A stretch of DNA of 64,000 bases from positions 1,512,722 through 1,576,721 of the forward strand of contig OY101121.1 in assembly GCA_956465555.1 (NCBI GenBank). Direction: 5' to 3'. Made by a program: the position numbers and the translations under genes. This stretch comes from Nitzschia sp. pyKryTriq1 (lineage: Eukaryota; Bacillariophyta; Bacillariophyceae; Bacillariales; Bacillariaceae). Under the pieces are notes generated by a model. It did no database searches, was not told the origin of the DNA, and worked only from the letters and a program-made list of their open reading frames with translations. Positions 1 through 64,000 of the stretch are shown in pieces (position 1 is the stretch's first letter; every line of letters starts with the position of its first letter).

Positions 1-2831
1 AAAGGTTGGAAGGTCGACCACCGATGTCGCCAATGACTCCTACCGGTATTATGGGATCAAACATTTCATATGATCCACACGAAAGGTTCCCGACGAGCCC
101 TGCGGAAAGTAGCTTGGGGTCAATAGAAGATTATGAACAAGCCATGAACAACTTACCAATCCAGATCACAGCAGAGGAAGGACCTGATCGCGAAAAGGTG
201 CTGCGACAGATTGATGGAATAGTTTCTCCCCCGGTGATTCATGCTACTCGCTCGCCGTCATCCATGTCATCTATTGCGTCCACGGCTGCATCGCTGCAGT
301 TTTTTGAAGAAGAAGAAGACTCAATCGTAGAACCCGACCAGAACTCGGTATCAAGGCTCGATCAGGATCATGACTATAATACTGATATGGTTTCCCAAAC
401 GTCCAAGAAAGTTAAGAAGGTCAAGACAGTGGTCATCAAGTCATCCAAACCGAAGAAAGATCCAGATGAATCCTCCTTTGGTAGTTGGTTCAATTTTCTT
501 TGGGGCGGCCCTCCAAATTCCAATTCAGATCACGACGCCGAGGCAGAAGAATATGAAGAAAGCCTGGCCCCAATGTCGTGCGGTCGACAACGCTTGCCAC
601 TGCACGATCAATTGAGTGTCCCCACTTCCTTAGTACGCGTGGCTAGTCGAGATTTGATGGATGGATACGCCGAAGCAATTAATGCTCAAGAACTTTATAT
701 TGACCCTCGCATGCCCGAATGGATTGACAACCAATTTGCTGATAGGGAGAAGCTACCAAAAGATGGTACATATCAGCTGGGAGAATCTCGAACTGTCATT
801 GTGCATGAACTAATACGTGGAGCCTGGACCTGGTGCACGGCTTGGTCTCCTGATGGGAGGTGGCTTGCGATTGGAACCGAAAATCATCATTTGGCGGTGG
901 TAGATACCTTTTCTTCGTCCGTCTGGCGAATCAAGCACGACAAGCGCGTGTCTGGAACATCCCGGGAGAGCGATGCCACTCATTCCATTCGAAGTATTGC
1001 TTGGGGAGCACAGTTCATTGCTATTGGTGGGGTAGGCAGCTCCGTTTCTATCTTGGCCCCGACGGAGCCTTACCCCATTTTACACAGGATCACCCCTACA
1101 GGTTTTGTGGGTTCTCTGGACTGGCTGAAGGGTTCGAACACGCTGCTTATTGGCAGTCGCAACGGAAAAGCCATGATTGTGAAGATCTGGGCTGAGTTTT
1201 CAGACGCTTCTGCGCATTCCGTAGCCCCGGAAAGAGAGATCAGAAGCACGGTCCTTCACACCATCGACAGAGAGCGCGCTTGGGTAAATGTTGCCAAGTT
1301 CAGTCCTGGAGGAACGGCTTTGGCTGTGGGTGATAGCAAGGGTATACTTGGCGTATATAGCTACGAAGAAAAACCAGGCTCCCCAGTCACAGTGTCAAAC
1401 ATTGCAAACTTCAAGCTCGAAGATTCAATTCTCGATCTTGATTGGTCGCCTGATGGCCAATGGCTCTACGCTGGCGGGGAAGATTTTGTCGTTACAGTCA
1501 TTAATACCCAATGGTGGGAAGCTGTTCATCGCATCAAAAGAGATCGTTGGGTCCAATTCATTTCGTCGTCCCGTGGTGGTTCCCATGTAGCGCTCGGTGG
1601 GGTTTCATCAGAGGTTTCAATCCTGGACGTGGACAGGGGATGGGATGCCGCAATCAATGTCAGTCTGAAGGGGCTCGTTCCGCTATCGGCGAAATGGCAC
1701 CCTCAAGATCAGTATCTGGTTGTCACAGGACAGAACAACAGCATTCTGGCCGTTGAGACAACCCCGACTCGTTATGTCTCAGGTCATTTTCTCAGGTCTG
1801 TCTCTCCCATTCTGGCAATTGAATTTTCACCGGATGGACGCATGGCCGCCATTGGAAACGAGGCAGGGGTCATAACCATCTTCAAGCTCTCCGGAACAAC
1901 CTTCATCACTACGTACGAACTCGTGCTAGATGGTGACGGTTCCCTGTCGATTGAATGGAGCATGAACGGTGCATACCTCGCCGTTGTTGCTGGTAGCAAG
2001 GTAGTTGTCATCGCAAAGTCGAGTTCACTTCCTGGATCCGCTCCTCCCAACGCTTCTGGATTCCATGTCGCCCAAGTTATCCGCGATTTCGGTCTTGTTC
2101 AAGATGTGGCCATATCACCCAAGAGTCGTTACTTGGCCATCAGTGGTTCTGGTAAAACAAGATTCCTGGATGCCACATCCAATTTCAAGTGCATTCTGGA
2201 AGTAGAGAACAGCGGTACTACACTTTCAAATTCTTGGTCGCCGGATGGCTCTTGGTTTGCGACGATCGGGAAAAAGCAAAACCTGCTGATCTACGACACT
2301 TCTTCACCGAAGCCAGCCGATTGGCAAGTGATATTCACTGTCCACACAGAACATTCCGGGATGGCCTTGGCGTGGGGACCACAGATGCTAGGGGGTCTAC
2401 AGTATTGCGCCTACGGTGGGGAAGGCAAGAAGGTTTTTATCATGGAAATTCGAACGAAGGAACGGACTTGGGAGACGGTCCTTGGGATTCCACGTGAAGG
2501 CGTTATTAATGATTTGGACTGGAACGCAGAAGGTCTTGTGGCCGCAGCGATTGGCAACGGGACAGTAACGGTTATGGATCTTTCGTACCTCCAGTCAGGC
2601 TGGGCAGTGAACGAAATGGATTACAACTGGCAACGCCAGGCCCTGACTTGCTTCACAGAAATTCGAAGGAACAAGGGCAAGAACTCTATGAAGGCTGTTC
2701 GATGGATTCCATCCGCTCCCGGCTCTGACAGTCTGCTTGCCGTTGGTGGAACGGACGGGGAAGTTGAAATCGTTGATCTTACGGACCGCCAGAGGTGCAG
2801 TGGTTTCAACAAAGTGGCTCCCGTATCGTGA
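1..2831 (+). CDS. WD40-repeat protein, 5' end outside window
   Basis: The frame is open from the window edge to a TGA at 2829; the first in-window ATG is at 24, but the gene probably starts upstream. The first ~240 residues are low-complexity and Ser/Glu-rich, with a basic KKVKKVK patch. From about residue 265 to the end runs a series of WD40-like blades, visible as repeated SPDGRWLA, SPDGQWLY and SPDGRMAA motifs that each follow a hydrophobic strand and a short Gly/Asp turn. The blade count is compatible with two beta-propellers, so a scaffold role in a protein complex is inferred, but no specific family is recognised. No intron is needed. The frame is the longest on either strand and its shadows lack domain signal. 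Confident as a WD40 gene, not as to role. Confidence 0.85.
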   Translation, partial: RLEGRPPMSPMTPTGIMGSNISYDPHERFPTSPAESSLGSIEDYEQAMNNLPIQITAEEGPDREKVLRQIDGIVSPPVIHATRSPSSMSSIASTAASLQFFEEEEDSIVEPDQNSVSRLDQDHDYNTDMVSQTSKKVKKVKTVVIKSSKPKKDPDESSFGSWFNFLWGGPPNSNSDHDAEAEEYEESLAPMSCGRQRLPLHDQLSVPTSLVRVASRDLMDGYAEAINAQELYIDPRMPEWIDNQFADREKLPKDGTYQLGESRTVIVHELIRGAWTWCTAWSPDGRWLAIGTENHHLAVVDTFSSSVWRIKHDKRVSGTSRESDATHSIRSIAWGAQFIAIGGVGSSVSILAPTEPYPILHRITPTGFVGSLDWLKGSNTLLIGSRNGKAMIVKIWAEFSDASAHSVAPEREIRSTVLHTIDRERAWVNVAKFSPGGTALAVGDSKGILGVYSYEEKPGSPVTVSNIANFKLEDSILDLDWSPDGQWLYAGGEDFVVTVINTQWWEAVHRIKRDRWVQFISSSRGGSHVALGGVSSEVSILDVDRGWDAAINVSLKGLVPLSAKWHPQDQYLVVTGQNNSILAVETTPTRYVSGHFLRSVSPILAIEFSPDGRMAAIGNEAGVITIFKLSGTTFITTYELVLDGDGSLSIEWSMNGAYLAVVAGSKVVVIAKSSSLPGSAPPNASGFHVAQVIRDFGLVQDVAISPKSRYLAISGSGKTRFLDATSNFKCILEVENSGTTLSNSWSPDGSWFATIGKKQNLLIYDTSSPKPADWQVIFTVHTEHSGMALAWGPQMLGGLQYCAYGGEGKKVFIMEIRTKERTWETVLGIPREGVINDLDWNAEGLVAAAIGNGTVTVMDLSYLQSGWAVNEMDYNWQRQALTCFTEIRRNKGKNSMKAVRWIPSAPGSDSLLAVGGTDGEVEIVDLTDRQRCSGFNKVAPVS

Positions 2832-3880
2832 TAGAGATATGTCATGAAATGGCTTGGTCCTAGAACCATGTATTTTTACTACAGTGCACCCCATGTGAAT
2901 GCTCTACTTTTACGCTGCTTTAGCTTAGCTAGAGTAGTAGTAGCTACTAGTGCTCCTACGCTAGAGATAGAGACCATATAGCTAGCTGGGTGTATTGTCT
3001 GTTTCTCCGACTGGGGTGTGTCTACTCTAGAGAGATCGCGCTCGATTCTGCCAGACCATAGATCTCGAGTATACTACAAAAGCAATGTCGAATGGCTTCA
3101 GCTACCGTAGTTTGCGATCATCTGCAAGAAGCACAGGACGGCTCGGTTCCTGTACTGGTAGGCGAAAGGTCCTACTGTACTGGTAGTAGTAGCAATTGGG
3201 CTATCGAACGTGCTGGCAGCAATCGTTCAAGGTACGAGTGGTTGCCACTACCGGTGCTGGCACTTGAGAGTAAAGAGCTATCGGCACAGTACTCTCGCTA
3301 GAGCTAGTAGTAGCACCCGGCTGTGGGAGTGATGGATGGAGTAGTCTCTACAACTACAAGTACTCTAGACTGAGTCAATCGGTGGACTGTCTGGCGTGGC
3401 TATTATCGTTCCGGCGCAAGAGAGATTCATTGCTCTCAACCGTCAAGGTAGTAACTAAGAGCTAAAGCATCGAAAAAGTGTAGGTACACCTTGAAAAGTA
3501 GTACTTGTGTAGTAGCACTTGTAGAGTTAGTAGAGAGACGGGCCAGTCGGGCCAGTCGCCAGACGGGCCTGCCTGTACCTTGCCTTTACCAGTGGCCTGT
3601 ACACTGTACACAGTACTTGCTTGTAGACTACTGTACAATCCCGTATGTGAAGTTAGGGCTCATTGTTCTCTCTTCTCACATGAAAATGTCCTTCCCGACA
3701 AGAGGAATGTCAAGCATATATAGAATGTCCTCTAATGTCCTCTCCATCATCCGCCACTCATCTTCTGATCCTCCAATAAGCACTGTAACCTTAGAAGCAA
3801 GTGAGGCAATAATACGTTTTTGAATATAATAAAGAAGCTTTCCGCAGGTGCGATTTGTTAAATGTACGCTTCGCCGAGGA
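2832..3880. other. Intergenic, low-complexity, no gene seen
   Basis: This stretch between the WD40 gene and the transposon has many short CTAG/GTAG/AGTACT-rich runs (for example around 2920-3000 and 3295-3370). Only short open frames occur and none has family similarity. A 73-codon minus-strand frame at 3676-3897 runs into the transposon end and reads protein-like, but I could not tie it to any gene. Confidence 0.5.
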
Positions 3881-4027
3881 GAGCCCCTCAATGCCACCTT
3901 TTTGTAGCCGGCCCGGTCCTGTTCAAACCAACTCGTCCTGGCCTACTCCGACTAAACAGTGGTACTCCGACCGTCCGGCACACTCACCAATCAGGAATTA
4001 GGAATCAGAAAATTCAATAGAAAAATC
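3881..4027 (+). repeat. Left terminal inverted repeat of the MULE
   Basis: Begins GAGCCCCTCAATGCCACC and ends in AAAAATC. It is the reverse complement of 5380-5525 apart from one extra C in the GCCGGCCC stretch near 3913. Confidence 0.9.
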
Positions 4028-4220
4028 GAATTTTTCCCTTGTCAGCAGAGGGAGCAGGTGGCGCTCACTCACTCCACAACAATAAAAAAAGGGCACACAA
4101 TTTCCCATCACATCGCCGGAACAACATGTCCAGGTCGAACTTCGAGCCCCTTCCAAAAAAATACATCAAAAGACAGCAGCCTGCCATCGTCAAGCATGAT
4201 GGCAAGTTCTTTGTCTTCCT

Positions 4221-5225
4221 TCATCCAAATTGAAGGATTATTGTGCTATGCACTCTTCCCAACGTGTCAAGGCCAAGAGTAGCTAATGTCGGTGATGCGG
4301 TGCGACCTGTCAGACGGAAGAGGGGTCGTTTTTCCTGGTTGGTCCCAAAGGTAGTATCCATCCCGATGAGCTCAGGGAATTTTCCAAACATTTCTACCTG
4401 GTCAGCAGTTACCCACATCACACCAAGAAGTAGCTCACCACTTCCCAAAGACAATGCCTTGATAACGTTCCTAGCAAAGGATTTGCCTTCCTCGTCCAGC
4501 TCCACTGTTTCTGAAACCACCTGTTTTTCTTTAGACTTGCGTGTTTTTCGCACTGTCACCAAATGGTCATCTTCCAGACTGCATGAAATGAGCAAGGTGA
4601 AGTTAGTACAGAAAATTATTATGTTACTACCCCCACCAGACTGCATGAAATGAGCAACGTGAAGATAGTACAGAAAATTATTATGCATTTTCGAACTCGA
4701 CATCGAATTCGAATTCGATGTTGAATTACGTATTCGAATTCGAATTCGATATTTCGAATTCAATTTTCATATTTCCGAAGTGCTTACCTCTCGTAGCAGA
4801 AACCCCCTGCTGCAAATAAGTCTAATTTTCCTAAAGGCACCTTGCTTTTCAACAGTCCTCGTTACAAGAGAAAAGCCCACAGGGATGCATGCCTTGGCGC
4901 AGAGGGCAACAACTAGTTCTCTGACGGAAGCGCTATCCTCGTTGTATTGGGGGGGAAACCAGAGCTTGTGTTGTTCCTACATCGGGGTAAAAAACGTAAG
5001 GGAAATTCGAACTTTCGAGAGAAAATACTATTTTTCGAATTCGAACAATCTGAGTGCAGTACTTACACGGTCAGACTTAGACGCAGAATCAACAATGGTC
5101 GACGCGACATCATACCTGACTGTAGCTGTTGATGTCAGGTCCTCATGGAGGTCAAGGAAAATACCATCAGCCCTCCAAGTATTCTCCTCATCCAGTGATG
5201 AAAGGAGCTCGTCATAGGTTGACAT
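4221..5225 (-). pseudogene. Decayed MULE transposase (exons on minus strand)
   Basis: The clearest exon is 4221 to about 4590. It carries ELIGMDTTFGTNQEK followed by RPLFRLTGR, resembling the start of the MULE/FAR1 transposase catalytic domain (first catalytic Asp in D-T-T). A splice acceptor CATGCAG sits at its upstream edge. A second open stretch (about 4800-4967, minus) ends at a good GTAAGC donor. A first exon starts at an ATG at 5225 (MSTYDELLSS) and ends near a GTGTAAGT donor at about 5072. The phase between the second and third pieces does not fit with the obvious sites, and the rest of the catalytic domain (later acidic residues) is missing. I read it as a truncated or decayed transposase gene. 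Confidence 0.6.
4574..4685. repeat. 50-bp tandem duplication with 62-bp period
   Basis: The block at 4574-4623 starting CCAGACTGCATGAAATGAGC recurs at 4636-4685 with two or three mismatches. It duplicates the presumed splice acceptor (CATGCAG on the minus strand) of the transposase exon inside the MULE. Confidence 0.85.
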
Positions 5226-5379
5226 GATAATGGTGAGGTGTGTTTGATGGAGTAATGTAGAGATGATGTGATGTGAGAGTGATGCAGAGAATGAACACAA
5301 AATAAACACAAAACTTGCGGGGCGCAATGGTTGGATGTTGTTGCTTGGAAATTCGAAAGCGGAATTTTGGGAATTATCT

Positions 5380-5525
5380 GATTTTTCTATTGAATTTTCT
5401 GATTCCTAATTCCTGATTGGTGAGTGTGCCGGACGGTCGGAGTACCACTGTTTAGTCGGAGTAGGCCAGGACGAGTTGGTTTGAACAGGACCGGCCGGCT
5501 ACAAAAAGGTGGCATTGAGGGGCTC
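5380..5525 (-). repeat. Right terminal inverted repeat of the MULE
   Basis: Begins GATTTTT and ends GGTGGCATTGAGGGGCTC. It pairs with 3881-4027 over its full length with one indel. The near identity of the two ends points to a fairly recent insertion. Confidence 0.9.
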
Positions 5526-5877
5526 CCGAAGAATGTCATCTGTACCTCCATGTCCACTGTATCAAGTACCAAGCCTTGGATCAAGGAATGCGAGGAACAT
5601 CAAATGCCAGTTTTTTGCCAACGTTTTGGGCGTGATCTCATGGTTTCGCGATGACCCTGTAGAAATTCTACGAGGACGGCACTACTTCGACTATCAATTC
5701 TTCGGACATTATTGCCGTCTCGCTTGATCGATACGCACGCGGGTGGTACGTATCACGCAGATCGGTCCAACAACCAACAACAACAAACCTTCTCTCTTGG
5801 GATGATTCACAATTTGGAACATTGACGAGTTTCACTTGATTTTACCTCTATCATTTGTGGCAACTCTCAATAGCACC
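5526..5877. other. Intergenic, upstream of the U-box gene
   Basis: No coding evidence. It runs from the right end of the transposon to the U-box start codon and presumably holds that gene's promoter and leader. The 40 bp before the ATG are A/C-rich and end in CACC just before ATGG. Confidence 0.5.
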
Positions 5878-6588
5878 ATGGCTCCTGCTCCTCCCTCTGA
5901 ATTCATCTGTCCCCTCACCCATAAGCTCATGAGCGATCCCTTGATGAGCCGTTATGGTGATCACTTCGAGCGGTCGGCTATTATGGAGTGGTTCGAAAAG
6001 GGCAACAATTACTGCCCTGTGACAGGAAATCCTCTCCGTCCTTCTATGTTGGTTTCTAACAAAACACTTCAGTGGAAGATAAGCTACTGGGCCAAGAAGA
6101 ATGGTTACGAGTTGAGTGGAGAAGAAAAGACAGGCGAAGAGGCCGCGGTGGCATCGATCAGTTTTGTCGCCGTGCCTCATGCGAATTTCGTTTGTCCCTT
6201 GACTAATGATATCATGGAAGACCCTGTTACCACCAAGGAAGGCATTAACTTTGAGCGAAAGGCTATTCTCCGCTGGCTCGACGAGCAGGGTGAGATCTGC
6301 CCTGTCACGAAGAAGCCTCTCACTGTGGGTGGCATCGTTCCTAATGCCAAGCTTCAGTGGGAAATTAAGCAGTGGCAACTTAACTACGGAGATGCAAGCC
6401 AACAGATGTCCGAGCTTGAGCTAGAGGGAAAGCTCAGCAAGGCTATGATGATTTCGCGGGATGTTCCGCTTTCCGATATTGTTCTTGCTCTGGCTGCCGA
6501 AGAAGGAGTGACTCCCTCTGCGCCCACCAAAAAGAATACAAAAGAGGATGTGCAAAATGTCCTCGACGATGTCTTGGACGCATTGTAG
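5878..6588 (+). CDS. Double U-box domain protein
   Basis: The product is 236 residues from the ATG at 5878, in good context (CACCATGG); the frame is open further upstream only through a TTG. Two U-boxes are visible. The first (about residues 6-75) reads FICPLTHKLMSDP, then ERSAIMEWF, then CPVTGNPL. The second (about 100-175) reads FVCPLTNDIMEDPV, ERKAILRWLDEQG and CPVTKKPL. U-boxes are RING-like folds without zinc that recruit E2 enzymes, so an E3 ubiquitin-ligase role is likely, though no substrate-binding repeats (ARM, TPR or WD40) follow. The C-terminal 60 residues are helical with no recognised domain. Its stop lies 172 bp from the convergent thioredoxin-PUB gene. Confidence 0.9.
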   Translation: MAPAPPSEFICPLTHKLMSDPLMSRYGDHFERSAIMEWFEKGNNYCPVTGNPLRPSMLVSNKTLQWKISYWAKKNGYELSGEEKTGEEAAVASISFVAVPHANFVCPLTNDIMEDPVTTKEGINFERKAILRWLDEQGEICPVTKKPLTVGGIVPNAKLQWEIKQWQLNYGDASQQMSELELEGKLSKAMMISRDVPLSDIVLALAAEEGVTPSAPTKKNTKEDVQNVLDDVLDAL

Positions 6589-6760
6589 GGACATATCAAT
6601 GTTTCCAGTCGGCATATTTCTGCCAGCTGTCTCAATTTAGTGAAGGATCTGAGATTTTGCAAAGGCACAAATACTATACTTGCATGCATCGAGAAAAGGG
6701 GTTGAGATTGAGTAGATCGGGATTGTCTCGGCGTAATCAGTTCTAATATATCGGAGTTAT

Positions 6761-9181
6761 CTAAGATTCTTCAGTTTCCTCTGAGTCTTGTACAGACTCG
6801 TCATTCTCTACAGACTCGTCGTCCTCCTTTGGCTCTTTCTCTGGTTCTTCTTCGTCATCGGATACGTCATGTTCATACCAAACGCCACCGCCGCCGTCGA
6901 TGAGCTCAGCTTTGTTGTTGTCATCTTTGGAGTAAATACCTACGCTTTGCATTGTATGGCTTCCCTTTTTCTTTTTTTTCTCCGCTGCTCGATCCTTGAG
7001 ACTTGATGAGGATGTGGATGCTCCTGATCCGCCGATCTTGACAACCACAGCGGCGGCCGGCATCAGGCCATGTTCTTTAAGCGACTTCTTCATCTGCTCT
7101 TCGTTCGATGACTTGATGACTAATCGCTTGGCCACGCAAGTAATCTGCACTTCCTCCTCGCTCGATACATCGACTTCTAAAGCATGGAGAATGGAACTCA
7201 GTGGGTCGTCTTCATGGAGCACAACCTCGTGTACCTTCTTCTTGCCGTCGATTCGAAGCTTCAAGGAACATGCAGTCGGGTCAACATATTCTTCTTCCTC
7301 GTCTTCTACGATATCCTCGTCCTCCACAGATGCTTCCGTTTCTAATTGTAGCTTCGCGCGGTCTGCCTCATCTTTCCTCTTTCTGGCTGCAGTTGCCATT
7401 TCGTTGCGATTCTTTTGGATCCACTTGTCAATGCAATCCCTAGCAACGACGAGCGGCGCCACGTTGATAACTTTCTTGCCCTTACCCAGAATCATTTCTG
7501 AACCAGATTTCGCAAAACCAACACTCTTCAGAACTCCCAGAGCCTTTGAGTTGTTGGTAATCTTAGATGCAATCATCTTGTTCTCCAGGTTGACTTTTCG
7601 ATACTTTTGCTCATAGGGATTGTTGACAATATTGTTCATAAACGTGCGCAATAGTCCAGCGGTGCCTTCCACGTCAGGAACGGAATCGTCCAGGACCAAA
7701 GCATCCATTTGGGTAGTGATGCGATCATGAAGACGTTCTCGGGCCGAAAAGGAAAAACACGCCGCTCCTGCTGTCTTGACTAGCTTGGCGGTCAATTCTT
7801 CGTACTTCTTCGATTCATCCTCCGTGACGGCTGGTTTGAACGGTGCCGCCCCAAACAATCCCATCATGAAATTCTTCATCATATCTTCTGACTGAGGCAT
7901 CCCTTTAAACATGTGGACAATTTTCCCATCGCGGATCCCAAAAACAGTGGGCAAGGCAGTGACCTCCAAGGCGCCACTGACCGGTCGTTCATTGTCCGAG
8001 TTGATCTTGACCAATCGAAAAACTCCCCCTGATTTAACTGCCATTTCTTCGAGAGCGGGTCCCAATACTTTGCTAAGAGTTATGGAAGGATGAGGACACG
8101 ATTGCATCAAACTTGCAAGTTCCCATAGACTACTACATCATCCAACTTAAGTGGGATTCACTTACCACGGTCCACACCAGTCTGCATAGATGTCCAAAAG
8201 TACGGGGACGGGAGACTCGAGGACAAGTTCCTGTATTTGTGCTGTTGTTGCTTCAAACACAACGGTCTCTTTGGGCACAGGCTTGGGCATACCACTTGGA
8301 GGAGTTTCTCTTTTCGGTGCTGCTTTGGGTGTCAGTGGTAGAGTCGTTGGATCAAAATCAGCCTTGACCTCTACCATGCCCGGTGTCTTCTTGGAAGCTT
8401 CCGCACGCAATTGCGCTCTCATGGCTGCTTCTTCGTCATCTGCTTGCGCTTTTGATTGGGCCTCTTCCTCCTCCTCATCCAATTGATCTGCAATTAAAAT
8501 AGCACGTGCGTCCTCAATGTTGCCTTCGGCGAATGCAAGAGCTCGTCGACTGAGAAAGCCGTCGAATCCCTCCTCCTCCAACATTTTCAAATTTGGATCG
8601 TCGCTTGGAATACTTTCAATCAGATTCAGCTCATATTGAATCATTTCACGGGCTGCCTTTTCATTGTAGATTCGCTTATTTCCTTCTCCAAAGGTACACG
8701 TCGCTCCAATCGCAGCCATGGCCAACCGAGAATCGACATTCATATCCTTTGCAATCGAAGTTGCAAGGACATTGGGATCCTGTTCGGACGACTTTGATGA
8801 TGATGATTCGACTGCTGCTGCTGTGGACTCGGGCATGGCACAAATTCCATCCTTACACTCTCCTGTATTGTCGCCGTCCTCGCCGTCGTCTTCGGGAGGC
8901 GACATGCCGAGTTTCTTCATGGCAGCGTAGACCTTTTCGTCCAAACTCGGTTCTTCTGTGGTTGCTGTGCTGGAAGAAGCCACCGGTGCATCCACCGTAC
9001 TAGCCGCCTCATCCCCTCCTCGAATCATACTCATCGTCACAATCAAAGACGTTGTGGAAAAGTCTCGGACAGTAGGAGTCTGCAGTAATCCCCACGGCTG
9101 GACCGCCGATGCACTATTCGGGAAGCTTGCCGCGAGAACGACGCCGGCAACAACCCACGTTTTAGAGGTGGAATTTCCCAT
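6761..9181 (-). CDS. ER-leader UBA-thioredoxin-PUB-UBX-like protein
   Basis: Two exons, complement(6761..8072, 8166..9181), give about 775 residues. The intron has a GTAAGT donor and a TTAG acceptor and falls inside the thioredoxin motif: joining restores WCGPC followed by KVLGPALEEMA, the usual family order. Domains in order are: an N-terminal hydrophobic signal (about 9-25) with a possible A-S-A cleavage site followed by Val; a UBA-like helical stretch (EEEGFDGFL, then ALAFAEGNIEDARAIL); a thioredoxin fold (WCGPC near 335-339, cis-Pro in ALPTVFGI); a PUB/PUG domain (NNIVNNPYEQKYRKVNLEN, LGVLKSVGF), which binds p97/Cdc48; a ubiquitin-like UBX-type strand set; and a very acidic tail. Start chosen at MGNSTSKTW because it begins the signal. 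This combination suggests a redox-active Cdc48 cofactor behind the ER membrane, possibly in the periplastidal compartment (inference). Confidence 0.8.
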
Positions 9182-10053
9182 GTTTCTACAGGTAGTCGAC
9201 GACGACGACGACGACGACGATGATGATAATAATTCTACTTGACTGACTGACCGACTCGAGCTGGTTGCAATCAAACTTTCCGACAGGAATAAAATCAAGA
9301 CTATGGAATGCTTGATCGTTGGAATGAATGTCGATGCCAGGATCCAGGATGGTTTTCAACATGAAACATGAAACAAGAGCATGCTTATGATATGTGTAAT
9401 ACAACATCAGTTGAAAGTGCGTCTTCCACGTGTCGTCGTCGGATCGAATGATGTTTTACTCTACACGTACGTGTACCGGTACGGTACCAGGTACCAGGTA
9501 CCTGGTGCCTGGTACCAGTACACGTTCGCGTACTGTATTTTGATGGATCTGCAGATCGCTACTCGTACCGATCGATCTTTTCTTTCTTCGTACCGTACCG
9601 GTACGTACCGGTAGTCGTACAGTACACGTACCTGGTACCGCACTGGTACCGGTACAACAGTACCGGTACAAGTACAGTACCGGTACCACCGTACTACGTA
9701 GAATGACTGTAATGAAAAAACTTACGTAGCATATGTACCAAAATTCACGTCTGACGGCAGCCTCGTAGATCGGTCTAACCTTCATCCGTCTCTCAGCCAA
9801 CCCAAATCCACACAGACAGGCCACAAGACAATAGAGAGGAGCGACGATGGCGCTCCTCCTCTCAACCGATCTCATCTCGCAACGTTGTTGTGCCATTCAT
9901 ATAGGGCATTGTTGCTGTACGAGTACATAATAATAAGTGGACCTCCACCAGCACTGTTTCCCACAAGGAAGACGTCTTTTTGCTTTGGATTTGTTGAGGA
10001 ATAAGACTGTGCACCACATTTGTTATTGAATCATCTCACAAGAAATACTCAAA
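9182..10053. promoter_or_regulatory. Head-to-head intergenic region, GTAC-rich
   Basis: This 872-bp region separates the divergent thioredoxin-PUB and SPT5 genes and so should hold both promoters. A run of GAC/GAT triplets lies at 9196-9230. At 9474-9685 there are six copies of the palindrome TACCGGTA mixed with GGTACC and GTAC repeats. No convincing gene; minus-strand frames here are driven by the repeat. Confidence 0.6.
9474..9685. repeat. Cluster of TACCGGTA / GGTACC palindromes
   Basis: Six TACCGGTA copies plus an inverted GGTACCAGG...CCTGGTACC pair (about 9482-9520) lie within ~210 bp. The same 8-mer occurs once or twice in many other intergenic regions of the window. Confidence 0.8.
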
Positions 10054-13000
10054 ATGGCGTAAGTGTCACTGGTCATTCAAAACACTGCGTTTGGTTCATC
10101 GATCCAATGGTGGGCTCGCTCAGTCATATCCTGTTTTTTGTTTTGTCTCTTCGCTTTTGCAGCCAGCGAAACGGAAAATTTTTTCGTCCGGGAAAAGTCC
10201 TCCGCCCAGACGAAGGCCACGACGACGACGATGACGATGACGATTCCTCTGAAGAAGAGGAGGAAGAGCAACCGACAAAAGTGGTCCAACGAGGTGGCGG
10301 CAAATCATTGTCTCGCCCTACTCCAGCAGCCGGAGAAAGCTCAGACGACGATGACTCAGACGACGACGAGGAGGAGGAAGAGGAAACCAAGCAGCCCGCT
10401 CGCGTGGTGCAGCGGGGTGGCGGCAAGTCACTTGGAAAGCGTCCTCCACCGGCCTCTGCCAATTTGAGCTCCGACGATGACGACGACGACGATGATGATG
10501 ATGACGACGACGAGGAAGAAGAGGAGGAGGATACCCGCAAACGCAAAAAAGATAGCGGAGGCGGTGGCAAAAAGTCAAAACGGTCGAAGACATCCTCGTT
10601 CTTCGACGAGGAAGCCGAGGACGATGACGACGATGAAGACGAAGACGAACCCTACGGTGCGCACCATGATCCTGACGACGTTGTTCGAAAGCACTACTCC
10701 GCGGAAGATATTCGCAAAGAACAGATGGATGAAGATGCTCGAGAGATTATTCGACAGCAGGATCGACGTCGCGCCCAAGCTGGACACCGATTCGGTGCCG
10801 ATGATCGCGAGCACGAGCGATCCATCCAAGACATGGCCCGAGACATTGAAGAGCGCCACAAAATGTCGCGCCGTCAAGTCGATCGAAGTGTACTCGATCG
10901 CCGTGTCCGTCCTGAAGAAGAAGAGGATGCTCCAGGCGGACCCGAAGTTTACACTGCTGTCTCGCAGCAGTCCTTGGTGCCGAGTGTTTCTGACCCAAGT
11001 TTGTGGATGATTTCCTGCAGTACTGGCAAAGAACAAGAGATGGTGTTCCAAATCATGAACAAGAGTATCGCCTTTGCGCGGCAAGGTCGACCCCTCGGAA
11101 TTTGTGGTGCCATTGCAGCGCAAACTAAAGGAAGGATTTATGTTGAGAGTTTCAGCGAACCAGCTGTTGTAGAGGCGATTAGCGGTATCCGTGGACTACT
11201 CCAATATACAATGCGCTTAATTCCTATTCAGGATATGACTACAGTGATGACTGTTGTCCCATCGAAGAAGCCAGGTAAGTTTATTGACATTTTCGCTCTT
11301 TCCAAAACGTCCGCAAAATCCAGCACTGACTGAGCTTTCGTTTTTATCGTCTCAATAGTGAAAAAGAACGAGTGGGTGCGAATGACCAGAGGACATTATA
11401 AAGGTGATCTGGCGCTTGTCATTGCTGTACGGGAGTCTGGACTCAAGTGTGTGGTACAGGTAGTACCACGCTTGGATTTGACTCTGTCCAATTTGCCACC
11501 CGAGGAAGCGAGGATTCGACGACGAACGGTTCGACCTCCTCAAAAATTCTTCAACTCACAAGAAATTGCTTCCATGGGCAAGCAACATCTTCGGCAGCGG
11601 TTTCCAGCGATGGATCTCTACTGTGACTATTTTGAAAACAGTTATTATCATGATGGATACATGCTCAAGGAGGTCACTGTCGGTTCTATGGTCAAACCGT
11701 GCACCGACGAAGATAAGCCCACCTTGGACGAACTCCAGCGATTCCGCAAGCGTTCCAAGAACCCTGATGGCGACGATGGTCAGGACGAGAACGAAGGTTC
11801 AAAGATGGCGGCATCCTTGTTGGATGAATTGACCAAATTGCAAGAGACTACTGGTCTTGGCAAGACGTCATCCACGAACAACAGTGGACTTTTGATTGGC
11901 GATACCATTGAAGTCATCGAAGGTGATTTGGTCGGGATGCGGGGTAAACTGATGAGTATGGATGGTACAACGGTCAAAATCAAACCAAATGATACCTCTT
12001 TGGACCTTGGGGGTACAGGCGAAATTGAATTCCTGGCTAGTCAGGTTCGCAAGTATATTGCCGTAGGTGCCCATGTGAAGGTTACGGACGGTAGATACGC
12101 CAACGAAACGGGAACTGTGGTTGCGGTGGAACAAGCGGACGGAGATACCGATTATACCGCAGTAGTTTTGACGGATGTGACCAACAAGGAAATTTCCGTC
12201 CGGACTTCTCAACTTCGCGAGTCAGCAGAAGTCTCATCTGGACAAGACAAGCTTGCAGGTTATGAATTGTACGACTTGGTTGTCCTCAGTGGAGGTGGTT
12301 CTGCCAATGAGGTCGGTGTCATCGTGCGTGTTGGCCGCGAAGACTTCACTGTCATCAACAATCATGGCATCTCCCGTGACGTGAGACCAGAGGAGTTGCG
12401 TGGAAAACGGAACCAGACATCTAATCGCGCGGTTGCGTTGGACGTCCAAGGAAATCAAATTCGAACGGGGGATCAAGTCAATGTTGCAGAGGGTCCCCAC
12501 AAGGGCAAAACGGCGACGATTAAGCGGATGAGCCGTGCTCAGCTCTTTTTGCACTCTCAGACACGTTCCGAGCATGCTGGTATTTTCGTTGTCCGAAGTC
12601 GAAGTTGTGTGTTGGCTGGTTCTCGACAGCAAACCCGCGGAGGTGGAGGTGATCCTGGCATGAGCCCGTTCAGCACTCCCCAATCGCAAACACGAGCTGG
12701 TCCCGCAGCAGCAGGAAGAAAGGGCCAGGATGCTCTCGTGGGCAAGACGGTTCGTATCCAAGCGGGTATGTGGAAAGGGTATCTTGGAGCCGTCTCCGAT
12801 GCAACGGCCACACACGTTCAAGTTGAATTACACTCAAGGCTCAAGAAGGTTATGGTCGTCCGCGAACGTGTCGCTGTCGTCGGTGACAAATTTGGTGCCA
12901 CCGAAGATGCTGGGCAGAACGATCCCAATGCACAGAACGCTGCCACTTCCGCCGTGTTTAGTGGCGCTGCAACCCCCATGCATGGTGGAGCAACACCGAT

Positions 13001-13640
13001 GCATGGCGGAGCTACTCCTATGCACGATACAATGAGTGGCGGCGACGAGGTATGGAGGCCTGGCGCTATGGACCAGGAGTCGACCGATAATACCGAAAAT
13101 GGAGGTGGATGGGGGCAGGATACCAGCGATCAAAATGCATTTGGATCTCCCTCCAACGATGCTAATGATGGATGGGGAAGCTCACAGGCTGAGGGGACAT
13201 GGGCACCTGCGGCTACCAAGACCGAAGCCGACGTTTCTTCCGGCGCCCCAGCTAGTTCGGTTGCTGTGAAGCGCGAGCAGCCTAGTAGCACAATGGAAAC
13301 CCACGAAGCAGACGCCGGTGAAACTGCTGTATGGTTCATGGAGCGCGTGTGTGTCCAATTGAAGAGCGACGACCAGCCTGCGGTCATCAAAGAAATCAAT
13401 GCCGACAAAACTGCCGTGGTCGAATTGGAAGACAAGACCACAAAATCTGTCCGCGTGGACGATGTTTCTCGTGTGGAACCAAAGGAGAAGGATATGGTTT
13501 TGGTTATTGGAGGAGCAGATGTCGGTGTCGAAGGAGAGCTTGTTTGTATTGATGGAACCGATGCCATTTTGAAGGATTCCAATGAAGATTTCAAAATCGT
13601 TGACTTTGTTCACTTGGCGAAGATTGCCGCGGATAGTTAG
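10054..13640 (+). CDS. SPT5: Transcription elongation factor SPT5
   Basis: Three exons, 10054-10058, 10163-11274 and 11359-13640, give 1,132 residues. The first exon is just ATGGC; GTAAGT and TTTTGCAG bound intron 1, and a second GTAAGT donor at 11275 pairs with AATAG. The protein starts MAQRNGKFFRPG, then has a long Asp/Glu-rich arm with repeated VVQRGGGKSL motifs. The NGN domain follows (LWMISCSTGKEQ ... GRIYVESF), then several KOW segments (MTRGHYKGDLALVI, IEGDLVGMRGKL, VNVAEGPHKGKTA, QAGMWKGYLGAV), a C-terminal repeat with three GGATPMH units and a last KOW-like segment. This is the SPT5 layout; SPT5 with SPT4 clamps RNA polymerase II. The GATPMH units resemble phosphorylated CTR repeats (inference). 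Confidence 0.95.
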
Positions 13641-13755
13641 GATAGCATGATTGTCCTACAAGGTACCTTTCCTATCTACGAGGCACTTAGCAGTTCATAA
13701 CTAATTTTAAAAAATGGGTAGGATTGTACTGGCTTTGAACCTGGATCGATCGTTT

Positions 13756-15694
13756 TCAATCGCTTTGCTGTAATAGTGTCTGCGCCCTCGTTCGGGGAGG
13801 CGACGGCTCCTCCTCGCCCAATGCGGTATGATATCTATCGTGATGACGCCGCGTGCCGAGTTTGAAGATTCCCACGCTATCGTCGGTCGAAGAAGTGCAG
13901 TTGCATCCTTTGGACCGATCACAGCAAAGACCATACTGATCCGGTGCTTCACCTGGACCATCGGGTATTGGTACAATATTTCCATACGTGAATGTGGCAA
14001 CTTCCATAGCATGTGCTTTTAGAATTCGATTTAAAGCAGCCACATCCTCCTTCCTTTTTGGACTCTTATTCGGATCATTCAACGGCGTAGACTCGGATGG
14101 GTCTACGTCCACATTAAACATGAGCGGTGGATCATAGTGTTTTGTAAGGTTTTTGTCTTTCCATTGGCCCAACCCGGGAGATGTACACCAATGCGCCTTG
14201 TATTTGCCATGACGAACAGCCGTAACCGAATAATAGGGGTGTCCATTGCAGGTGCCGTAGAAAAAGAGAAAGTCGTGGGTGGATTTCCCCCCTTCATTCA
14301 AAAGAATGTCAGACATGTCGCGCCCATCCAAAACCCGGTCGTTTGGAAGGTCTACTCCAGCCAATTTAGAGAGCGTCGGGAAAACATCCATGGAACTTAC
14401 GATCTCCGAGGAACGACTGAATGGTTGGATGGTCCCTTTCCAGTACGCAAACGCTGGCTCTCGAATGCCGCCTTCCCAGTTGGAGCCCTTGCCTGTATCC
14501 CAATATCCACTGCTGCGCCCGGTGAATAATCCTTCACTCCCGCCTGATAATCCTCGAACAAGCCAGGGGCCATTGTCTGAAGTGAAAAGGACAAGTGTGT
14601 TCTCATCCACACTTAACTCTTCCAGCTTTTTGATTACATTCCCCACCATCCAATCGGCCTCGGCCAAGGCATCGCCAAATATGCCTCGTCGAGTACTTCC
14701 TTTGTGGGCGCATCCAGCGTATTGCATTTCCGGCTGGGAGTTTGAGGTTGAATGGACATGGCTGAAGGGAATATACAAAAAGAACGGATCATCTTTGTGC
14801 TTGTCCAAAAAGTCCATCGCAAAGTCATTGTACTTTTGTGCCAAGGTCGTGAAGTCTAAAGGCTGCTCCAAGATTCTCGTTTGATTGAATTCCTGGTAGA
14901 CGAGCGGGAGGAAATCTCCCGCAGGGTCGTCCTCTCCAGGGTAAAGACATGTATCTGGCTCTTGACAGGCGGCGTTTAAAAGCCCCAAGCCTTCATACTG
15001 CTCTCTGTACCACCCCGACACACTACTACCGGTAGGTTCGTCGTCCACTGTCGCCTCATTCGTCTCGTCACCCAATCCATAGTCATAGTCCGCGGGACAA
15101 CTCGAGGCTATGCCGTCGCCCATATCATCCGAGTAGGGAATACTTCAGCACAAACAATTATATACACATTGAGAAATCCTCCTTCGTTCAATTTTGCACA
15201 AGGAATTGTCATGCTGCGAGAAATTCTTACCCGAGATAATAGTCAAATCCTCGATTACCCGGTAGATACAGTTGACGCTGGCCAAGGTGCCACTTTCCGA
15301 TGATAGCTGTAGAGTATCCAACCTGCTTCAATTGCTCCGCGATGGTCGTCTCATTGAGATTGAGACCTCCTTTGCCAGTTGGACCAAACACACCGGGAAC
15401 CCCCGTTCGGGGGAACTGGCGACCGGTCATCAGCGCAGCTCGAGAGCCGCTGCAAACGTTGCACCCACTGTACCAAGTGGTCAAAACCTTGCCATTCCAC
15501 GCTAAACGATCCAGGTTCGGTGTCTTGGTAGTGGGATGACCCGTGAATCCAAGATCCCCATAGCCTAGGTCGTCCATGAAGAGGACAACGAAATTCGGTC
15601 GTTTGCCCTGGTGCGGGGATGTGCCGTCATGTCCACTCACAAATTCCACGAACGCAAGAAAAACAACACCGACGATCTCATGATTAAACCACAT
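13756..15694 (-). CDS. Arylsulfatase A-type sulfatase, secreted
   Basis: Two exons, complement(13756..15142, 15231..15694), give 616 residues. The junction (CTCGG|GTAAG ... GAAG|T) restores FDYYLGIPYSDDMGDG, a classic arylsulfatase stretch, which supports the intron. The N-terminus is hydrophobic (MWFNHEIVGVVFLAFVEF), consistent with a signal peptide. Metal-binding residues are visible in FMDDLGYGDLG, TSDNGPW and GKWHLG. The formylglycine site reads CSGSRAALMTGR, with Gly where the usual C-x-P/A-x-R has Pro or Ala. The C-terminal region has several Cys residues, as in secreted or lysosomal sulfatases. Predicted to remove sulfate esters from glycans or lipids. Its 3' end is 115 bp from the SPT5 stop (convergent). 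Confidence 0.9.
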
Positions 15695-16210
15695 GGCTAG
15701 CTGGTTGAAGGTTGATGATGATAGATGCGATGATGGATCTTTCGTTTGACTTATTTTCTGTTGCTAGTGGTTGCTGGTTGTGCGCTCGTTGCTGGATCTT
15801 ACGCATCATAATGTCGTCATCATGGTCGTGGTAGATCTTATTATAGTACAAGTAGTGCGAACAATCCGATGTAGCCAGGTACGAGACAGCATCTTGCATG
15901 CGTGATGAAGGCGAACCCGCCCGTGAACGAGAACGACGAACAAGCAAGTAGGATAGGATGACGGAGGAGGCGAGGATCATCATCCATCAAAAAACCGAAT
16001 TTGAGTGCCGGTCGTTAAATGAAGCTCCGAGACGCTATGTGATCGTTCCTGAAAAAGCCTCGAGCTTTCGATCGAAGCCGATCAAATAAATCAGCCCTCA
16101 AACTACTAGCTTGCGACATCTTAGCAAGGGTTGATCAGCTCTTTGCTCACAAAATCAAATCCTCAAATCCAAACAACATACAGCAAACAACAAAAGTCTA
16201 CTATAATACC
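15695..16210. promoter_or_regulatory. Head-to-head intergenic region
   Basis: 516 bp between the divergent sulfatase and NmrA-type genes. No gene seen; presumably holds both promoters. The 80 bp before 16211 are A/C-rich, typical of the leaders in this window. Confidence 0.5.
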
Positions 16211-17152
16211 ATGTTCCTCTCAAAACTTATTAAGAAGCTCCGCGTGGCCCGCGTCAACGAGAATGCTTCATCTAAGAAAAAGGTCATTGTAGTCGGAGCC
16301 TCGGGATATGTCGGAAAAGCTACACTGGCTGCCTTGACTTGTCGTCACTCCAATACAGTATTTGCTGGGGTGCGCAACCCCGAAAAGTTCGATACCATGG
16401 AAAAAGTAACTACTCTTGCTGCCGACATGAAAGACAAGGCTCGCTTGACCGAAACCTTACGAGGCTTTGACAGTGTTTTCCTTGTGGTTCCTGGTCCCAG
16501 CCTGGATCGCACCCAACTTGCTATCAATGGATGGACTAGAAGCTGCCAAGGATGCAGGAGTCAGCTTTGTCCTTATTGTATCTGTCTTGACGTCTGGTAC
16601 GGATTCCATCTTCGGGAAACAATTCGCGCCAATTGAAAAAAAGGCCAAGACGATCGGCGTAAACTACGCCATCGGCCAACTTCCACTCTTTATCGACAAC
16701 AACTGGGCACACCTCGGAACAATCAGGGGGCAAGATGCTCCCACTTTCTATGATCCTCGAGATTCCACAAAAGTCCACACCCAGTTGCGGTGAGCGATGT
16801 AGGAAAGGCATTAGCCGATATATTGGACAATCCGGTCAAGAATTACGGTAAAACGTACAAGTTCGTTGCCCCTGCCTATTCCTTGAATGACTTTGCTGCG
16901 GCCTTCACCAAGGCGTTGGGCAAACCCGACACTCATACTCAAGGGAGCTACGAGGATATCAAGAAGGCATTCATGGGCATGGGCTTCCCCGAGTGGCAGG
17001 TAGATGGTATCATGGAATTGTACCAGTACATCGATAACGAGGATCCTTTGACCAATGAAAGCACCCAAATTGGCGATATTGAGGCCATCACCGGAGAGGC
17101 ACCCCAATCCATCGAATCCTGGGTCGAGCACAATGCAGCTGGCTTCCAGTAG
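16211..17152 (+). pseudogene. NmrA/SDR-type NAD(P)-binding reductase, two frameshifts
   Basis: Three overlapping frames encode consecutive parts of one NmrA-like atypical short-chain dehydrogenase. The start (16211) gives a Rossmann motif VVGASGYVGKATL and a VRNPEK dinucleotide-choice loop. At 16527-16534 the tetranucleotide ATGG is doubled, shifting frame; the second frame continues GLEAAKDAGVSFVLIVS and QLPLFIDNNW. Near 16778-16782 one C appears lost from a C run, shifting back; the third frame reads VSDVGKALADIL to the stop at 17152. The two shifts (+4 and -1) cancel. No intron signals explain them. So it is either a young pseudogene or an intact ~313-residue gene with sequence errors. Family members are redox sensors or NAD(P)H reductases. 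Confidence 0.65.
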
Positions 17153-17344
17153 ACCGAAACGAATGAATCTCGGATCGATCATCGACTAGCTCCTGCCCTT
17201 GCATGTATGCACTTGACAGTTTCATCCATTTGCCGCCGTATTGGTATGTAGTATGAAATCAATTAGTAACGTATATTTCATTATCAAATCTTGCTCACCA
17301 AAGCAGAAAGATATAACTGTCTTTGTTCGTTCAGACATCGCCTC

Positions 17345-18808
17345 CTACCATTGATATGGCAAACACTTGTCCTTGAGTCCGCCCCCCGCTCGACCTCGTC
17401 GTGGTCGTGGGCAGTCGATGCTTCTATTGCGCATTGCAGGATATTCTTTTCGTTCAAATTGCGCAGCATTATTCTCCAGAGGCAGGAATTTGACAAATTC
17501 TTTGGAATGTAGCCCCTCACGACCTTTGGGTCCCTTGTATCGGAACCTGATCCAAGTAGAATAGTTACAGCACCAATCCTGATAGCTCTCGTAGCATTGC
17601 AACGTAGGAGGGAGTTCGGGTATAAGTGCTGCAGTAGTAGTGGTTGTGGTAGTATTGACTGTTTTTTCGTCCAAATCATGAGGCACCACTTCGCAATACA
17701 CTTTGGATAGCTTTTGGTTCTGATTCCCAAAGGCCAGCGACATGGGAGCGGTTTGACTAAAGGAACTGGGTTTGGCTGCCACGACGACGTCGGCATGACT
17801 GAGCAAAAACATGTCCATGAGGGTATCGGTCCAGCCTTTGAGACAAGTAGAATAATCGTCGTCCACTGCATTAATTCCATCCTTGTTGTGAACTTTGTCA
17901 GAAACACCAAAGAGCACCCCCTGCCCCTCCTCTCGACGTCCTTGCTGCGGCAAATCCAGTACTGGTATATTGGCGGGTTCTAATTCTTTCCGAAAGAGCG
18001 ATACCATGGACGGTGTATCCGTAGCAATATACAAGAGCGGAGGCGAAAGAGGATGCTTTTGACTTTGCAAAAAATCTTGAATGAGTTGGCTCACCTGCCG
18101 TACCCACACCGTAGGATTCTCAATCATCCTTCCCTTGCGAACGAACTCCCCTCCCTCGCCATTCCCCGCTCGTACATGCATTGCAATCACCGTCCTGGAT
18201 TCGAAATGTTCCTTCACAAAGGCGTCCACCTGATGTTTGGCTCGAAATCGTCTTCGAAGGGACGAGTACAATTCCAAATCGGCATCAATCTTATCATCAT
18301 GACAAGGACATGCAGTACTCGTAGTTTGGTTGGTTGTCTGAATTTTTCTTCTCGCCACGGCCACAAAGCCTGGAACTTCATTGTAAAAGGGCAAAATAAT
18401 GTTATGCGAAATCACGTGCTGGAGTTCCTCTTGGGACTGTGGCTCAAAGAGGTACGAAAAGACTTCAATCGGGTGCTGTTCCCCGCACCATCCCCAGAAG
18501 GATCGGAGGGAAAATCCTTTGACTTTTGCCACATAATGTGCCAAAGACAAGCGAATGAGACGATGGCCGAGACCACAGCAGGCAAAATAGTCCACAGAAG
18601 AAAGACTTGATAGTAGTTCAGACTCAGGCGTAATGGCGGTAGCAGTTTGGGTCGTCGCTGGTGGAGCATGAATGACGGCAAAATTACAAGCCATCACGGC
18701 CACGTAACTTGCTACCAGCAACCGAAACCACCATTTCAGTGACAATGATCCAGCAAACCGCCTTGGTAATCTCGGTCCGTCAACAACATGAGTGGGATGC
18801 CGTCGCAT
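17345..18808 (-). CDS. Type II membrane fucosyltransferase-like protein
   Basis: The product is 487 residues from the ATG at 18808 (a TTG-initiated extension adds seven). A short basic cytosolic tail is followed by one membrane segment (about 27-46, WWFRLLVASYVAVMACNF), then a Thr-rich stem, the layout of Golgi glycosyltransferases. The luminal part has a HVRAGNGEGG motif, like the H-V-R-x-G-D motif of alpha-1,6/O-fucosyltransferase folds, then LLYIATDTPS (sugar-nucleotide pocket) and a late SSFSQTAPMSLAFGN segment. An ACCGLGHRL sequence near the N-terminus matches the Gly-rich opening of such folds. GDP-fucose transfer to glycans is likely but the acceptor is unknown. It converges on the NmrA-type gene (192 bp apart). 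Confidence 0.65.
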   Translation of the reverse strand: MRRHPTHVVDGPRLPRRFAGSLSLKWWFRLLVASYVAVMACNFAVIHAPPATTQTATAITPESELLSSLSSVDYFACCGLGHRLIRLSLAHYVAKVKGFSLRSFWGWCGEQHPIEVFSYLFEPQSQEELQHVISHNIILPFYNEVPGFVAVARRKIQTTNQTTSTACPCHDDKIDADLELYSSLRRRFRAKHQVDAFVKEHFESRTVIAMHVRAGNGEGGEFVRKGRMIENPTVWVRQVSQLIQDFLQSQKHPLSPPLLYIATDTPSMVSLFRKELEPANIPVLDLPQQGRREEGQGVLFGVSDKVHNKDGINAVDDDYSTCLKGWTDTLMDMFLLSHADVVVAAKPSSFSQTAPMSLAFGNQNQKLSKVYCEVVPHDLDEKTVNTTTTTTTAALIPELPPTLQCYESYQDWCCNYSTWIRFRYKGPKGREGLHSKEFVKFLPLENNAAQFERKEYPAMRNRSIDCPRPRRGRAGGGLKDKCLPYQW

Positions 18809-19779
18809 GCTCCATCCACTGAGCAACAAGTGGAGAGTGCAAAGAAGAAGTATGCCGTAGGTCCCTACTTTTATGGTCAGGTAGTCATCATTCTCACGTT
18901 TTGACTGTTGAGTAATGTGATCATCGCGTGTTTCAGTCAGTACAAGTACTCGTACGCTGCACGTACCGCTAGCGGTAGACTACCAGTGCCGGTACGAGTA
19001 CACGCAGTACGTGTACGGTATGGAACTCGAGCGTGACTGCAGGAGTGACTGACTGATGAAGAGTTGCAGTCGCTTTGGTCGAACTGTGAATTCGAGAAGC
19101 GCTCCTTCGGTCGCGTCGGTCGGTCACAGTGGTCGGGTCGCCGGCGGGTCGGGGTGGTCGGTGCGCAAATATTGTGACCACATCGACTGGAAGAAGAATC
19201 TTGATCTGGCGCAGGCGCCAACAAACCCTCAACTCTCTCGGACACTGTAGACCGATGGTATAGTACTGTTAGTGAAATAATTCGTTGGCCTATGCCCCTG
19301 ATCGATTCCGATTTGCGTAGCAGGATCGTCCTCTCTCGGGGATACCCTTGGGTACATCTCCTTGCCTCGTCCTTGTCAAGGTGTGAAGGGATGGCGGGCG
19401 GGTTTTTAAAGCTAATTAATCATGATCCTTCCTGTTGGATCCGCTCCTGGAGGAAATCCTTCCACTTCGGGTTACTAGGTTGCGCCATTGAATGGTTTGA
19501 AAGTTGCTTTTAAAGCTAATTAATCTAGAATTCCGAAGTTGGGATTTGCGATACCGAGGTTGACTCGATGATCTTATGAGGTTCATCGGTCGTCTCTCTT
19601 GGTATCGGTTTCGGGTTTGGGTGTTCGTTCGACTTCTTGTCTGTCCTTCGTTCGTTGGGGGTGGCCACATGCTTTCTGCGATCCTTCGCACAATCCTTGT
19701 TCGTTGTTCGATGTTGTTGCGACGATGACGTTTAATTTTGACATAATTCACATTTTCAATACCATGCCTGCATATTGTA
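18809..19779. other. Intergenic region with dispersed repeat
   Basis: Between the divergent fucosyltransferase-like and threonine aldolase genes. It holds a GTAC-rich stretch (about 18940-19025) and, from about 19205 to 19650, a diverged reverse copy of the tandem repeat at the right edge of the window. No gene is supported. Confidence 0.6.
19205..19650 (-). repeat. Dispersed repeat, reverse relative of 63552-64000
   Basis: Read on the minus strand this matches the right-edge repeat in order: ACCCCCAACGA with GACAGAC and AGAAGTCGA, then CCATCCCTT with GAGGCAAGG and GATGTACC, then CTACGCA, TAGGCCAACGAATT, ATCGGTCTA, TGTCCGAGAGAGTTGAGGG and TTGGCGCCTGCGCCA. It is longer in the middle; that extra part includes a direct repeat of TTTTAAAGCTAATTAATC (about 19405 and 19509). 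Confidence 0.7.
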
Positions 19780-21144
19780 ATGGTTTGTCGATGCCATCGC
19801 CTCCGTTGCATTCGTGGTGAAATGTCGTTAGTCGTCATGGTGATGTTTCCCATCCTGGCAGGCGCCATGGCCACCACCACGTCTAATAGCAAGCCCCTGA
19901 GACTTCAAGTACCTCATCCTGCATTGACGCCGAAAGAAACTCTAGAAGCATTGGCGGTTCAATGCGAAGAGCTGGGGGTGGATGAATGGGATGTTTACGG
20001 CGACTTTCACAAGACAGCAGCCGACTCGTTTTTGCGGCAATTCGAGGCCGAATTGGCACAAGAATTTCAGAAAGAAGATGCCGTTTTTATCCCGAGTGGT
20101 GTCATGGCTCAATCGATTGCCCTATTAATACATTCGAGGAAGAACGACGTCGGGACGATGACAACTACAGGTACGACAACAACTCCAAAATTCATCTGCC
20201 ATGCCACAAGTCACTTGTTGCTGCATGAACAAGATGCCTTTCGGGAGTTGTGTGGCTTGGAAGTCGTTTCGTTGCCCCGGCATGGTCCCGGCACTGGCTT
20301 GGGAGCACCACCTCTCCTTTATGACCATGTGTATGCATATTTACAAGCGCAGGACCACGAAGATGGTATCTCTACCATTCTTGTGGAGCTGCCTCATCGA
20401 GAGCTGGGAGGAAAGCTCACTCCTTGGGAGGACATCATCATGATGCGACAACTTGCGAGCTCGAAGGGAATAGCTTTTCATTGCGATGGTGCGCGTATCT
20501 TTGAGGCTACGACGGGCTATGGCAAAACAGTAGCCGAACTGGCAGAACCGTTCGATTCGATATACATTTCGTTCTACAAGGGGCTTGGTGGAATATCGGG
20601 CGCCATGCTGTTGGGCCCGAAGGAGTTTTGTGATGAAGCGAGGATATGGTTGCGCCGCTTTGGTGGCAATCTGTATACGCTTCTTCCATACGCAGTCTCG
20701 GGATGGAGTGGATATAGACGAAACTGGGTCCAGCCAAGGCAATTGCTGGGAGAAGAAAATGCACAAATGAGCTTCCAGCAAAAGAAGGACAAACTGCTAC
20801 GACTTGCAGAAGCTTTTTCTTCGAAAGAGGCTCTATCCCAAGTCCTGACCTTGGAACCTACTGAGCCACATATTCCTATGGTACATTGCTATCTCCGAAC
20901 GGCATTTTCCCTGTCAGAAACAATTCGTGATACTATAGAGAAGAAAATGGGGGTTTCCATTTTTCACCGCCTTCGACCAATCGAAGATTCAGACCCGGCA
21001 TTTCAAAAAGGGTATCGGTGCAAATTCGAGCTTTCTATTGGTGAAGCCAATGGATCTATCCCGGACGATATATGGATCAAAGCGTGGGATCGATTCGGGA
21101 ATGACGCAAGGATGGGCATGTCTGAATCTTTAGAAAGCCAGTGA
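19780..21144 (+). CDS. Low-specificity L-threonine aldolase-like enzyme
   Basis: 454 residues in a single exon; ATGs at 19780, 19822 and 19867 are possible starts, the first giving a hydrophobic leader (SLVVMVMFPILAGAMA) that may be a targeting or signal sequence. The fold is PLP-dependent beta-eliminating lyase/threonine aldolase. Visible are FIPSGVMAQSIAL, HATSHLLLHEQ, the PLP-binding Asp in FHCDGARIFEA (D236) and the Schiff-base Lys in SFYKGLGG (K267), then an Arg-rich FGGNLYTLLPY. Expected reaction is cleavage of threonine or allo-threonine to glycine and acetaldehyde. It is a little longer than bacterial enzymes because of the leader and a Thr-rich insert near 123-137. Its stop is 56 bp from the convergent alpha-mannosidase stop. 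Confidence 0.85.
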   Translation: MVCRCHRLRCIRGEMSLVVMVMFPILAGAMATTTSNSKPLRLQVPHPALTPKETLEALAVQCEELGVDEWDVYGDFHKTAADSFLRQFEAELAQEFQKEDAVFIPSGVMAQSIALLIHSRKNDVGTMTTTGTTTTPKFICHATSHLLLHEQDAFRELCGLEVVSLPRHGPGTGLGAPPLLYDHVYAYLQAQDHEDGISTILVELPHRELGGKLTPWEDIIMMRQLASSKGIAFHCDGARIFEATTGYGKTVAELAEPFDSIYISFYKGLGGISGAMLLGPKEFCDEARIWLRRFGGNLYTLLPYAVSGWSGYRRNWVQPRQLLGEENAQMSFQQKKDKLLRLAEAFSSKEALSQVLTLEPTEPHIPMVHCYLRTAFSLSETIRDTIEKKMGVSIFHRLRPIEDSDPAFQKGYRCKFELSIGEANGSIPDDIWIKAWDRFGNDARMGMSESLESQ

Positions 21145-21200
21145 TATTGCAGCAAAACCACAAAAGTTTGAAAGAACTGTTATATGTGCTTAAGTCAGTT

Positions 21201-24200
21201 CTAACGTTGCTGTTTTAGGTGATCTTCTCGTACCGGCGACACTGGAATGCGAACGGAGCAAATCCGTCTAGCACCTACGGAAAGAATAATGCTCTTTCCA
21301 CCATCTCTAGTATCCAGAAGACAGCCATCTGATGAGCCACGTCGTCGAAGACCATTTCGACTTTCTACGGGTGTGAGGTAGGTTAGCAAGTGCAGTGTTG
21401 CCGCTTGAGCAAATATCTTGGACGAATTCATAAAAGCGGTCGCCAGATCAACTTCCTTAGTGGATTGAGTCAAAAGATTTTCAATCTGCACATCAATCCA
21501 TGCCTCTTGTCTTTCAGGATCAACCTTGGGATCAACCTGAGAAAGACGCAGAGTGACACTGTGGAGCGATGACTCCAAGGTATTGGGTGGATGTGAATCC
21601 CAATGAATCTTCGTCTGCTGTTTACTTTCTTCGGGTATAGCCAACATCACCATGTCGTTCGCAAGCTGCGTCCCAAGGCGGCGAGATTGAAATTCTTCCT
21701 CGTCAGTATTTTGGCCTAGACTGAGCCATATCGATGAGACGACGGAGGAAAGGTCTTCCCCTTGTTTCCAATAATCAGGTGTGAAGTTGTTTCTTCTGTG
21801 CCAGAAGACATCCATCTGCCCACTTTCCTTGGACACCACCGCCCTTGGGTCAACGGAAAATGCAGTCAATCTTCGTCCTTGAATCTCGGCAATCCAGGAA
21901 CGCGACACTAGTGGTCTAGAATTCCAGTCCCCGACGCCATGCGAGGAGTTGTACGATACCTCAACGGGAAGAAACCCATTCTCGTCAACTGACCACTTTG
22001 TTTTGGACCAGCCAGTGCGAAAGCGGGACGCCAAGTCGACCGAAGGGGGTAGGGGGCCAGCAAGTACTGTTGCCTGAATTGCGCTCTCCGGCTGACTGGA
22101 AGTTGTGTTGGGCAGCCTATATCGGATTGAAAGCCAAGGGGTGTATTCTAATGTCACTTGTGAGAAGAGAGGACCCTGGAAACCATTCACAAAGCGACGC
22201 GGGCGTGAACCAAACAACGGGGGAGGGTTACTGGAAGCAAGATTGGTCGCAAACTCGTAAATTGTATCGTTTCCACCATAGTAAAGAATGAAATCATGAT
22301 CCAACGACGAAGTCAATTCTGTCCCATCTTTGCGTATCGAGGTCATTGAATCGATTTCCAGCGTCGATTTATTGAACCCAATCTTCAACCTTTCTGAGGT
22401 CAAACCATTCTGACCTAGTTGAATAGAGTCAAAAGGCAGTGCCTTGTGGGAGCATTCAAGGGTAGGGATGTGCACAGGATCTTGGAATGTATTCCAGGTC
22501 AAGTCGCACACTTGGACATTGTACCTAGCCTTCCACAAACCCGGTACGGAGGCTTCGAATGTGATCAAGAAGAGACCCAGATTTGCGGCTTCCATCTCCT
22601 GGTCCAAGGGTGTTGCCTGAGATTGAACTGGTTCGAGTGACCCATCCTCCCGAACCCTGCTAATGGCTACATCATCACGGGTGCACACAAAATGAACCAA
22701 TGAGGTTGTACTTTGGGACAAGGAATTCAACACTAGAAGTGTTATTCCATCAAATCCCATTTGCGGACTCAGTATTTTGTCGACGCTGACGCTTCGAGCT
22801 GTTTGAGCATCGCGTACCAAAACAGTTTCATGTATGTATGGACCCCCGCCAAGAATTTTTCCCGCTACCGAATGATGACATGATCGAGAATCATCTTCCT
22901 TCGAATCGTCTGCTCTCTCAATTTCAGATAAAAGCCTTGTCATTTGGCGGAAAGTGGCAGCAAGTCTCTGCATGTAGTCTGCAATAACAAAACGGTAGGA
23001 AGTAGCTGTGATGGCATCATGATGCTGCATAAGACCCATCGTTTCCCGTGCCTTTCGTGCCTCCTCAACCCAGTAGGATACATGGCTCCACGGCGCGTTC
23101 CGAAAAAGTGATGTCTGGCAAAGTCGAACTTCCACTGTCCGTAGTACAACTTCACAGGTTCGAAGCATTTGCTTCAAATTGGGCAGCTGAAAATAATATC
23201 CAGCGAGCAATGGTTGAAATTCCACCCCACCGTGAATAACAGGAATGGATTGTTGTTTGGATTTTAAAAACCCATCCATGACAGCGTTTTGATATTCCTT
23301 GGGTGTGGAGTATCGAAACGTCGCGTTGCCGTACCGGTCGGGATGGCCCGTGACATAGTGAAAAATACGTTCCATATTTCGAAATTGCATGGAAGCATTC
23401 TGAAATGTAAAATCCCCACCCATGGGAATCAGGACGTGTGGCGTACGGTAGTAGGCCAATCGCTCGGATAGAACCTTCATGAAAATGTCACTCCGTTCTC
23501 GCACATTCTCCTTGGTGATCGGAATAGGGTCACCGTGCTCCATGTCTTCCCAGTCAAAACCATGGGGAGACGCATAGTGTGTGTCCATGACATGTACAAA
23601 GATTTTGGCCTGCCCTGTGTCCCAGTAAAACTGAAGGGTTTGGTTGGCTTTGAGTGCGTCCTTCACGTTGCTGGGCATTCGATTCAAAACTAGAAAGTCC
23701 ATGCCTGCCCAATCATGCAAGTTGACAGTGAATGGTGACGGACCAAATGGATCAATTTGCCACCCTGTGGTAACGCTAACATTAGGGCGACGCAGATGAT
23801 CGAATAACATTTGCTTCAATCGATCGTGACCTTCTGTCATTTGATGGATCTGAGAATCATATCGTGTAATCCCCTCGTCGTGCATAACCCAGCCACCGTT
23901 AACAATTTCAAGCCGACCCAGTATCAATAGCTCATGAAAGAGTTTCTTTTGCTGGTCGGTTGTCCGAGGATCTTTCCACCAGCGAGTCAAATATATCGTT
24001 TCCGCCCACACAAAGCGCCGCGATTTGTCGCGTTCCAGTGCGACACTCATCGAGTTCAGAACATTTCGTACTTCTGTCTCGTAGTACTCGTCGAAAGTTT
24101 TCTTGTAGGCAGCATCACAGTGCGAGTGCGGGAGTATGTGAAAGACAGTATTCGCACTTGTATTCGTATGGGACGCCTCGGGAGTACTGGTACTGCGATG

Positions 24201-24464
24201 GGCAATCGCAGCATTGGTGGATGTTGCGCGTTGCCGGGCTTTGGTCGTCGGATCTTCTGCAAATAATGACAATGACGTCGAACCGTCCTCCTTGACTCCT
24301 CCCCCTCCTCGCGGATCCACCCAGAAGAGAGCGGCAAAAATGGCAAATGCGACGAGAAGTGCTGTAAGGTTCAACGAGGCGATCATCGTGACATTGTTGC
24401 TGCCAGCGAGAAGAAACCAAATGAAAAAAATAACAACGCAGTCTTCGTACGATCCCAAACGCAT
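21201..24464 (-). CDS. GH38 alpha-mannosidase, type II membrane
   Basis: 1,087 residues, no intron. An N-terminal anchor (MIASLNLTALLVAFAIFAALFW, start possibly the second Met at 24386) is followed by a Ser/Thr stem. The GH38 catalytic domain shows LPHSHCDAAYKKTFDEYY with zinc ligands His115 and Asp117, WQIDPFG with the Asp238 nucleophile, and MGGDFTFQNA with Asp351, which resembles the lysosomal MAN2B1 type more than Golgi mannosidase II. Then comes the middle helical domain with WSHVSYW and MQHHDAITAT (His of the zinc site) and a long beta-rich C-terminus. It trims alpha-linked mannose from N-glycans in the secretory pathway or vacuole. Tyr120 stands where Trp is usual, and GPS replaces GHS after the nucleophile. 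Confidence 0.9.
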   Translation of the reverse strand: MRLGSYEDCVVIFFIWFLLAGSNNVTMIASLNLTALLVAFAIFAALFWVDPRGGGGVKEDGSTSLSLFAEDPTTKARQRATSTNAAIAHRSTSTPEASHTNTSANTVFHILPHSHCDAAYKKTFDEYYETEVRNVLNSMSVALERDKSRRFVWAETIYLTRWWKDPRTTDQQKKLFHELLILGRLEIVNGGWVMHDEGITRYDSQIHQMTEGHDRLKQMLFDHLRRPNVSVTTGWQIDPFGPSPFTVNLHDWAGMDFLVLNRMPSNVKDALKANQTLQFYWDTGQAKIFVHVMDTHYASPHGFDWEDMEHGDPIPITKENVRERSDIFMKVLSERLAYYRTPHVLIPMGGDFTFQNASMQFRNMERIFHYVTGHPDRYGNATFRYSTPKEYQNAVMDGFLKSKQQSIPVIHGGVEFQPLLAGYYFQLPNLKQMLRTCEVVLRTVEVRLCQTSLFRNAPWSHVSYWVEEARKARETMGLMQHHDAITATSYRFVIADYMQRLAATFRQMTRLLSEIERADDSKEDDSRSCHHSVAGKILGGGPYIHETVLVRDAQTARSVSVDKILSPQMGFDGITLLVLNSLSQSTTSLVHFVCTRDDVAISRVREDGSLEPVQSQATPLDQEMEAANLGLFLITFEASVPGLWKARYNVQVCDLTWNTFQDPVHIPTLECSHKALPFDSIQLGQNGLTSERLKIGFNKSTLEIDSMTSIRKDGTELTSSLDHDFILYYGGNDTIYEFATNLASSNPPPLFGSRPRRFVNGFQGPLFSQVTLEYTPWLSIRYRLPNTTSSQPESAIQATVLAGPLPPSVDLASRFRTGWSKTKWSVDENGFLPVEVSYNSSHGVGDWNSRPLVSRSWIAEIQGRRLTAFSVDPRAVVSKESGQMDVFWHRRNNFTPDYWKQGEDLSSVVSSIWLSLGQNTDEEEFQSRRLGTQLANDMVMLAIPEESKQQTKIHWDSHPPNTLESSLHSVTLRLSQVDPKVDPERQEAWIDVQIENLLTQSTKEVDLATAFMNSSKIFAQAATLHLLTYLTPVESRNGLRRRGSSDGCLLDTRDGGKSIILSVGARRICSVRIPVSPVREDHLKQQR

Positions 24465-25851
24465 GTGCAGCTTCCATCGATCTTTGTGTGCGCGCGAGGT
24501 AGCTATGATCCGTACCTGGTACCGGTAGAATCCTTCTGGTATCTATCTCAGTACATGACGTCACTTTGAGACTAAAGTTCACTCCACCATCCAACAGTTT
24601 CTTCCGCACGTTTGCGTGCAACAATGACACCAATGATGATAGAAAATCATCCTCGGACCATGCATGGCTACGATGTCAAACTCGTCCATTATAAAGTATC
24701 ATCCAGCCTGCAGTAATTATCGTAGTCTCAATAGTTTTAATATCAAGAATGGAAGGCGCAAAACAATTACTGCAAGTGGGACCCGTCAGGAAACTGAGTA
24801 ACACAAAATTCTTCAACGGGGCTATCATGAAGCCATTCCCACAATATCACAATCGGTTCCTCAAAGCTTCCTGTTTGGCATCTATTTGTGTTAAGCATTG
24901 CTCTATACCAGCATCTAATAAGATTGATGATGCAGGGGTGGTCAACTCTACCTTTTCCATGCTCTCGCCCTAATTGCGACATTCATGTACTAAAAATGGT
25001 GAATGCTACCAACACCTACAAGTCTTTGGTCATGCCAAGGAGGCCCTTGCATGAAAAGAAAGCAAAGGCCAATTTTCATAGAAATGTGAACTTGTGGAGG
25101 GAGAGTCCTTGTCGTAGTCACAAGAAAAGAAGGGAGAGGACGGCATTACGTACAATCAAGTACGGTAAAGTAGGGTGGGAAGGAAGGAAAAAACAGGTGA
25201 CGGACAGACAGTCCATCCATGCGCGCCATGTTGCATAATTGTACCGGTATTCGCGATGGTTGAGTTCGAGTGTCGAGTGTCGAGTGACGTGGGCCAAAGC
25301 TTCTACGAGTATCGATGTCATGCATGGTAAAGCAAGCAAAGTTCCCGTAAGATCCCGACGAACAGGGAGAGGCTTATTTAAAAAATGTTCTGAGGGACGA
25401 ATTCCACAGGCGGGTTTTCGCCGGAATTTAATAAACGAGCACGTGCCATCGTTTTTGGGTGTCGCTCGGCATGTCCTGTACGAGTACAGTAGTTCGTTGG
25501 GATACTCCGAAAGCTTCGACGGATTCCGAGTAGCGAACCGTTGGGGTTCTCCTCTCTGTTTACCAAGGTTTGAGAATAGACGAAAACACCAGTAAAATAA
25601 TTCATAATTTTCATATCACGTTAGAGATAACGCAGTACAGAGTACCAGTACACAGTAGTCTACAAGGACAGTACAGTACTGTACAGTACATTGTACGCGG
25701 ATACAAGCATTCAACGCCCCTAATCGCAAAATTTCCCCACTTTCCCAGTATCTTCTTTTATTTTTTGGTCGGCGTCGACGATCCATCATCCATCACAGCG
25801 TACTCTTTTTCCCTTTGTGTTTTATAACATATCTTCCTGTATCATCACTGC
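24465..25851. promoter_or_regulatory. Head-to-head intergenic region
   Basis: 1,387 bp between the divergent mannosidase and polyamine-synthase genes. TACCGGTA occurs at 24520-24527 (56 bp upstream of the mannosidase ATG) and at 25242-25249. A GTAC/AGTACTGTAC-rich patch lies at 25630-25700. Only short frames without family signal are present. Confidence 0.55.
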
Positions 25852-28654
25852 ATGAACATGACCGATCACTACCACGTGAAAGTGTCCTCCCGGGTTGTCG
25901 CTTTGAGTTTGGTCTCATGTGTGCTGGTGGCATTGGCTGTCGGACATATAGCCCGGGTTATTCTCATTGACAACCCACAGAAAGCATGGCTTCTGGCTCA
26001 CCAAGACGCCTTGCTAGGAGGAGTAGGAGTAGAAATCTCTCAGTTGGAGCGCATCTTGAAGCTGCCAACTCCCGTACTCCCGTTCGGGAAGGTTTTGCCT
26101 CAGACAATCTACACTTCCAAGACATTCGACACTTCCAGGTCGTCGATCAACTCGCGTTGGGTTGTGACCGAGGAAGGCAGACAGCAATGTGTCGACCTTC
26201 CGGGAAGTGAATGCGCAGCCCCGGAAGTGGCCCAACCACAACCACCGACCAATGATTCAGCCCTGATTGGTAGTGCTGAGGACGACGAGATCCATATGCC
26301 ACACGGTCAGCATTTGCTTGTCGACATTGAAAATGTCGACAGTGGCTTCTTGAATTCCGAAGAGCGCCTTGCAAACGCCATGTTGGATTTGATCAATGGA
26401 TGTGGTTTGACTTTGTTGTCGTATCATTGTCATGGCTTGGAACCCAGTGGTGTCAGTTGTGCTGGTGTCCTATTGGAAAGTCATGTTTCGTTTCACACCT
26501 GGCCTGCTGAGGGTGTCATCACCCTCGACTTGTTCACTTGCGGCGACGAATCCTTGTTGCCAATTGTCCCTTTGGCTGAGAGACTTTTCGGTATTCCACG
26601 ACCTGGCGAGGCTGAGAAACCACAGATGGTCTGGGCTCACAAATTTCGTGGATTCAGCGACGACGACGACGATAGCAAGAGCGACATGACTGATTTTTTC
26701 CACTTCCCAATTGGTATCATGGCCGATTTCAAACAGCAGGTGCGTTGTACTGCTACTGACAGCCAACTCTTTATCGTGAATCCTGCAAAAATTAAGGTTT
26801 GCGTTTTTTCTGACGATCTCTATAATATTTTTCTCGTGTTTTCTCAATTGCTGACAACAGGTTTGGTCGGAAGAGACAGACTTTCAGCGGTTTGATGTTG
26901 TCGAAATCTTGAGGCCTCAGTACCAGAGCATGGATGACTACAAACGATCTCTACGTGTGGACGGCTCCTATGAATCCATGCACCCGGAGCTTTTTGAACC
27001 CGATAGAGTCGTTTTTCTTGACGGTGTGATGCAATCCAGGAGATCTGGCGATGCCGCTTATCATGAGGTACTGGTTCATCCGGGTATGTTTGTTCATAAG
27101 AATCCTAAGCGCGTTGCCATTATTGGGGGAGGCGAAGGTGCAACATTAAGAGAAGTACTCAAACATAAAACAGTCGAGAAAGTGGTCATGATTGAAATTG
27201 ACGCAAAAATGGTAAAACTGTCGAGAAAGTATCTACCTGGGTGGAGCGACTGCAGCATGCTTGAGGGCAGCGCTGACAGCTGCTTCGACGATCCCCGAGT
27301 TGAACTGTATTGCGAAGACGCATTTGCATGGTTCATTAATAGATTTGGCGGCGGAGAAAAGCTTGAAGAACAGTTCGACGTTATCATCATGGATGCTCTG
27401 TAAGTTGTTGGAAAGACTCGCAGCTGGGAGTCCCATCTCTAGATCAATTGTCGTTTATCTGACAGGATTTTGAAATTGAACCAGGGACCCTCAAATTCAA
27501 AAGGCTTTTGTTGCCACCCTGTACGATGGTGGGCCATTTCTCGGCTCACTTCCTTCGGCAATCGCAGATGACGGACTGTTTATTGCCCAGGTCGGTGAAT
27601 CTAGTAAGCTTAATTCACCACCCGAGCATATCGGATTGCACAGGAATCGAGTGAATTTCATCAGGAGCCTTAGCGACTTGGGCTTTGAGGCTGTCCGTGA
27701 TTACGAAGATGTACGTTTACGTTCCCCCCCCAAATGGTGCCAAATTCCGCATTTTTATTTTGTGACGCCTGAGATACTAACAAAATCGCAAATCTATAAA
27801 TTCTTGAATCTTAGAGACACGGGGGATTCGGGAGCGCCTGGCAATTTATAGTAGCCTCCAAGTCCTCTAGCGTAATGACTCGTTGGGTGTCTGACTCGTC
27901 ATTGGTAGACTATCAAATTCGGAAGCGGACGAAACCCACCAAGGGCGGGGATTCTTCGTTGCTATATTTTGATGGCGCAACGATGGCTTCATTTGCATTT
28001 CCAGCTAAGTCTAGCGAGGTTGTGTTTTGCCGCCGTTATGCTGACCTGCCAAATTGCAAGTCTGGGCATGGCTTCGACCAGGACAGGGAGGACATTCCAT
28101 TATCTGCGTTGGAGTTGAAGCCTAGCAATACGGTGGTCGACGGCGGAAGAGGTGTTTTTGCAACCCAAGACATTCCCAATATGTCCTACATTGGACTTGA
28201 GGATTCTGTGCACAGCGTGTACGTGAAATCTATCACCTCGGAGCTTCTTCGAAAATTGATCGAAAAACCGCTGATGACAACCGAGTTCAGTTCCAATGTT
28301 TCACTACTAGAAAACGTGGTGGTATTCGTTGATTCTTTTGGTCGCCAACAGAGAAAGAGTGTAAGTAACAACAAATGCCGAGAATGGGTCGAGCCAAAAA
28401 CTGGTGCACTCAATTGTTACTTTCTTGTTCAGGACGAGTCTGAAATCATGGTTGAAACATCTTTACATGCGTTCATCAACGAACGATGCAGCAACAATGG
28501 CGTCAACGTGGGTCAATTTGCCTCTATCGAGGAAGAAAACCACGTTTACAATCCAATGAGGGATCGACAGATCCACCTACTCCATGGTGCCCACCCGAAC
28601 AGCAATATCGCATTGGGCGACGAATTGCTGTGTAGAGGTGGCGAAGAATGCTAA
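25852..28654 (+). CDS. AdoMet decarboxylase / aminopropyltransferase / SET-like fusion
   Basis: Four exons: 25852-26796, 26861-27399, 27485-27710, 27815-28654 (849 residues; 825 if an in-frame 72-nt intron at 28361-28432 is removed). A membrane anchor is at residues 14-37. Bacterial-type AdoMet decarboxylase follows (about 145-315), with its self-processing Ser in LESHVSFHTWP (Ser210), His215 and Cys230 in FTCG, at the exact +5 and +20 spacing of that family. The spermidine-synthase-type domain (about 316-640) has FLDGVMQ, AYHEVLVH, IGGGEGATLREVL, IEIDAKMV and VIIMDALDP. The C-terminus has GRGVFATQDIP and HAFINERCSNNGVN, resembling a SET fold. It should make decarboxylated AdoMet and transfer aminopropyl groups. 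The anchor suggests the endomembrane system; diatom fusions like this have been linked to long-chain polyamines of silica. Confidence 0.9.
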
Positions 28655-28746
28655 ATCTTCATGTTTGCTAAATCTTCATGTTTGAAGTTGCTAGAAGCCA
28701 AATCCCAGATAACTAAGGTTAATATAATAATACATGCACGTTATTG

Positions 28747-31509
28747 CTAAAGAGAGTCTTTTTTCTCCTCTGACAAAGCACCAGCGCTTTCGTCTCCTGA
28801 ATTCGCTCCCTCAAGAAAGTTCGGGGCGCACCTTTGTAGCTTACTTTCCAGTGATTCTTTCTCTTTCTTCAGCTTCTCCACTTCCATTCGGAGCGTATTT
28901 GAATTCTTCTCGTGCTCCTCTGACTTGTCAAGAAGCGAAGAGATGGCCGTGTTGCTGTCTTGAAGCCGCGACCGCAAATCTTCCATCATGCTCTTATTTG
29001 CCTTCTCCAAGGAGGAAATAATGAGCTTGGCATTGGCTAGTGATTCTCGTTCTGCTTGAAGTTTCTTTGCAGCTCTCTCTTTCTCACCAATGGCTTTCAG
29101 AAGCTCTTTCTTCAATTCTGGTTCGTGGTCCGGCATACTGCCACCAGCTGCGATGAGAGTTGCCAGCGCGTCAGTCTGCTCCGGCCCGTATCCATTCAAT
29201 CTAGGGCTAGCAGAAGACACAGTTGTGTCGTTTTCGTCCTCACCATCACTAGCATCATCGGAGATGTAGCCAGAGGCATTGTCATCGACCTTCAGACTGG
29301 AACGCAGAACAGACAGCTCGCGTTCCTTCTTGGCAAGCAGCTCTTTATTGGTGGAACATTGCTCGCGCAAAATCTTAATCTCCGAAAGGAGGTGCTGATT
29401 GCCCCCCGTACTCTTTTGCTCAAGTCGAAGACGTCTGATCTCTTCATTCTGTTTCTTCAGTGCTTCCTCAAGTCGGCGAACAGCAATTTTCTTCTGTTCT
29501 AGTTCGTTCTGAATATTCTTCGCCAAGGCCTCGCGATCGTTCTTGATGATAGCATCGATTTGGCGCCCAACTTCGGACGAAACATCCCCCTCAGTGAATG
29601 CGGTGGCATCGTCATCAAATTCCTCAATATACTGCTCGGACAATTCCAAAGAAGTCCGGATTCCAACCATTACATCATTCAAAATGTCTGAAATCTGTTC
29701 AACATTAGCCTGGTCGGGCTGGCCGGTGGCTGTTGTGACTTCATGAACAGCGGATGCAGCTTGCAATCCCGACACACTCTTTTCGAGGAGCCCCATCAGT
29801 GCCTTGTGTCGTGCAACTTGTGTCCTACTCTGCGACTCGTGTCTGTGCACGTCGTCTTGTTTCTTTTGCAAATCGCGAAGCTCAGTTGCCAAGCTATCGA
29901 GACGCCGCTTTCTCTCCGCCGCCTCTTTCTGTACTGCGGCAAGTTCATCTTCTTTCGCTTTAAGCTTGGCCCGCAACTCCATGGCCATAGCCCCGTTAGC
30001 ATTCTCCAACGAAGCGATAATCTTCTTGGAAATTTCCAGAGAAGAAACAGTTTCGGACAAGTTTTTTTGCAAACTTTCGACGTCTTCGGCCGACATCGTC
30101 GACGCCACGGAATCGACATCAGTGTGGCTCGTAATATCTGGTCGAGGGGGTGTCATAGACCCCAATGTCTTTCTTTTCGCCTTCTGTTCCAAATTTGCAG
30201 CATCAAGCTCTAGTGTTAGCTTTTGATTGCGCTCCTTGATTTTCTCTAATTCCGCCTTGAGAGCTTCAACTTGATTGTTCGGCTGACCAGACGACTCAGC
30301 CTGCCTTTTCTCTTCCTCTACCTTCTTCAGTTGGACTTTCAGCACCTTACAATCCCTCTCGAGTACCATGGCATGCCGGGCCTTTCGATCGAGATCTTTT
30401 TGAGCAGCAACCTTGTCAGCCTCTAGATCCTTGATAATTGTCTTCAACTTTTTGATCTCTTCCTCCTTCTGGTTCGATATGGTGTCCTTTGCCGCACCAT
30501 CGGCAACAGAAGCTGCTGAAGGCGGAGGCGGAGTCGCCGGTGGTGGAGGAGGATTGGATTTATGCCACGTCTGCTTTTCCATTTCAAGCTTTTGGACCTT
30601 TTCGGATAAGGCCGATACAGTTTCATTCAAAACCTGAGTTTCTTCCTCTCTCTCGGTTGTCATCTCTCCGAGAACTCTCTGAATAGCTCGAACTTCAGCA
30701 TCATGTCCAATATCTTTTTTCTGAAGCTCGGTCTGAGCTTCACGAAGCTGCTCTTCCAATTGGTTAATACGGGTGACAGAAGACTCCGGAGATGAATTGT
30801 GGTTCATGCTTGCGAGGAACAACTTTTGATTGAGCTTTTCGACTCGGGCCTCCGAATCTGCAAGCTTCATTTCTAGCTCAGCAACCGTTGAGGATGATGA
30901 TTCAACCTTGGACTGCTTCGCATTAACAACAGTCGACTGGATTGCGTCCCAGAGCATGCGTTCTTCGAGTGACAAACCATCAGGCCTCTCCGCCGAATTG
31001 CCGTGGAGTGCTGCTGTCATTTTACTGACATTGGAAACAGAAGGGGGGTTTGGCAGAATGAAAGCGGCGCTGGGATCCAATGTTCGAGGAACCGGTGTCG
31101 ATGGCTTGCTCGTAATTGAGGAGTCCATTAGTTCATCCATCGGCATCTCATCGTCTTCATACGACGAATCAATAGGATAAGTATTATAACTTGCATCCGG
31201 AGAAGAAGACGCCCCGTGGTGCTTGCTGCGCCGGGCTTTACTAACTGCTCCATAGACACCTTCGCCGTAGTCTTCCCACGAGGGAGCAGACGAACGTAAA
31301 TTCAAAGGCGTTACCGTTTTCGGTGCAATTGGCATTTCTTTACTCATCTTACCCAGCGTCCCAGGCAAAATGGGCATTGTCGTCCGAGGACTGAATGCTC
31401 CTGTGGCCGACGGAAATTCTTTTTCAACGCCTTTTCGATTCATCGATGGCGAGGCACTTTGGGCCTGTCGGTCTCGATGCCTTCGACTCGGAGTAACTGT
31501 CAGTGGCAT
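28747..31509 (-). CDS. Long coiled-coil protein, unknown function
   Basis: 920 residues in one exon from an ATG at 31509. The first ~170 residues are basic and Ser/Pro-rich (TPSRRHRDRQ, LPGTLGKMSKE). From about 200 to the end heptad-like coiled coil dominates (long Glu/Lys/Leu/Gln runs), broken near 325-345 by a proline stretch NPPPPPATPPPP. Paired motifs KLIISSLEKANKSMMEDLRSRL and KKIIASLENANGAMAMELRAKL suggest an internal repeat. Such proteins act in cytoskeleton, centrosome or Golgi tethering, but no specific family is recognised. Acidic spacers (DDASDGEDENDTT) lie between coils. It converges on the polyamine fusion gene (92 bp between stops). Confidence 0.8.
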   Translation of the reverse strand: MPLTVTPSRRHRDRQAQSASPSMNRKGVEKEFPSATGAFSPRTTMPILPGTLGKMSKEMPIAPKTVTPLNLRSSAPSWEDYGEGVYGAVSKARRSKHHGASSSPDASYNTYPIDSSYEDDEMPMDELMDSSITSKPSTPVPRTLDPSAAFILPNPPSVSNVSKMTAALHGNSAERPDGLSLEERMLWDAIQSTVVNAKQSKVESSSSTVAELEMKLADSEARVEKLNQKLFLASMNHNSSPESSVTRINQLEEQLREAQTELQKKDIGHDAEVRAIQRVLGEMTTEREEETQVLNETVSALSEKVQKLEMEKQTWHKSNPPPPPATPPPPSAASVADGAAKDTISNQKEEEIKKLKTIIKDLEADKVAAQKDLDRKARHAMVLERDCKVLKVQLKKVEEEKRQAESSGQPNNQVEALKAELEKIKERNQKLTLELDAANLEQKAKRKTLGSMTPPRPDITSHTDVDSVASTMSAEDVESLQKNLSETVSSLEISKKIIASLENANGAMAMELRAKLKAKEDELAAVQKEAAERKRRLDSLATELRDLQKKQDDVHRHESQSRTQVARHKALMGLLEKSVSGLQAASAVHEVTTATGQPDQANVEQISDILNDVMVGIRTSLELSEQYIEEFDDDATAFTEGDVSSEVGRQIDAIIKNDREALAKNIQNELEQKKIAVRRLEEALKKQNEEIRRLRLEQKSTGGNQHLLSEIKILREQCSTNKELLAKKERELSVLRSSLKVDDNASGYISDDASDGEDENDTTVSSASPRLNGYGPEQTDALATLIAAGGSMPDHEPELKKELLKAIGEKERAAKKLQAERESLANAKLIISSLEKANKSMMEDLRSRLQDSNTAISSLLDKSEEHEKNSNTLRMEVEKLKKEKESLESKLQRCAPNFLEGANSGDESAGALSEEKKDSL

Positions 31510-32719
31510 TTTGGCAGCTCACCGGAGACCAGCACAAAGTTCTTATGAATTTACAACAAAGAAGAATATAATACTACAACTCTTCCAACTACCCGCTGTT
31601 CCGTATTTATCCTTCCCAGGCTACAGAAGTCTGCTTGTACTACCGGTACTTGTAGGTTAGAGAGTGCGAGAGAAAATGCTTTGTCCACTACGTGAAGTGA
31701 TAAACAATCCACACGTGTTCAGGCTTCAACCAACGACGAGAGCCATGGATTGCTTCTCACAGACGTTGTTGTTTTAGAGTAAGGCAGACAAGGAAACGGT
31801 GGGAAACCAATTCCAAAGCGCGGGACGTTGGATCCACAGTCTTGTTGCCAATCGTTGAGATTGCCCTCACAAGATTGGCTTCACACACTGGCTAAAAGTC
31901 CACACTTTGAATAAAAATAATTAGCTAAAAATCGGCCAGTAATGCATATTCATTTGCACATGTATGTATATATTCATCCAACTGGAGGGCTTAGACTCCC
32001 ACATGACTGGCGTGCGACATCCCTCCAAGCCGAGGGCTGCGTGGCAAAGCCACTCCGCTTGTCACATGGAGAATCCACGCAAGCCGACCAGTCCGCAACG
32101 CAGGCATTTGATAGAGAGACGATCCATCCGATCCACATGACAGCAGAGGGGTGCGCACGCGCAATAATGTTCATAAGGACTAATACTGTACTTTAGCTTC
32201 TGATCGAATGGGTCAAGCGACAATCAAGGGCGGGCGTGGGTTCATCACAGTTCGGGGGTCGTCAATCGGGGGGCGGGGGGACGACGGAGCGACGAGCAAT
32301 CCGAAACGACGAACCAAAATGATGCATCGGCTTTCGAGCGATCGCGACGAGATGATCGGCCTGCGCTCAGTTTGCCACTACTGTAACTTTTCCTCGCTAC
32401 CGGTACTATTACGACGCAACAGGCAACAGATGACACACTCTAAACTCTTGGCAACTGTGAGACGCATCCAACCCTCTATTGTAAGCACTTCTTTATCACA
32501 AGCTTCGTCATTACCGAGTGCTCCGAGCCCCTCGGTTGTCTAGAAATAGAAGATCACCACGAATCATCCTCAAGCCCGGTTGACCGGAGGTCTTATCGCG
32601 CCAGGAATTTAGCATCCCCGCATCCCAGCCATCTCGTCGCACACCCGTACCATAGGATCCTCTCCAGTTACGCAGAGCAGACTCTAGTAGAGAACAAGAA
32701 TTGATTTGATCGAAGCACA
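31510..32719. promoter_or_regulatory. Head-to-head intergenic region
   Basis: 1,210 bp between the divergent coiled-coil and Rag genes. TACCGGTA at 31641-31648 lies 132 bp upstream of the coiled-coil ATG, and another is at 32398-32405. No gene supported; a G-rich run (GGGGGGCGGGGGG) lies near 32268-32280. Confidence 0.5.
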
Positions 32720-34266
32720 ATGCAGTCGAACGAATACAGCGCATACGATACGTACGACTACGTCGGTAGTACGCCAAACGAAACGCTCGACGATGAATCA
32801 GGACTCCTGCTGGTACCCGGTGGGATCACGGGCTCCACTCGAACCATCGATGCCAACTTTGAGGATCCCAAGATTGCCAACATGCCCAAGATCCTTCTCA
32901 TGGGCCCTCGCCGAGGCGGAAAAACAAGTATTCAGGTGAGAACGATTGAATGACTGAATGACCGAATCGATCCCTACTGAATTCAAAGACGATTGTATGG
33001 ATTCCTTGGATCCAAACCTCAAACTCATCTTTGCGTGCTCTGGACTCTTGATTGATGATTTGTTCTGTTCCATCCCCCAAAGAGAGTTGTCTTTCAAAAA
33101 ATGTCGCCGCATGAAACGCTCTTCCGATTAGAAGCCACTCAAGGATTGGAACGGGCTGTGGTGGATCATACGCCTCTTTGTAGGTTTACTGTTTGGGATT
33201 TTCCAGGAGACTACTATGGCGAGGATGAAGATGTGTTTTCAGGATCCACTTCCCTTATTTTCGTCGTGGATGCCCAGGATGAACCTTACGATCACGTCCT
33301 TCAGAGCTTTACGAATGCAGTTACTCGGGCGCTGGAATTGAACCCTAACATTGTCATTGAAGTATTCATCAACAAGGTAGACGGAGAACTCTTTCTCAGC
33401 GATGAAAGCAAATATGATTGCCGTCGGGACATTATGACGCAAGTGACGGATGAGTTGACCGAGGCTGGAGTCAGTCCTGACAGTGTACACATTCGATATC
33501 ACCTCACAAGCATCTACGATCATTCGATCTACGAAGCCTTATCTAGAGTGGTCCAGCGTTTGATACCTCAGCTACCAACGCTAGAGAATCTGTTGAGTGT
33601 GCTGGTGAGCACTTGTTCCATGGAAAAGGCATACCTGTTTGATGTGGTTTCCAAGCTTTACATAAGTACGGATCCTGGACCTGTGGATATGCAGAGTGTC
33701 GAGTTATGTTCGGATATGATTGATGTGGTTCTGGATGTAAGCGGGATCTATGGTCTTGGTCCATCGCAGCTGGAACTTGGGAACACTGGAATTGAGACAA
33801 CTTCCCTAGCTAGTGGCGATCCAACAGGCACGACCAATAGTGGGCAACCCGGCAACAAGGATGCTACTGCAGCGTTGTCTTCGCATCCCGATGAGTTGGT
33901 GGGTACTTTAATCAGTCAAGCACCTGCCGAAGATCTTGAGGAAGAAATGGTGGATCCTGATTCGGCCTACGATAGTGAAAGCGCCAGCGTCATCCGACTC
34001 AGCAATGGAATGGTAAGAGCTGTCTGGCTGGTATCTCGAATATTTCCCTTGTTGCGCTTCGTTTGTTGACCCATTTACTTTGCGGGAACTGTACTACTGG
34101 TATATTCTAGGTCCTATACTTACGGGAAGTTGACACAATGCTGGCTTTGGTGTGCATAACTCGGTCTGAAAACTTTCGAAAGAAAAGCTTGATCAACTAT
34201 AACATTGGATGTCTCAAGAAAGCATTGAGGTCACTTGTACAGCCTCTAACCGAAAATGGTCACTAG
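32720..34266 (+). CDS. RagC/D (Gtr2-type) GTPase
   Basis: Three exons, 32720-32935, 33083-34012 and 34111-34266, encode 433 residues. Joining exons 1 and 2 gives LLMGPRRGGKTSIQ followed by RVVFQKMSPHETLF, matching the RagC/D P-loop and switch region. Also visible are VWDFPGDYY (G3-like, with the Asp-x-Pro-Gly of RagC), FINKVDG (G4) and, at the C-terminus, EKAYLFDVVSKLYISTD of the roadblock domain that pairs Rag subunits. The tail in exon 3 (LALVCITRSENFRKKSLINYNIG) closes the roadblock fold. Rag heterodimers recruit TORC1 to lysosome/vacuole in response to amino acids. An acidic Gly/Thr-rich insert (about 250-310) lies within the C-terminal domain. No RagA partner is in the window. Confidence 0.93.
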
Positions 34267-34957
34267 AACAAGCCAGGGTTAAACATAGTCATCATCGGTG
34301 TAGCATCTTTTGTTTCATTTGCCGCGGTGGTAATCCTCACAGTAGTTTAGCAGCAGCTGGAGTTCCCGACTGCTACCAGCATTCTACGATAATATCCACC
34401 CGTTTTCTTACCCTTGGGCTTCCCTCTAATAGACATACCTGTTCAATTACGAGCAACGCTTCGACCAAAAATAAGCTAGGGCAAAGTGAGCATGAAAACT
34501 CGTAGACGCTACTAGGAACTAACTCTCTACTCCTCCTCTCTTCTCTATGAGTAGAGCGCTCTCTACTACTCTAGCTAGAGATAGGATTAATGACGAGGAG
34601 ATTTCTTTCTAGCATGCGCGATGATGATCTGATCTTCGCGATCGACCTATTATTCATTCGTACTGTACACGTGCGTCCGCACGCATGCGCACGAAGACGC
34701 TCCGATGACGTCAGACGACAAAAAATAGTAACAACATCATGTCAAAATACGCACCAAAAATCTATCGGTCAGCAGATGACAACTGCTACCGACTACTGTA
34801 CCGGTAACCGGTAGCTTGACTGTACTATTGAAGGGTTCAAACGATAGATCCTGTTGACAGTCGACATGCTCATTGCTCGTCGACTTCTTGAGCTCTATTG
34901 ATCAGTGTGTTGCAAGAGCAAGGAATCGAGCATATAAAGTTTATCCATTCGATTGTG
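34267..34957. other. Intergenic, CTAG-rich
   Basis: Between two plus-strand genes. Dense CTCTACTCTAGCTAG repeats at about 34500-34585; TACCGGTA at 34799-34806, about 150 bp before the next ATG. No gene seen. Confidence 0.5.
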
Positions 34958-35795
34958 ATGAGAATCATCTTTTTCCTTTCGACCGCCTCCACGGGGATAA
35001 CATTGCTGTGTCAGGCCTTCGTGTCGACCACTTACTCGACGCAAAGTCGACGAGGAGGAGTTGACATCGGTAACCCAGGATTTACGATCTCCTCGGTTCT
35101 TCATGCCCAGAAGAGGAGGCGACGTCGTCGCGACCCAAATGAATCGGGAGGCCCAGATAGTATAGGTAGCAACGATTCTTCCGGTGAACTCCCCGACTTT
35201 GAGCTTGAAGATGACGAGGTGGCCGAAGCAGCGTCGAAACCCAAGAAGATTTCGAGTAACCCAGATGAAATCACACCAGCAATGATGGGAAGTTCTGATC
35301 GACCAACAAGCTCTATCAGAGACCTACTTACTGACCGTTCCCTTGAATCGAAGTTGGAATTTGACGAGGCAGAGGACGATTCTTTACCTGATTTGCTTGC
35401 TCTTGCAAGAAGTGCGCAACAAGATGATGCTGCAACGGGGAAAAAGAAAGCTCGTCAAGCGGAACGACGAGCGGCTGCTATTGCCGCGAAGGATACCGGT
35501 GGAGAGAGTCCGAGTATATTGGAAAATATTCCGTTCCTCCTGGATGAAAAGGGGAAAGTTTCAGCGGTCAAGGTACGTACACGTAGGGTCACAAATTGGC
35601 CGTTGCTCTCGACCACTATGTGGCATGGTCAGATACTCACTTATGTTTGCTGAAATCGCTTCATTTTAGCTGTTGGAGGCAGGCGCCTGGGCTGGAATTT
35701 CCTTACTTGTTGTATGGGAAATTTACTTGAACAGCCCATTCTTTGACAGAGCAGCTCCGATGGCGCCAGTAGTATTTGAGAGCTTTCTGTTGTAA
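34958..35795 (+). CDS. Plastid-targeted membrane protein, unknown
   Basis: Two exons, 34958-35572 and 35670-35795, give 246 residues (GTACGT donor, TTTTAG acceptor). The start MRIIFFLSTASTGITLLCQAFV gives a signal peptide ending in QAF, a diatom plastid-import leader in which Phe follows the cleavage site; the next ~20 residues are Ser/Thr/Arg-rich as in transit peptides. The centre is charged and low complexity, with a basic run (KRRRRRRDP) and acidic patches. The C-terminal exon carries one membrane segment (WAGISLLVVWEIYL) followed by NSPFFDRAAPMAPVV. The spacing suggests a thylakoid or envelope protein with a soluble arm. I do not recognise the family. Confidence 0.75.
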
Positions 35796-36250
35796 AAGAA
35801 GGCAGTCTATGATATCAGCATCTTACGAAGTACAACGTGAAAAGGAGCTGAAATGTCGAATGCGACTCTTGAAGTCTGGTGCGCAATACTAGAAAATACA
35901 GCTCATAGTCAATGCACCTGTCTGGCTATATTTAGGACACTCCAGACTTTCGTGATTGTAGCTTTCCTTGCTGGGCACTGTTACTCCTCCTCAGATTAGT
36001 GATACCGGCCCCACAAGAGCATGATACCACGTACGCATTATTGACGTTAGGAATAACTTCATTGGCTTTCAAGGTGACCCCCTCCAGGGAGAGCAATCAA
36101 TTGGTTTGAAATCTTTGCTCGACTGGTTGACGAGCATGCTACGATCTGTCTCCTATCCTCAGGTACTTTCCACCCACCGGTGAGCATTTTATCAGTTGTT
36201 TCAATTCGTTTAGGTAGCTATGGTATGATTGATCAATCAAAGCAAAACCA

Positions 36251-36286
<36 letters not shown>

Positions 36287-37404
36287 AGTAATGCTGAGAT
36301 TGGAATGTCGATGGGAGCACTGACGACGCACCGTGGGGAGAAAAAAAGGAGACAACCTTGATGGCAGACAACCACAAAAACTGCAGTGCCTACCAGCCGA
36401 CACCTAGTTCCTCATAATCAATCCAAATGAATGGACCGCGGGTGACACCGCTAATTTAAACTCCGGCAGTTTCTCTCGCATCCGCATGAAGGTTTCTCGC
36501 GCGTGAAAGGAGTCATCCAGAAGGACGACCAGGCGTGGAACCGAAAAAGGATGCTGGGAGCCATTTTCGAATGAAACGTAAACGTACCATGATCAGGAGC
36601 TATTCATTTATTTACCAGCCGTAATAAGGTGGACCGCATTTCGTAGCCCTAAATTTCGCGCCAATAGAAAAACAATCAACGAATGGTTAGTAGACATGAA
36701 GTTCCGTATAGTAGTCGAACATGTAGTGGTTCTACTAGCAGTAGAATGGTGAATGATTTCATTCCACGCTAACGACTCCACTTGAAATTTTCTTTAGCGC
36801 CCGTGTAGATCATGTGGCACAAGGTAATGTTCACCAAACGATGGAAACAGACGCCGATATACGCTGGAACAACGAAACGTTTGGGACTGACCTGCTTCAT
36901 GTTTCATGTTGTAGTTGAAAAGGCGGAGACACTGAATGAATCCAATCGAATCATCATCGACCTTTTATTATGGCCATCGTAATTCGCATTATTTCTCATA
37001 TCGCAGCTTTTGCGGGTTTTATGGGTGGATGAGATCCTTTCAAGATGCGGTCACGATTTTGAGTCACGTACATTGTCTGCCCGTCGTCCACAAAATAGTC
37101 TCCCACGTCGCCGCACGTAGAAAATGTACCACCACTAAGTAATACTCGTAGTCTACAAGTAGGACAAGCGACACGCGCTTTTCAGCGCATCTCGCACTGC
37201 TACTCGTACCGGTACATACCTTTTCGAGTTCAATTCCTCTGATAAAAGCGAAACAGAACGCAGAATAAAACGCAGACAGTGCATGACCGCCAAGTTCTTT
37301 GGAAATTGTAATAGGATGAGACACCCATACATCGTATTTTAGACGACTAGCTGTCTACGTTTTTTAGAACCAAAGCCAGAAGCCAGACTACTGCATCCCT
37401 TTCG
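35796..37404. other. Intergenic, 1.6 kb, with AAAG microsatellite
   Basis: No convincing gene. An (AAAG)n microsatellite of about 9-10 units is at 36250-36288. TACCGGTA at 37207-37214 lies 191 bp before the RING gene ATG. Short frames here are repeat-driven. Confidence 0.55.
36250..36288 (+). repeat. AAAG tetranucleotide microsatellite
   Basis: About 9-10 uninterrupted AAAG units. Confidence 0.95.
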
Positions 37405-39266
37405 ATGACAATGATGATGATGTTGAGGCGAGCTTCGATAATAATTGCTGGTGTCTTGCTCCTGTTGGGCCAGGAGACCGAAGCGACTGTTCGAATCGTG
37501 GATTCGGGGCGCGAGTATACGTCCTGGCCCGACCAATCGCTGGGGCCGACGCTGGTAGAGGGGCAGATTTACAAGGCTCGGCTGCAGCAAATCAAAGGAA
37601 ATTCACATTTGTGCTCGGATTCTTTTTCTTCCTCGCATCATGCTCAGAATTGGAATGTGACCGTGCCGAATGACGGTTTGCCCGGTACGTTCAATTGGAA
37701 GAGGAATGCATGGAACTTTGACAGACAGGATGAATAATCGGTTTATACTACTGGCACTGACTCGCATTCTTGATTGATTGAAACTATGGATGATGATTCA
37801 TTCGCTCGTTAGTCGCGTTATATGTTAAAAGAGGCATGTGCAGTTATGAAACCAAGGCCAAGCATGCATCGAAGTATATTCACCCTGGGGGCGTGGTCCA
37901 GTTTTTGATTATCGATGGAGATCATCGTCATATTCCTGTGAATGAACAAAACAGTAACGGCGATTTTGACACTATGGGTGGTACTCTCAGTCTACTACTA
38001 GTAGAACCACCGACTGAGGAAAGTAGTGGCTTTGGGCTGCGAAAGGAGCCTAGTAGTAGTGTTGGCAGTTCGGGTTATTTGGAATCATCATCATCGATGA
38101 CACCACCCACTACTTCCTCCTTTGATTTCGTCTCTCGAGCTTTGCGGAAAAAGAAGACGCGCCCCCAGGACGATGTCAAGGTTACCGTTTCTGTTTTGCA
38201 CGTGTCATATGCAACTGGGTATGATCTGTTGGATTTATTACTACGGGAGTTTCCTTCGACTCAAGAAGCCGGTGGAACAATCATCGAGTTGACGGGCGAG
38301 AAGCCTTCGTACAAGGATCAGCAAAAGAAAACAATTTGGTTTATCTTTGTGGTTTTACTGGGAATGTCAGTCTGTCTCTGTCTGTTGAGCACTATTTCGA
38401 CGGTCATGGAAGCAGCACAGCCCTTACCGCAAACTCCCGCTCGACCTCGGCGTGGCCGCCTCACTCCTTGGCAAGTCCGAAACAAATTTCTTCTGGGTGT
38501 CTATGATGGAAGTCAGGTGAACTTTGCTCCACCCAAACGACATTCTTGCAGCCGCGATTGTGAGAATCCTATAGGTGGCGCAACAGAGAGTGAAGAGAAA
38601 GGCGATGATTCTTCGGGGTCTCTCGTACCGAGTCCGCTGATTATTTCCGACAATACCTGTACCATTTGCTTGGACGACTTCAATCCTGGTGACAAGCTGC
38701 GATGTCTTCCTTGTCAACATTATTTTCATTCTCCTTGCATCGCTAGATGGTTGACAGAGCGTTCCGCTACATGTCCTCTCTGTAAAATTGATCTGTATGA
38801 ATCCGATGACGAAGGTGAAGAAGAAGACGAAACATTACCAGGCCGAACTCCTTTGGCTTCTTCATGGGGTTCTGTACCTCCTGAAACTCGAACTACTCCG
38901 ACAGAACAAGTCACGCAACCACAGCAACCAGAGAACACTGAAACTAGCGGGGAACGGTGGCAACGAAGAGGACGAGCTTTGGGTAACTGGGGTCGAAGTC
39001 TATTTCGAAGACGTCGTGATTCACAACCTCAAGAGACTGCTCCAGAAACTTCGCTGACTGAACCGCTTCTACCCGAAGGGAACCATGAAGAGACAGTGGG
39101 AGAGCCGCAAGTTGCTGCAACACAAGACGCAGCGCCTACGGGAATCCCGGAATCCCCTACAAGTGTGCAAAATGATCCATCAGCCAGAGAAGGAGAATCG
39201 TCGTCGTGTCCACCCGAAGTTCAGGAACAACAAACTACTTCTACCATGGTCGAAGAACCTGTATAA
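37405..39266 (+). CDS. PA-TM-RING E3 ubiquitin ligase
   Basis: Two exons, 37405-37684 and 37813-39266, encode 577 residues. A signal peptide (SIIIAGVLLLLGQETEA) is followed by a protease-associated domain whose hallmark VALYVKRGMCSYETKA is rebuilt exactly across the splice junction. A membrane helix (IWFIFVVLLGMSVCLCLLSTI) comes next, then a RING-H2 finger: CTICLDDFNPGDKLRC, CQHYFHSPCIARWL and CPLCK. The C-terminal 150 residues are Pro/Thr/Glu-rich. This is the GRAIL/RNF13/RMR layout: endomembrane ligases with the PA domain in the lumen and the RING in the cytosol, acting in vacuolar or endosomal sorting. Several in-frame ATGs (37405-37423) could start it. Confidence 0.92.
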
Positions 39267-39783
39267 ACACGAAGTATGTACGCAGTACCAACAGTGTGTC
39301 CACCGCTATCAATGAGTGAGTCGGTCCGTCCGCAAATAATTACAGTCGATTTATGATTTATACGAGTACATTTTTTTTAAAGAAGAGAGTTGTTAATCAA
39401 AACCTGGATTAGTCTAGCTGGACTTTTCGCTCTCCTCCTAGCTAGTTGAGAGGAGTACGACAGTACAAAGTAGTCTGATATCGTATTGAAACATTCGCAG
39501 TCGCATCCCAGACCCTGGCCTTGCCGCTAAGCGAAGAAGACAACGATTGTAGAATTGGACTCCTGCGACTCAAAATCAATCGATCCAACCGACCGCACGC
39601 GTTCACTCAAAATCGCAGTCGCACACGCGATCGTCGCCACTCATTCCTTATTCTCGTTGGCAGTTGACCATGGAAAATGGGATTACTCTTTTGCCCATTG
39701 AGGCATCTGCAGACGTTAACATCGCTTGACATACAGGTAGAAATCTCTGTTTGTTTGTCCAATAAAGAAGAGCATCGGTCAAA
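39267..39783. other. Intergenic, no gene seen
   Basis: 517 bp between the RING gene and the next plus-strand gene; T/A-rich in its first third with CTAG-type repeats near 39410-39450. Confidence 0.45.
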
Positions 39784-40529
39784 ATGCCTGCATCGAATGA
39801 CGGGAGCCGTGGAGACAGTACGACTGCGAATCGCCCTCCCTCCGACAAACCCGCGGAGGAATGGAAACTCGAGAACTCGTCCTTGTGGTGGCTGAGCCTG
39901 GACTTGTTCCAAAATCCAGGGAATGTGCTTCTTATGACATCCGTTCCCTTTTGTATGGGAGCCTATTATGGGTACCTTCAACCACCTGAAAAGCTCGAAG
40001 AATGGGTAGGCGATGCCCCGACCGAGAACAAATCATCGTCCCCAGGCTCTACTACTAGTAGCACCACGAACCGAGTCGCACGGCGAGCTCTGGAACGAGA
40101 AACCGAAATCTTGGCGGCGAGGCAGATGGGACTTCAGATTGCTTCACGAGCCTTTGGACTGGCGACTCTTGGCACAGTGGGATCATTTGGTCTTCTTGGA
40201 GCAGGTAAGAAGTAATTGTTCTTTCGAAGTTTTGCATGCAAGTGGCCACCCAAGCATTTCTTACATGGAAGTTTCCGAATGTATAAATAGTTGGATTTTA
40301 CCTATCAGGCTATAAGTCTGTTAATGAGGCCATGATGGCCACACGACAATGGGCTTCGGGTCGGACGCAATCGTTTGAGGACTGGATGGGATTGGACGAG
40401 CGCGAAAGCAAGACGCACCCCGAGGTGATCGCCACGAAGAACATGACAGAAGAGGAGGAAGTGAACTACGTATATGATCGACTTGTGAAAGAAATCGAGA
40501 CTGAAGAAAATAACTCGAGAAAGGGGTAG
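39784..40529 (+). CDS. Small membrane protein, weakly TMEM242-like
   Basis: Two exons, 39784-40204 and 40309-40529, give 213 residues. Two hydrophobic segments are visible: NVLLMTSVPFCMGAYYGYL (about 48-66) and IASRAFGLATLGTVGSFGLLGAGYK (about 120-145, the last residues supplied by exon 2). The second segment, preceded by ILAARQMGLQ, resembles the E/A-x-x-x-A-S-R-A-x-G stretch of TMEM242, an inner-mitochondrial-membrane protein that helps assemble ATP synthase. The resemblance is modest, and I would keep the name as a suggestion. The C-terminus is charged (EEEEVNYVYDRLVKEI). It converges on the SRPBCC gene 297 bp away. Confidence 0.6.
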
Positions 40530-40826
40530 CATAATTTTGGAGATTGACTCCACCTTGTCGCAGCTATGATGATAATTGGTGTCTATTATTATTGTGAAAA
40601 GGAAGCAGCCTTGTAGGATTCTTCGTCGCAGGAAGGGAGGCGAGGCACAGCGAAATATGTTCAAGTAGTGACTGGCGATGACTCAAGCTAGCATGTTTTG
40701 TGCGATTGGTTGGTTCCGTCATAATAGTTTTATACATCATGAGATTCAGGGAATTTTGAAGACTCGATTCGACGGAGCTGAGAACTGCTTGAGGCGAATA
40801 CTTTAGGGATCGGAGCATCTTCTTGG

Positions 40827-41921
40827 CTACAGGTACCTCGCCATTGTTTCATCCCGGTCCCAGTCAGCCAAGACCGGAACCATTCTGGGCTGATTTCGGG
40901 ACATATTCCGTGCCATACTGGCCGGAATCTCTTGAAGACCTGCAATGGAGCGATTAGGAAGTGGCAACGTGTTCGGGGAGTTCTTTCTCATTGTAGCCGA
41001 CTTTACAGCCCTCAAGTTCGTGGGGACGTCCTCGCGAATGCGCCATTCTAAGGCCGCGACAGGAACAGGTCCTTTCGGTCGGACATCCACGGTGTAGGAG
41101 CATACAGTTTCAGGATTTCCATCTGGACCCATTCTCTCCTTCACTGTCCAGCTTCCGTCGAATTCTTTGAAGAACTGACTGTCTACACACTTGAATCCAA
41201 TGGCCCGCTCTCCATTGGGTAGCATTTTCTCTGTCATATCCATGGTAACTGAAGCCGAGAAATCAAAGCCGATAATCTTCTGGGCTCCTTTCTGGAAAAG
41301 CCGGCATCGAAACTGACCATCTCCAGGTTCCCCCCCGCTATTTCGTTTTGTGATTCGACTCTCCATCAAGTTAGGCACATGTATAGAAAGTCGATCGTAA
41401 TCTGTCAGGATCGACCAGACCTCCTCCAGATCGGTGGGCACGGTGATCTCACCCGCAATTCTTCGAGAGTTGGCAGAAGTCCGTTCGATCCGGACTGCCA
41501 CTAATTCACAAGAGTCGTCGTCGTTGTTCCCTACTTCATTCTGTTCCGTCCCTCCAAACCACCACACGTGCAACGAAGTTGAAGATCGGTGGGGTACGTG
41601 TAGTAGTACCCTCGATTGCGTGCCAACCGGAGTTCCGACAAGAGAGGGCGACCGAGCACCGGTGATTGCCGGTGTCAAGTATCCCGACGCCAGTCTGGAA
41701 AAGAGAAGAAATGAGAAAATTCTCATCGCCGTTCTTGAACTGCAGCGGTTGAAAGACATAGCTTTGTTGGATTCAATGGAATTTATATTATGCGCTGTGG
41801 CAGGCATTTGGAGCACTTCTTGTTCTTTGAAGGATTCGTGACAGGGCGCTGAGTGGGTATGTGGTGTGGTGTTGATCAAAATGATGCTACCCCAGAGATC
41901 GAGACAGAAGGAAGAGAGCAT
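40827..41921 (-). CDS. SRPBCC (START-like/polyketide cyclase) domain protein
   Basis: The frame is 364 residues from an ATG at 41921, but a start at 41726 (MRIFSFLLFSRLASGYLTP), giving 299 residues, makes a better signal-type leader; the following Ser/Thr/Arg-rich stretch fits a plastid transit peptide. The core is a START-like helix-grip fold: RRIAGEITVPTDLEEVWSIL, DYDRLSIHVPNLMESRI, then antiparallel strands through SWTVKERM and CSYTVDVRPKGPVPVAAL. Cyanobacterial and plastid relatives of this type (polyketide cyclase/dehydrase, COQ10-like) bind hydrophobic ligands. Substrate unknown. A TACCGGTA copy at 42077-42084 is upstream. The convergent neighbour ends 297 bp away. Confidence 0.8.
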   Translation of the reverse strand: MLSSFCLDLWGSIILINTTPHTHSAPCHESFKEQEVLQMPATAHNINSIESNKAMSFNRCSSRTAMRIFSFLLFSRLASGYLTPAITGARSPSLVGTPVGTQSRVLLHVPHRSSTSLHVWWFGGTEQNEVGNNDDDSCELVAVRIERTSANSRRIAGEITVPTDLEEVWSILTDYDRLSIHVPNLMESRITKRNSGGEPGDGQFRCRLFQKGAQKIIGFDFSASVTMDMTEKMLPNGERAIGFKCVDSQFFKEFDGSWTVKERMGPDGNPETVCSYTVDVRPKGPVPVAALEWRIREDVPTNLRAVKSATMRKNSPNTLPLPNRSIAGLQEIPASMARNMSRNQPRMVPVLADWDRDETMARYL

Positions 41922-42777
41922 TCATTCCTTCATTCATTCAGCTTTGACGAAAGGAACATCTGTTGGCGGCGGTGGCCGGTGGCGGTCGGCGAGGCTGACG
42001 ACATCCCGTGCTAACGACCTTTCGTTGTGGCGGCGCAAAAGTCGATCGGACGAGTAGTCTACTCGTACGAGTACTGTACCGGTACAGTTAGTACGCACCA
42101 CATCAGGACAAATTCGTGTCAAAAGAGCCGGCGACCAATCACAGAGCGCTGAAATGAAGTTGGGTGCGGAATTTGATTACCGCCTGGACATTGAGGAACA
42201 GATGCGAAAATGACGTGGATGATGATGAATCGAATCGCGCGACTCTTGGGGGAAAATGGGAAATCCCGCATCCCGCTGGTCTCATTGCTTGGTCGTCCGT
42301 CCGCCGCCGCCGCCGCCTCTTCGAACAACTCGACTAAACTGTTTTTACCGGTACACAACATGATGGACCAATAATAATTATTGGTCCATGCCGGTACAGT
42401 ATCACCTGCACTGGTACGAACGAAGTACCGGTACGACAGATGCGATGATGATTCTTCGAAACCCGTTGACTCCAAAAGTAGATACTACACCATCATGTGG
42501 AGCATGACGAGCAGGTCTACTAGTAGTAGTGCTTCGACTCATCTATAGAAAGTTCGTGATATTACAGCTTTAGTTTTTATTTTTATTTCTGCGACTAACA
42601 TATCCCTCCACGAGCAGGGATTGAAAAAGCATTCCGTACTTGCATCGTAACGAACGTATTAGTCAAATCCCGAATTGGCCGAATAGGGAGCGTATCGGAC
42701 CGTATGACCTCCATCGTCGTGAAAGAGTATATTGAAATCCAAGTGTTGCGTTTCGAAGAATACATTGCTTTGGCTTT
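41922..42777. other. Intergenic with TACCGGTA sites and a perfect palindrome
   Basis: Between the SRPBCC gene start and the PPR gene end (both minus). Holds (CATT)n at 41930, TACCGGTA at 42077, 42346 and 42426, a CCGCCG run at 42300 and a 27-bp palindrome at 42363-42389. No gene supported. Confidence 0.6.
42363..42389. repeat. 27-bp perfect palindrome (13-1-13)
   Basis: Arms of 13 bp, ATGGACCAATAAT and its exact reverse complement, separated by one A. Each arm contains a CCAAT pentamer. Confidence 0.9.
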
Positions 42778-44940
42778 TTATAGCGCCATGAGTGACAAAT
42801 CTCGTCTCGTGGATACGTAGGAGGATTCGTCTGCATTCAAGGCACCACTTTCATATTCCCTGTCCAACATCGTTAGAATTTGGTTGACCCTTGGACCCGT
42901 TTCAGACTTCTCCAATCTCCCATGTTCTTTGCGAACCCGCTTGCGACACTCGAGTGTGAACTGGAAAGAAGCCATATTTGGTCTAATCCCCCACTCCTTC
43001 ATCTTCAACATGAGATCCTCACAGCGGTCCGCTGCTTCCGGCGAGACAGGAGCCTTGGATAACCATCCTTTCAGAACACGGTTGAATGTTTTGGTATTGA
43101 GATTTTTCTTCTTGACAGCCATTTCGGAAGATTCGTGATCACCGTCTTCGTCTAGCCTTGAAATATCGCGATCAAACCACTCACGTAGCAGGGCTTCTGC
43201 ATCTGGTAGTCTCCCAAGCCTCGTCAACGCATGGATGACAGGTATGTAGGAAGACACAGACGGGCCTGAAAAGCCCTTGGACGACTTTGCAAGATCCTTC
43301 ATTTGCGCTAACAGAGCTTCGGATCGTTCCGCGTCTTGTATACTCTTTCTCCGACAGTACGCATTGATGGTCATGTTAAAGTCCGCGACGTTCGGCACCC
43401 AGGCTTCACCAAAGTTACCCTCCAGGCCGTACTGCAAAAGCTTATCACATCTCTTTGCGCTATTGGGATCCTTGGAGTAGAACCACCCTCCAATCAACGT
43501 AGAGAACAGCCTGTTATCCATTCGCATTTCACAATTTCCAGCGTTGTGTTCACGCTTCCACATCCACAAGACCTCCTCGGCCTTTTTGGGGTCATGGAAG
43601 CTCCACGTTGTAATCAGTGCGGCGTAAGATCCTGCATTTGGTCGCTTGGTGGGATCCGAAGCAGATAACGCCAACATGGAATCGAAGAGAGTTTGGGCTT
43701 TTAGGGCAGATTCCCGTGTCCGTTGTTTTGACCAGCATACCATGACTATGTTGAAGCAAAATGCCGTTACTCTCAAGCCCGGAAACTCACCGTTCCATTC
43801 CATTTCCAGCATGTGATCCAGTATTGTTGCGGCTCTATCTGCTGCAGCGGGATCCTTCGACTTGGACCATGCATACAATACCAATGAGAACATGGGAGTA
43901 GTGGGAAATAAGTTGCGGTGGCCATGTTCCAGATACGATTCATAGAGTTCTTGTAGCAGTGCTTCCACCCGATCCCCATCTCCGCTGTGCGCAAATAAAT
44001 TCATCACACGCCGATACGTATTTTTATCAGGCATAAGGTCCTCCCCTCCACCTGCCTCATGAAGCGCTTTTAGACGCTCCAGCAACATCAATGCACGCTC
44101 TGGGGCATCCTTCAAGGCCAATTGCGATTTGTGAGGCGACAATGCTGCCGCTGCCTCCCAGACTGCAATGACTGCATTATAAGTGAAAAAAGACGGTCGG
44201 ATCTCAGGGTTCTGTTTTTTGCCCAACGATGTCATGCGTTCCAATATGGATTCTGCCAGCATCGGAGCATTCAATTTCTTGGATTTCACCAGTGCGGTTG
44301 CATCAAGAACCCGGTGCAGTGTCCGACTCTCCAAATGAATCCCTTGTTGTAAGTAGCTTTCAATTTTTTGCCAGACAGCACGAGGCGAATAAATATAATT
44401 TGAATAAGCACCTCTCGGGGACTTCTGGTATCGATCATAGGCAGCGACCCATTGGCTAACCACCGAAAAAACAACTTCATTGCTCATTTCACTGTTCGCA
44501 TTCGGATCCTGTGCCATGCGATCAAGTAGCTCGAATGCCAGGTTAAAGTCTCCATCGTCTGCCGCTTGCTGTGCACACGCCTCTGCCTTTAGCCAAGTGG
44601 AAGAACTCATGACAGCTCCATGTGGGCACTGCAACAGTTGGGTGATTTCTCGGTCGCAATCTCTCTCACGTGGACGGGCGAAATCTTGGCGGGCAGGCAT
44701 GTGGATGTCTGTTTTTTCAGATCTACCCCTATTGGAATTTCGCTCATCGGTAGACGCTGGTGACACTCCTCCAGATACCATAGACCAAAGCGAACGTGAA
44801 CCGATGGTCGGATCGCCACCCGCCACCAGCCGCTGCTGGCAGACGAAGCGATGCATGTACCTCGTCTCGACAGCATTATGTTCTAGATACCGAGCCCTGC
44901 GGGAAGCTACATTCGTGATGGATCCGAAAGCCCGCCTCAT
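42778..44940 (-). CDS. Pentatricopeptide-repeat (PPR) protein
   Basis: 720 residues, single exon, from the ATG at 44940 (a GTG-initiated extension is possible). The first ~40 residues are Arg/Ser/Ala-rich (MRRAFGSITNVASRRARYLE), as in mitochondrial targeting peptides. From about 115 onward 35-residue helical pairs repeat, with PPR signatures such as TYNAVIAVWEAAA, TFNRVLKGWLSKA, CFNIVMVCWSKQ, DFNMTINAYCR and SFQFTLECRKRV. PPR proteins bind organellar RNA base by base and act in RNA processing or translation. No DYW, E or SMR domain is seen at the C-terminus. It is head-to-head with VPS26. Confidence 0.9.
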   Translation of the reverse strand: MRRAFGSITNVASRRARYLEHNAVETRYMHRFVCQQRLVAGGDPTIGSRSLWSMVSGGVSPASTDERNSNRGRSEKTDIHMPARQDFARPRERDCDREITQLLQCPHGAVMSSSTWLKAEACAQQAADDGDFNLAFELLDRMAQDPNANSEMSNEVVFSVVSQWVAAYDRYQKSPRGAYSNYIYSPRAVWQKIESYLQQGIHLESRTLHRVLDATALVKSKKLNAPMLAESILERMTSLGKKQNPEIRPSFFTYNAVIAVWEAAAALSPHKSQLALKDAPERALMLLERLKALHEAGGGEDLMPDKNTYRRVMNLFAHSGDGDRVEALLQELYESYLEHGHRNLFPTTPMFSLVLYAWSKSKDPAAADRAATILDHMLEMEWNGEFPGLRVTAFCFNIVMVCWSKQRTRESALKAQTLFDSMLALSASDPTKRPNAGSYAALITTWSFHDPKKAEEVLWMWKREHNAGNCEMRMDNRLFSTLIGGWFYSKDPNSAKRCDKLLQYGLEGNFGEAWVPNVADFNMTINAYCRRKSIQDAERSEALLAQMKDLAKSSKGFSGPSVSSYIPVIHALTRLGRLPDAEALLREWFDRDISRLDEDGDHESSEMAVKKKNLNTKTFNRVLKGWLSKAPVSPEAADRCEDLMLKMKEWGIRPNMASFQFTLECRKRVRKEHGRLEKSETGPRVNQILTMLDREYESGALNADESSYVSTRRDLSLMAL

Positions 44941-45492
44941 ACTCGTACCCACAATCGTTGAAAGGAAATGATAGAAATAAATAGGTGCTTGGATTACAGT
45001 TTGATCCACTGCTTTTTCTTTTCTTCAATTATTATCATGTTGGGTGTCTTCGCGCCCATCATCACAAATCACAACAACACACGCACGGGTGGGTGGCCCC
45101 GATTGAACGAATCGAAAATTCGACTCGATTGACCGTTCACCTCAAAACGCGCACGCCCACATATCGCGCGATTTGTGACAATACGACTAGTACGACCGAG
45201 ATTCGGAACAAGACGTACCGGGTACCGGTAGATAGTACTTGTAAGTTGTATGGCCGCCGCCGTGAGCCGCGAGAAAGATTTTACTCGTGCGGCCACCATG
45301 GCGATATGAGAGATGAGAGCACACAGCACACCACACACCAGCGTCCAGCGTTGTCGGGCGACAGTTGAGTTTCGGAGTGTCGCATTTCGCATTGGAGTGC
45401 AAGGACACCAACAATAGTGCAACCTGTAAGGCCCCGGAGACCTTTGCAAAGTGCCACGGACTATATTTATCGAGGATTGATTGGAGTTTGAA
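44941..45492. promoter_or_regulatory. Bidirectional promoter region (PPR / VPS26)
   Basis: 552 bp between divergent starts, with TACCGGTA at 45223-45230 near its middle (about 280 and 260 bp from the two ATGs). No gene seen. Confidence 0.55.
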
Positions 45493-46820
45493 ATGGACGT
45501 GGTAAGTGTAAATTCAAAATGGAAACGGCAGTAGCCGTAGGATAGCACTTTCTGGAAAAACTCTCGCTCATTTCCGACCCATGGCTCTTCCTCATTTCTT
45601 TTCCTTTACTTGCAACACCAGGGGGGGTTCTTCAATGCCCTGACGGGCAGTGGTGGAGTCAAGATCGAGATTCGTCTCGTTCCACAGCAACAGCAGCAGC
45701 AACAACAACAACAACCAGGCATCCCTCCAAACGGAATCATCCCCATGGATCATTATCCAAGCTGGAAGCTGCATAAGAATCCATTTTGGAGAGTCAAGCA
45801 TCCCGCCGGCACAAAGCTTGCATCTGTCGCTCCTAACGTAATCACAGGGGAAATGGAGGTGAAACCTCAACTGTTCGCCTACGAAGCGCACCAGGATGTT
45901 GGTGGACTTGTTACTCTACATGTGGCTCCTGGCAAGAAGGTTGAACACCTTGGAATCAAAGTCCAGTTTATTGGACGAATCGATATGGTAAGACGAAGAC
46001 GGATATTGTTGCAAAAGAGCGGGAGAATGCCCAACCATCTTTTACTGACGTTAGCTTCTGCTGCGTACGTTCTCAGGGCATGGGTGTGCACGAAGGTCGT
46101 CCTCATTACGATTTTGTAAGTCTCTCGAAAGAACTCATGCCCCCAGGTGTCTTGTATCAAAATATTATGGAAATGCCGTTTTTGTTCCGGAATATGGACA
46201 AGGAACACGAGTCGTATCGCGGAAGAAATGTCTCGGTGCGTTACTTCGTCAGGGTTATTTTGGAACGAAAATTTCTGCCTCCTCTCCAGAAGGAACACGA
46301 TGTCTGGGTTCAGGTCATGGGGCAGGCACCGCAACAAAACGAAGCCATCAAAATGGAAGTTGGCATTGAAGATTGCTTGCACATCGAATTCGAATACGAA
46401 CGCCGTGTTTATCATTTGCAAGATACTATTCTGGGGAAGATTCATTTCTTGCTAGTTCGGATCAAAATCAAACACATGGAATTAGCTGTCATTCGACGCG
46501 AGACGAGCGGGGATGGTGTACAAGCTGCCGCTGGCGGAGGCAATGGCATCCCACCGTCTACAGAGGCACAGCAAAATGTGTTCACCGAAACACAAACGCT
46601 AGTCAAGTATGAGATCATGGATGGAGCACCCGTCAGGGGCGAAGTCATCCCTGTAAAACTATCCCTGCGAGGCATTCCGGCAGACTTGACTCCAACATAC
46701 ACAGCCGTCAATAATCGCTTTTCTGTACGTTACTTTTTGAATCTGGTGCTAGTCGACGAAGAGGATCGACGGTACTTCAAACAGCAAGAAATCATCTTGT
46801 GGAGGAAGGAGCTTGGTTGA
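45493..46820 (+). CDS. VPS26: Retromer subunit VPS26
   Basis: Three exons: 45493-45501 (only MDV), 45622-45987 and 46077-46820, total 372 residues; all junctions are GTAAG...CAG type and phase 0. Arrestin-like VPS26 fold: GGVKIEIRL near the start, VTGEMEVKP-type strand, GLVTLHVAPGKKVEHLGIKVQFIGRID, then SLSKELMPPGVL, FLFRNMDKEHESYRGRNVSVRYFVRV and, late, VRGEVIPVKLSLRG and RRYFKQQEIILWRK, which matches the conserved C-terminal strand. VPS26 with VPS35 and VPS29 sorts cargo from endosomes. A ten-residue polyglutamine run lies in the first loop. Its last ~10 codons were copied into the downstream tandem repeats. It converges on copy A of the array (99 bp). Confidence 0.95.
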
Positions 46821-46919
46821 AGATGACACACTTAGGAAGATCGTAGGACAATTCGTTTGGTGAAATCTCATAAAAGGAAGTTTGAACTAAGATTACAAAG
46901 TACCAACTATCGAGCATTC

Positions 46920-48170
46920 TTATCTGTCATGTTCGTCTTGTGCATGATCGTCGTCTTGTGCGTGATCGTCGTCTTGTGCGTGATCGTCGTCTTGTGCATG
47001 ATCGTCGTCTTGTGCATGATCCCCCTCACTCTCGGTGGATGTAGTTGAGCCACCAAAGATGTTGGAGCTCGTCGGAGACTGCACCGGTGCCTGTACTGGC
47101 GAAGCTGTCGGCAGGGGCCTCGAGACATAAACTGGAGCAGCAGTCGGGGGAGGTGTGTTGAGCGTTGGAGCCCGCGTTGGAGCCCGCGTTGGAGCCCGCG
47201 TTGGTGCCCCCGTTGGTGCCCGCGTTGGTGCCCCCGTTGGTGCCCCCGTTGGTGCCCGCGTTGGTGCCCGCGTTGGTGCCTGTACTGGGGCTGATGCGGG
47301 CCAAGGCCTCGAGACGTATACTGGAGCAGGAGTCGGGGAAGGTGTGTCGACTGACGGATCATTTGGTGCGAACGTCGTGTCCGGAGCATCGGTTGCAGCA
47401 GGGATATTAGCCGCCTCAAGGACCGCGGAATTCTTACTGCTGGAGCCAAATCCAATTATTATTCCGACGATCAATCCTGCAATGATCACACAGACGAATA
47501 AACCCACAACGCGAACCATTCTGTTTCCAAAAACATCTTTGAATCCCATCTCTTTTGTTTGGTGTTGGGACGCCTTGTCATCCACAACAAGTTTTGCGGC
47601 GACTACAGGCGGTCTTGGGGTAGCATTAGCAAGTGGTGTCGACCTTGCATAACTTCGTCGCTGCTCTTCCACATCATTGTCCTCCTCGTTAGAATCCACC
47701 ACAAGCCGTGCGTTCACCAAGTACGATCCGTCCGATGTGCTATCCCTTTGTCGCTGATTTGTTTCGTCTTGGTTGTCCACCGTGTCTGCGTCACCGTCGC
47801 TGTTGACCAGTGCACTTGATGCCGGAACAATTGCCACTGCACCAGGATACGTTGCTGCCTGAAGATAACGACTTCTTCTCAAAACTGGTGGTGCAGGGGC
47901 GCGTGATGATCCATCGGATGTAGTGGGCCGTAGACGTGTTGTGGGAATTGGAGCCGAAATCGTACTCGCTGAAATCGAGGACAAATCCTGCAAATCTTCT
48001 TCTTTTACATGCTTCATATGCGTTTTTTCCCATTCGTTGCTGCTTTCCACAAATTCTTGGGATGATTCTAATTCGTCGACTGGCTCTGTCGAAGAATCAT
48101 CATCATCGCCACCACGACGAGAGGATTTATGAATGCGGTATGTGTTCTTGGTCATTGCCGTCGAATACAT
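46920..48170 (-). CDS. Tandem copy A: single-pass Ala-Pro-Thr-rich membrane protein
   Basis: 416 residues, one exon. The N-terminal ~205 residues are hydrophilic and charged (RGGDDDDSSTEP, EEDNDVEEQRRS), probably cytosolic. One strong membrane segment (VVGLFVCVIIAGLIVGIIIGF) follows, and the C-terminal part is a Pro/Thr/Ala-rich arm: PSPTPAPVYVSRPWP, then about ten APTRAPT/APTGAPT units (coding 12-bp repeats at 47160-47280), a second TAAPVYVSRPLP and five acidic HAQDDD units (coding 15-bp repeats at 46935-47020). The topology is likely type II. Such arms occur in diatom cell-surface and wall-associated proteins, so a surface role is inferred, not shown. TACCGGTA lies 44 bp upstream of the ATG. 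Confidence 0.75.
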   Translation of the reverse strand: MYSTAMTKNTYRIHKSSRRGGDDDDSSTEPVDELESSQEFVESSNEWEKTHMKHVKEEDLQDLSSISASTISAPIPTTRLRPTTSDGSSRAPAPPVLRRSRYLQAATYPGAVAIVPASSALVNSDGDADTVDNQDETNQRQRDSTSDGSYLVNARLVVDSNEEDNDVEEQRRSYARSTPLANATPRPPVVAAKLVVDDKASQHQTKEMGFKDVFGNRMVRVVGLFVCVIIAGLIVGIIIGFGSSSKNSAVLEAANIPAATDAPDTTFAPNDPSVDTPSPTPAPVYVSRPWPASAPVQAPTRAPTRAPTGAPTGAPTRAPTGAPTRAPTRAPTRAPTLNTPPPTAAPVYVSRPLPTASPVQAPVQSPTSSNIFGGSTTSTESEGDHAQDDDHAQDDDHAQDDDHAQDDDHAQDEHDR

Positions 48171-48541
48171 TGTATTTTTCTATCACAACTTGCTCTACCG
48201 ACCGCTAAGACAGTACCGGTAAGGATATCCTTTTATGTTTCTCGCTTCGTCGAACATCGAGTAATGACACAAATGGGATCTTCATGGCATCGACGTTTAT
48301 CGGATCTAGTACTGTATTTATTCTTCGTCATCTTTTTTGATCTTGGCCGATCTTTCGAATATATGTTAATTAATAAGTTTACTGGTCAACAAGCTGGACA
48401 TTGTCAGGACTCGGGCTCTCCATCAATAAGTAACCATGTCTCACTGATGTCGCAATCGGTCCAATCTCACAAAATAAATTATAATATTATATTTTTAAAA
48501 AAATACTCGTATTCTATTATTAAACAGTAGTTGTCCCGGTA

Positions 48542-48844
48542 TTATTCGTGACGCTCTATCCTAGCTGTTCGGATTTTTCTCCTCTCTAGAAGTACGGTAG
48601 AGAGTACATGTTGTAGGCCACAAGCCCAGCCAGCCCACTTGTCCATCATCAACGAACTTTTCAGTATGGCCTCAATGCAGGTGCGAGTACTGTTATCTAA
48701 AATTCGCATAGCACAATCAACGATCCCACGTACTGTATTCTTCCCTACAACATGCCGAAGAGATTTAGAAACCCAACAAATTTGTGATTTATCACCTTGA
48801 GAAATCCTCTTGTGGAGGAAGGAGCTTGGTTGAACATGGCACAC
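48542..48844 (-). other. Spacer open frame between copies A and B, unrecognised
   Basis: A 100-codon open frame (start ATG at 48844) whose first ~15 codons are antisense to the copied VPS26 tail. The rest reads protein-like (DKSQICWVSKSLRHV, GIVDCAMRILDNSTR) but matches nothing I recognise. It is duplicated at 50303-50605. May be a captured fragment or chance. Confidence 0.3.
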
Positions 48845-48929
48845 CTACTAGTAGGAAGATCATAGGACAATTCGTTGGATATGGAAAGTTGAAGTAACAA
48901 TACAAAGTACCAACAAATATGGAGCATTT

Positions 48930-49928
48930 TTATCTATCATGTTGGCCTGCTGGATGATCGTCGTCTTCTGCATAATCCCCCTCGGTGTACTGAGTTGGCC
49001 CATCAAGGGTGTTGGAGCTCGGGAACTGCATCGGTGCCTGTACTGGGGCTGATGCGGGCCAAGGCCTCGAGACGTATACTGGAGCAGGAGTCGGGGAAGG
49101 TGTGTCGACTGACGGATCATTTGGTGCGAACGTCGTGTCCGGAGCATCGGTTGCAGCAGGGATATTAGCCGCCTCAAGGACCGCGGAATTCTTACTGCTG
49201 GAGCCAAATCCAATTATTATTCCGACGATCAATCCTGCAATGATCACACAGACGAATAAACCCACAACGCGAACCATTCTGTTTCCAAAAACATCTTTGA
49301 ATCCCATCTCTTTTGTTTGGTGTTGGGACGCCTTGTCATCCACAACAAGTTTTGCGGCGACTACAGGCGGTCTTGGGGTAGCATTAGCAAGTGGTGTCGA
49401 CCTTGCATAACTTCGTCGCTGCTCTTCCACATCATTGTCCTCCTCGTTAGAATCCACCACAAGCCGTGCGTTCACCAAGTACGATCCGTCCGATGTGCTA
49501 TCCCTTTGTCGCTGATTTGTTTCGTCTTGGTTGTCCACCGTGTCTGCGTCACCGTCGCTGTTGACCAGTGCACTTGATGCCGGAACAATTGCCACTGCAC
49601 CAGGATACGTTGCTGCCTGAAGATAACGACTTCTTCTCAAAACTGGTGGTGCAGGGGCGCGTGATGATCCATCGGATGTAGTGGGCCGTAGACGTGTTGT
49701 GGGAATTGGAGCCGAAATCGTACTCGCTGAAATCGAGGACAAATCCTGCAAATCTTCTTCTTTTACATGCTTCATATGCGTTTTTTCCCATTCGTTGCTG
49801 CTTTCCACAAATTCTTGGGATGATTCTAATTCGTCGACTGGCTCTGTCGAAGAATCATCATCATCGCCACCACGACGAGAGGATTTATGAATGCGGTATG
49901 TGTTCTTGGTCATTGCCGTCGAATACAT
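48930..49928 (-). CDS. Tandem copy B: membrane protein, short arm
   Basis: 332 residues. Same N-terminus and membrane segment as copy A, identical through PSPTPAPVYVSRPWPASAPVQAP. Then the APTRAPT tract, the second APVYVSRP and the HAQDDD tract of A are replaced by a short tail (MQFPSSNTLDGPTQ, EGDYAEDDDH). So the extracellular arm is 84 residues shorter. TACCGGTA sits 44 bp upstream of the ATG, as in A and C. Likely expressed from the copied promoter region, since its 5' flank is the same as that of A. Confidence 0.75.
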   Translation of the reverse strand: MYSTAMTKNTYRIHKSSRRGGDDDDSSTEPVDELESSQEFVESSNEWEKTHMKHVKEEDLQDLSSISASTISAPIPTTRLRPTTSDGSSRAPAPPVLRRSRYLQAATYPGAVAIVPASSALVNSDGDADTVDNQDETNQRQRDSTSDGSYLVNARLVVDSNEEDNDVEEQRRSYARSTPLANATPRPPVVAAKLVVDDKASQHQTKEMGFKDVFGNRMVRVVGLFVCVIIAGLIVGIIIGFGSSSKNSAVLEAANIPAATDAPDTTFAPNDPSVDTPSPTPAPVYVSRPWPASAPVQAPMQFPSSNTLDGPTQYTEGDYAEDDDHPAGQHDR

Positions 49929-50302
49929 TGTATTTTTCTATCACAACTTGCTCTACCGACCGCTAAGACAGTACCGGTAAGGATATCCTTTTATGTTTCT
50001 CGCTTCGTCGAACATCGAGTAATGACACAAATGGGATCTTCATGGCATCGACGTTTATCGGATCTAGTACTGTATTTATTCTTCGTCATCTTTTTTGATC
50101 TTGGCCGATCTTTCGAATATAATATGTTAATTAATAAGTTTACTGGTCAACAAGCTGGACATTGTCAGGACTCGGGCTCTCCATCAATAAGTAACCATGT
50201 CTCACTGATGTCGCAATCGGTCCAATCTCACAAAATAAATTATAATATTATATTTTTAAAAAAATACTCGTATTCTATTATTAAACAGTAGTTGTCCCGG
50301 TA

Positions 50303-50605
50303 TTATTCGTGACGCTCTATCCTAGCTGTTCGGATTTTTCTCCTCTCTAGAAGTACGGTAGAGAGTACATGTTGTAGGCCACAAGCCCAGCCAGCCCACT
50401 TGTCCATCATCAACGAACTTTTCAGTATGGCCTCAATGCAGGTGCGAGTACTGTTATCTAAAATTCGCATAGCACAATCAACGATCCCACGTACTGTATT
50501 CTTCCCTACAACATGCCGAAGAGATTTAGAAACCCAACAAATTTGTGATTTATCACCTTGAGAAATCCTCTTGTGGAGGAAGGAGCTTGGTTGAACATGG
50601 CACAC
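50303..50605 (-). other. Spacer open frame between copies B and C
   Basis: Second copy of the unrecognised spacer frame at 48542-48844, apparently identical. Confidence 0.3.
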
Positions 50606-50690
50606 CTACTAGTAGGAAGATCATAGGACAATTCGTTGGATATGGAAAGTTGAAGTAACAATACAAAGTACCAACAAATATGGAGCATTT

Positions 50691-51689
50691 TTATCTATCA
50701 TGTTGGCCTGCTGGATGATCGTCGTCTTCTGCATAATCCCCCTCGGTGTACTGAGTTGGCCCATCAAGGGTGTTGGAGCTCGGGAACTGCATCGGTGCCT
50801 GTACTGGGGCTGATGCGGGCCAAGGCCTCGAGACGTATACTGGAGCAGGAGTCGGGGAAGGTGTGTCGACTGACGGATCATTTGGTGCGAACGTCGTGTC
50901 CGGAGCATCGGTTGCAGCAGGGATATTAGCCGCCTCAAGGACCGCGGAATTCTTACTGCTGGAGCCAAATCCAATTATTATTCCGACGATCAATCCTGCA
51001 ATGATCACACAGACGAATAAACCCACAACGCGAACCATTCTGTTTCCAAAAACATCTTTGAATCCCATCTCTTTTGTTTGGTGTTGGGACGCCTTGTCAT
51101 CCACAACAAGTTTTGCGGCGACTACAGGCGGTCTTGGGGTAGCATTAGCAAGTGGTGTCGACCTTGCATAACTTCGTCGCTGCTCTTCCACATCATTGTC
51201 CTCCTCGTTAGAATCCACCACAAGCCGTGCGTTCACCAAGTACGATCCGTCCGATGTGCTATCCCTTTGTCGCTGATTTGTTTCGTCTTGGTTGTCCACC
51301 GTGTCTGCGTCACCGTCGCTGTTGACCAGTGCACTTGATGCCGGAACAATTGCCACTGCACCAGGATACGTTGCTGCCTGAAGATAACGACTTCTTCTCA
51401 AAACTGGTGGTGCAGGGGCGCGTGATGATCCATCGGATGTAGTGGGCCGTAGACGTGTTGTGGGAATTGGAGCTGAAATCGTACTCGCTGAAATCGAGGA
51501 CAAATCCTGCAAATCTTCTTCTTTTACATGCTTCATATGCGTTTTTTCCCATTCGTTGCTGCTTTCCACAAATTCTTGGGATGATTCTAATTTGCCGACT
51601 GGCTCTGTCGAAGAATCATCATCATCGCCACCACGACGAGAGGATTTATGAATGCGGTATGTGTTCTTGGTCATTGCCGTCGAATACAT
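50691..51689 (-). CDS. Tandem copy C: membrane protein, short arm
   Basis: 332 residues, nearly identical to copy B including the short C-terminal arm. In the N-terminal region STEPVDEL of A and B is STEPVGKL here, with a few silent or non-coding changes (for example GAGCTG for GAGCCG near 51470). Its 5' flank keeps TACCGGTA 44 bp upstream, but diverges from A and B beyond about 51770 before matching again near 51897-51986. Confidence 0.75.
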   Translation of the reverse strand: MYSTAMTKNTYRIHKSSRRGGDDDDSSTEPVGKLESSQEFVESSNEWEKTHMKHVKEEDLQDLSSISASTISAPIPTTRLRPTTSDGSSRAPAPPVLRRSRYLQAATYPGAVAIVPASSALVNSDGDADTVDNQDETNQRQRDSTSDGSYLVNARLVVDSNEEDNDVEEQRRSYARSTPLANATPRPPVVAAKLVVDDKASQHQTKEMGFKDVFGNRMVRVVGLFVCVIIAGLIVGIIIGFGSSSKNSAVLEAANIPAATDAPDTTFAPNDPSVDTPSPTPAPVYVSRPWPASAPVQAPMQFPSSNTLDGPTQYTEGDYAEDDDHPAGQHDR

Positions 51690-52134
51690 TGTATTTTTCT
51701 ATCACAACTTGCTCTACCGACCGCTAAGACAGTACCGGTAAGGATATCCTTTTATGTTTCTTACTTCGTCGAACATCGAGTAATGACACAAATGGGAATC
51801 TTCTCATGGCGTCGAAGTTTATTGGATGTTTTTTACTACGAGTATTCTTCTTTTTGATCTTGGCCGATCTTGCGTAATCCTTGCGAATGCAGTTTCACTG
51901 GTCAACAAGCTGGACATTGTCAGGACTCGGGCTCTCCATCAATAAGTAACCGTGTCTCACTGATGTCGCAATCGGTCCAATCTCACCATACAGCATTGAT
52001 ATATATATCATTATTGGGAATAGTCACGGGGAAGACGGAGGGATAGACAAAGAAGGGATGATTGATTCGCCCATTGCAGGGGGGGACCGACAACGTCCGT
52101 CCTTCCGCCAGTCGCTTGACTGACTGACTGACTG

Positions 52135-52587
52135 ATGGAGTGGAATGAAGTTTTCGGTGGCACCGCCCCGCATTGTTCAAGATCAGCATCATTGTTTTTG
52201 CAATTGCAGCTTCGAAAGCTTTGTCGTAATGTTGGAGCTTCTTGTACTGCCAGTGCCACAAAGTTCCAGTGTCACAAGGCAATTGCAACCTTGAAGGATT
52301 ACGAAGAAGAACAGGAGCGAGCCAATAACACCCATCCACGGTCCTCTGAGGCACGAGGAGAAATAGCAACTATGATTGGTATGATTAATGTTGCTTTTGG
52401 CCCTGACATGATTGATCGTTTCTTGACACTGAACGATCTCAAGAACAGTATCGGCCATGAAACTTGCAACATGGTCAATGATTACTGGTGGAGAGATGCT
52501 GCCTTGCTCTCTAACGATATTACGGACAGTGATAATGATGAAAGTACTATTGATGACAGTGACGATGATGATAGCAACTACATGTGA
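52135..52587 (+). CDS. Doubtful hypothetical protein, acidic C-terminus
   Basis: 150 codons starting at ATG 52135 and ending DDSDDDDSNYM. The middle (LKDYEEEQERANN, ARGEIATMIGMINVAFG, YWWRDAALLSNDIT) reads like real protein. The first 30 codons do not, and a TTTTTGCAATTGCAG at 52192-52208 could be a splice acceptor, so the true gene may start elsewhere. No family recognised. Confidence 0.35.
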   Translation: MEWNEVFGGTAPHCSRSASLFLQLQLRKLCRNVGASCTASATKFQCHKAIATLKDYEEEQERANNTHPRSSEARGEIATMIGMINVAFGPDMIDRFLTLNDLKNSIGHETCNMVNDYWWRDAALLSNDITDSDNDESTIDDSDDDDSNYM

Positions 52588-52671
52588 ATACATGTAAAGT
52601 AGTAACATGTACAAGTAATACTGAAATGTGTGTATTGAAGTAGTTATCTTGCGACCATTCCTGTTAGTCGT

Positions 52672-52781
52672 CAACTACGATGAGATCTCACTCGTAGTTG
52701 GAGGGAGGGCGCGACTACGATGAGATTTCATCGTAAATATCCGGGTATTTTTTCTTAGTAACCCGGAAAATTACGATGAAA
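52672..52781. repeat. Pair of inverted-repeat hairpins
   Basis: 52672-52700 is a 9-bp stem (CAACTACGA ... TCGTAGTTG) around TGAGATCTCAC. 52726-52736 (TTTCATCGTAA) pairs exactly with 52771-52781 and encloses a second stem CCGGGT (52741-52746) / ACCCGG (52761-52766). The motif ACTACGATGAGA also recurs directly. Confidence 0.8.
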
Positions 52782-52977
52782 ACTACACGATGAGAGGATG
52801 AATACGATGGTTAGGAACAACCCTGAAATGAAGGGCAGCTACAATTCTTCGCGACGACATGAAAGCCGCCGAAGAGTTTTAGAAACGAAAATATTTTTGG
52901 GGTCATCACTATGTTAAAACAAAGAGGAGGCACCGCTGTGGTCGAGCGATCCAGAACATTATGCTATGAACTTCTTG

Positions 52978-54072
52978 CTATGATGCGTTGGGCTGGGGTG
53001 AGGATGCAGATTTCCTCTTGGCTTCCGCATCGCCCTCCTCTCCAGATTTGCCATCGCTTTTCTGCGATTCCGAGCCAGCCATTGACGCACCATCTTCGGT
53101 TCCATTTTCCTCTGCTTGAGAGGCAAGATTTTCCGCTCCCTCATCATCTTCGGCATCCCCATCATCATCGGAGGGTTCTTCGCCTTGATCTTCAAGAGCC
53201 TCCTTGCCTGAAATGTGGAAGTTCCACCCCTCAAGGGGGCGTACCAAGTCTTTGAGTAATAACGTATCGTCGTCTTCCTCCTCACCATGTTTTTGAAAGT
53301 CGGGGACATCGCCAAGTTTTTCTTGGTAGTATTCTTCTTCTTCATCTATTGAGTCATATGATTCGTCATCGTCCTCCTCGAGTGGGTTCGATGTACCTGA
53401 CGATTTTATGCCATTGACTGCCGTCTCGTCATCTTCCTTCTTTTTTTTCTTCTTCTTGTTTTTGTCGTCTGGATCTACCTTGGATGCCCCGCCACCCTTC
53501 TTCAAGGCCTCCGCAGTTAATATTGTTTTGAGATGTACCTTTTCCCGGGCTTCCTCTAGCTCCTCCTTTCGACGCTTGCGGTCGTCGGTATCAGCTTCAT
53601 AATGCTGCATGTGACGTTTTCGATGACGGGCGGCTTCCCTTGCCATTTCAGCTCCTTTCAGTCGATGATCGCGACAAGCAACAGCTTGTTGTAGCACTGT
53701 TGCTAGAAACCTATCGGCAGATGCAGATATAGCGGCCGCAACCGTATCATCAAGATATCCCACGCCCTGCCGTTGAAGCATCCGCCTCGAGAGCGCCGTA
53801 GGAACTGTCGGTCCGCTTGACGCATCAGCCGTAGGATGCAAATCGTCACGCCTTTGTAACCGATGAATGAAACGCTGTATTTGAGCATCCTCCGACAACA
53901 CTTGGGCAGTTGCCACTTCCTCGGGAGTCTGCGACACGGCAGCTGCTTTGGGGCTTTGCAGGTTTCCCTTCCCAGGCGATCTGGCAACGCTATGCATTGA
54001 CGCCGCCGGCGATGCCCCGGCTGGCGGTAGCCCCAGCTTCGCCCGTTGGAGTTCGATCATTCGCTCACTCAT
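52978..54072 (-). CDS. Nuclear protein, possible histone-fold TAF (TAF10-like)
   Basis: 364 residues from an ATG at 54072 (MSERMIELQRAKLGLPP). The segment SRRMLQRQGVGYLDD, then AAISASADRFLATVLQQAV with a following basic helix (REAARHRKRHMQHY), looks like a histone-fold helix 2 and could place it with TFIID/SAGA subunits such as TAF10. After it come a Lys run (KKKKKKKED, nuclear-type) and a long Glu/Asp/Ser tail. A short LLLKDLVRPLEGWNF motif near residue 275 may be a conserved interaction segment. The family call is tentative; a nuclear chromatin or transcription role is inferred from composition. Confidence 0.55.
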   Translation of the reverse strand: MSERMIELQRAKLGLPPAGASPAASMHSVARSPGKGNLQSPKAAAVSQTPEEVATAQVLSEDAQIQRFIHRLQRRDDLHPTADASSGPTVPTALSRRMLQRQGVGYLDDTVAAAISASADRFLATVLQQAVACRDHRLKGAEMAREAARHRKRHMQHYEADTDDRKRRKEELEEAREKVHLKTILTAEALKKGGGASKVDPDDKNKKKKKKKEDDETAVNGIKSSGTSNPLEEDDDESYDSIDEEEEYYQEKLGDVPDFQKHGEEEDDDTLLLKDLVRPLEGWNFHISGKEALEDQGEEPSDDDGDAEDDEGAENLASQAEENGTEDGASMAGSESQKSDGKSGEEGDAEAKRKSASSPQPNAS

Positions 54073-55592
54073 TATGGAAGTTACTTCTTGGGTACAAGCT
54101 TTGCTTTGGTATTGTGTTTGTTGATATTCCCGATCCCCTGCAAAGAGTTATGTGCTAACCTCTCCGCGTTGTCGTTGCTCTGAATGATTCTGTCGGATTC
54201 AATCAAAAAAAGTATACACCACACTCCTCACCATTCTACGAAAAACGACTCTTTCTTTGATCACTCCCAATGGATCGATGCCAAGTCTTTTGCTGCCGAT
54301 GATCACAAATGAAAGTCTGGAGATCCAATCGATGACGCTCCCTCCAATGAACTCAGTATATCTTTGTGAATATCCCTACGTTTCAACTTTCAACCTACGG
54401 GCCTCGTCTCCTCTCTAGAGTAGCCAGGTGGTCAAGAGTACAGTCCAAGCAATACAAGTAACAATTGGCCGGGCTTTGTTGTTGGGATGGAAACGCCGTG
54501 GTCATAATATGTGGCTATCGGCTCTCATCATCCTCTTCGTTCCAGTAGAGGACATGGACATGTTGTCGCCATCGCGCTTCGCGCTGCAACCACGGCCGCG
54601 CGCCGATGATGCGATCGGAAATCCAAAGATGGGAGCCGAGAGCCGACGAATGAAAACAGGCCTTCGCGCGAGCCCGCGCAGAAACAAATCGTCTCACGCT
54701 GGCCTGCCTGGCGGCCGCACGCCAAAAAGTACTGTACAAGTACCGTGTACCGGTACCGAACCGGTACTTGTGCGGTAGACTACTGGTACTGTGTTAGTGT
54801 TGTTCATGTCTCAGTTTTTTTAAAAAAAACTATACTGCCCGCCCAGCTGTACTCAAAGAGTACAGCTCTACTCACTTTACTTTACTCTACTCTAGCTAGT
54901 AGAGTCTTTCGATTTTTGTATTGAGTTTTCCCAACTGATCCTACCCTTAGACTTTTACTCTATGGTTGAAGGATCGCTTCTATTGTCTTGCCAGCGGTCA
55001 TTCGAGAGAGAGAGAGTTGTACGCAAGAAGATTCAAGGTTCAGTGGTCGTTGGTCGTCCACCCGCAAAGTGCTTCCAACTACTCTGGCCAATCTAGTACC
55101 ATGAAGGTCACGGGTTTTGTACATCTTCCCAGGAACCCAAAACTCTACAGCAAAGAGAAGTGTCTACTCCTATCGGAGTCGGCACGTATACTTGTTTGAT
55201 CACTACTACCAGTACTCAAGGATCGATATCTTCTTCCTCAAAGGCATCACAAGGCAGTCCGTTGTCCTCTATATGATCCTCATAAAAATAAAGATGTGCA
55301 AGTTTGGCTTCGTCCGGTCCACAAGCACTCATCATGGACAACCAAAGGTCTGCCAATGGTCGCTTTTTGTTATCAGAGGAGGTTATGTCAAGCTCACATA
55401 TTCCGGTAAGTGCAATCTCTGGAGGACCACGGACTGGTATCCAAAAGCCTTGAGCAATCTCATTTTGTAGCTGTCCAAGATGCCACGTCGAGGCCCCAAC
55501 AAAAAAGGAAACATCATCTGGAAATTAACAATAATAATACAAATAAATGCATGTATGTGAGCCTCCATTCATTCATAATAATAATAGGCACT
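54073..55592. other. Intergenic, 1.5 kb, no gene supported
   Basis: TACCGGTA at 54748-54755 with nearby GTAC repeats, a run of T then A at 54815-54830, CTAG/ACTTTACTCTAC repeats near 54870-54905, and an ATT/AAT-rich patch at 55520-55590. Short frames lack domain signal. Confidence 0.5.
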
Positions 55593-56768
55593 TCAAAAGA
55601 CACTGCCACGCCACGCGGCCTTCGTACCGCGATCTATGTGTTCTTCTTCCACCGCTGTCATGGCTTTGAAAATTTCTCCTTGAAAATAGGTCGCGCGGTC
55701 GGAGAATAGCACTGTACTCGTCTCATCTCCCTCTGGTACCATTGGGATGAGTCTACCGCCCATTGGATTCTCGTTGCCGCCTCCTTCCGGACTCGCAGGC
55801 ACAGAATGTAACATTTGAAGAGCCACATGGACAGGACCACCTTCTCTGACAATAACATCTCCAAAGACTTCCGCAAGTTTCCCTGGTAACATGTGCTCCT
55901 CAAATGCGTCTTTGAGTGTTCGATTCTTTCCTGTTTCAGTATTTACACTGGGTCGATTGACAATGAGGCCATACGTCTGTTGGCCTTTGAGTAGATTTCG
56001 TTTCGACGCACTCTCCTCGTCTTCATCCCCACCAGCCACTTTTTTGTTGTCCTCTTCATGTTCGAGTATACAAATAACTGTTTTCGAAAAATAGGAATTG
56101 TTCATGTGTGGATGTGAAAGGAGAAAGGCACCTGGTCGCAAATAGGCCGACGAGGGCGTAAATGGCAGTTTCGATACATGCCAGGCCGCTTGATGCGGAA
56201 GGGGGTCGGGAGAAGTAGTCTCCAAATGATCCAAATACGAAAGCTTTTTGTTGAGTTCACGAAGTGAAATAAATGCGACTTTCCGCCTAGTAGCTGGATT
56301 GAAATGTATCGATTGGCAGGATGGTCCATCGCGGAATTCTCGTCGAATCACATTCCAAAGTATCGTTGGATCAACGAGCGAAGGCCAACTAGATTTCAGA
56401 ACTCCGTTTTGATCGCCAGCACACACAACCTCTCGAAGAAGCCGTCGAAAGAGTCTTTGGGGTGTTCGATTTGGGGGGATAACTTCTTTGGAGTTATTGT
56501 GGTCGCTGCTATTGCTCGATGATATGCCACTGCCTGATATTGGATAACGAACGCTCAAATCTCGGGCTCGATCTGGAACCTTTGCCTTGGGAGCGGCAGA
56601 TACGAAGGCTTGCCAATCCGAAATATGATCATCGATGCCCGTGCGACTGATCAGGCAGTTCATCACCCTGGCATGGGGAGACGGTGCAGTGAATGGCTTG
56701 GCTGCGCGAAGTAAATTGCGATAGAGCCTTAGGATGACCACCGACGGAAGCTTGGGAGATGACGCCAT
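55593..56768 (-). CDS. LYR-motif / AlgH (UPF0301, DUF179) fusion
   Basis: 391 residues from the ATG at 56768 (MASSPKLPS); the longer frame to 56930 adds a poor leader. Residues 10-26 read VVILRLYRNLLRAAKPF, a Complex-I-LYR-type motif with the Leu-Tyr-Arg and the distal Phe. A second such motif, RLFRRLLREV, follows near 103. Then comes the AlgH/YqgE domain: LRPGAFLLSHPHM, SKTVICILEH, YGLIVNRPS, and VREGGPVHVALQMLHSVP, the usual Gly-Gly-Pro motif of the family. LYR proteins bind acyl carrier protein and act in Fe-S or respiratory-complex assembly, mostly in mitochondria; AlgH function is poorly known. A fusion suggests an organelle assembly role (inference). Head-to-head with the glycosyltransferase gene (479 bp). 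Confidence 0.8.
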   Translation of the reverse strand: MASSPKLPSVVILRLYRNLLRAAKPFTAPSPHARVMNCLISRTGIDDHISDWQAFVSAAPKAKVPDRARDLSVRYPISGSGISSSNSSDHNNSKEVIPPNRTPQRLFRRLLREVVCAGDQNGVLKSSWPSLVDPTILWNVIRREFRDGPSCQSIHFNPATRRKVAFISLRELNKKLSYLDHLETTSPDPLPHQAAWHVSKLPFTPSSAYLRPGAFLLSHPHMNNSYFSKTVICILEHEEDNKKVAGGDEDEESASKRNLLKGQQTYGLIVNRPSVNTETGKNRTLKDAFEEHMLPGKLAEVFGDVIVREGGPVHVALQMLHSVPASPEGGGNENPMGGRLIPMVPEGDETSTVLFSDRATYFQGEIFKAMTAVEEEHIDRGTKAAWRGSVF

Positions 56769-57247
56769 CGCGACAACACAATTGCAATGAAGATGTGCCC
56801 CTCTTCCAATACCTCGATACAAGTAGTGAATCAAATCTGTGCAGGTATCGATGAAAGACGGAGAGTAGAAAGAGGGACAAATAAGAGATGAAGACAATAA
56901 CATATGCGAGGAGCGAGGAATGAGGATCATGATGTTTTTTATGTGAGTATTGCGCGCGCACTGTGGGACGACTAATCCGATTCGTTCTGGACCACACGAA
57001 AACAGCTCACACGAATGAACGATCGAGCGCCGAAAAGAGGAGACTGATGCGCTGAATGAGCGCTCATCTCTTCAACTCTATTCTGCGGCGACCCGCAATA
57101 ACTTTCCGTTCTGGAGCATCCCCAGTACGTTACATCTAATGCATACCGGTACATCTTCTAAAAGGCAACGGGCTCTGAGCACTGTTGCACAAGCTGTACC
57201 AGTAACAAGTATGTACCGATAGACCACAATATACTCGCAGGCGGACG
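56769..57247. promoter_or_regulatory. Bidirectional promoter region (AlgH / GT)
   Basis: 479 bp between divergent starts; TACCGGTA at 57144-57151, 97 bp before the GT ATG. The first part may also be read-through of the AlgH leader. Confidence 0.5.
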
Positions 57248-58513
57248 ATGACTCCATCTCAGAGAAGACGACAACTTGGGGAGACTACTTTTGGCGGCTG
57301 GGGGTCACCTGGAAAAACCAGAAGAATACGGAGCATTTATTTCGGGGCGACTCTACTCTTCGTCGTGGTGTTCCACTTGTTTTCGTCGTCGTCATCGTCG
57401 TCATTGTCATCATCATCATCATCGTCAAGCACAAATACTGTTGAATTATTAGACAATGATCTGGCAATACAACCGCCCGACCCAAATCCATCGACAACAA
57501 CCAAGGTCCTCTTGTACATCACAACCTTGTATTCTGATACACACCGTCGGTATCTCGACTGCTGCTGGCCCACACTTTTGAAGCAGTCCAAATTATTGAA
57601 GAATTCTCATGTAATGATATTTTCCAATAACTTGACCGATATGAATACGCAGGACACGGACTACCTGAAGAGTGTTCAAGAGCTATTTCTTTCACACGGT
57701 GTTCCTTCCCTGGAATTCAAATTCGCGAATGGAACTCCCGAGCTGGAAATGCTGAAACAAATATCGATCGAAGCCAAGCTCAATCGTGACATGAACACCA
57801 ATTTAAAACAGTGGGGCGCCAACATGGCCTTGAGTATCGCCTTCTCCAATGGGTGGTTCAAACCTTACGATTGGGTTGTCCGTGTCAATCCGGATGTTTT
57901 GATACGCAAAAGCGATTTTATAGTTGATTATTTGGAGGACGACTCGGTCGATGCTGTTTTGGCAATTTGTGGAGCGAAGATCAATACAGATTTCATAGCA
58001 ATGCGACCACGTGCTATGAAGCCCACATCTTTTTCTAGGATGTACAATAATTCTGCTCTAACATTCAATCACGAAGTGACAGCAAAGAAGAATTTCCTTC
58101 CTGTGCTCAAGTCGAAGCGCTTCGTCCGTGTTCCCGACCTGGATCCAATGGAGGGCAAGTGTCGGGTTCGTGGTGATCACGCACCCGTGTATCATGCGCA
58201 TGATAGTAAGTCCTTTTGTGGTTGTGTCTACTGATATCCGACTACTTGACTCCTGAGGTGTGGTGATCCTAATCTTTGAATCTTGACCAACATCAGGCTG
58301 CCTAAAAGATGACGCTACTATGGTTTGCAACGCTCTTGAGAACTGGAACGTGATATGAATGAGAAGAAGAACCAATCATCCAACATTTTCGTAGGATGGA
58401 AGCAGACAAATATGGTAGCAAAAACGAATGTACGCTTCATCAATCACGTTCGAAAGTGGCACGAATGCAACGTTACAGTAACACCACCTCTCGAACTCTC
58501 GTTTCGACGATAA
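57248..58513 (+). CDS. Type II membrane glycosyltransferase-like protein
   Basis: Two exons, 57248-58205 and 58395-58513, give 358 residues. The splice (GATA|GTAAGT ... TTCGTAG|GA) extends HAPVYHAHD into RWKQTNMVAK and a Cys-containing C-terminus, whereas unspliced reading stops soon after. A basic N-terminal tail, one membrane segment (IYFGATLLFVVVFHLF) and a long poly-Ser stem precede a catalytic-looking domain: KVLLYITTLYS, HVMIFSNNLTD, then the DxD-like YDWVVRVNPDVLI. This fits nucleotide-sugar-dependent Golgi enzymes common in stramenopiles; donor and acceptor are unknown. It converges on the bromodomain gene with 55 bp between stops. Confidence 0.7.
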
Positions 58514-58568
58514 TATCTTGGATAATATCTTGGAAGGAGTTTCCATGTTTTTATAAAAATAATTCAGA

Positions 58569-59672
58569 CTATGATTTTTGAGCTTGTTGACGCTGTTGGA
58601 TTTGCTGCCAAACTCGTTTCACAATCTTGTCATGGCGTTTCTTCATTTCCTCCGCGGCATGCCGATACGGGTTCCCCGGGTCACTGTTGTATTTGACCGC
58701 GTTTTCGATCATGAGATCTACATCTGCAAAGAAAGCTTGAAGGGTCGTATATTGCATTTTCTGAACTCTGTTTTGAATGTACGTCAAGTTCATTGGTGTC
58801 GTGATGATATCAAAGTAGTCGGGTGCCCCAATACTCGCACAGTTGTCTCTGTCAATGACGATTCGGAACGGATTGGTTCCACCCAACTCTGGAAATTCCA
58901 TGTCCCACAACTTTTTGAAGACTGGCTCAATGATTTTCTGTATGGCTTGCTGAGGACTTTCCGCCTTTCTGCGGAGGGCCGCAGCACTTTCTTCCTCGCG
59001 TCGACGCCGTTCGTCTTCCTCCCGCCTCTTTCTACTTTCTTCCCACTGACGTGCTTGCTCTCTTTGACGCTCCAGTTCAGCTCGTTGTCGAGCTTGTTCT
59101 GCTTGTTCCCTAGCAGACCCGCTATTGATGGGCGACTTACTTCGAAGTTTCTTTTCATTGCTCATCTGCAGAGACACGGCGATACCATCCAAATGACGTT
59201 TACGCTCGGGATGCATAGCTTGAGACGCCAGAGTCGCCTCCAGTAGGGGTACTTGTTCGTGCTCTTTTGCTTCACGCAATGTAAAAGCAGACCTCATGGC
59301 ATCTTCCTCCAGGGGCTTGCGCTGCGAAATTCGATCAAAGGGATCCTTGCCTTGCACGACTAGATTATATCTCTCCACCTTTTCTCGTAGACGGCTGCCA
59401 ATTCGCTTGTAAAACCTGTCTTTGGAAAGAACTGGAGTGCGGCTGGTCAAGCTACGACTGACCACCAGCTTCTTGTAGGTAGGATCCAAAGGCTCTCGAC
59501 GATTGATTTGTTGCATTTCCAGTCGGAGCTGTCGTCGCAAGTCATCTTCGCTGGAAGCGGTTGCTGTTGCTGTTGTTGCTGCTGCCGCGGCGGTAGAAGA
59601 AGTTGAGTCTGCAATCGAGGAGGTGACGGCTGGGTCCACCACCACCTTCGCTGGAGAAACCGAAGTCGACAT
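58569..59672 (-). CDS. Bromodomain protein
   Basis: 367 residues, single exon, ATG at 59672. An Ala/Thr-rich N-terminus is followed by a charged stretch (LRREKVERYNLVV-like), then a long Arg/Glu/Gln helical coil (QARQRAELERQREQARQWEE). The bromodomain occupies about 250-355: IEPVFKKLWDMEF, ITTPMNLTYIQNRVQ (ZA loop and helix A), VDLMIENAVKYNSDPGNPYR with the acetyl-lysine-binding Asn, and KRHDKIVKRVWQQI. Bromodomain proteins read acetylated histones; here a nuclear adaptor role in chromatin or a transcription complex is likely. No other reader or catalytic domain is seen. Confidence 0.9.
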   Translation of the reverse strand: MSTSVSPAKVVVDPAVTSSIADSTSSTAAAAATTATATASSEDDLRRQLRLEMQQINRREPLDPTYKKLVVSRSLTSRTPVLSKDRFYKRIGSRLREKVERYNLVVQGKDPFDRISQRKPLEEDAMRSAFTLREAKEHEQVPLLEATLASQAMHPERKRHLDGIAVSLQMSNEKKLRSKSPINSGSAREQAEQARQRAELERQREQARQWEESRKRREEDERRRREEESAAALRRKAESPQQAIQKIIEPVFKKLWDMEFPELGGTNPFRIVIDRDNCASIGAPDYFDIITTPMNLTYIQNRVQKMQYTTLQAFFADVDLMIENAVKYNSDPGNPYRHAAEEMKKRHDKIVKRVWQQIQQRQQAQKS

Positions 59673-60179
59673 TTCACGCGGAAAGTGTCAATGACAGTAT
59701 TCTCTTGCTATACGTCTAATGACGACGGACGAAGAGATTATTATATGATCACCATCATCGTTGAGGGGATCCCAAATAATCATCTCGTATCTCGTCGCGT
59801 GTTAAAATCCGTGAGTTCTAGGCAGTGGCTAGCGGCTCAGGGATTCGGGCTAAAGGACTAATTTGACTGTGGGTTAACGAAGTGCGCTAACATAAATTAA
59901 TGAGCTCTTGCTCTAACTGATGAAATGAACTTTTGTTCATTTCTACTTTTCTTGAATCGTTGACATGTATTTCGATAGAAGTCTGTGGGCTTCTTATAGT
60001 TTCTTGGAGGATCATAGACTGTCTCAGAGAGTCTTAGAATGAATCTCTGGGTCGTGATCGAAACGTGCGTCGTGCGTGATCGTGCGTAATTGCGAACGCT
60101 GGTCGCGTCCGTCCGTCGTTCCGTGGACGTTCGATGTAGTTATTCGAACACTCCCTCTCGCGAGTAGGCAGTGAGTCGA
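59673..60179. other. Intergenic; probable 3' LTR of the Copia remnant
   Basis: On the minus strand, downstream of the RNase H frame, a purine-rich tract (GAGAGGGAG) is followed at about 60150 by TGTTCGAATAAC, the expected start of a Copia 3' LTR. The LTR end is not resolved (somewhere near 59,900) and no matching 5' LTR was found. Confidence 0.45.
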
Positions 60180-61173
60180 TTACCATCCGTTCATGCTCTT
60201 TCGGTGACGCTTGAAATCCGGCTCGTTCAGCGGTTTGGTCAGTATGTCCGCCGGTTGGTCGTAGGTACCAATAGGATGGATTGAGATCCAACCCTTCGTT
60301 ACGTAGCTTCGAAAGTGGAAGAGTTTGTTGTTGAGGAATTTGGTTTGGGGGCGGAACTTGTGGTATCGTGCGATCTCGATAGCCCCGGAATTATCCTCAA
60401 ACACCTTGCAGTGCACCTTGGTGCGCGAAGTGTTTATCTCGAAACCACGCTTCTTCATTTCCCTCAATAAGCTAATAATTGGGATGGCTTCTCGGAGGGC
60501 ATATGATAAGCCGGTGATTTCGCTTTCTGTTGAAGATAAGGCGATTTCTTGTTGCAGTGTAGACTTCCATGCGATGGGAATTCCCGCGTAGCAAATGAAA
60601 TAACCGTGTCGTGATCGCGCGGTGGAACGATCTTTACCTGCAAGTTCCGGATCCCAATTTCCTGCGAAGTCTGCATCGACGTAGACCTCTAGTGATTTCG
60701 TTGCATCGGGTCTGAGAATTGTGCCCTCATTTTTCGTTGCCTTTAAGTAACGGCCAATCCATTTAACGGCTTTTGCGTGCTCCATTCTTGGCTCTTGGGC
60801 GAAGCGCGCACATGGACCTTGGTTCGTTTGACATAACCGTATATGCCCCCGGCCACTTGTTGCTCGATCTCCAATTCCATCGCCTGTTGAAAGTGCTGCC
60901 AGTCGGGCTGCCTCATTGCCTCATGATAGTACAGAGTATCGGGGTCAGCTTTTGCTTTGAAGGCGTAAATCTCTTCCAGTAGATCATCGTTCCTCGGGAA
61001 TTGAGCTTGGAGGGAGAAGATTTCATTCTTATCTTCCGTGCTTGCTTCGATTTCCGTGGTCATTGCTTCGATTAGTCTTTGCACTGGTTGTCGACGTCGG
61101 TCACTTGATCGAGTCCTTGTTGGTAGCTCCACTGTTCGTGCGGGTTCGCCATCCTCGTTGCTTGGATGTGCCC
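60180..61173 (-). mobile_element. Ty1/Copia-like retrotransposon remnant
   Basis: Two minus-strand frames belong to one polyprotein. 60743-61132 (open further to about 61173) has the integrase-RT linker and start of reverse transcriptase (KADPDTLYYHEAMRQPDWQ, then QQVAGGIYGYVKRTKV). 60180-60785 is the connection/RNase H part (MEHAKAVKWIGRYL, YVDADFAGNW, STARSRHGYFICYAG, ALSSTESEITGLSYALREA, KVFEDNSGAIEIA, DILTKPLNEPDF), with the RNase H Asp/Glu/Asp residues visible. The RT core with Y-x-D-D is missing: the polyprotein jumps from the first frame to the second near 60780, so a large internal deletion has removed most of RT and, upstream, gag/protease/integrase. The copy is dead on its own. Confidence 0.85.
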
Positions 61174-61385
61174 TGAGACGAAAGTTTACTTCACTTTACT
61201 TTACTTGAGAGAGGTTCGTGCATCGGAAGATCAGACGAACTACTAGCAAAGATCCAATTCCAACAAATGGAGTTATCAAAGATAGAATAACATTGTCATA
61301 ATCTCGAGTTTGAGACGAAAGTTTACTTCACTTTACTTTACTTGAGAGAGGTTCGTGCATCGGAAGATCAGACGAACTACTAGCA
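61174..61385. repeat. 75-bp direct repeat (two copies, 137-bp period)
   Basis: 61174-61248 and 61311-61385 both read TGAGACGAAAGTTTACTTCA...CTACTAGCA, apparently identical. The first copy abuts the Copia remnant. Confidence 0.9.
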
Positions 61386-61927
61386 TTACTACACGATACG
61401 GGACTGAGGAAGTAGTCCCACGAGTCATCATCAGCTGACGAAGAACAGACTACGGAGATTTCAACATCCGTCCTCGCGGCGCACTGCGATTTCTTTATTG
61501 GATCTTCGGACATAATGGATTGATTGTTTGGATCGGATCGATCGAAGGGGGGAGAAAGAAGCGTCTGTCCCTCTGCCCTTCGACTTCTCCATGGCGCGAT
61601 CTTTGAAGCAAGACGTCACCTACGTACGTGTGATGTCTGCGCGCTGCGCGTTTTGAGCGTTGAGAAAGCGCGTCAAACAACGGACGAAGAAAAAAGATCG
61701 GCAACCGCTCGTGCGGTGGCCGATGATGATGATGGATCTGGATCGAGATGATGATTCTCGCTCGGATCCAATAAGGCTGGGCCATGGAACAGTTCCTCGT
61801 CGTCGTCGATGATTTTAATTTTCGACGATAGTTCTACAGGCTTCCCATTTTCGCATCAAGATATCGTCTGCTATCGGCGGTCACTACAAATACAGCACCC
61901 CCCCCCCCTCTAGCATCAACCTTGAAC
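61386..61927. other. Intergenic, upstream of transaldolase
   Basis: A 61-codon minus-strand frame with a good ATG (61513, MSEDPIKKSQ) reads into the 75-bp repeat; it could be the start of a gene broken by the Copia insertion but has no recognised domain. A short C run lies just before the transaldolase leader at 61901. Confidence 0.4.
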
Positions 61928-63106
61928 ATGCGAATCCTCCTCCCGTCTATCGCCTTCTCGGCAACCTTCCTGAGCCACCATTCTGCCGTCAACGCATTCA
62001 GTACGCTCCATGTCAGTGGTGTGTCTCAGTCACTGGCGGCATCTCGTCTCCGTGCGGTATCCGTGGCAGCAGCTACGGCGCTAGACGAATTGTCCACAAT
62101 GACTACACTATCTATTGACAGCGCCGACTTGGATGTGGTCGAGAAGTTTGCCAAGGCGGGCTTGATCACCGATGCCACTACCAACCCTCTCTTTGTGTCG
62201 CAAGCGGGCGCCAGTGGAGATAAACGATACGAGGATATGGTATTCGATGCTATCATGTATGCCAAAGAGAAGAGAGGTGGAGGAGATTCGCCGTTGCCCG
62301 ACTTTGAACCCGAGCTAAATATTGCTATGGACAAGCTGGCCGTCAATTTGGGAGCCAAACTCTTGAGTTTTGTTCCTGGAAAGGTGTCCACCGAAGTCGA
62401 CGTTCGATTGAGCTACGACACCCAAGGAACTATTGAACGGGCGAAGAGTATTATTGACATGTACGCGGAAATGGGTGTAGACAAGAGCCGTGTCTTGATC
62501 AAGATTGCTGGTACCTGGGAGGGCATTCAGGCCGCCAAGGAGCTAGAAAAGCTCGGCATTCAAACCAACATTACATTGATCTTTTCTTTCTTGCAGGCAG
62601 CAGCAGCTGCTCAAGCCGGTTGCTACCTTATCTCGCCCTTCCCGGGACGAATTTTGGATTGGCACAAGGCCAAGGGTGGCAAACAAAGCTACCATCCCAC
62701 CGCAGACCCCGGTGTGCTTTCGGTGAAGCGAATGTACGGATACTTTCGCAAGTATGGCTACAAGACTATCTGCATGCCAGCGTCTTGGCGACCTTCGAGA
62801 GGTGCGGCGGTCGCAGGCAGTGACGTCGACGAGATCTTGGCCCTCGCAGGGGTTGACGAAATGACTATTCCTCCTGCCCTTCTCGAGTCTCTAATGTCTC
62901 GCGGCGCTGGAGATATTGTCCGGGAATGCGACCCCAAAGCGGACGCCGCCGTCTGCTGTGAACCTGACTTCAAGCTAGACGAAGACACCTACAAGGCTTA
63001 CTGGGATACTGATGCTTGTGGTAAAGACAAATTGGAAGAAGGAATTCAAGCATTTACCAAGAGTGTTGACGAGCTTCGTGAAGTGCTCATCTCCAAATTT
63101 GGTTAA
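61928..63106 (+). CDS. Plastid-targeted transaldolase
   Basis: 392 residues from the ATG at 61928. The leader MRILLPSIAFSATFLSHHSAVNAF ends in a signal peptide with Phe at the expected cleavage site (VNA-F), followed by a Ser/Ala/Arg-rich transit-like stretch, which is the diatom bipartite plastid presequence. The catalytic domain is a class I TIM barrel: LDVVEKFAKAGLITDATTNPLF at its start, STEVDVRLSYDT, the Schiff-base Lys in RVLIKIAGTWEG, TNITLIFSFLQAAAAA, LISPFPGRILDWH. It interconverts sedoheptulose-7-phosphate, glyceraldehyde-3-phosphate, erythrose-4-phosphate and fructose-6-phosphate in plastid sugar-phosphate metabolism. No intron. Confidence 0.93.
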   Translation: MRILLPSIAFSATFLSHHSAVNAFSTLHVSGVSQSLAASRLRAVSVAAATALDELSTMTTLSIDSADLDVVEKFAKAGLITDATTNPLFVSQAGASGDKRYEDMVFDAIMYAKEKRGGGDSPLPDFEPELNIAMDKLAVNLGAKLLSFVPGKVSTEVDVRLSYDTQGTIERAKSIIDMYAEMGVDKSRVLIKIAGTWEGIQAAKELEKLGIQTNITLIFSFLQAAAAAQAGCYLISPFPGRILDWHKAKGGKQSYHPTADPGVLSVKRMYGYFRKYGYKTICMPASWRPSRGAAVAGSDVDEILALAGVDEMTIPPALLESLMSRGAGDIVRECDPKADAAVCCEPDFKLDEDTYKAYWDTDACGKDKLEEGIQAFTKSVDELREVLISKFG

Positions 63107-63551
63107 GTCCTTCTGATATCCTACTTGGATGCCGTCGCTTCTACTAGCAGTTTGAGTAATTGTAATACTGTAATTGAAACCAGATCATTGCACAATATAT
63201 ACAAGCTACGATTGTTAGCTGGTAATGACGACTGCGCTAAGCTGCGCATCACAACAATGTCCTCTCGTCAAACGAACCAATCTGCTTCTTAGAGTTGGAG
63301 CACGAGACGAGTTTCGACACGAATTTATGATTGGGACGACGACGACGGGCGTTGCGCTACAAGAAATAGTGCTTGACCTATTCCAACGAAAGAACACGAG
63401 ACTATTGCAACGGCGGGTGAAACTAACATAGTGTAGTACATGAAGAGCGAGGTTGGTTCGATAGCAACAAACTCTACCTGTAATGGTATCCATACTGTAC
63501 GGTACAAGTATACCGGTACGCGGTAGCTATGTTCCAAAAGTTACGAGGTCT
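63107..63551. other. Intergenic, no gene seen
   Basis: TACCGGTA at 63511-63518. Only short frames without domain signal. Confidence 0.45.
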
Positions 63552-64000
63552 TTCGCACCCCCAACGAGAGACGGACAGACCAGAAGTCGACCAGAGTGCG
63601 CCAAATAATATCCAACCGACCGACGACATTCGGCCCCAAATCATTGAATTGACGAGCAACCTTGCCGAAGACATGGTCGACATATCGGGAACAGATGCCA
63701 CAAGCCAAGATGACGAGATGAGACTGGACTACTAAGTTCAATGGCCGCCCACCATCCCTTACACCTTGAAACGAGGCAAGGTGATGTACCAAACGGTAAC
63801 CCGAAAGACAGAGAACCGCTACGCAGTTCGAAGTCGAGTAGGGTCTTAGGCCAACGAATTTGAAAGACTACACTAACATTCATCGGTCTATACTGTCCGA
63901 GAGAGTTGAGGGCTGGTTGGCGCCTGCGCCATTCGCACCCCCAACGAGAGACCGACAGACCAGAAGTCGACCAGAGTGCGCCAAATAATATCCAACCGAC
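63552..64000 (+). repeat. Tandem repeat, ~380-bp period, runs off window
   Basis: TTCGCACCCCCAACGAGAGA begins at 63552 and again at 63932; the next ~50 bp (to 63620 and to 64000) are identical except one base in the GAC[G/C]GACAGAC segment. The second copy is cut by the window edge. A diverged reverse relative lies at 19205-19650. Confidence 0.85.

Follow-up and report, generated by a model that had tools for sequence, protein, structure and literature searches.

The window, by which we mean the whole stretch of 64,000 nucleotides analyzed, carries a gene on its forward strand that starts at 25852 and stops at 28654. Strand and both ends agree with the initial annotation. The 849-residue protein that the annotation read from this span did not hold. 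It contains two stretches, of 19 and 24 residues, that are absent from five aligned relatives and are thus counted as in-frame intron. Alignment to these relatives, together with GT-AG borders at all four introns, gives five exons and 806 residues, which we consider the better model on sequence grounds. The features are listed below.

25852..26739, forward strand: exon 1, with the N-terminal membrane anchor, a linker and the AdoMetDC domain (splice model from alignment to relatives)
25894..25950, forward strand: transmembrane stretch, residues 15–33 (Kyte-Doolittle mean 2.51)
26311..26550, forward strand: AdoMetDC domain (PF02675), residues 154–233 (Pfam E 1.3e-21; PDB 2iii, 1vr7, 1tlu)
26479..26541, forward strand: S210 (pyruvoyl), H215 and C230 (motif read, conserved alignment columns)
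26740..26860, forward strand: intron 1 (GTGCGT...CAACAG), partly translated in the 849-residue model (the 19 residues)
26861..27399, forward strand: exon 2, AdoMet-binding half of the aminopropyltransferase (PF01564, E 1.5e-33)
27125..27154, forward strand: GGGEGATLRE motif (motif read)
27400..27484, forward strand: intron 2 (alignment to relatives, GT-AG)
27485..27710, forward strand: exon 3, aminopropyltransferase, with DALDP assembled over the exon 2/3 junction
27711..27814, forward strand: intron 3 (alignment to relatives, GT-AG)
27815..28360, forward strand: exon 4, which completes the aminopropyltransferase at its C-terminal end and opens the SET-like domain (first half; alignment, SET-like fold)
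28145..28174, forward strand: GRGVFATQDI, in exon 4 (motif read)
28361..28432, forward strand: intron 4 (72 nt, in frame, GTAAGT...GTTCAG), translated in the 849-residue model (the 24 residues)
28433..28654, forward strand: exon 5, with the rest of the SET-like domain (second half) and the stop (alignment to relatives)
28472..28489, forward strand: FINERC, in place of the NHGC motif of the family
28616..28651, forward strand: GDELLCRGGEEC and then the stop, in place of GEELLDNYL

Another placing of the intron 1 border, at 26797 and without intron 4, was overturned by the alignment to relatives. Inspection of the 3' flank by eye revealed no downstream exon that could supply the missing SET tyrosine, and two relatives end alike. 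The search for relatives and the HMM segments used the 849-residue model; the column counts and the Pfam scan were redone with the 806-residue model.

Directly downstream, in convergent orientation on the reverse strand (28747-31509), lies a 920-residue open reading frame that looks like a coiled coil by eye and gave no match when scanned against Pfam. The neighbors between 13756 and 24464 are a sulfatase, a NodZ-like protein, a beta-eliminating lyase and a GH38 alpha-mannosidase. The secretory pathway is where three of these four families are typically found. Polyamine genes were sought in 20 of the 24 other open reading frames of at least 250 residues in the window (that is, apart from four at 6-9298 and the shorter exons) and none was found. 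ARAGORN found no tRNA.

The hydrophobic residues 15–33 bear out the N-terminal membrane anchor proposed initially. A Kyte-Doolittle value of at least 1.6 is observed at the N-terminus of 70 of the 80 relatives in which it is measurable, which marks the predicted anchor as a family trait. The charge is more positive before it than after it in 23 of 66 proteins and equal in 13 of 66, a spread that favors neither orientation in the membrane. The catalytic residues of the decarboxylase, Ser210, His215 and Cys230, indeed have the +5/+20 spacing first noted for them and lie within ESHVSFHTWPAEGVITLDLFTC. In the 87 rows of the alignment, the columns of the processing site hold E in 86 and S in 86, the H column is filled in 87 and the C column in 86. 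An ES processing site, a catalytic histidine at +5 and a cysteine at +20 are the marks of class 1b AdoMetDC (PF02675).

The aminopropyltransferase, with its motif GGGEGATLREVL, is equally clear from the Spermine_synth profile and from GGGEGATLRE. It has both the GGGEG dcAdoMet loop and the two acidic residues (DALD) expected of PF01564. The acceptor is not readable from sequence or fold, because plain spermidine synthases rank among the best matches in both; acceptors also differ among the closest solved relatives of the domain. Domains, motifs and anchor support the proposed membrane-anchored fusion of a bacterial-type AdoMetDC with an aminopropyltransferase, and the domain and motif content at 25852-28654 is more than chance would give. 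As a prediction, the bifunctional AdoMetDC–aminopropyltransferase reading stands.

The C-terminal tail was claimed to be SET-like, and as a fold it is. Searches with a structure model of the tail listed 50 Foldseek and 50 VIA-align matches, which are SET or PR domain chains throughout, and GRGVFATQDI and FINERC are both present. The best Foldseek E-value is 0.0048, for a model with a mean pLDDT of only 68 that was built from the genomic read-through and contains the 24 residues of intron 4. A fold search with a full-length relative says little on this part, its matches being filled by the aminopropyltransferase. The Pfam SET profile scores the 806-residue protein at E 0.14 and 13.0 bits, below its curated cut-off of 22.4. 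This low score is not diagnostic, since P0003, a relative with intact SET motifs, also falls below the cut-off (15.2 bits). In P0008 the corresponding region is a full Pfam SET match (1.2e-6, profile 1-104 of 105).

The tail shares its fold with SET8, MLL1, vSET and PRDM12 but differs from them in a weak sequence match (the same Pfam E 0.14) and in two catalytic residues. The histidine of NH.C, found in 65 of 87 aligned rows, is replaced by glutamate. The tyrosine after GEE, found in 58 of 87, is absent. Both losses are common to two metagenomic sister proteins, the closest relatives of this one, and a motif-intact relative is sister to this dead-SET clade. The initial annotation suggested that the tail could be an N-methyltransferase; because the two catalytic positions are lost in this copy and in its two closest relatives, that reading is unlikely here. 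The enzyme probably builds polyamines without methylating them.

The tail may nevertheless keep some function, since it is 51–59% conserved among this protein, P0001 and P0002, with no stop and no frameshift. The table of pairwise identities covers 18 pairs, 8 of them more distant. One of those 8 is P0032-P0037, in which both proteins are motif-intact and identity is 88% in the AdoMetDC domain, 71% in the aminopropyltransferase and only 51% in SET. A lower identity in SET is therefore not peculiar to the dead-SET clade.

One search gave at least 836 relatives among 7996 scored candidates, 120 of which were listed. Among the listed matches the closest is 66% identical and the closest named one, from Nitzschia sp. 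Nitz4, is 53% identical; the readable organism names are those of diatoms, several names being incomplete. AdoMet_dc and Spermine_synth were found in 47 of 47 scanned relatives, and SET in 31 of 47 at E <= 0.001, so the AdoMetDC–aminopropyltransferase–SET-like architecture is common. The protein here has the order anchor, AdoMetDC, aminopropyltransferase, SET-like, and P0008 shows it too. Motifs of AdoMetDC and SET occur together in 53 of 86 relatives, a set biased toward AdoMetDC carriers because the words used to find it came from the first 500 residues. Truncated gene prediction probably explains several of the relatives scored as lacking SET motifs.

The triple fusion is not new, and the gene joins a published diatom family. 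According to the available text of PMC3820600 and PMC12029483, diatom AdoMetDC–aminopropyltransferase fusions are in some cases extended by a histone N-methyltransferase domain, and they may both synthesize long-chain polyamines and N-methylate them. The initial annotation likewise describes AdoMetDC–aminopropyltransferase fusions as known in diatoms and proposed for long-chain polyamine synthesis. Both papers cite Michael 2011 (FEBS Lett 585:2627) for the proposal of a triple fusion for long-chain polyamines. The gene shares with those fusions the three domain types, the diatom host and the proposed long-chain polyamine synthesis, and differs in the loss of the SET active site. An aminopropyltransferase domain is reported in 32 fusion proteins of Nitzschia inconspicua, and more study of such fusions is called for (PMC12803844, 2025). 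Bacterial fusions likewise contain a class 1b AdoMetDC and are active in E. coli; the available text on them mentions no anchor or SET-like tail (PMC12803844, PMC6356823). In human spermine synthase (3c6k, 3c6m) the AdoMetDC function is stated to be lost (PMC12803844), whereas the motif is intact here.

We consider it probable that the gene encodes a single-pass membrane bifunctional polyamine synthase of 806 residues with a non-catalytic SET-like tail. The AdoMetDC domain would cleave itself at Glu209-Ser210, form the pyruvoyl cofactor and decarboxylate S-adenosylmethionine. The aminopropyltransferase domain would pass the aminopropyl group from the decarboxylated product to an amine acceptor, probably a growing polyamine of the silica-formation kind and possibly only putrescine or spermidine. 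The tail, with its fold kept and its active-site histidine and tyrosine lost, would have no catalytic role and be either a remnant or a domain for binding or scaffolding. Other proteins would then be needed for any polyamine N-methylation in the cell; the relatives in the same genome with intact SET motifs and no decarboxylase are one possibility.

A tail that still binds AdoMet, as a regulator or a cofactor reservoir for the decarboxylase, would account for the open frame in three diverged sequences and for conserved blocks such as YNPMRDRQIH/YHPMRDRQIH. We hold it to be improbable, as the tail has lost the NH motif, with which SET domains contact AdoMet, and the tandem copies of the gene do without the domain. 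Very improbable for this copy is a membrane-bound machine with all three activities, which would make, extend and N-methylate long-chain polyamines in one protein. It has behind it the SET-like fold, the 26 of 86 relatives in which all three motif sets are intact under strict patterns, and the published proposal for diatoms (PMC3820600, PMC12029483, as far as their available text goes); against it are the missing histidine and tyrosine in this copy and its two closest relatives, and the tandem paralogues that have lost nearly the whole SET.

The protein could instead be a regular spermidine synthase equipped with its own decarboxylase, on some inner membrane and unrelated to silica, a reading that is unlikely but deserves consideration. 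Plain spermidine synthases are among its best sequence and fold matches, and in E. coli, bacterial AdoMetDC–aminopropyltransferase fusions are described as yielding both spermidine and spermine (PMC12803844). However, a separate AdoMetDC of the eukaryotic type is also encoded in this genome, as is a strong match to spermidine synthase, so that the fusion may carry only a share of the flux. In addition, the anchor is a family trait, whereas the two spermidine synthases and the SAMDC of P. tricornutum are reported to be cytoplasmic as EGFP fusions (PMC10968388). The degenerate C-terminus would fit a decaying gene or an assembly artefact, as would the broken look of one related genomic piece (the SET remnant at C7:1445). 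This reading is extremely improbable given the intact core motifs, the GT-AG borders at every intron and the similar way in which relatives that are 64–66% identical end.

We scanned the genome (a 40.65 Mb assembly in 20 contigs) for paralogues of the predicted bifunctional synthase. Profile matches number 9 for AdoMet_dc, 21 for Spermine_synth and 10 for the SET tail, some being exons of one gene. The same fusion type is present at twelve loci, a count that leaves out a SET-first family (with the ninth AdoMet_dc match, C13:135) and the stand-alone aminopropyltransferase matches. The AdoMetDC motif is intact in 7 of the 12 and the SET motifs in 5; both are intact in none.

Intact AdoMetDC without intact SET (7): the gene described here, three tandem copies at C7:1447-1457 kb, C7:1431, C7:2363, C3:882
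Intact SET without intact AdoMetDC (5): C6:1773, three genes at C5:142-155 kb, the SET remnant at C7:1445

In the third C5 gene the pattern scan overlooked the NHGC, which was read by eye. The synthase half is kept and SET has decayed in the gene described here, the three tandem copies and C7:2363; C7:1431 and C3:882, in which the aminopropyltransferase motifs are degenerate as well, keep the decarboxylase motif only. The SET remnant is probably non-functional, because its SET frame is not that of the upstream start codon. Such an exclusion would arise by chance with a probability of 0.0013 (12 loci), 0.018 (8 after collapsing) or 0.048 (7, with the broken remnant dropped), figures that ignore shared ancestry, concern a pattern spotted after the fact and are not proof.

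The three tandem AdoMetDC–aminopropyltransferase copies (C7:1445604-1456236) are spaced 3.66 kb apart and are 99.9% identical, with SET nearly gone and the SET-only remnant adjoining. This recent amplification may reflect selection for dosage. In the C5:142-155 kb genes an N-terminal stretch is hydrophobic (by eye), the aminopropyltransferase-like region is degenerate, the SET motifs are intact and there is no AdoMetDC; these genes are candidates for the real methyltransferase. NHGC and GQEILDNY are likewise present in their relatives P0121 and P0122, neither of which has an AdoMetDC match.

A second family in this genome has the reversed order, SET first, then an aminopropyltransferase-like and an AdoMetDC-like region, behind a leader-like N-terminus (by eye). 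Its loci are C13:130-136, C13:454 and 466, C15:212, and C16:398 and 403 kb. In 120 listed relatives the ES..H..C pattern occurs in 0, GGGEGAT in 0 and a GGGD..LLHE-like loop in 73; NH[S/R/G] lies within the first 450 residues of 52 of 57 long relatives. This family possibly corresponds to the diatom-specific SET proteins for which Nemoto 2020 is cited in the available text of PMC11554505 and PMC11151724; cell-wall proteins and polyamines are their proposed targets. Going by these citing descriptions, they and the protein studied here are alike in having SET and in being tied to polyamines.

The complementary loss of AdoMetDC and SET among the paralogues is possibly a new point and one worth following. 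An ancestral fusion with three activities may have been split among paralogues, and mixed complexes of synthase-type and SET-type proteins could rebuild the machine on a shared membrane, the dead domains serving for docking or for holding the polyamine. Such complexes are conceivable because AdoMetDC and aminopropyltransferases act as dimers or higher oligomers, although we regard this scenario as speculative and rather unlikely. In the literature covered, which enzymes synthesize and methylate the long-chain polyamines of diatoms is still a matter of proposals. The gene described here and its tandem copies, with synthase motifs and no working SET site, and the genes of the same genome with SET motifs and no decarboxylase motif offer a natural test. 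A comparison of the two kinds would tell if the proposed N-methylation of polyamines is the work of the SET module.
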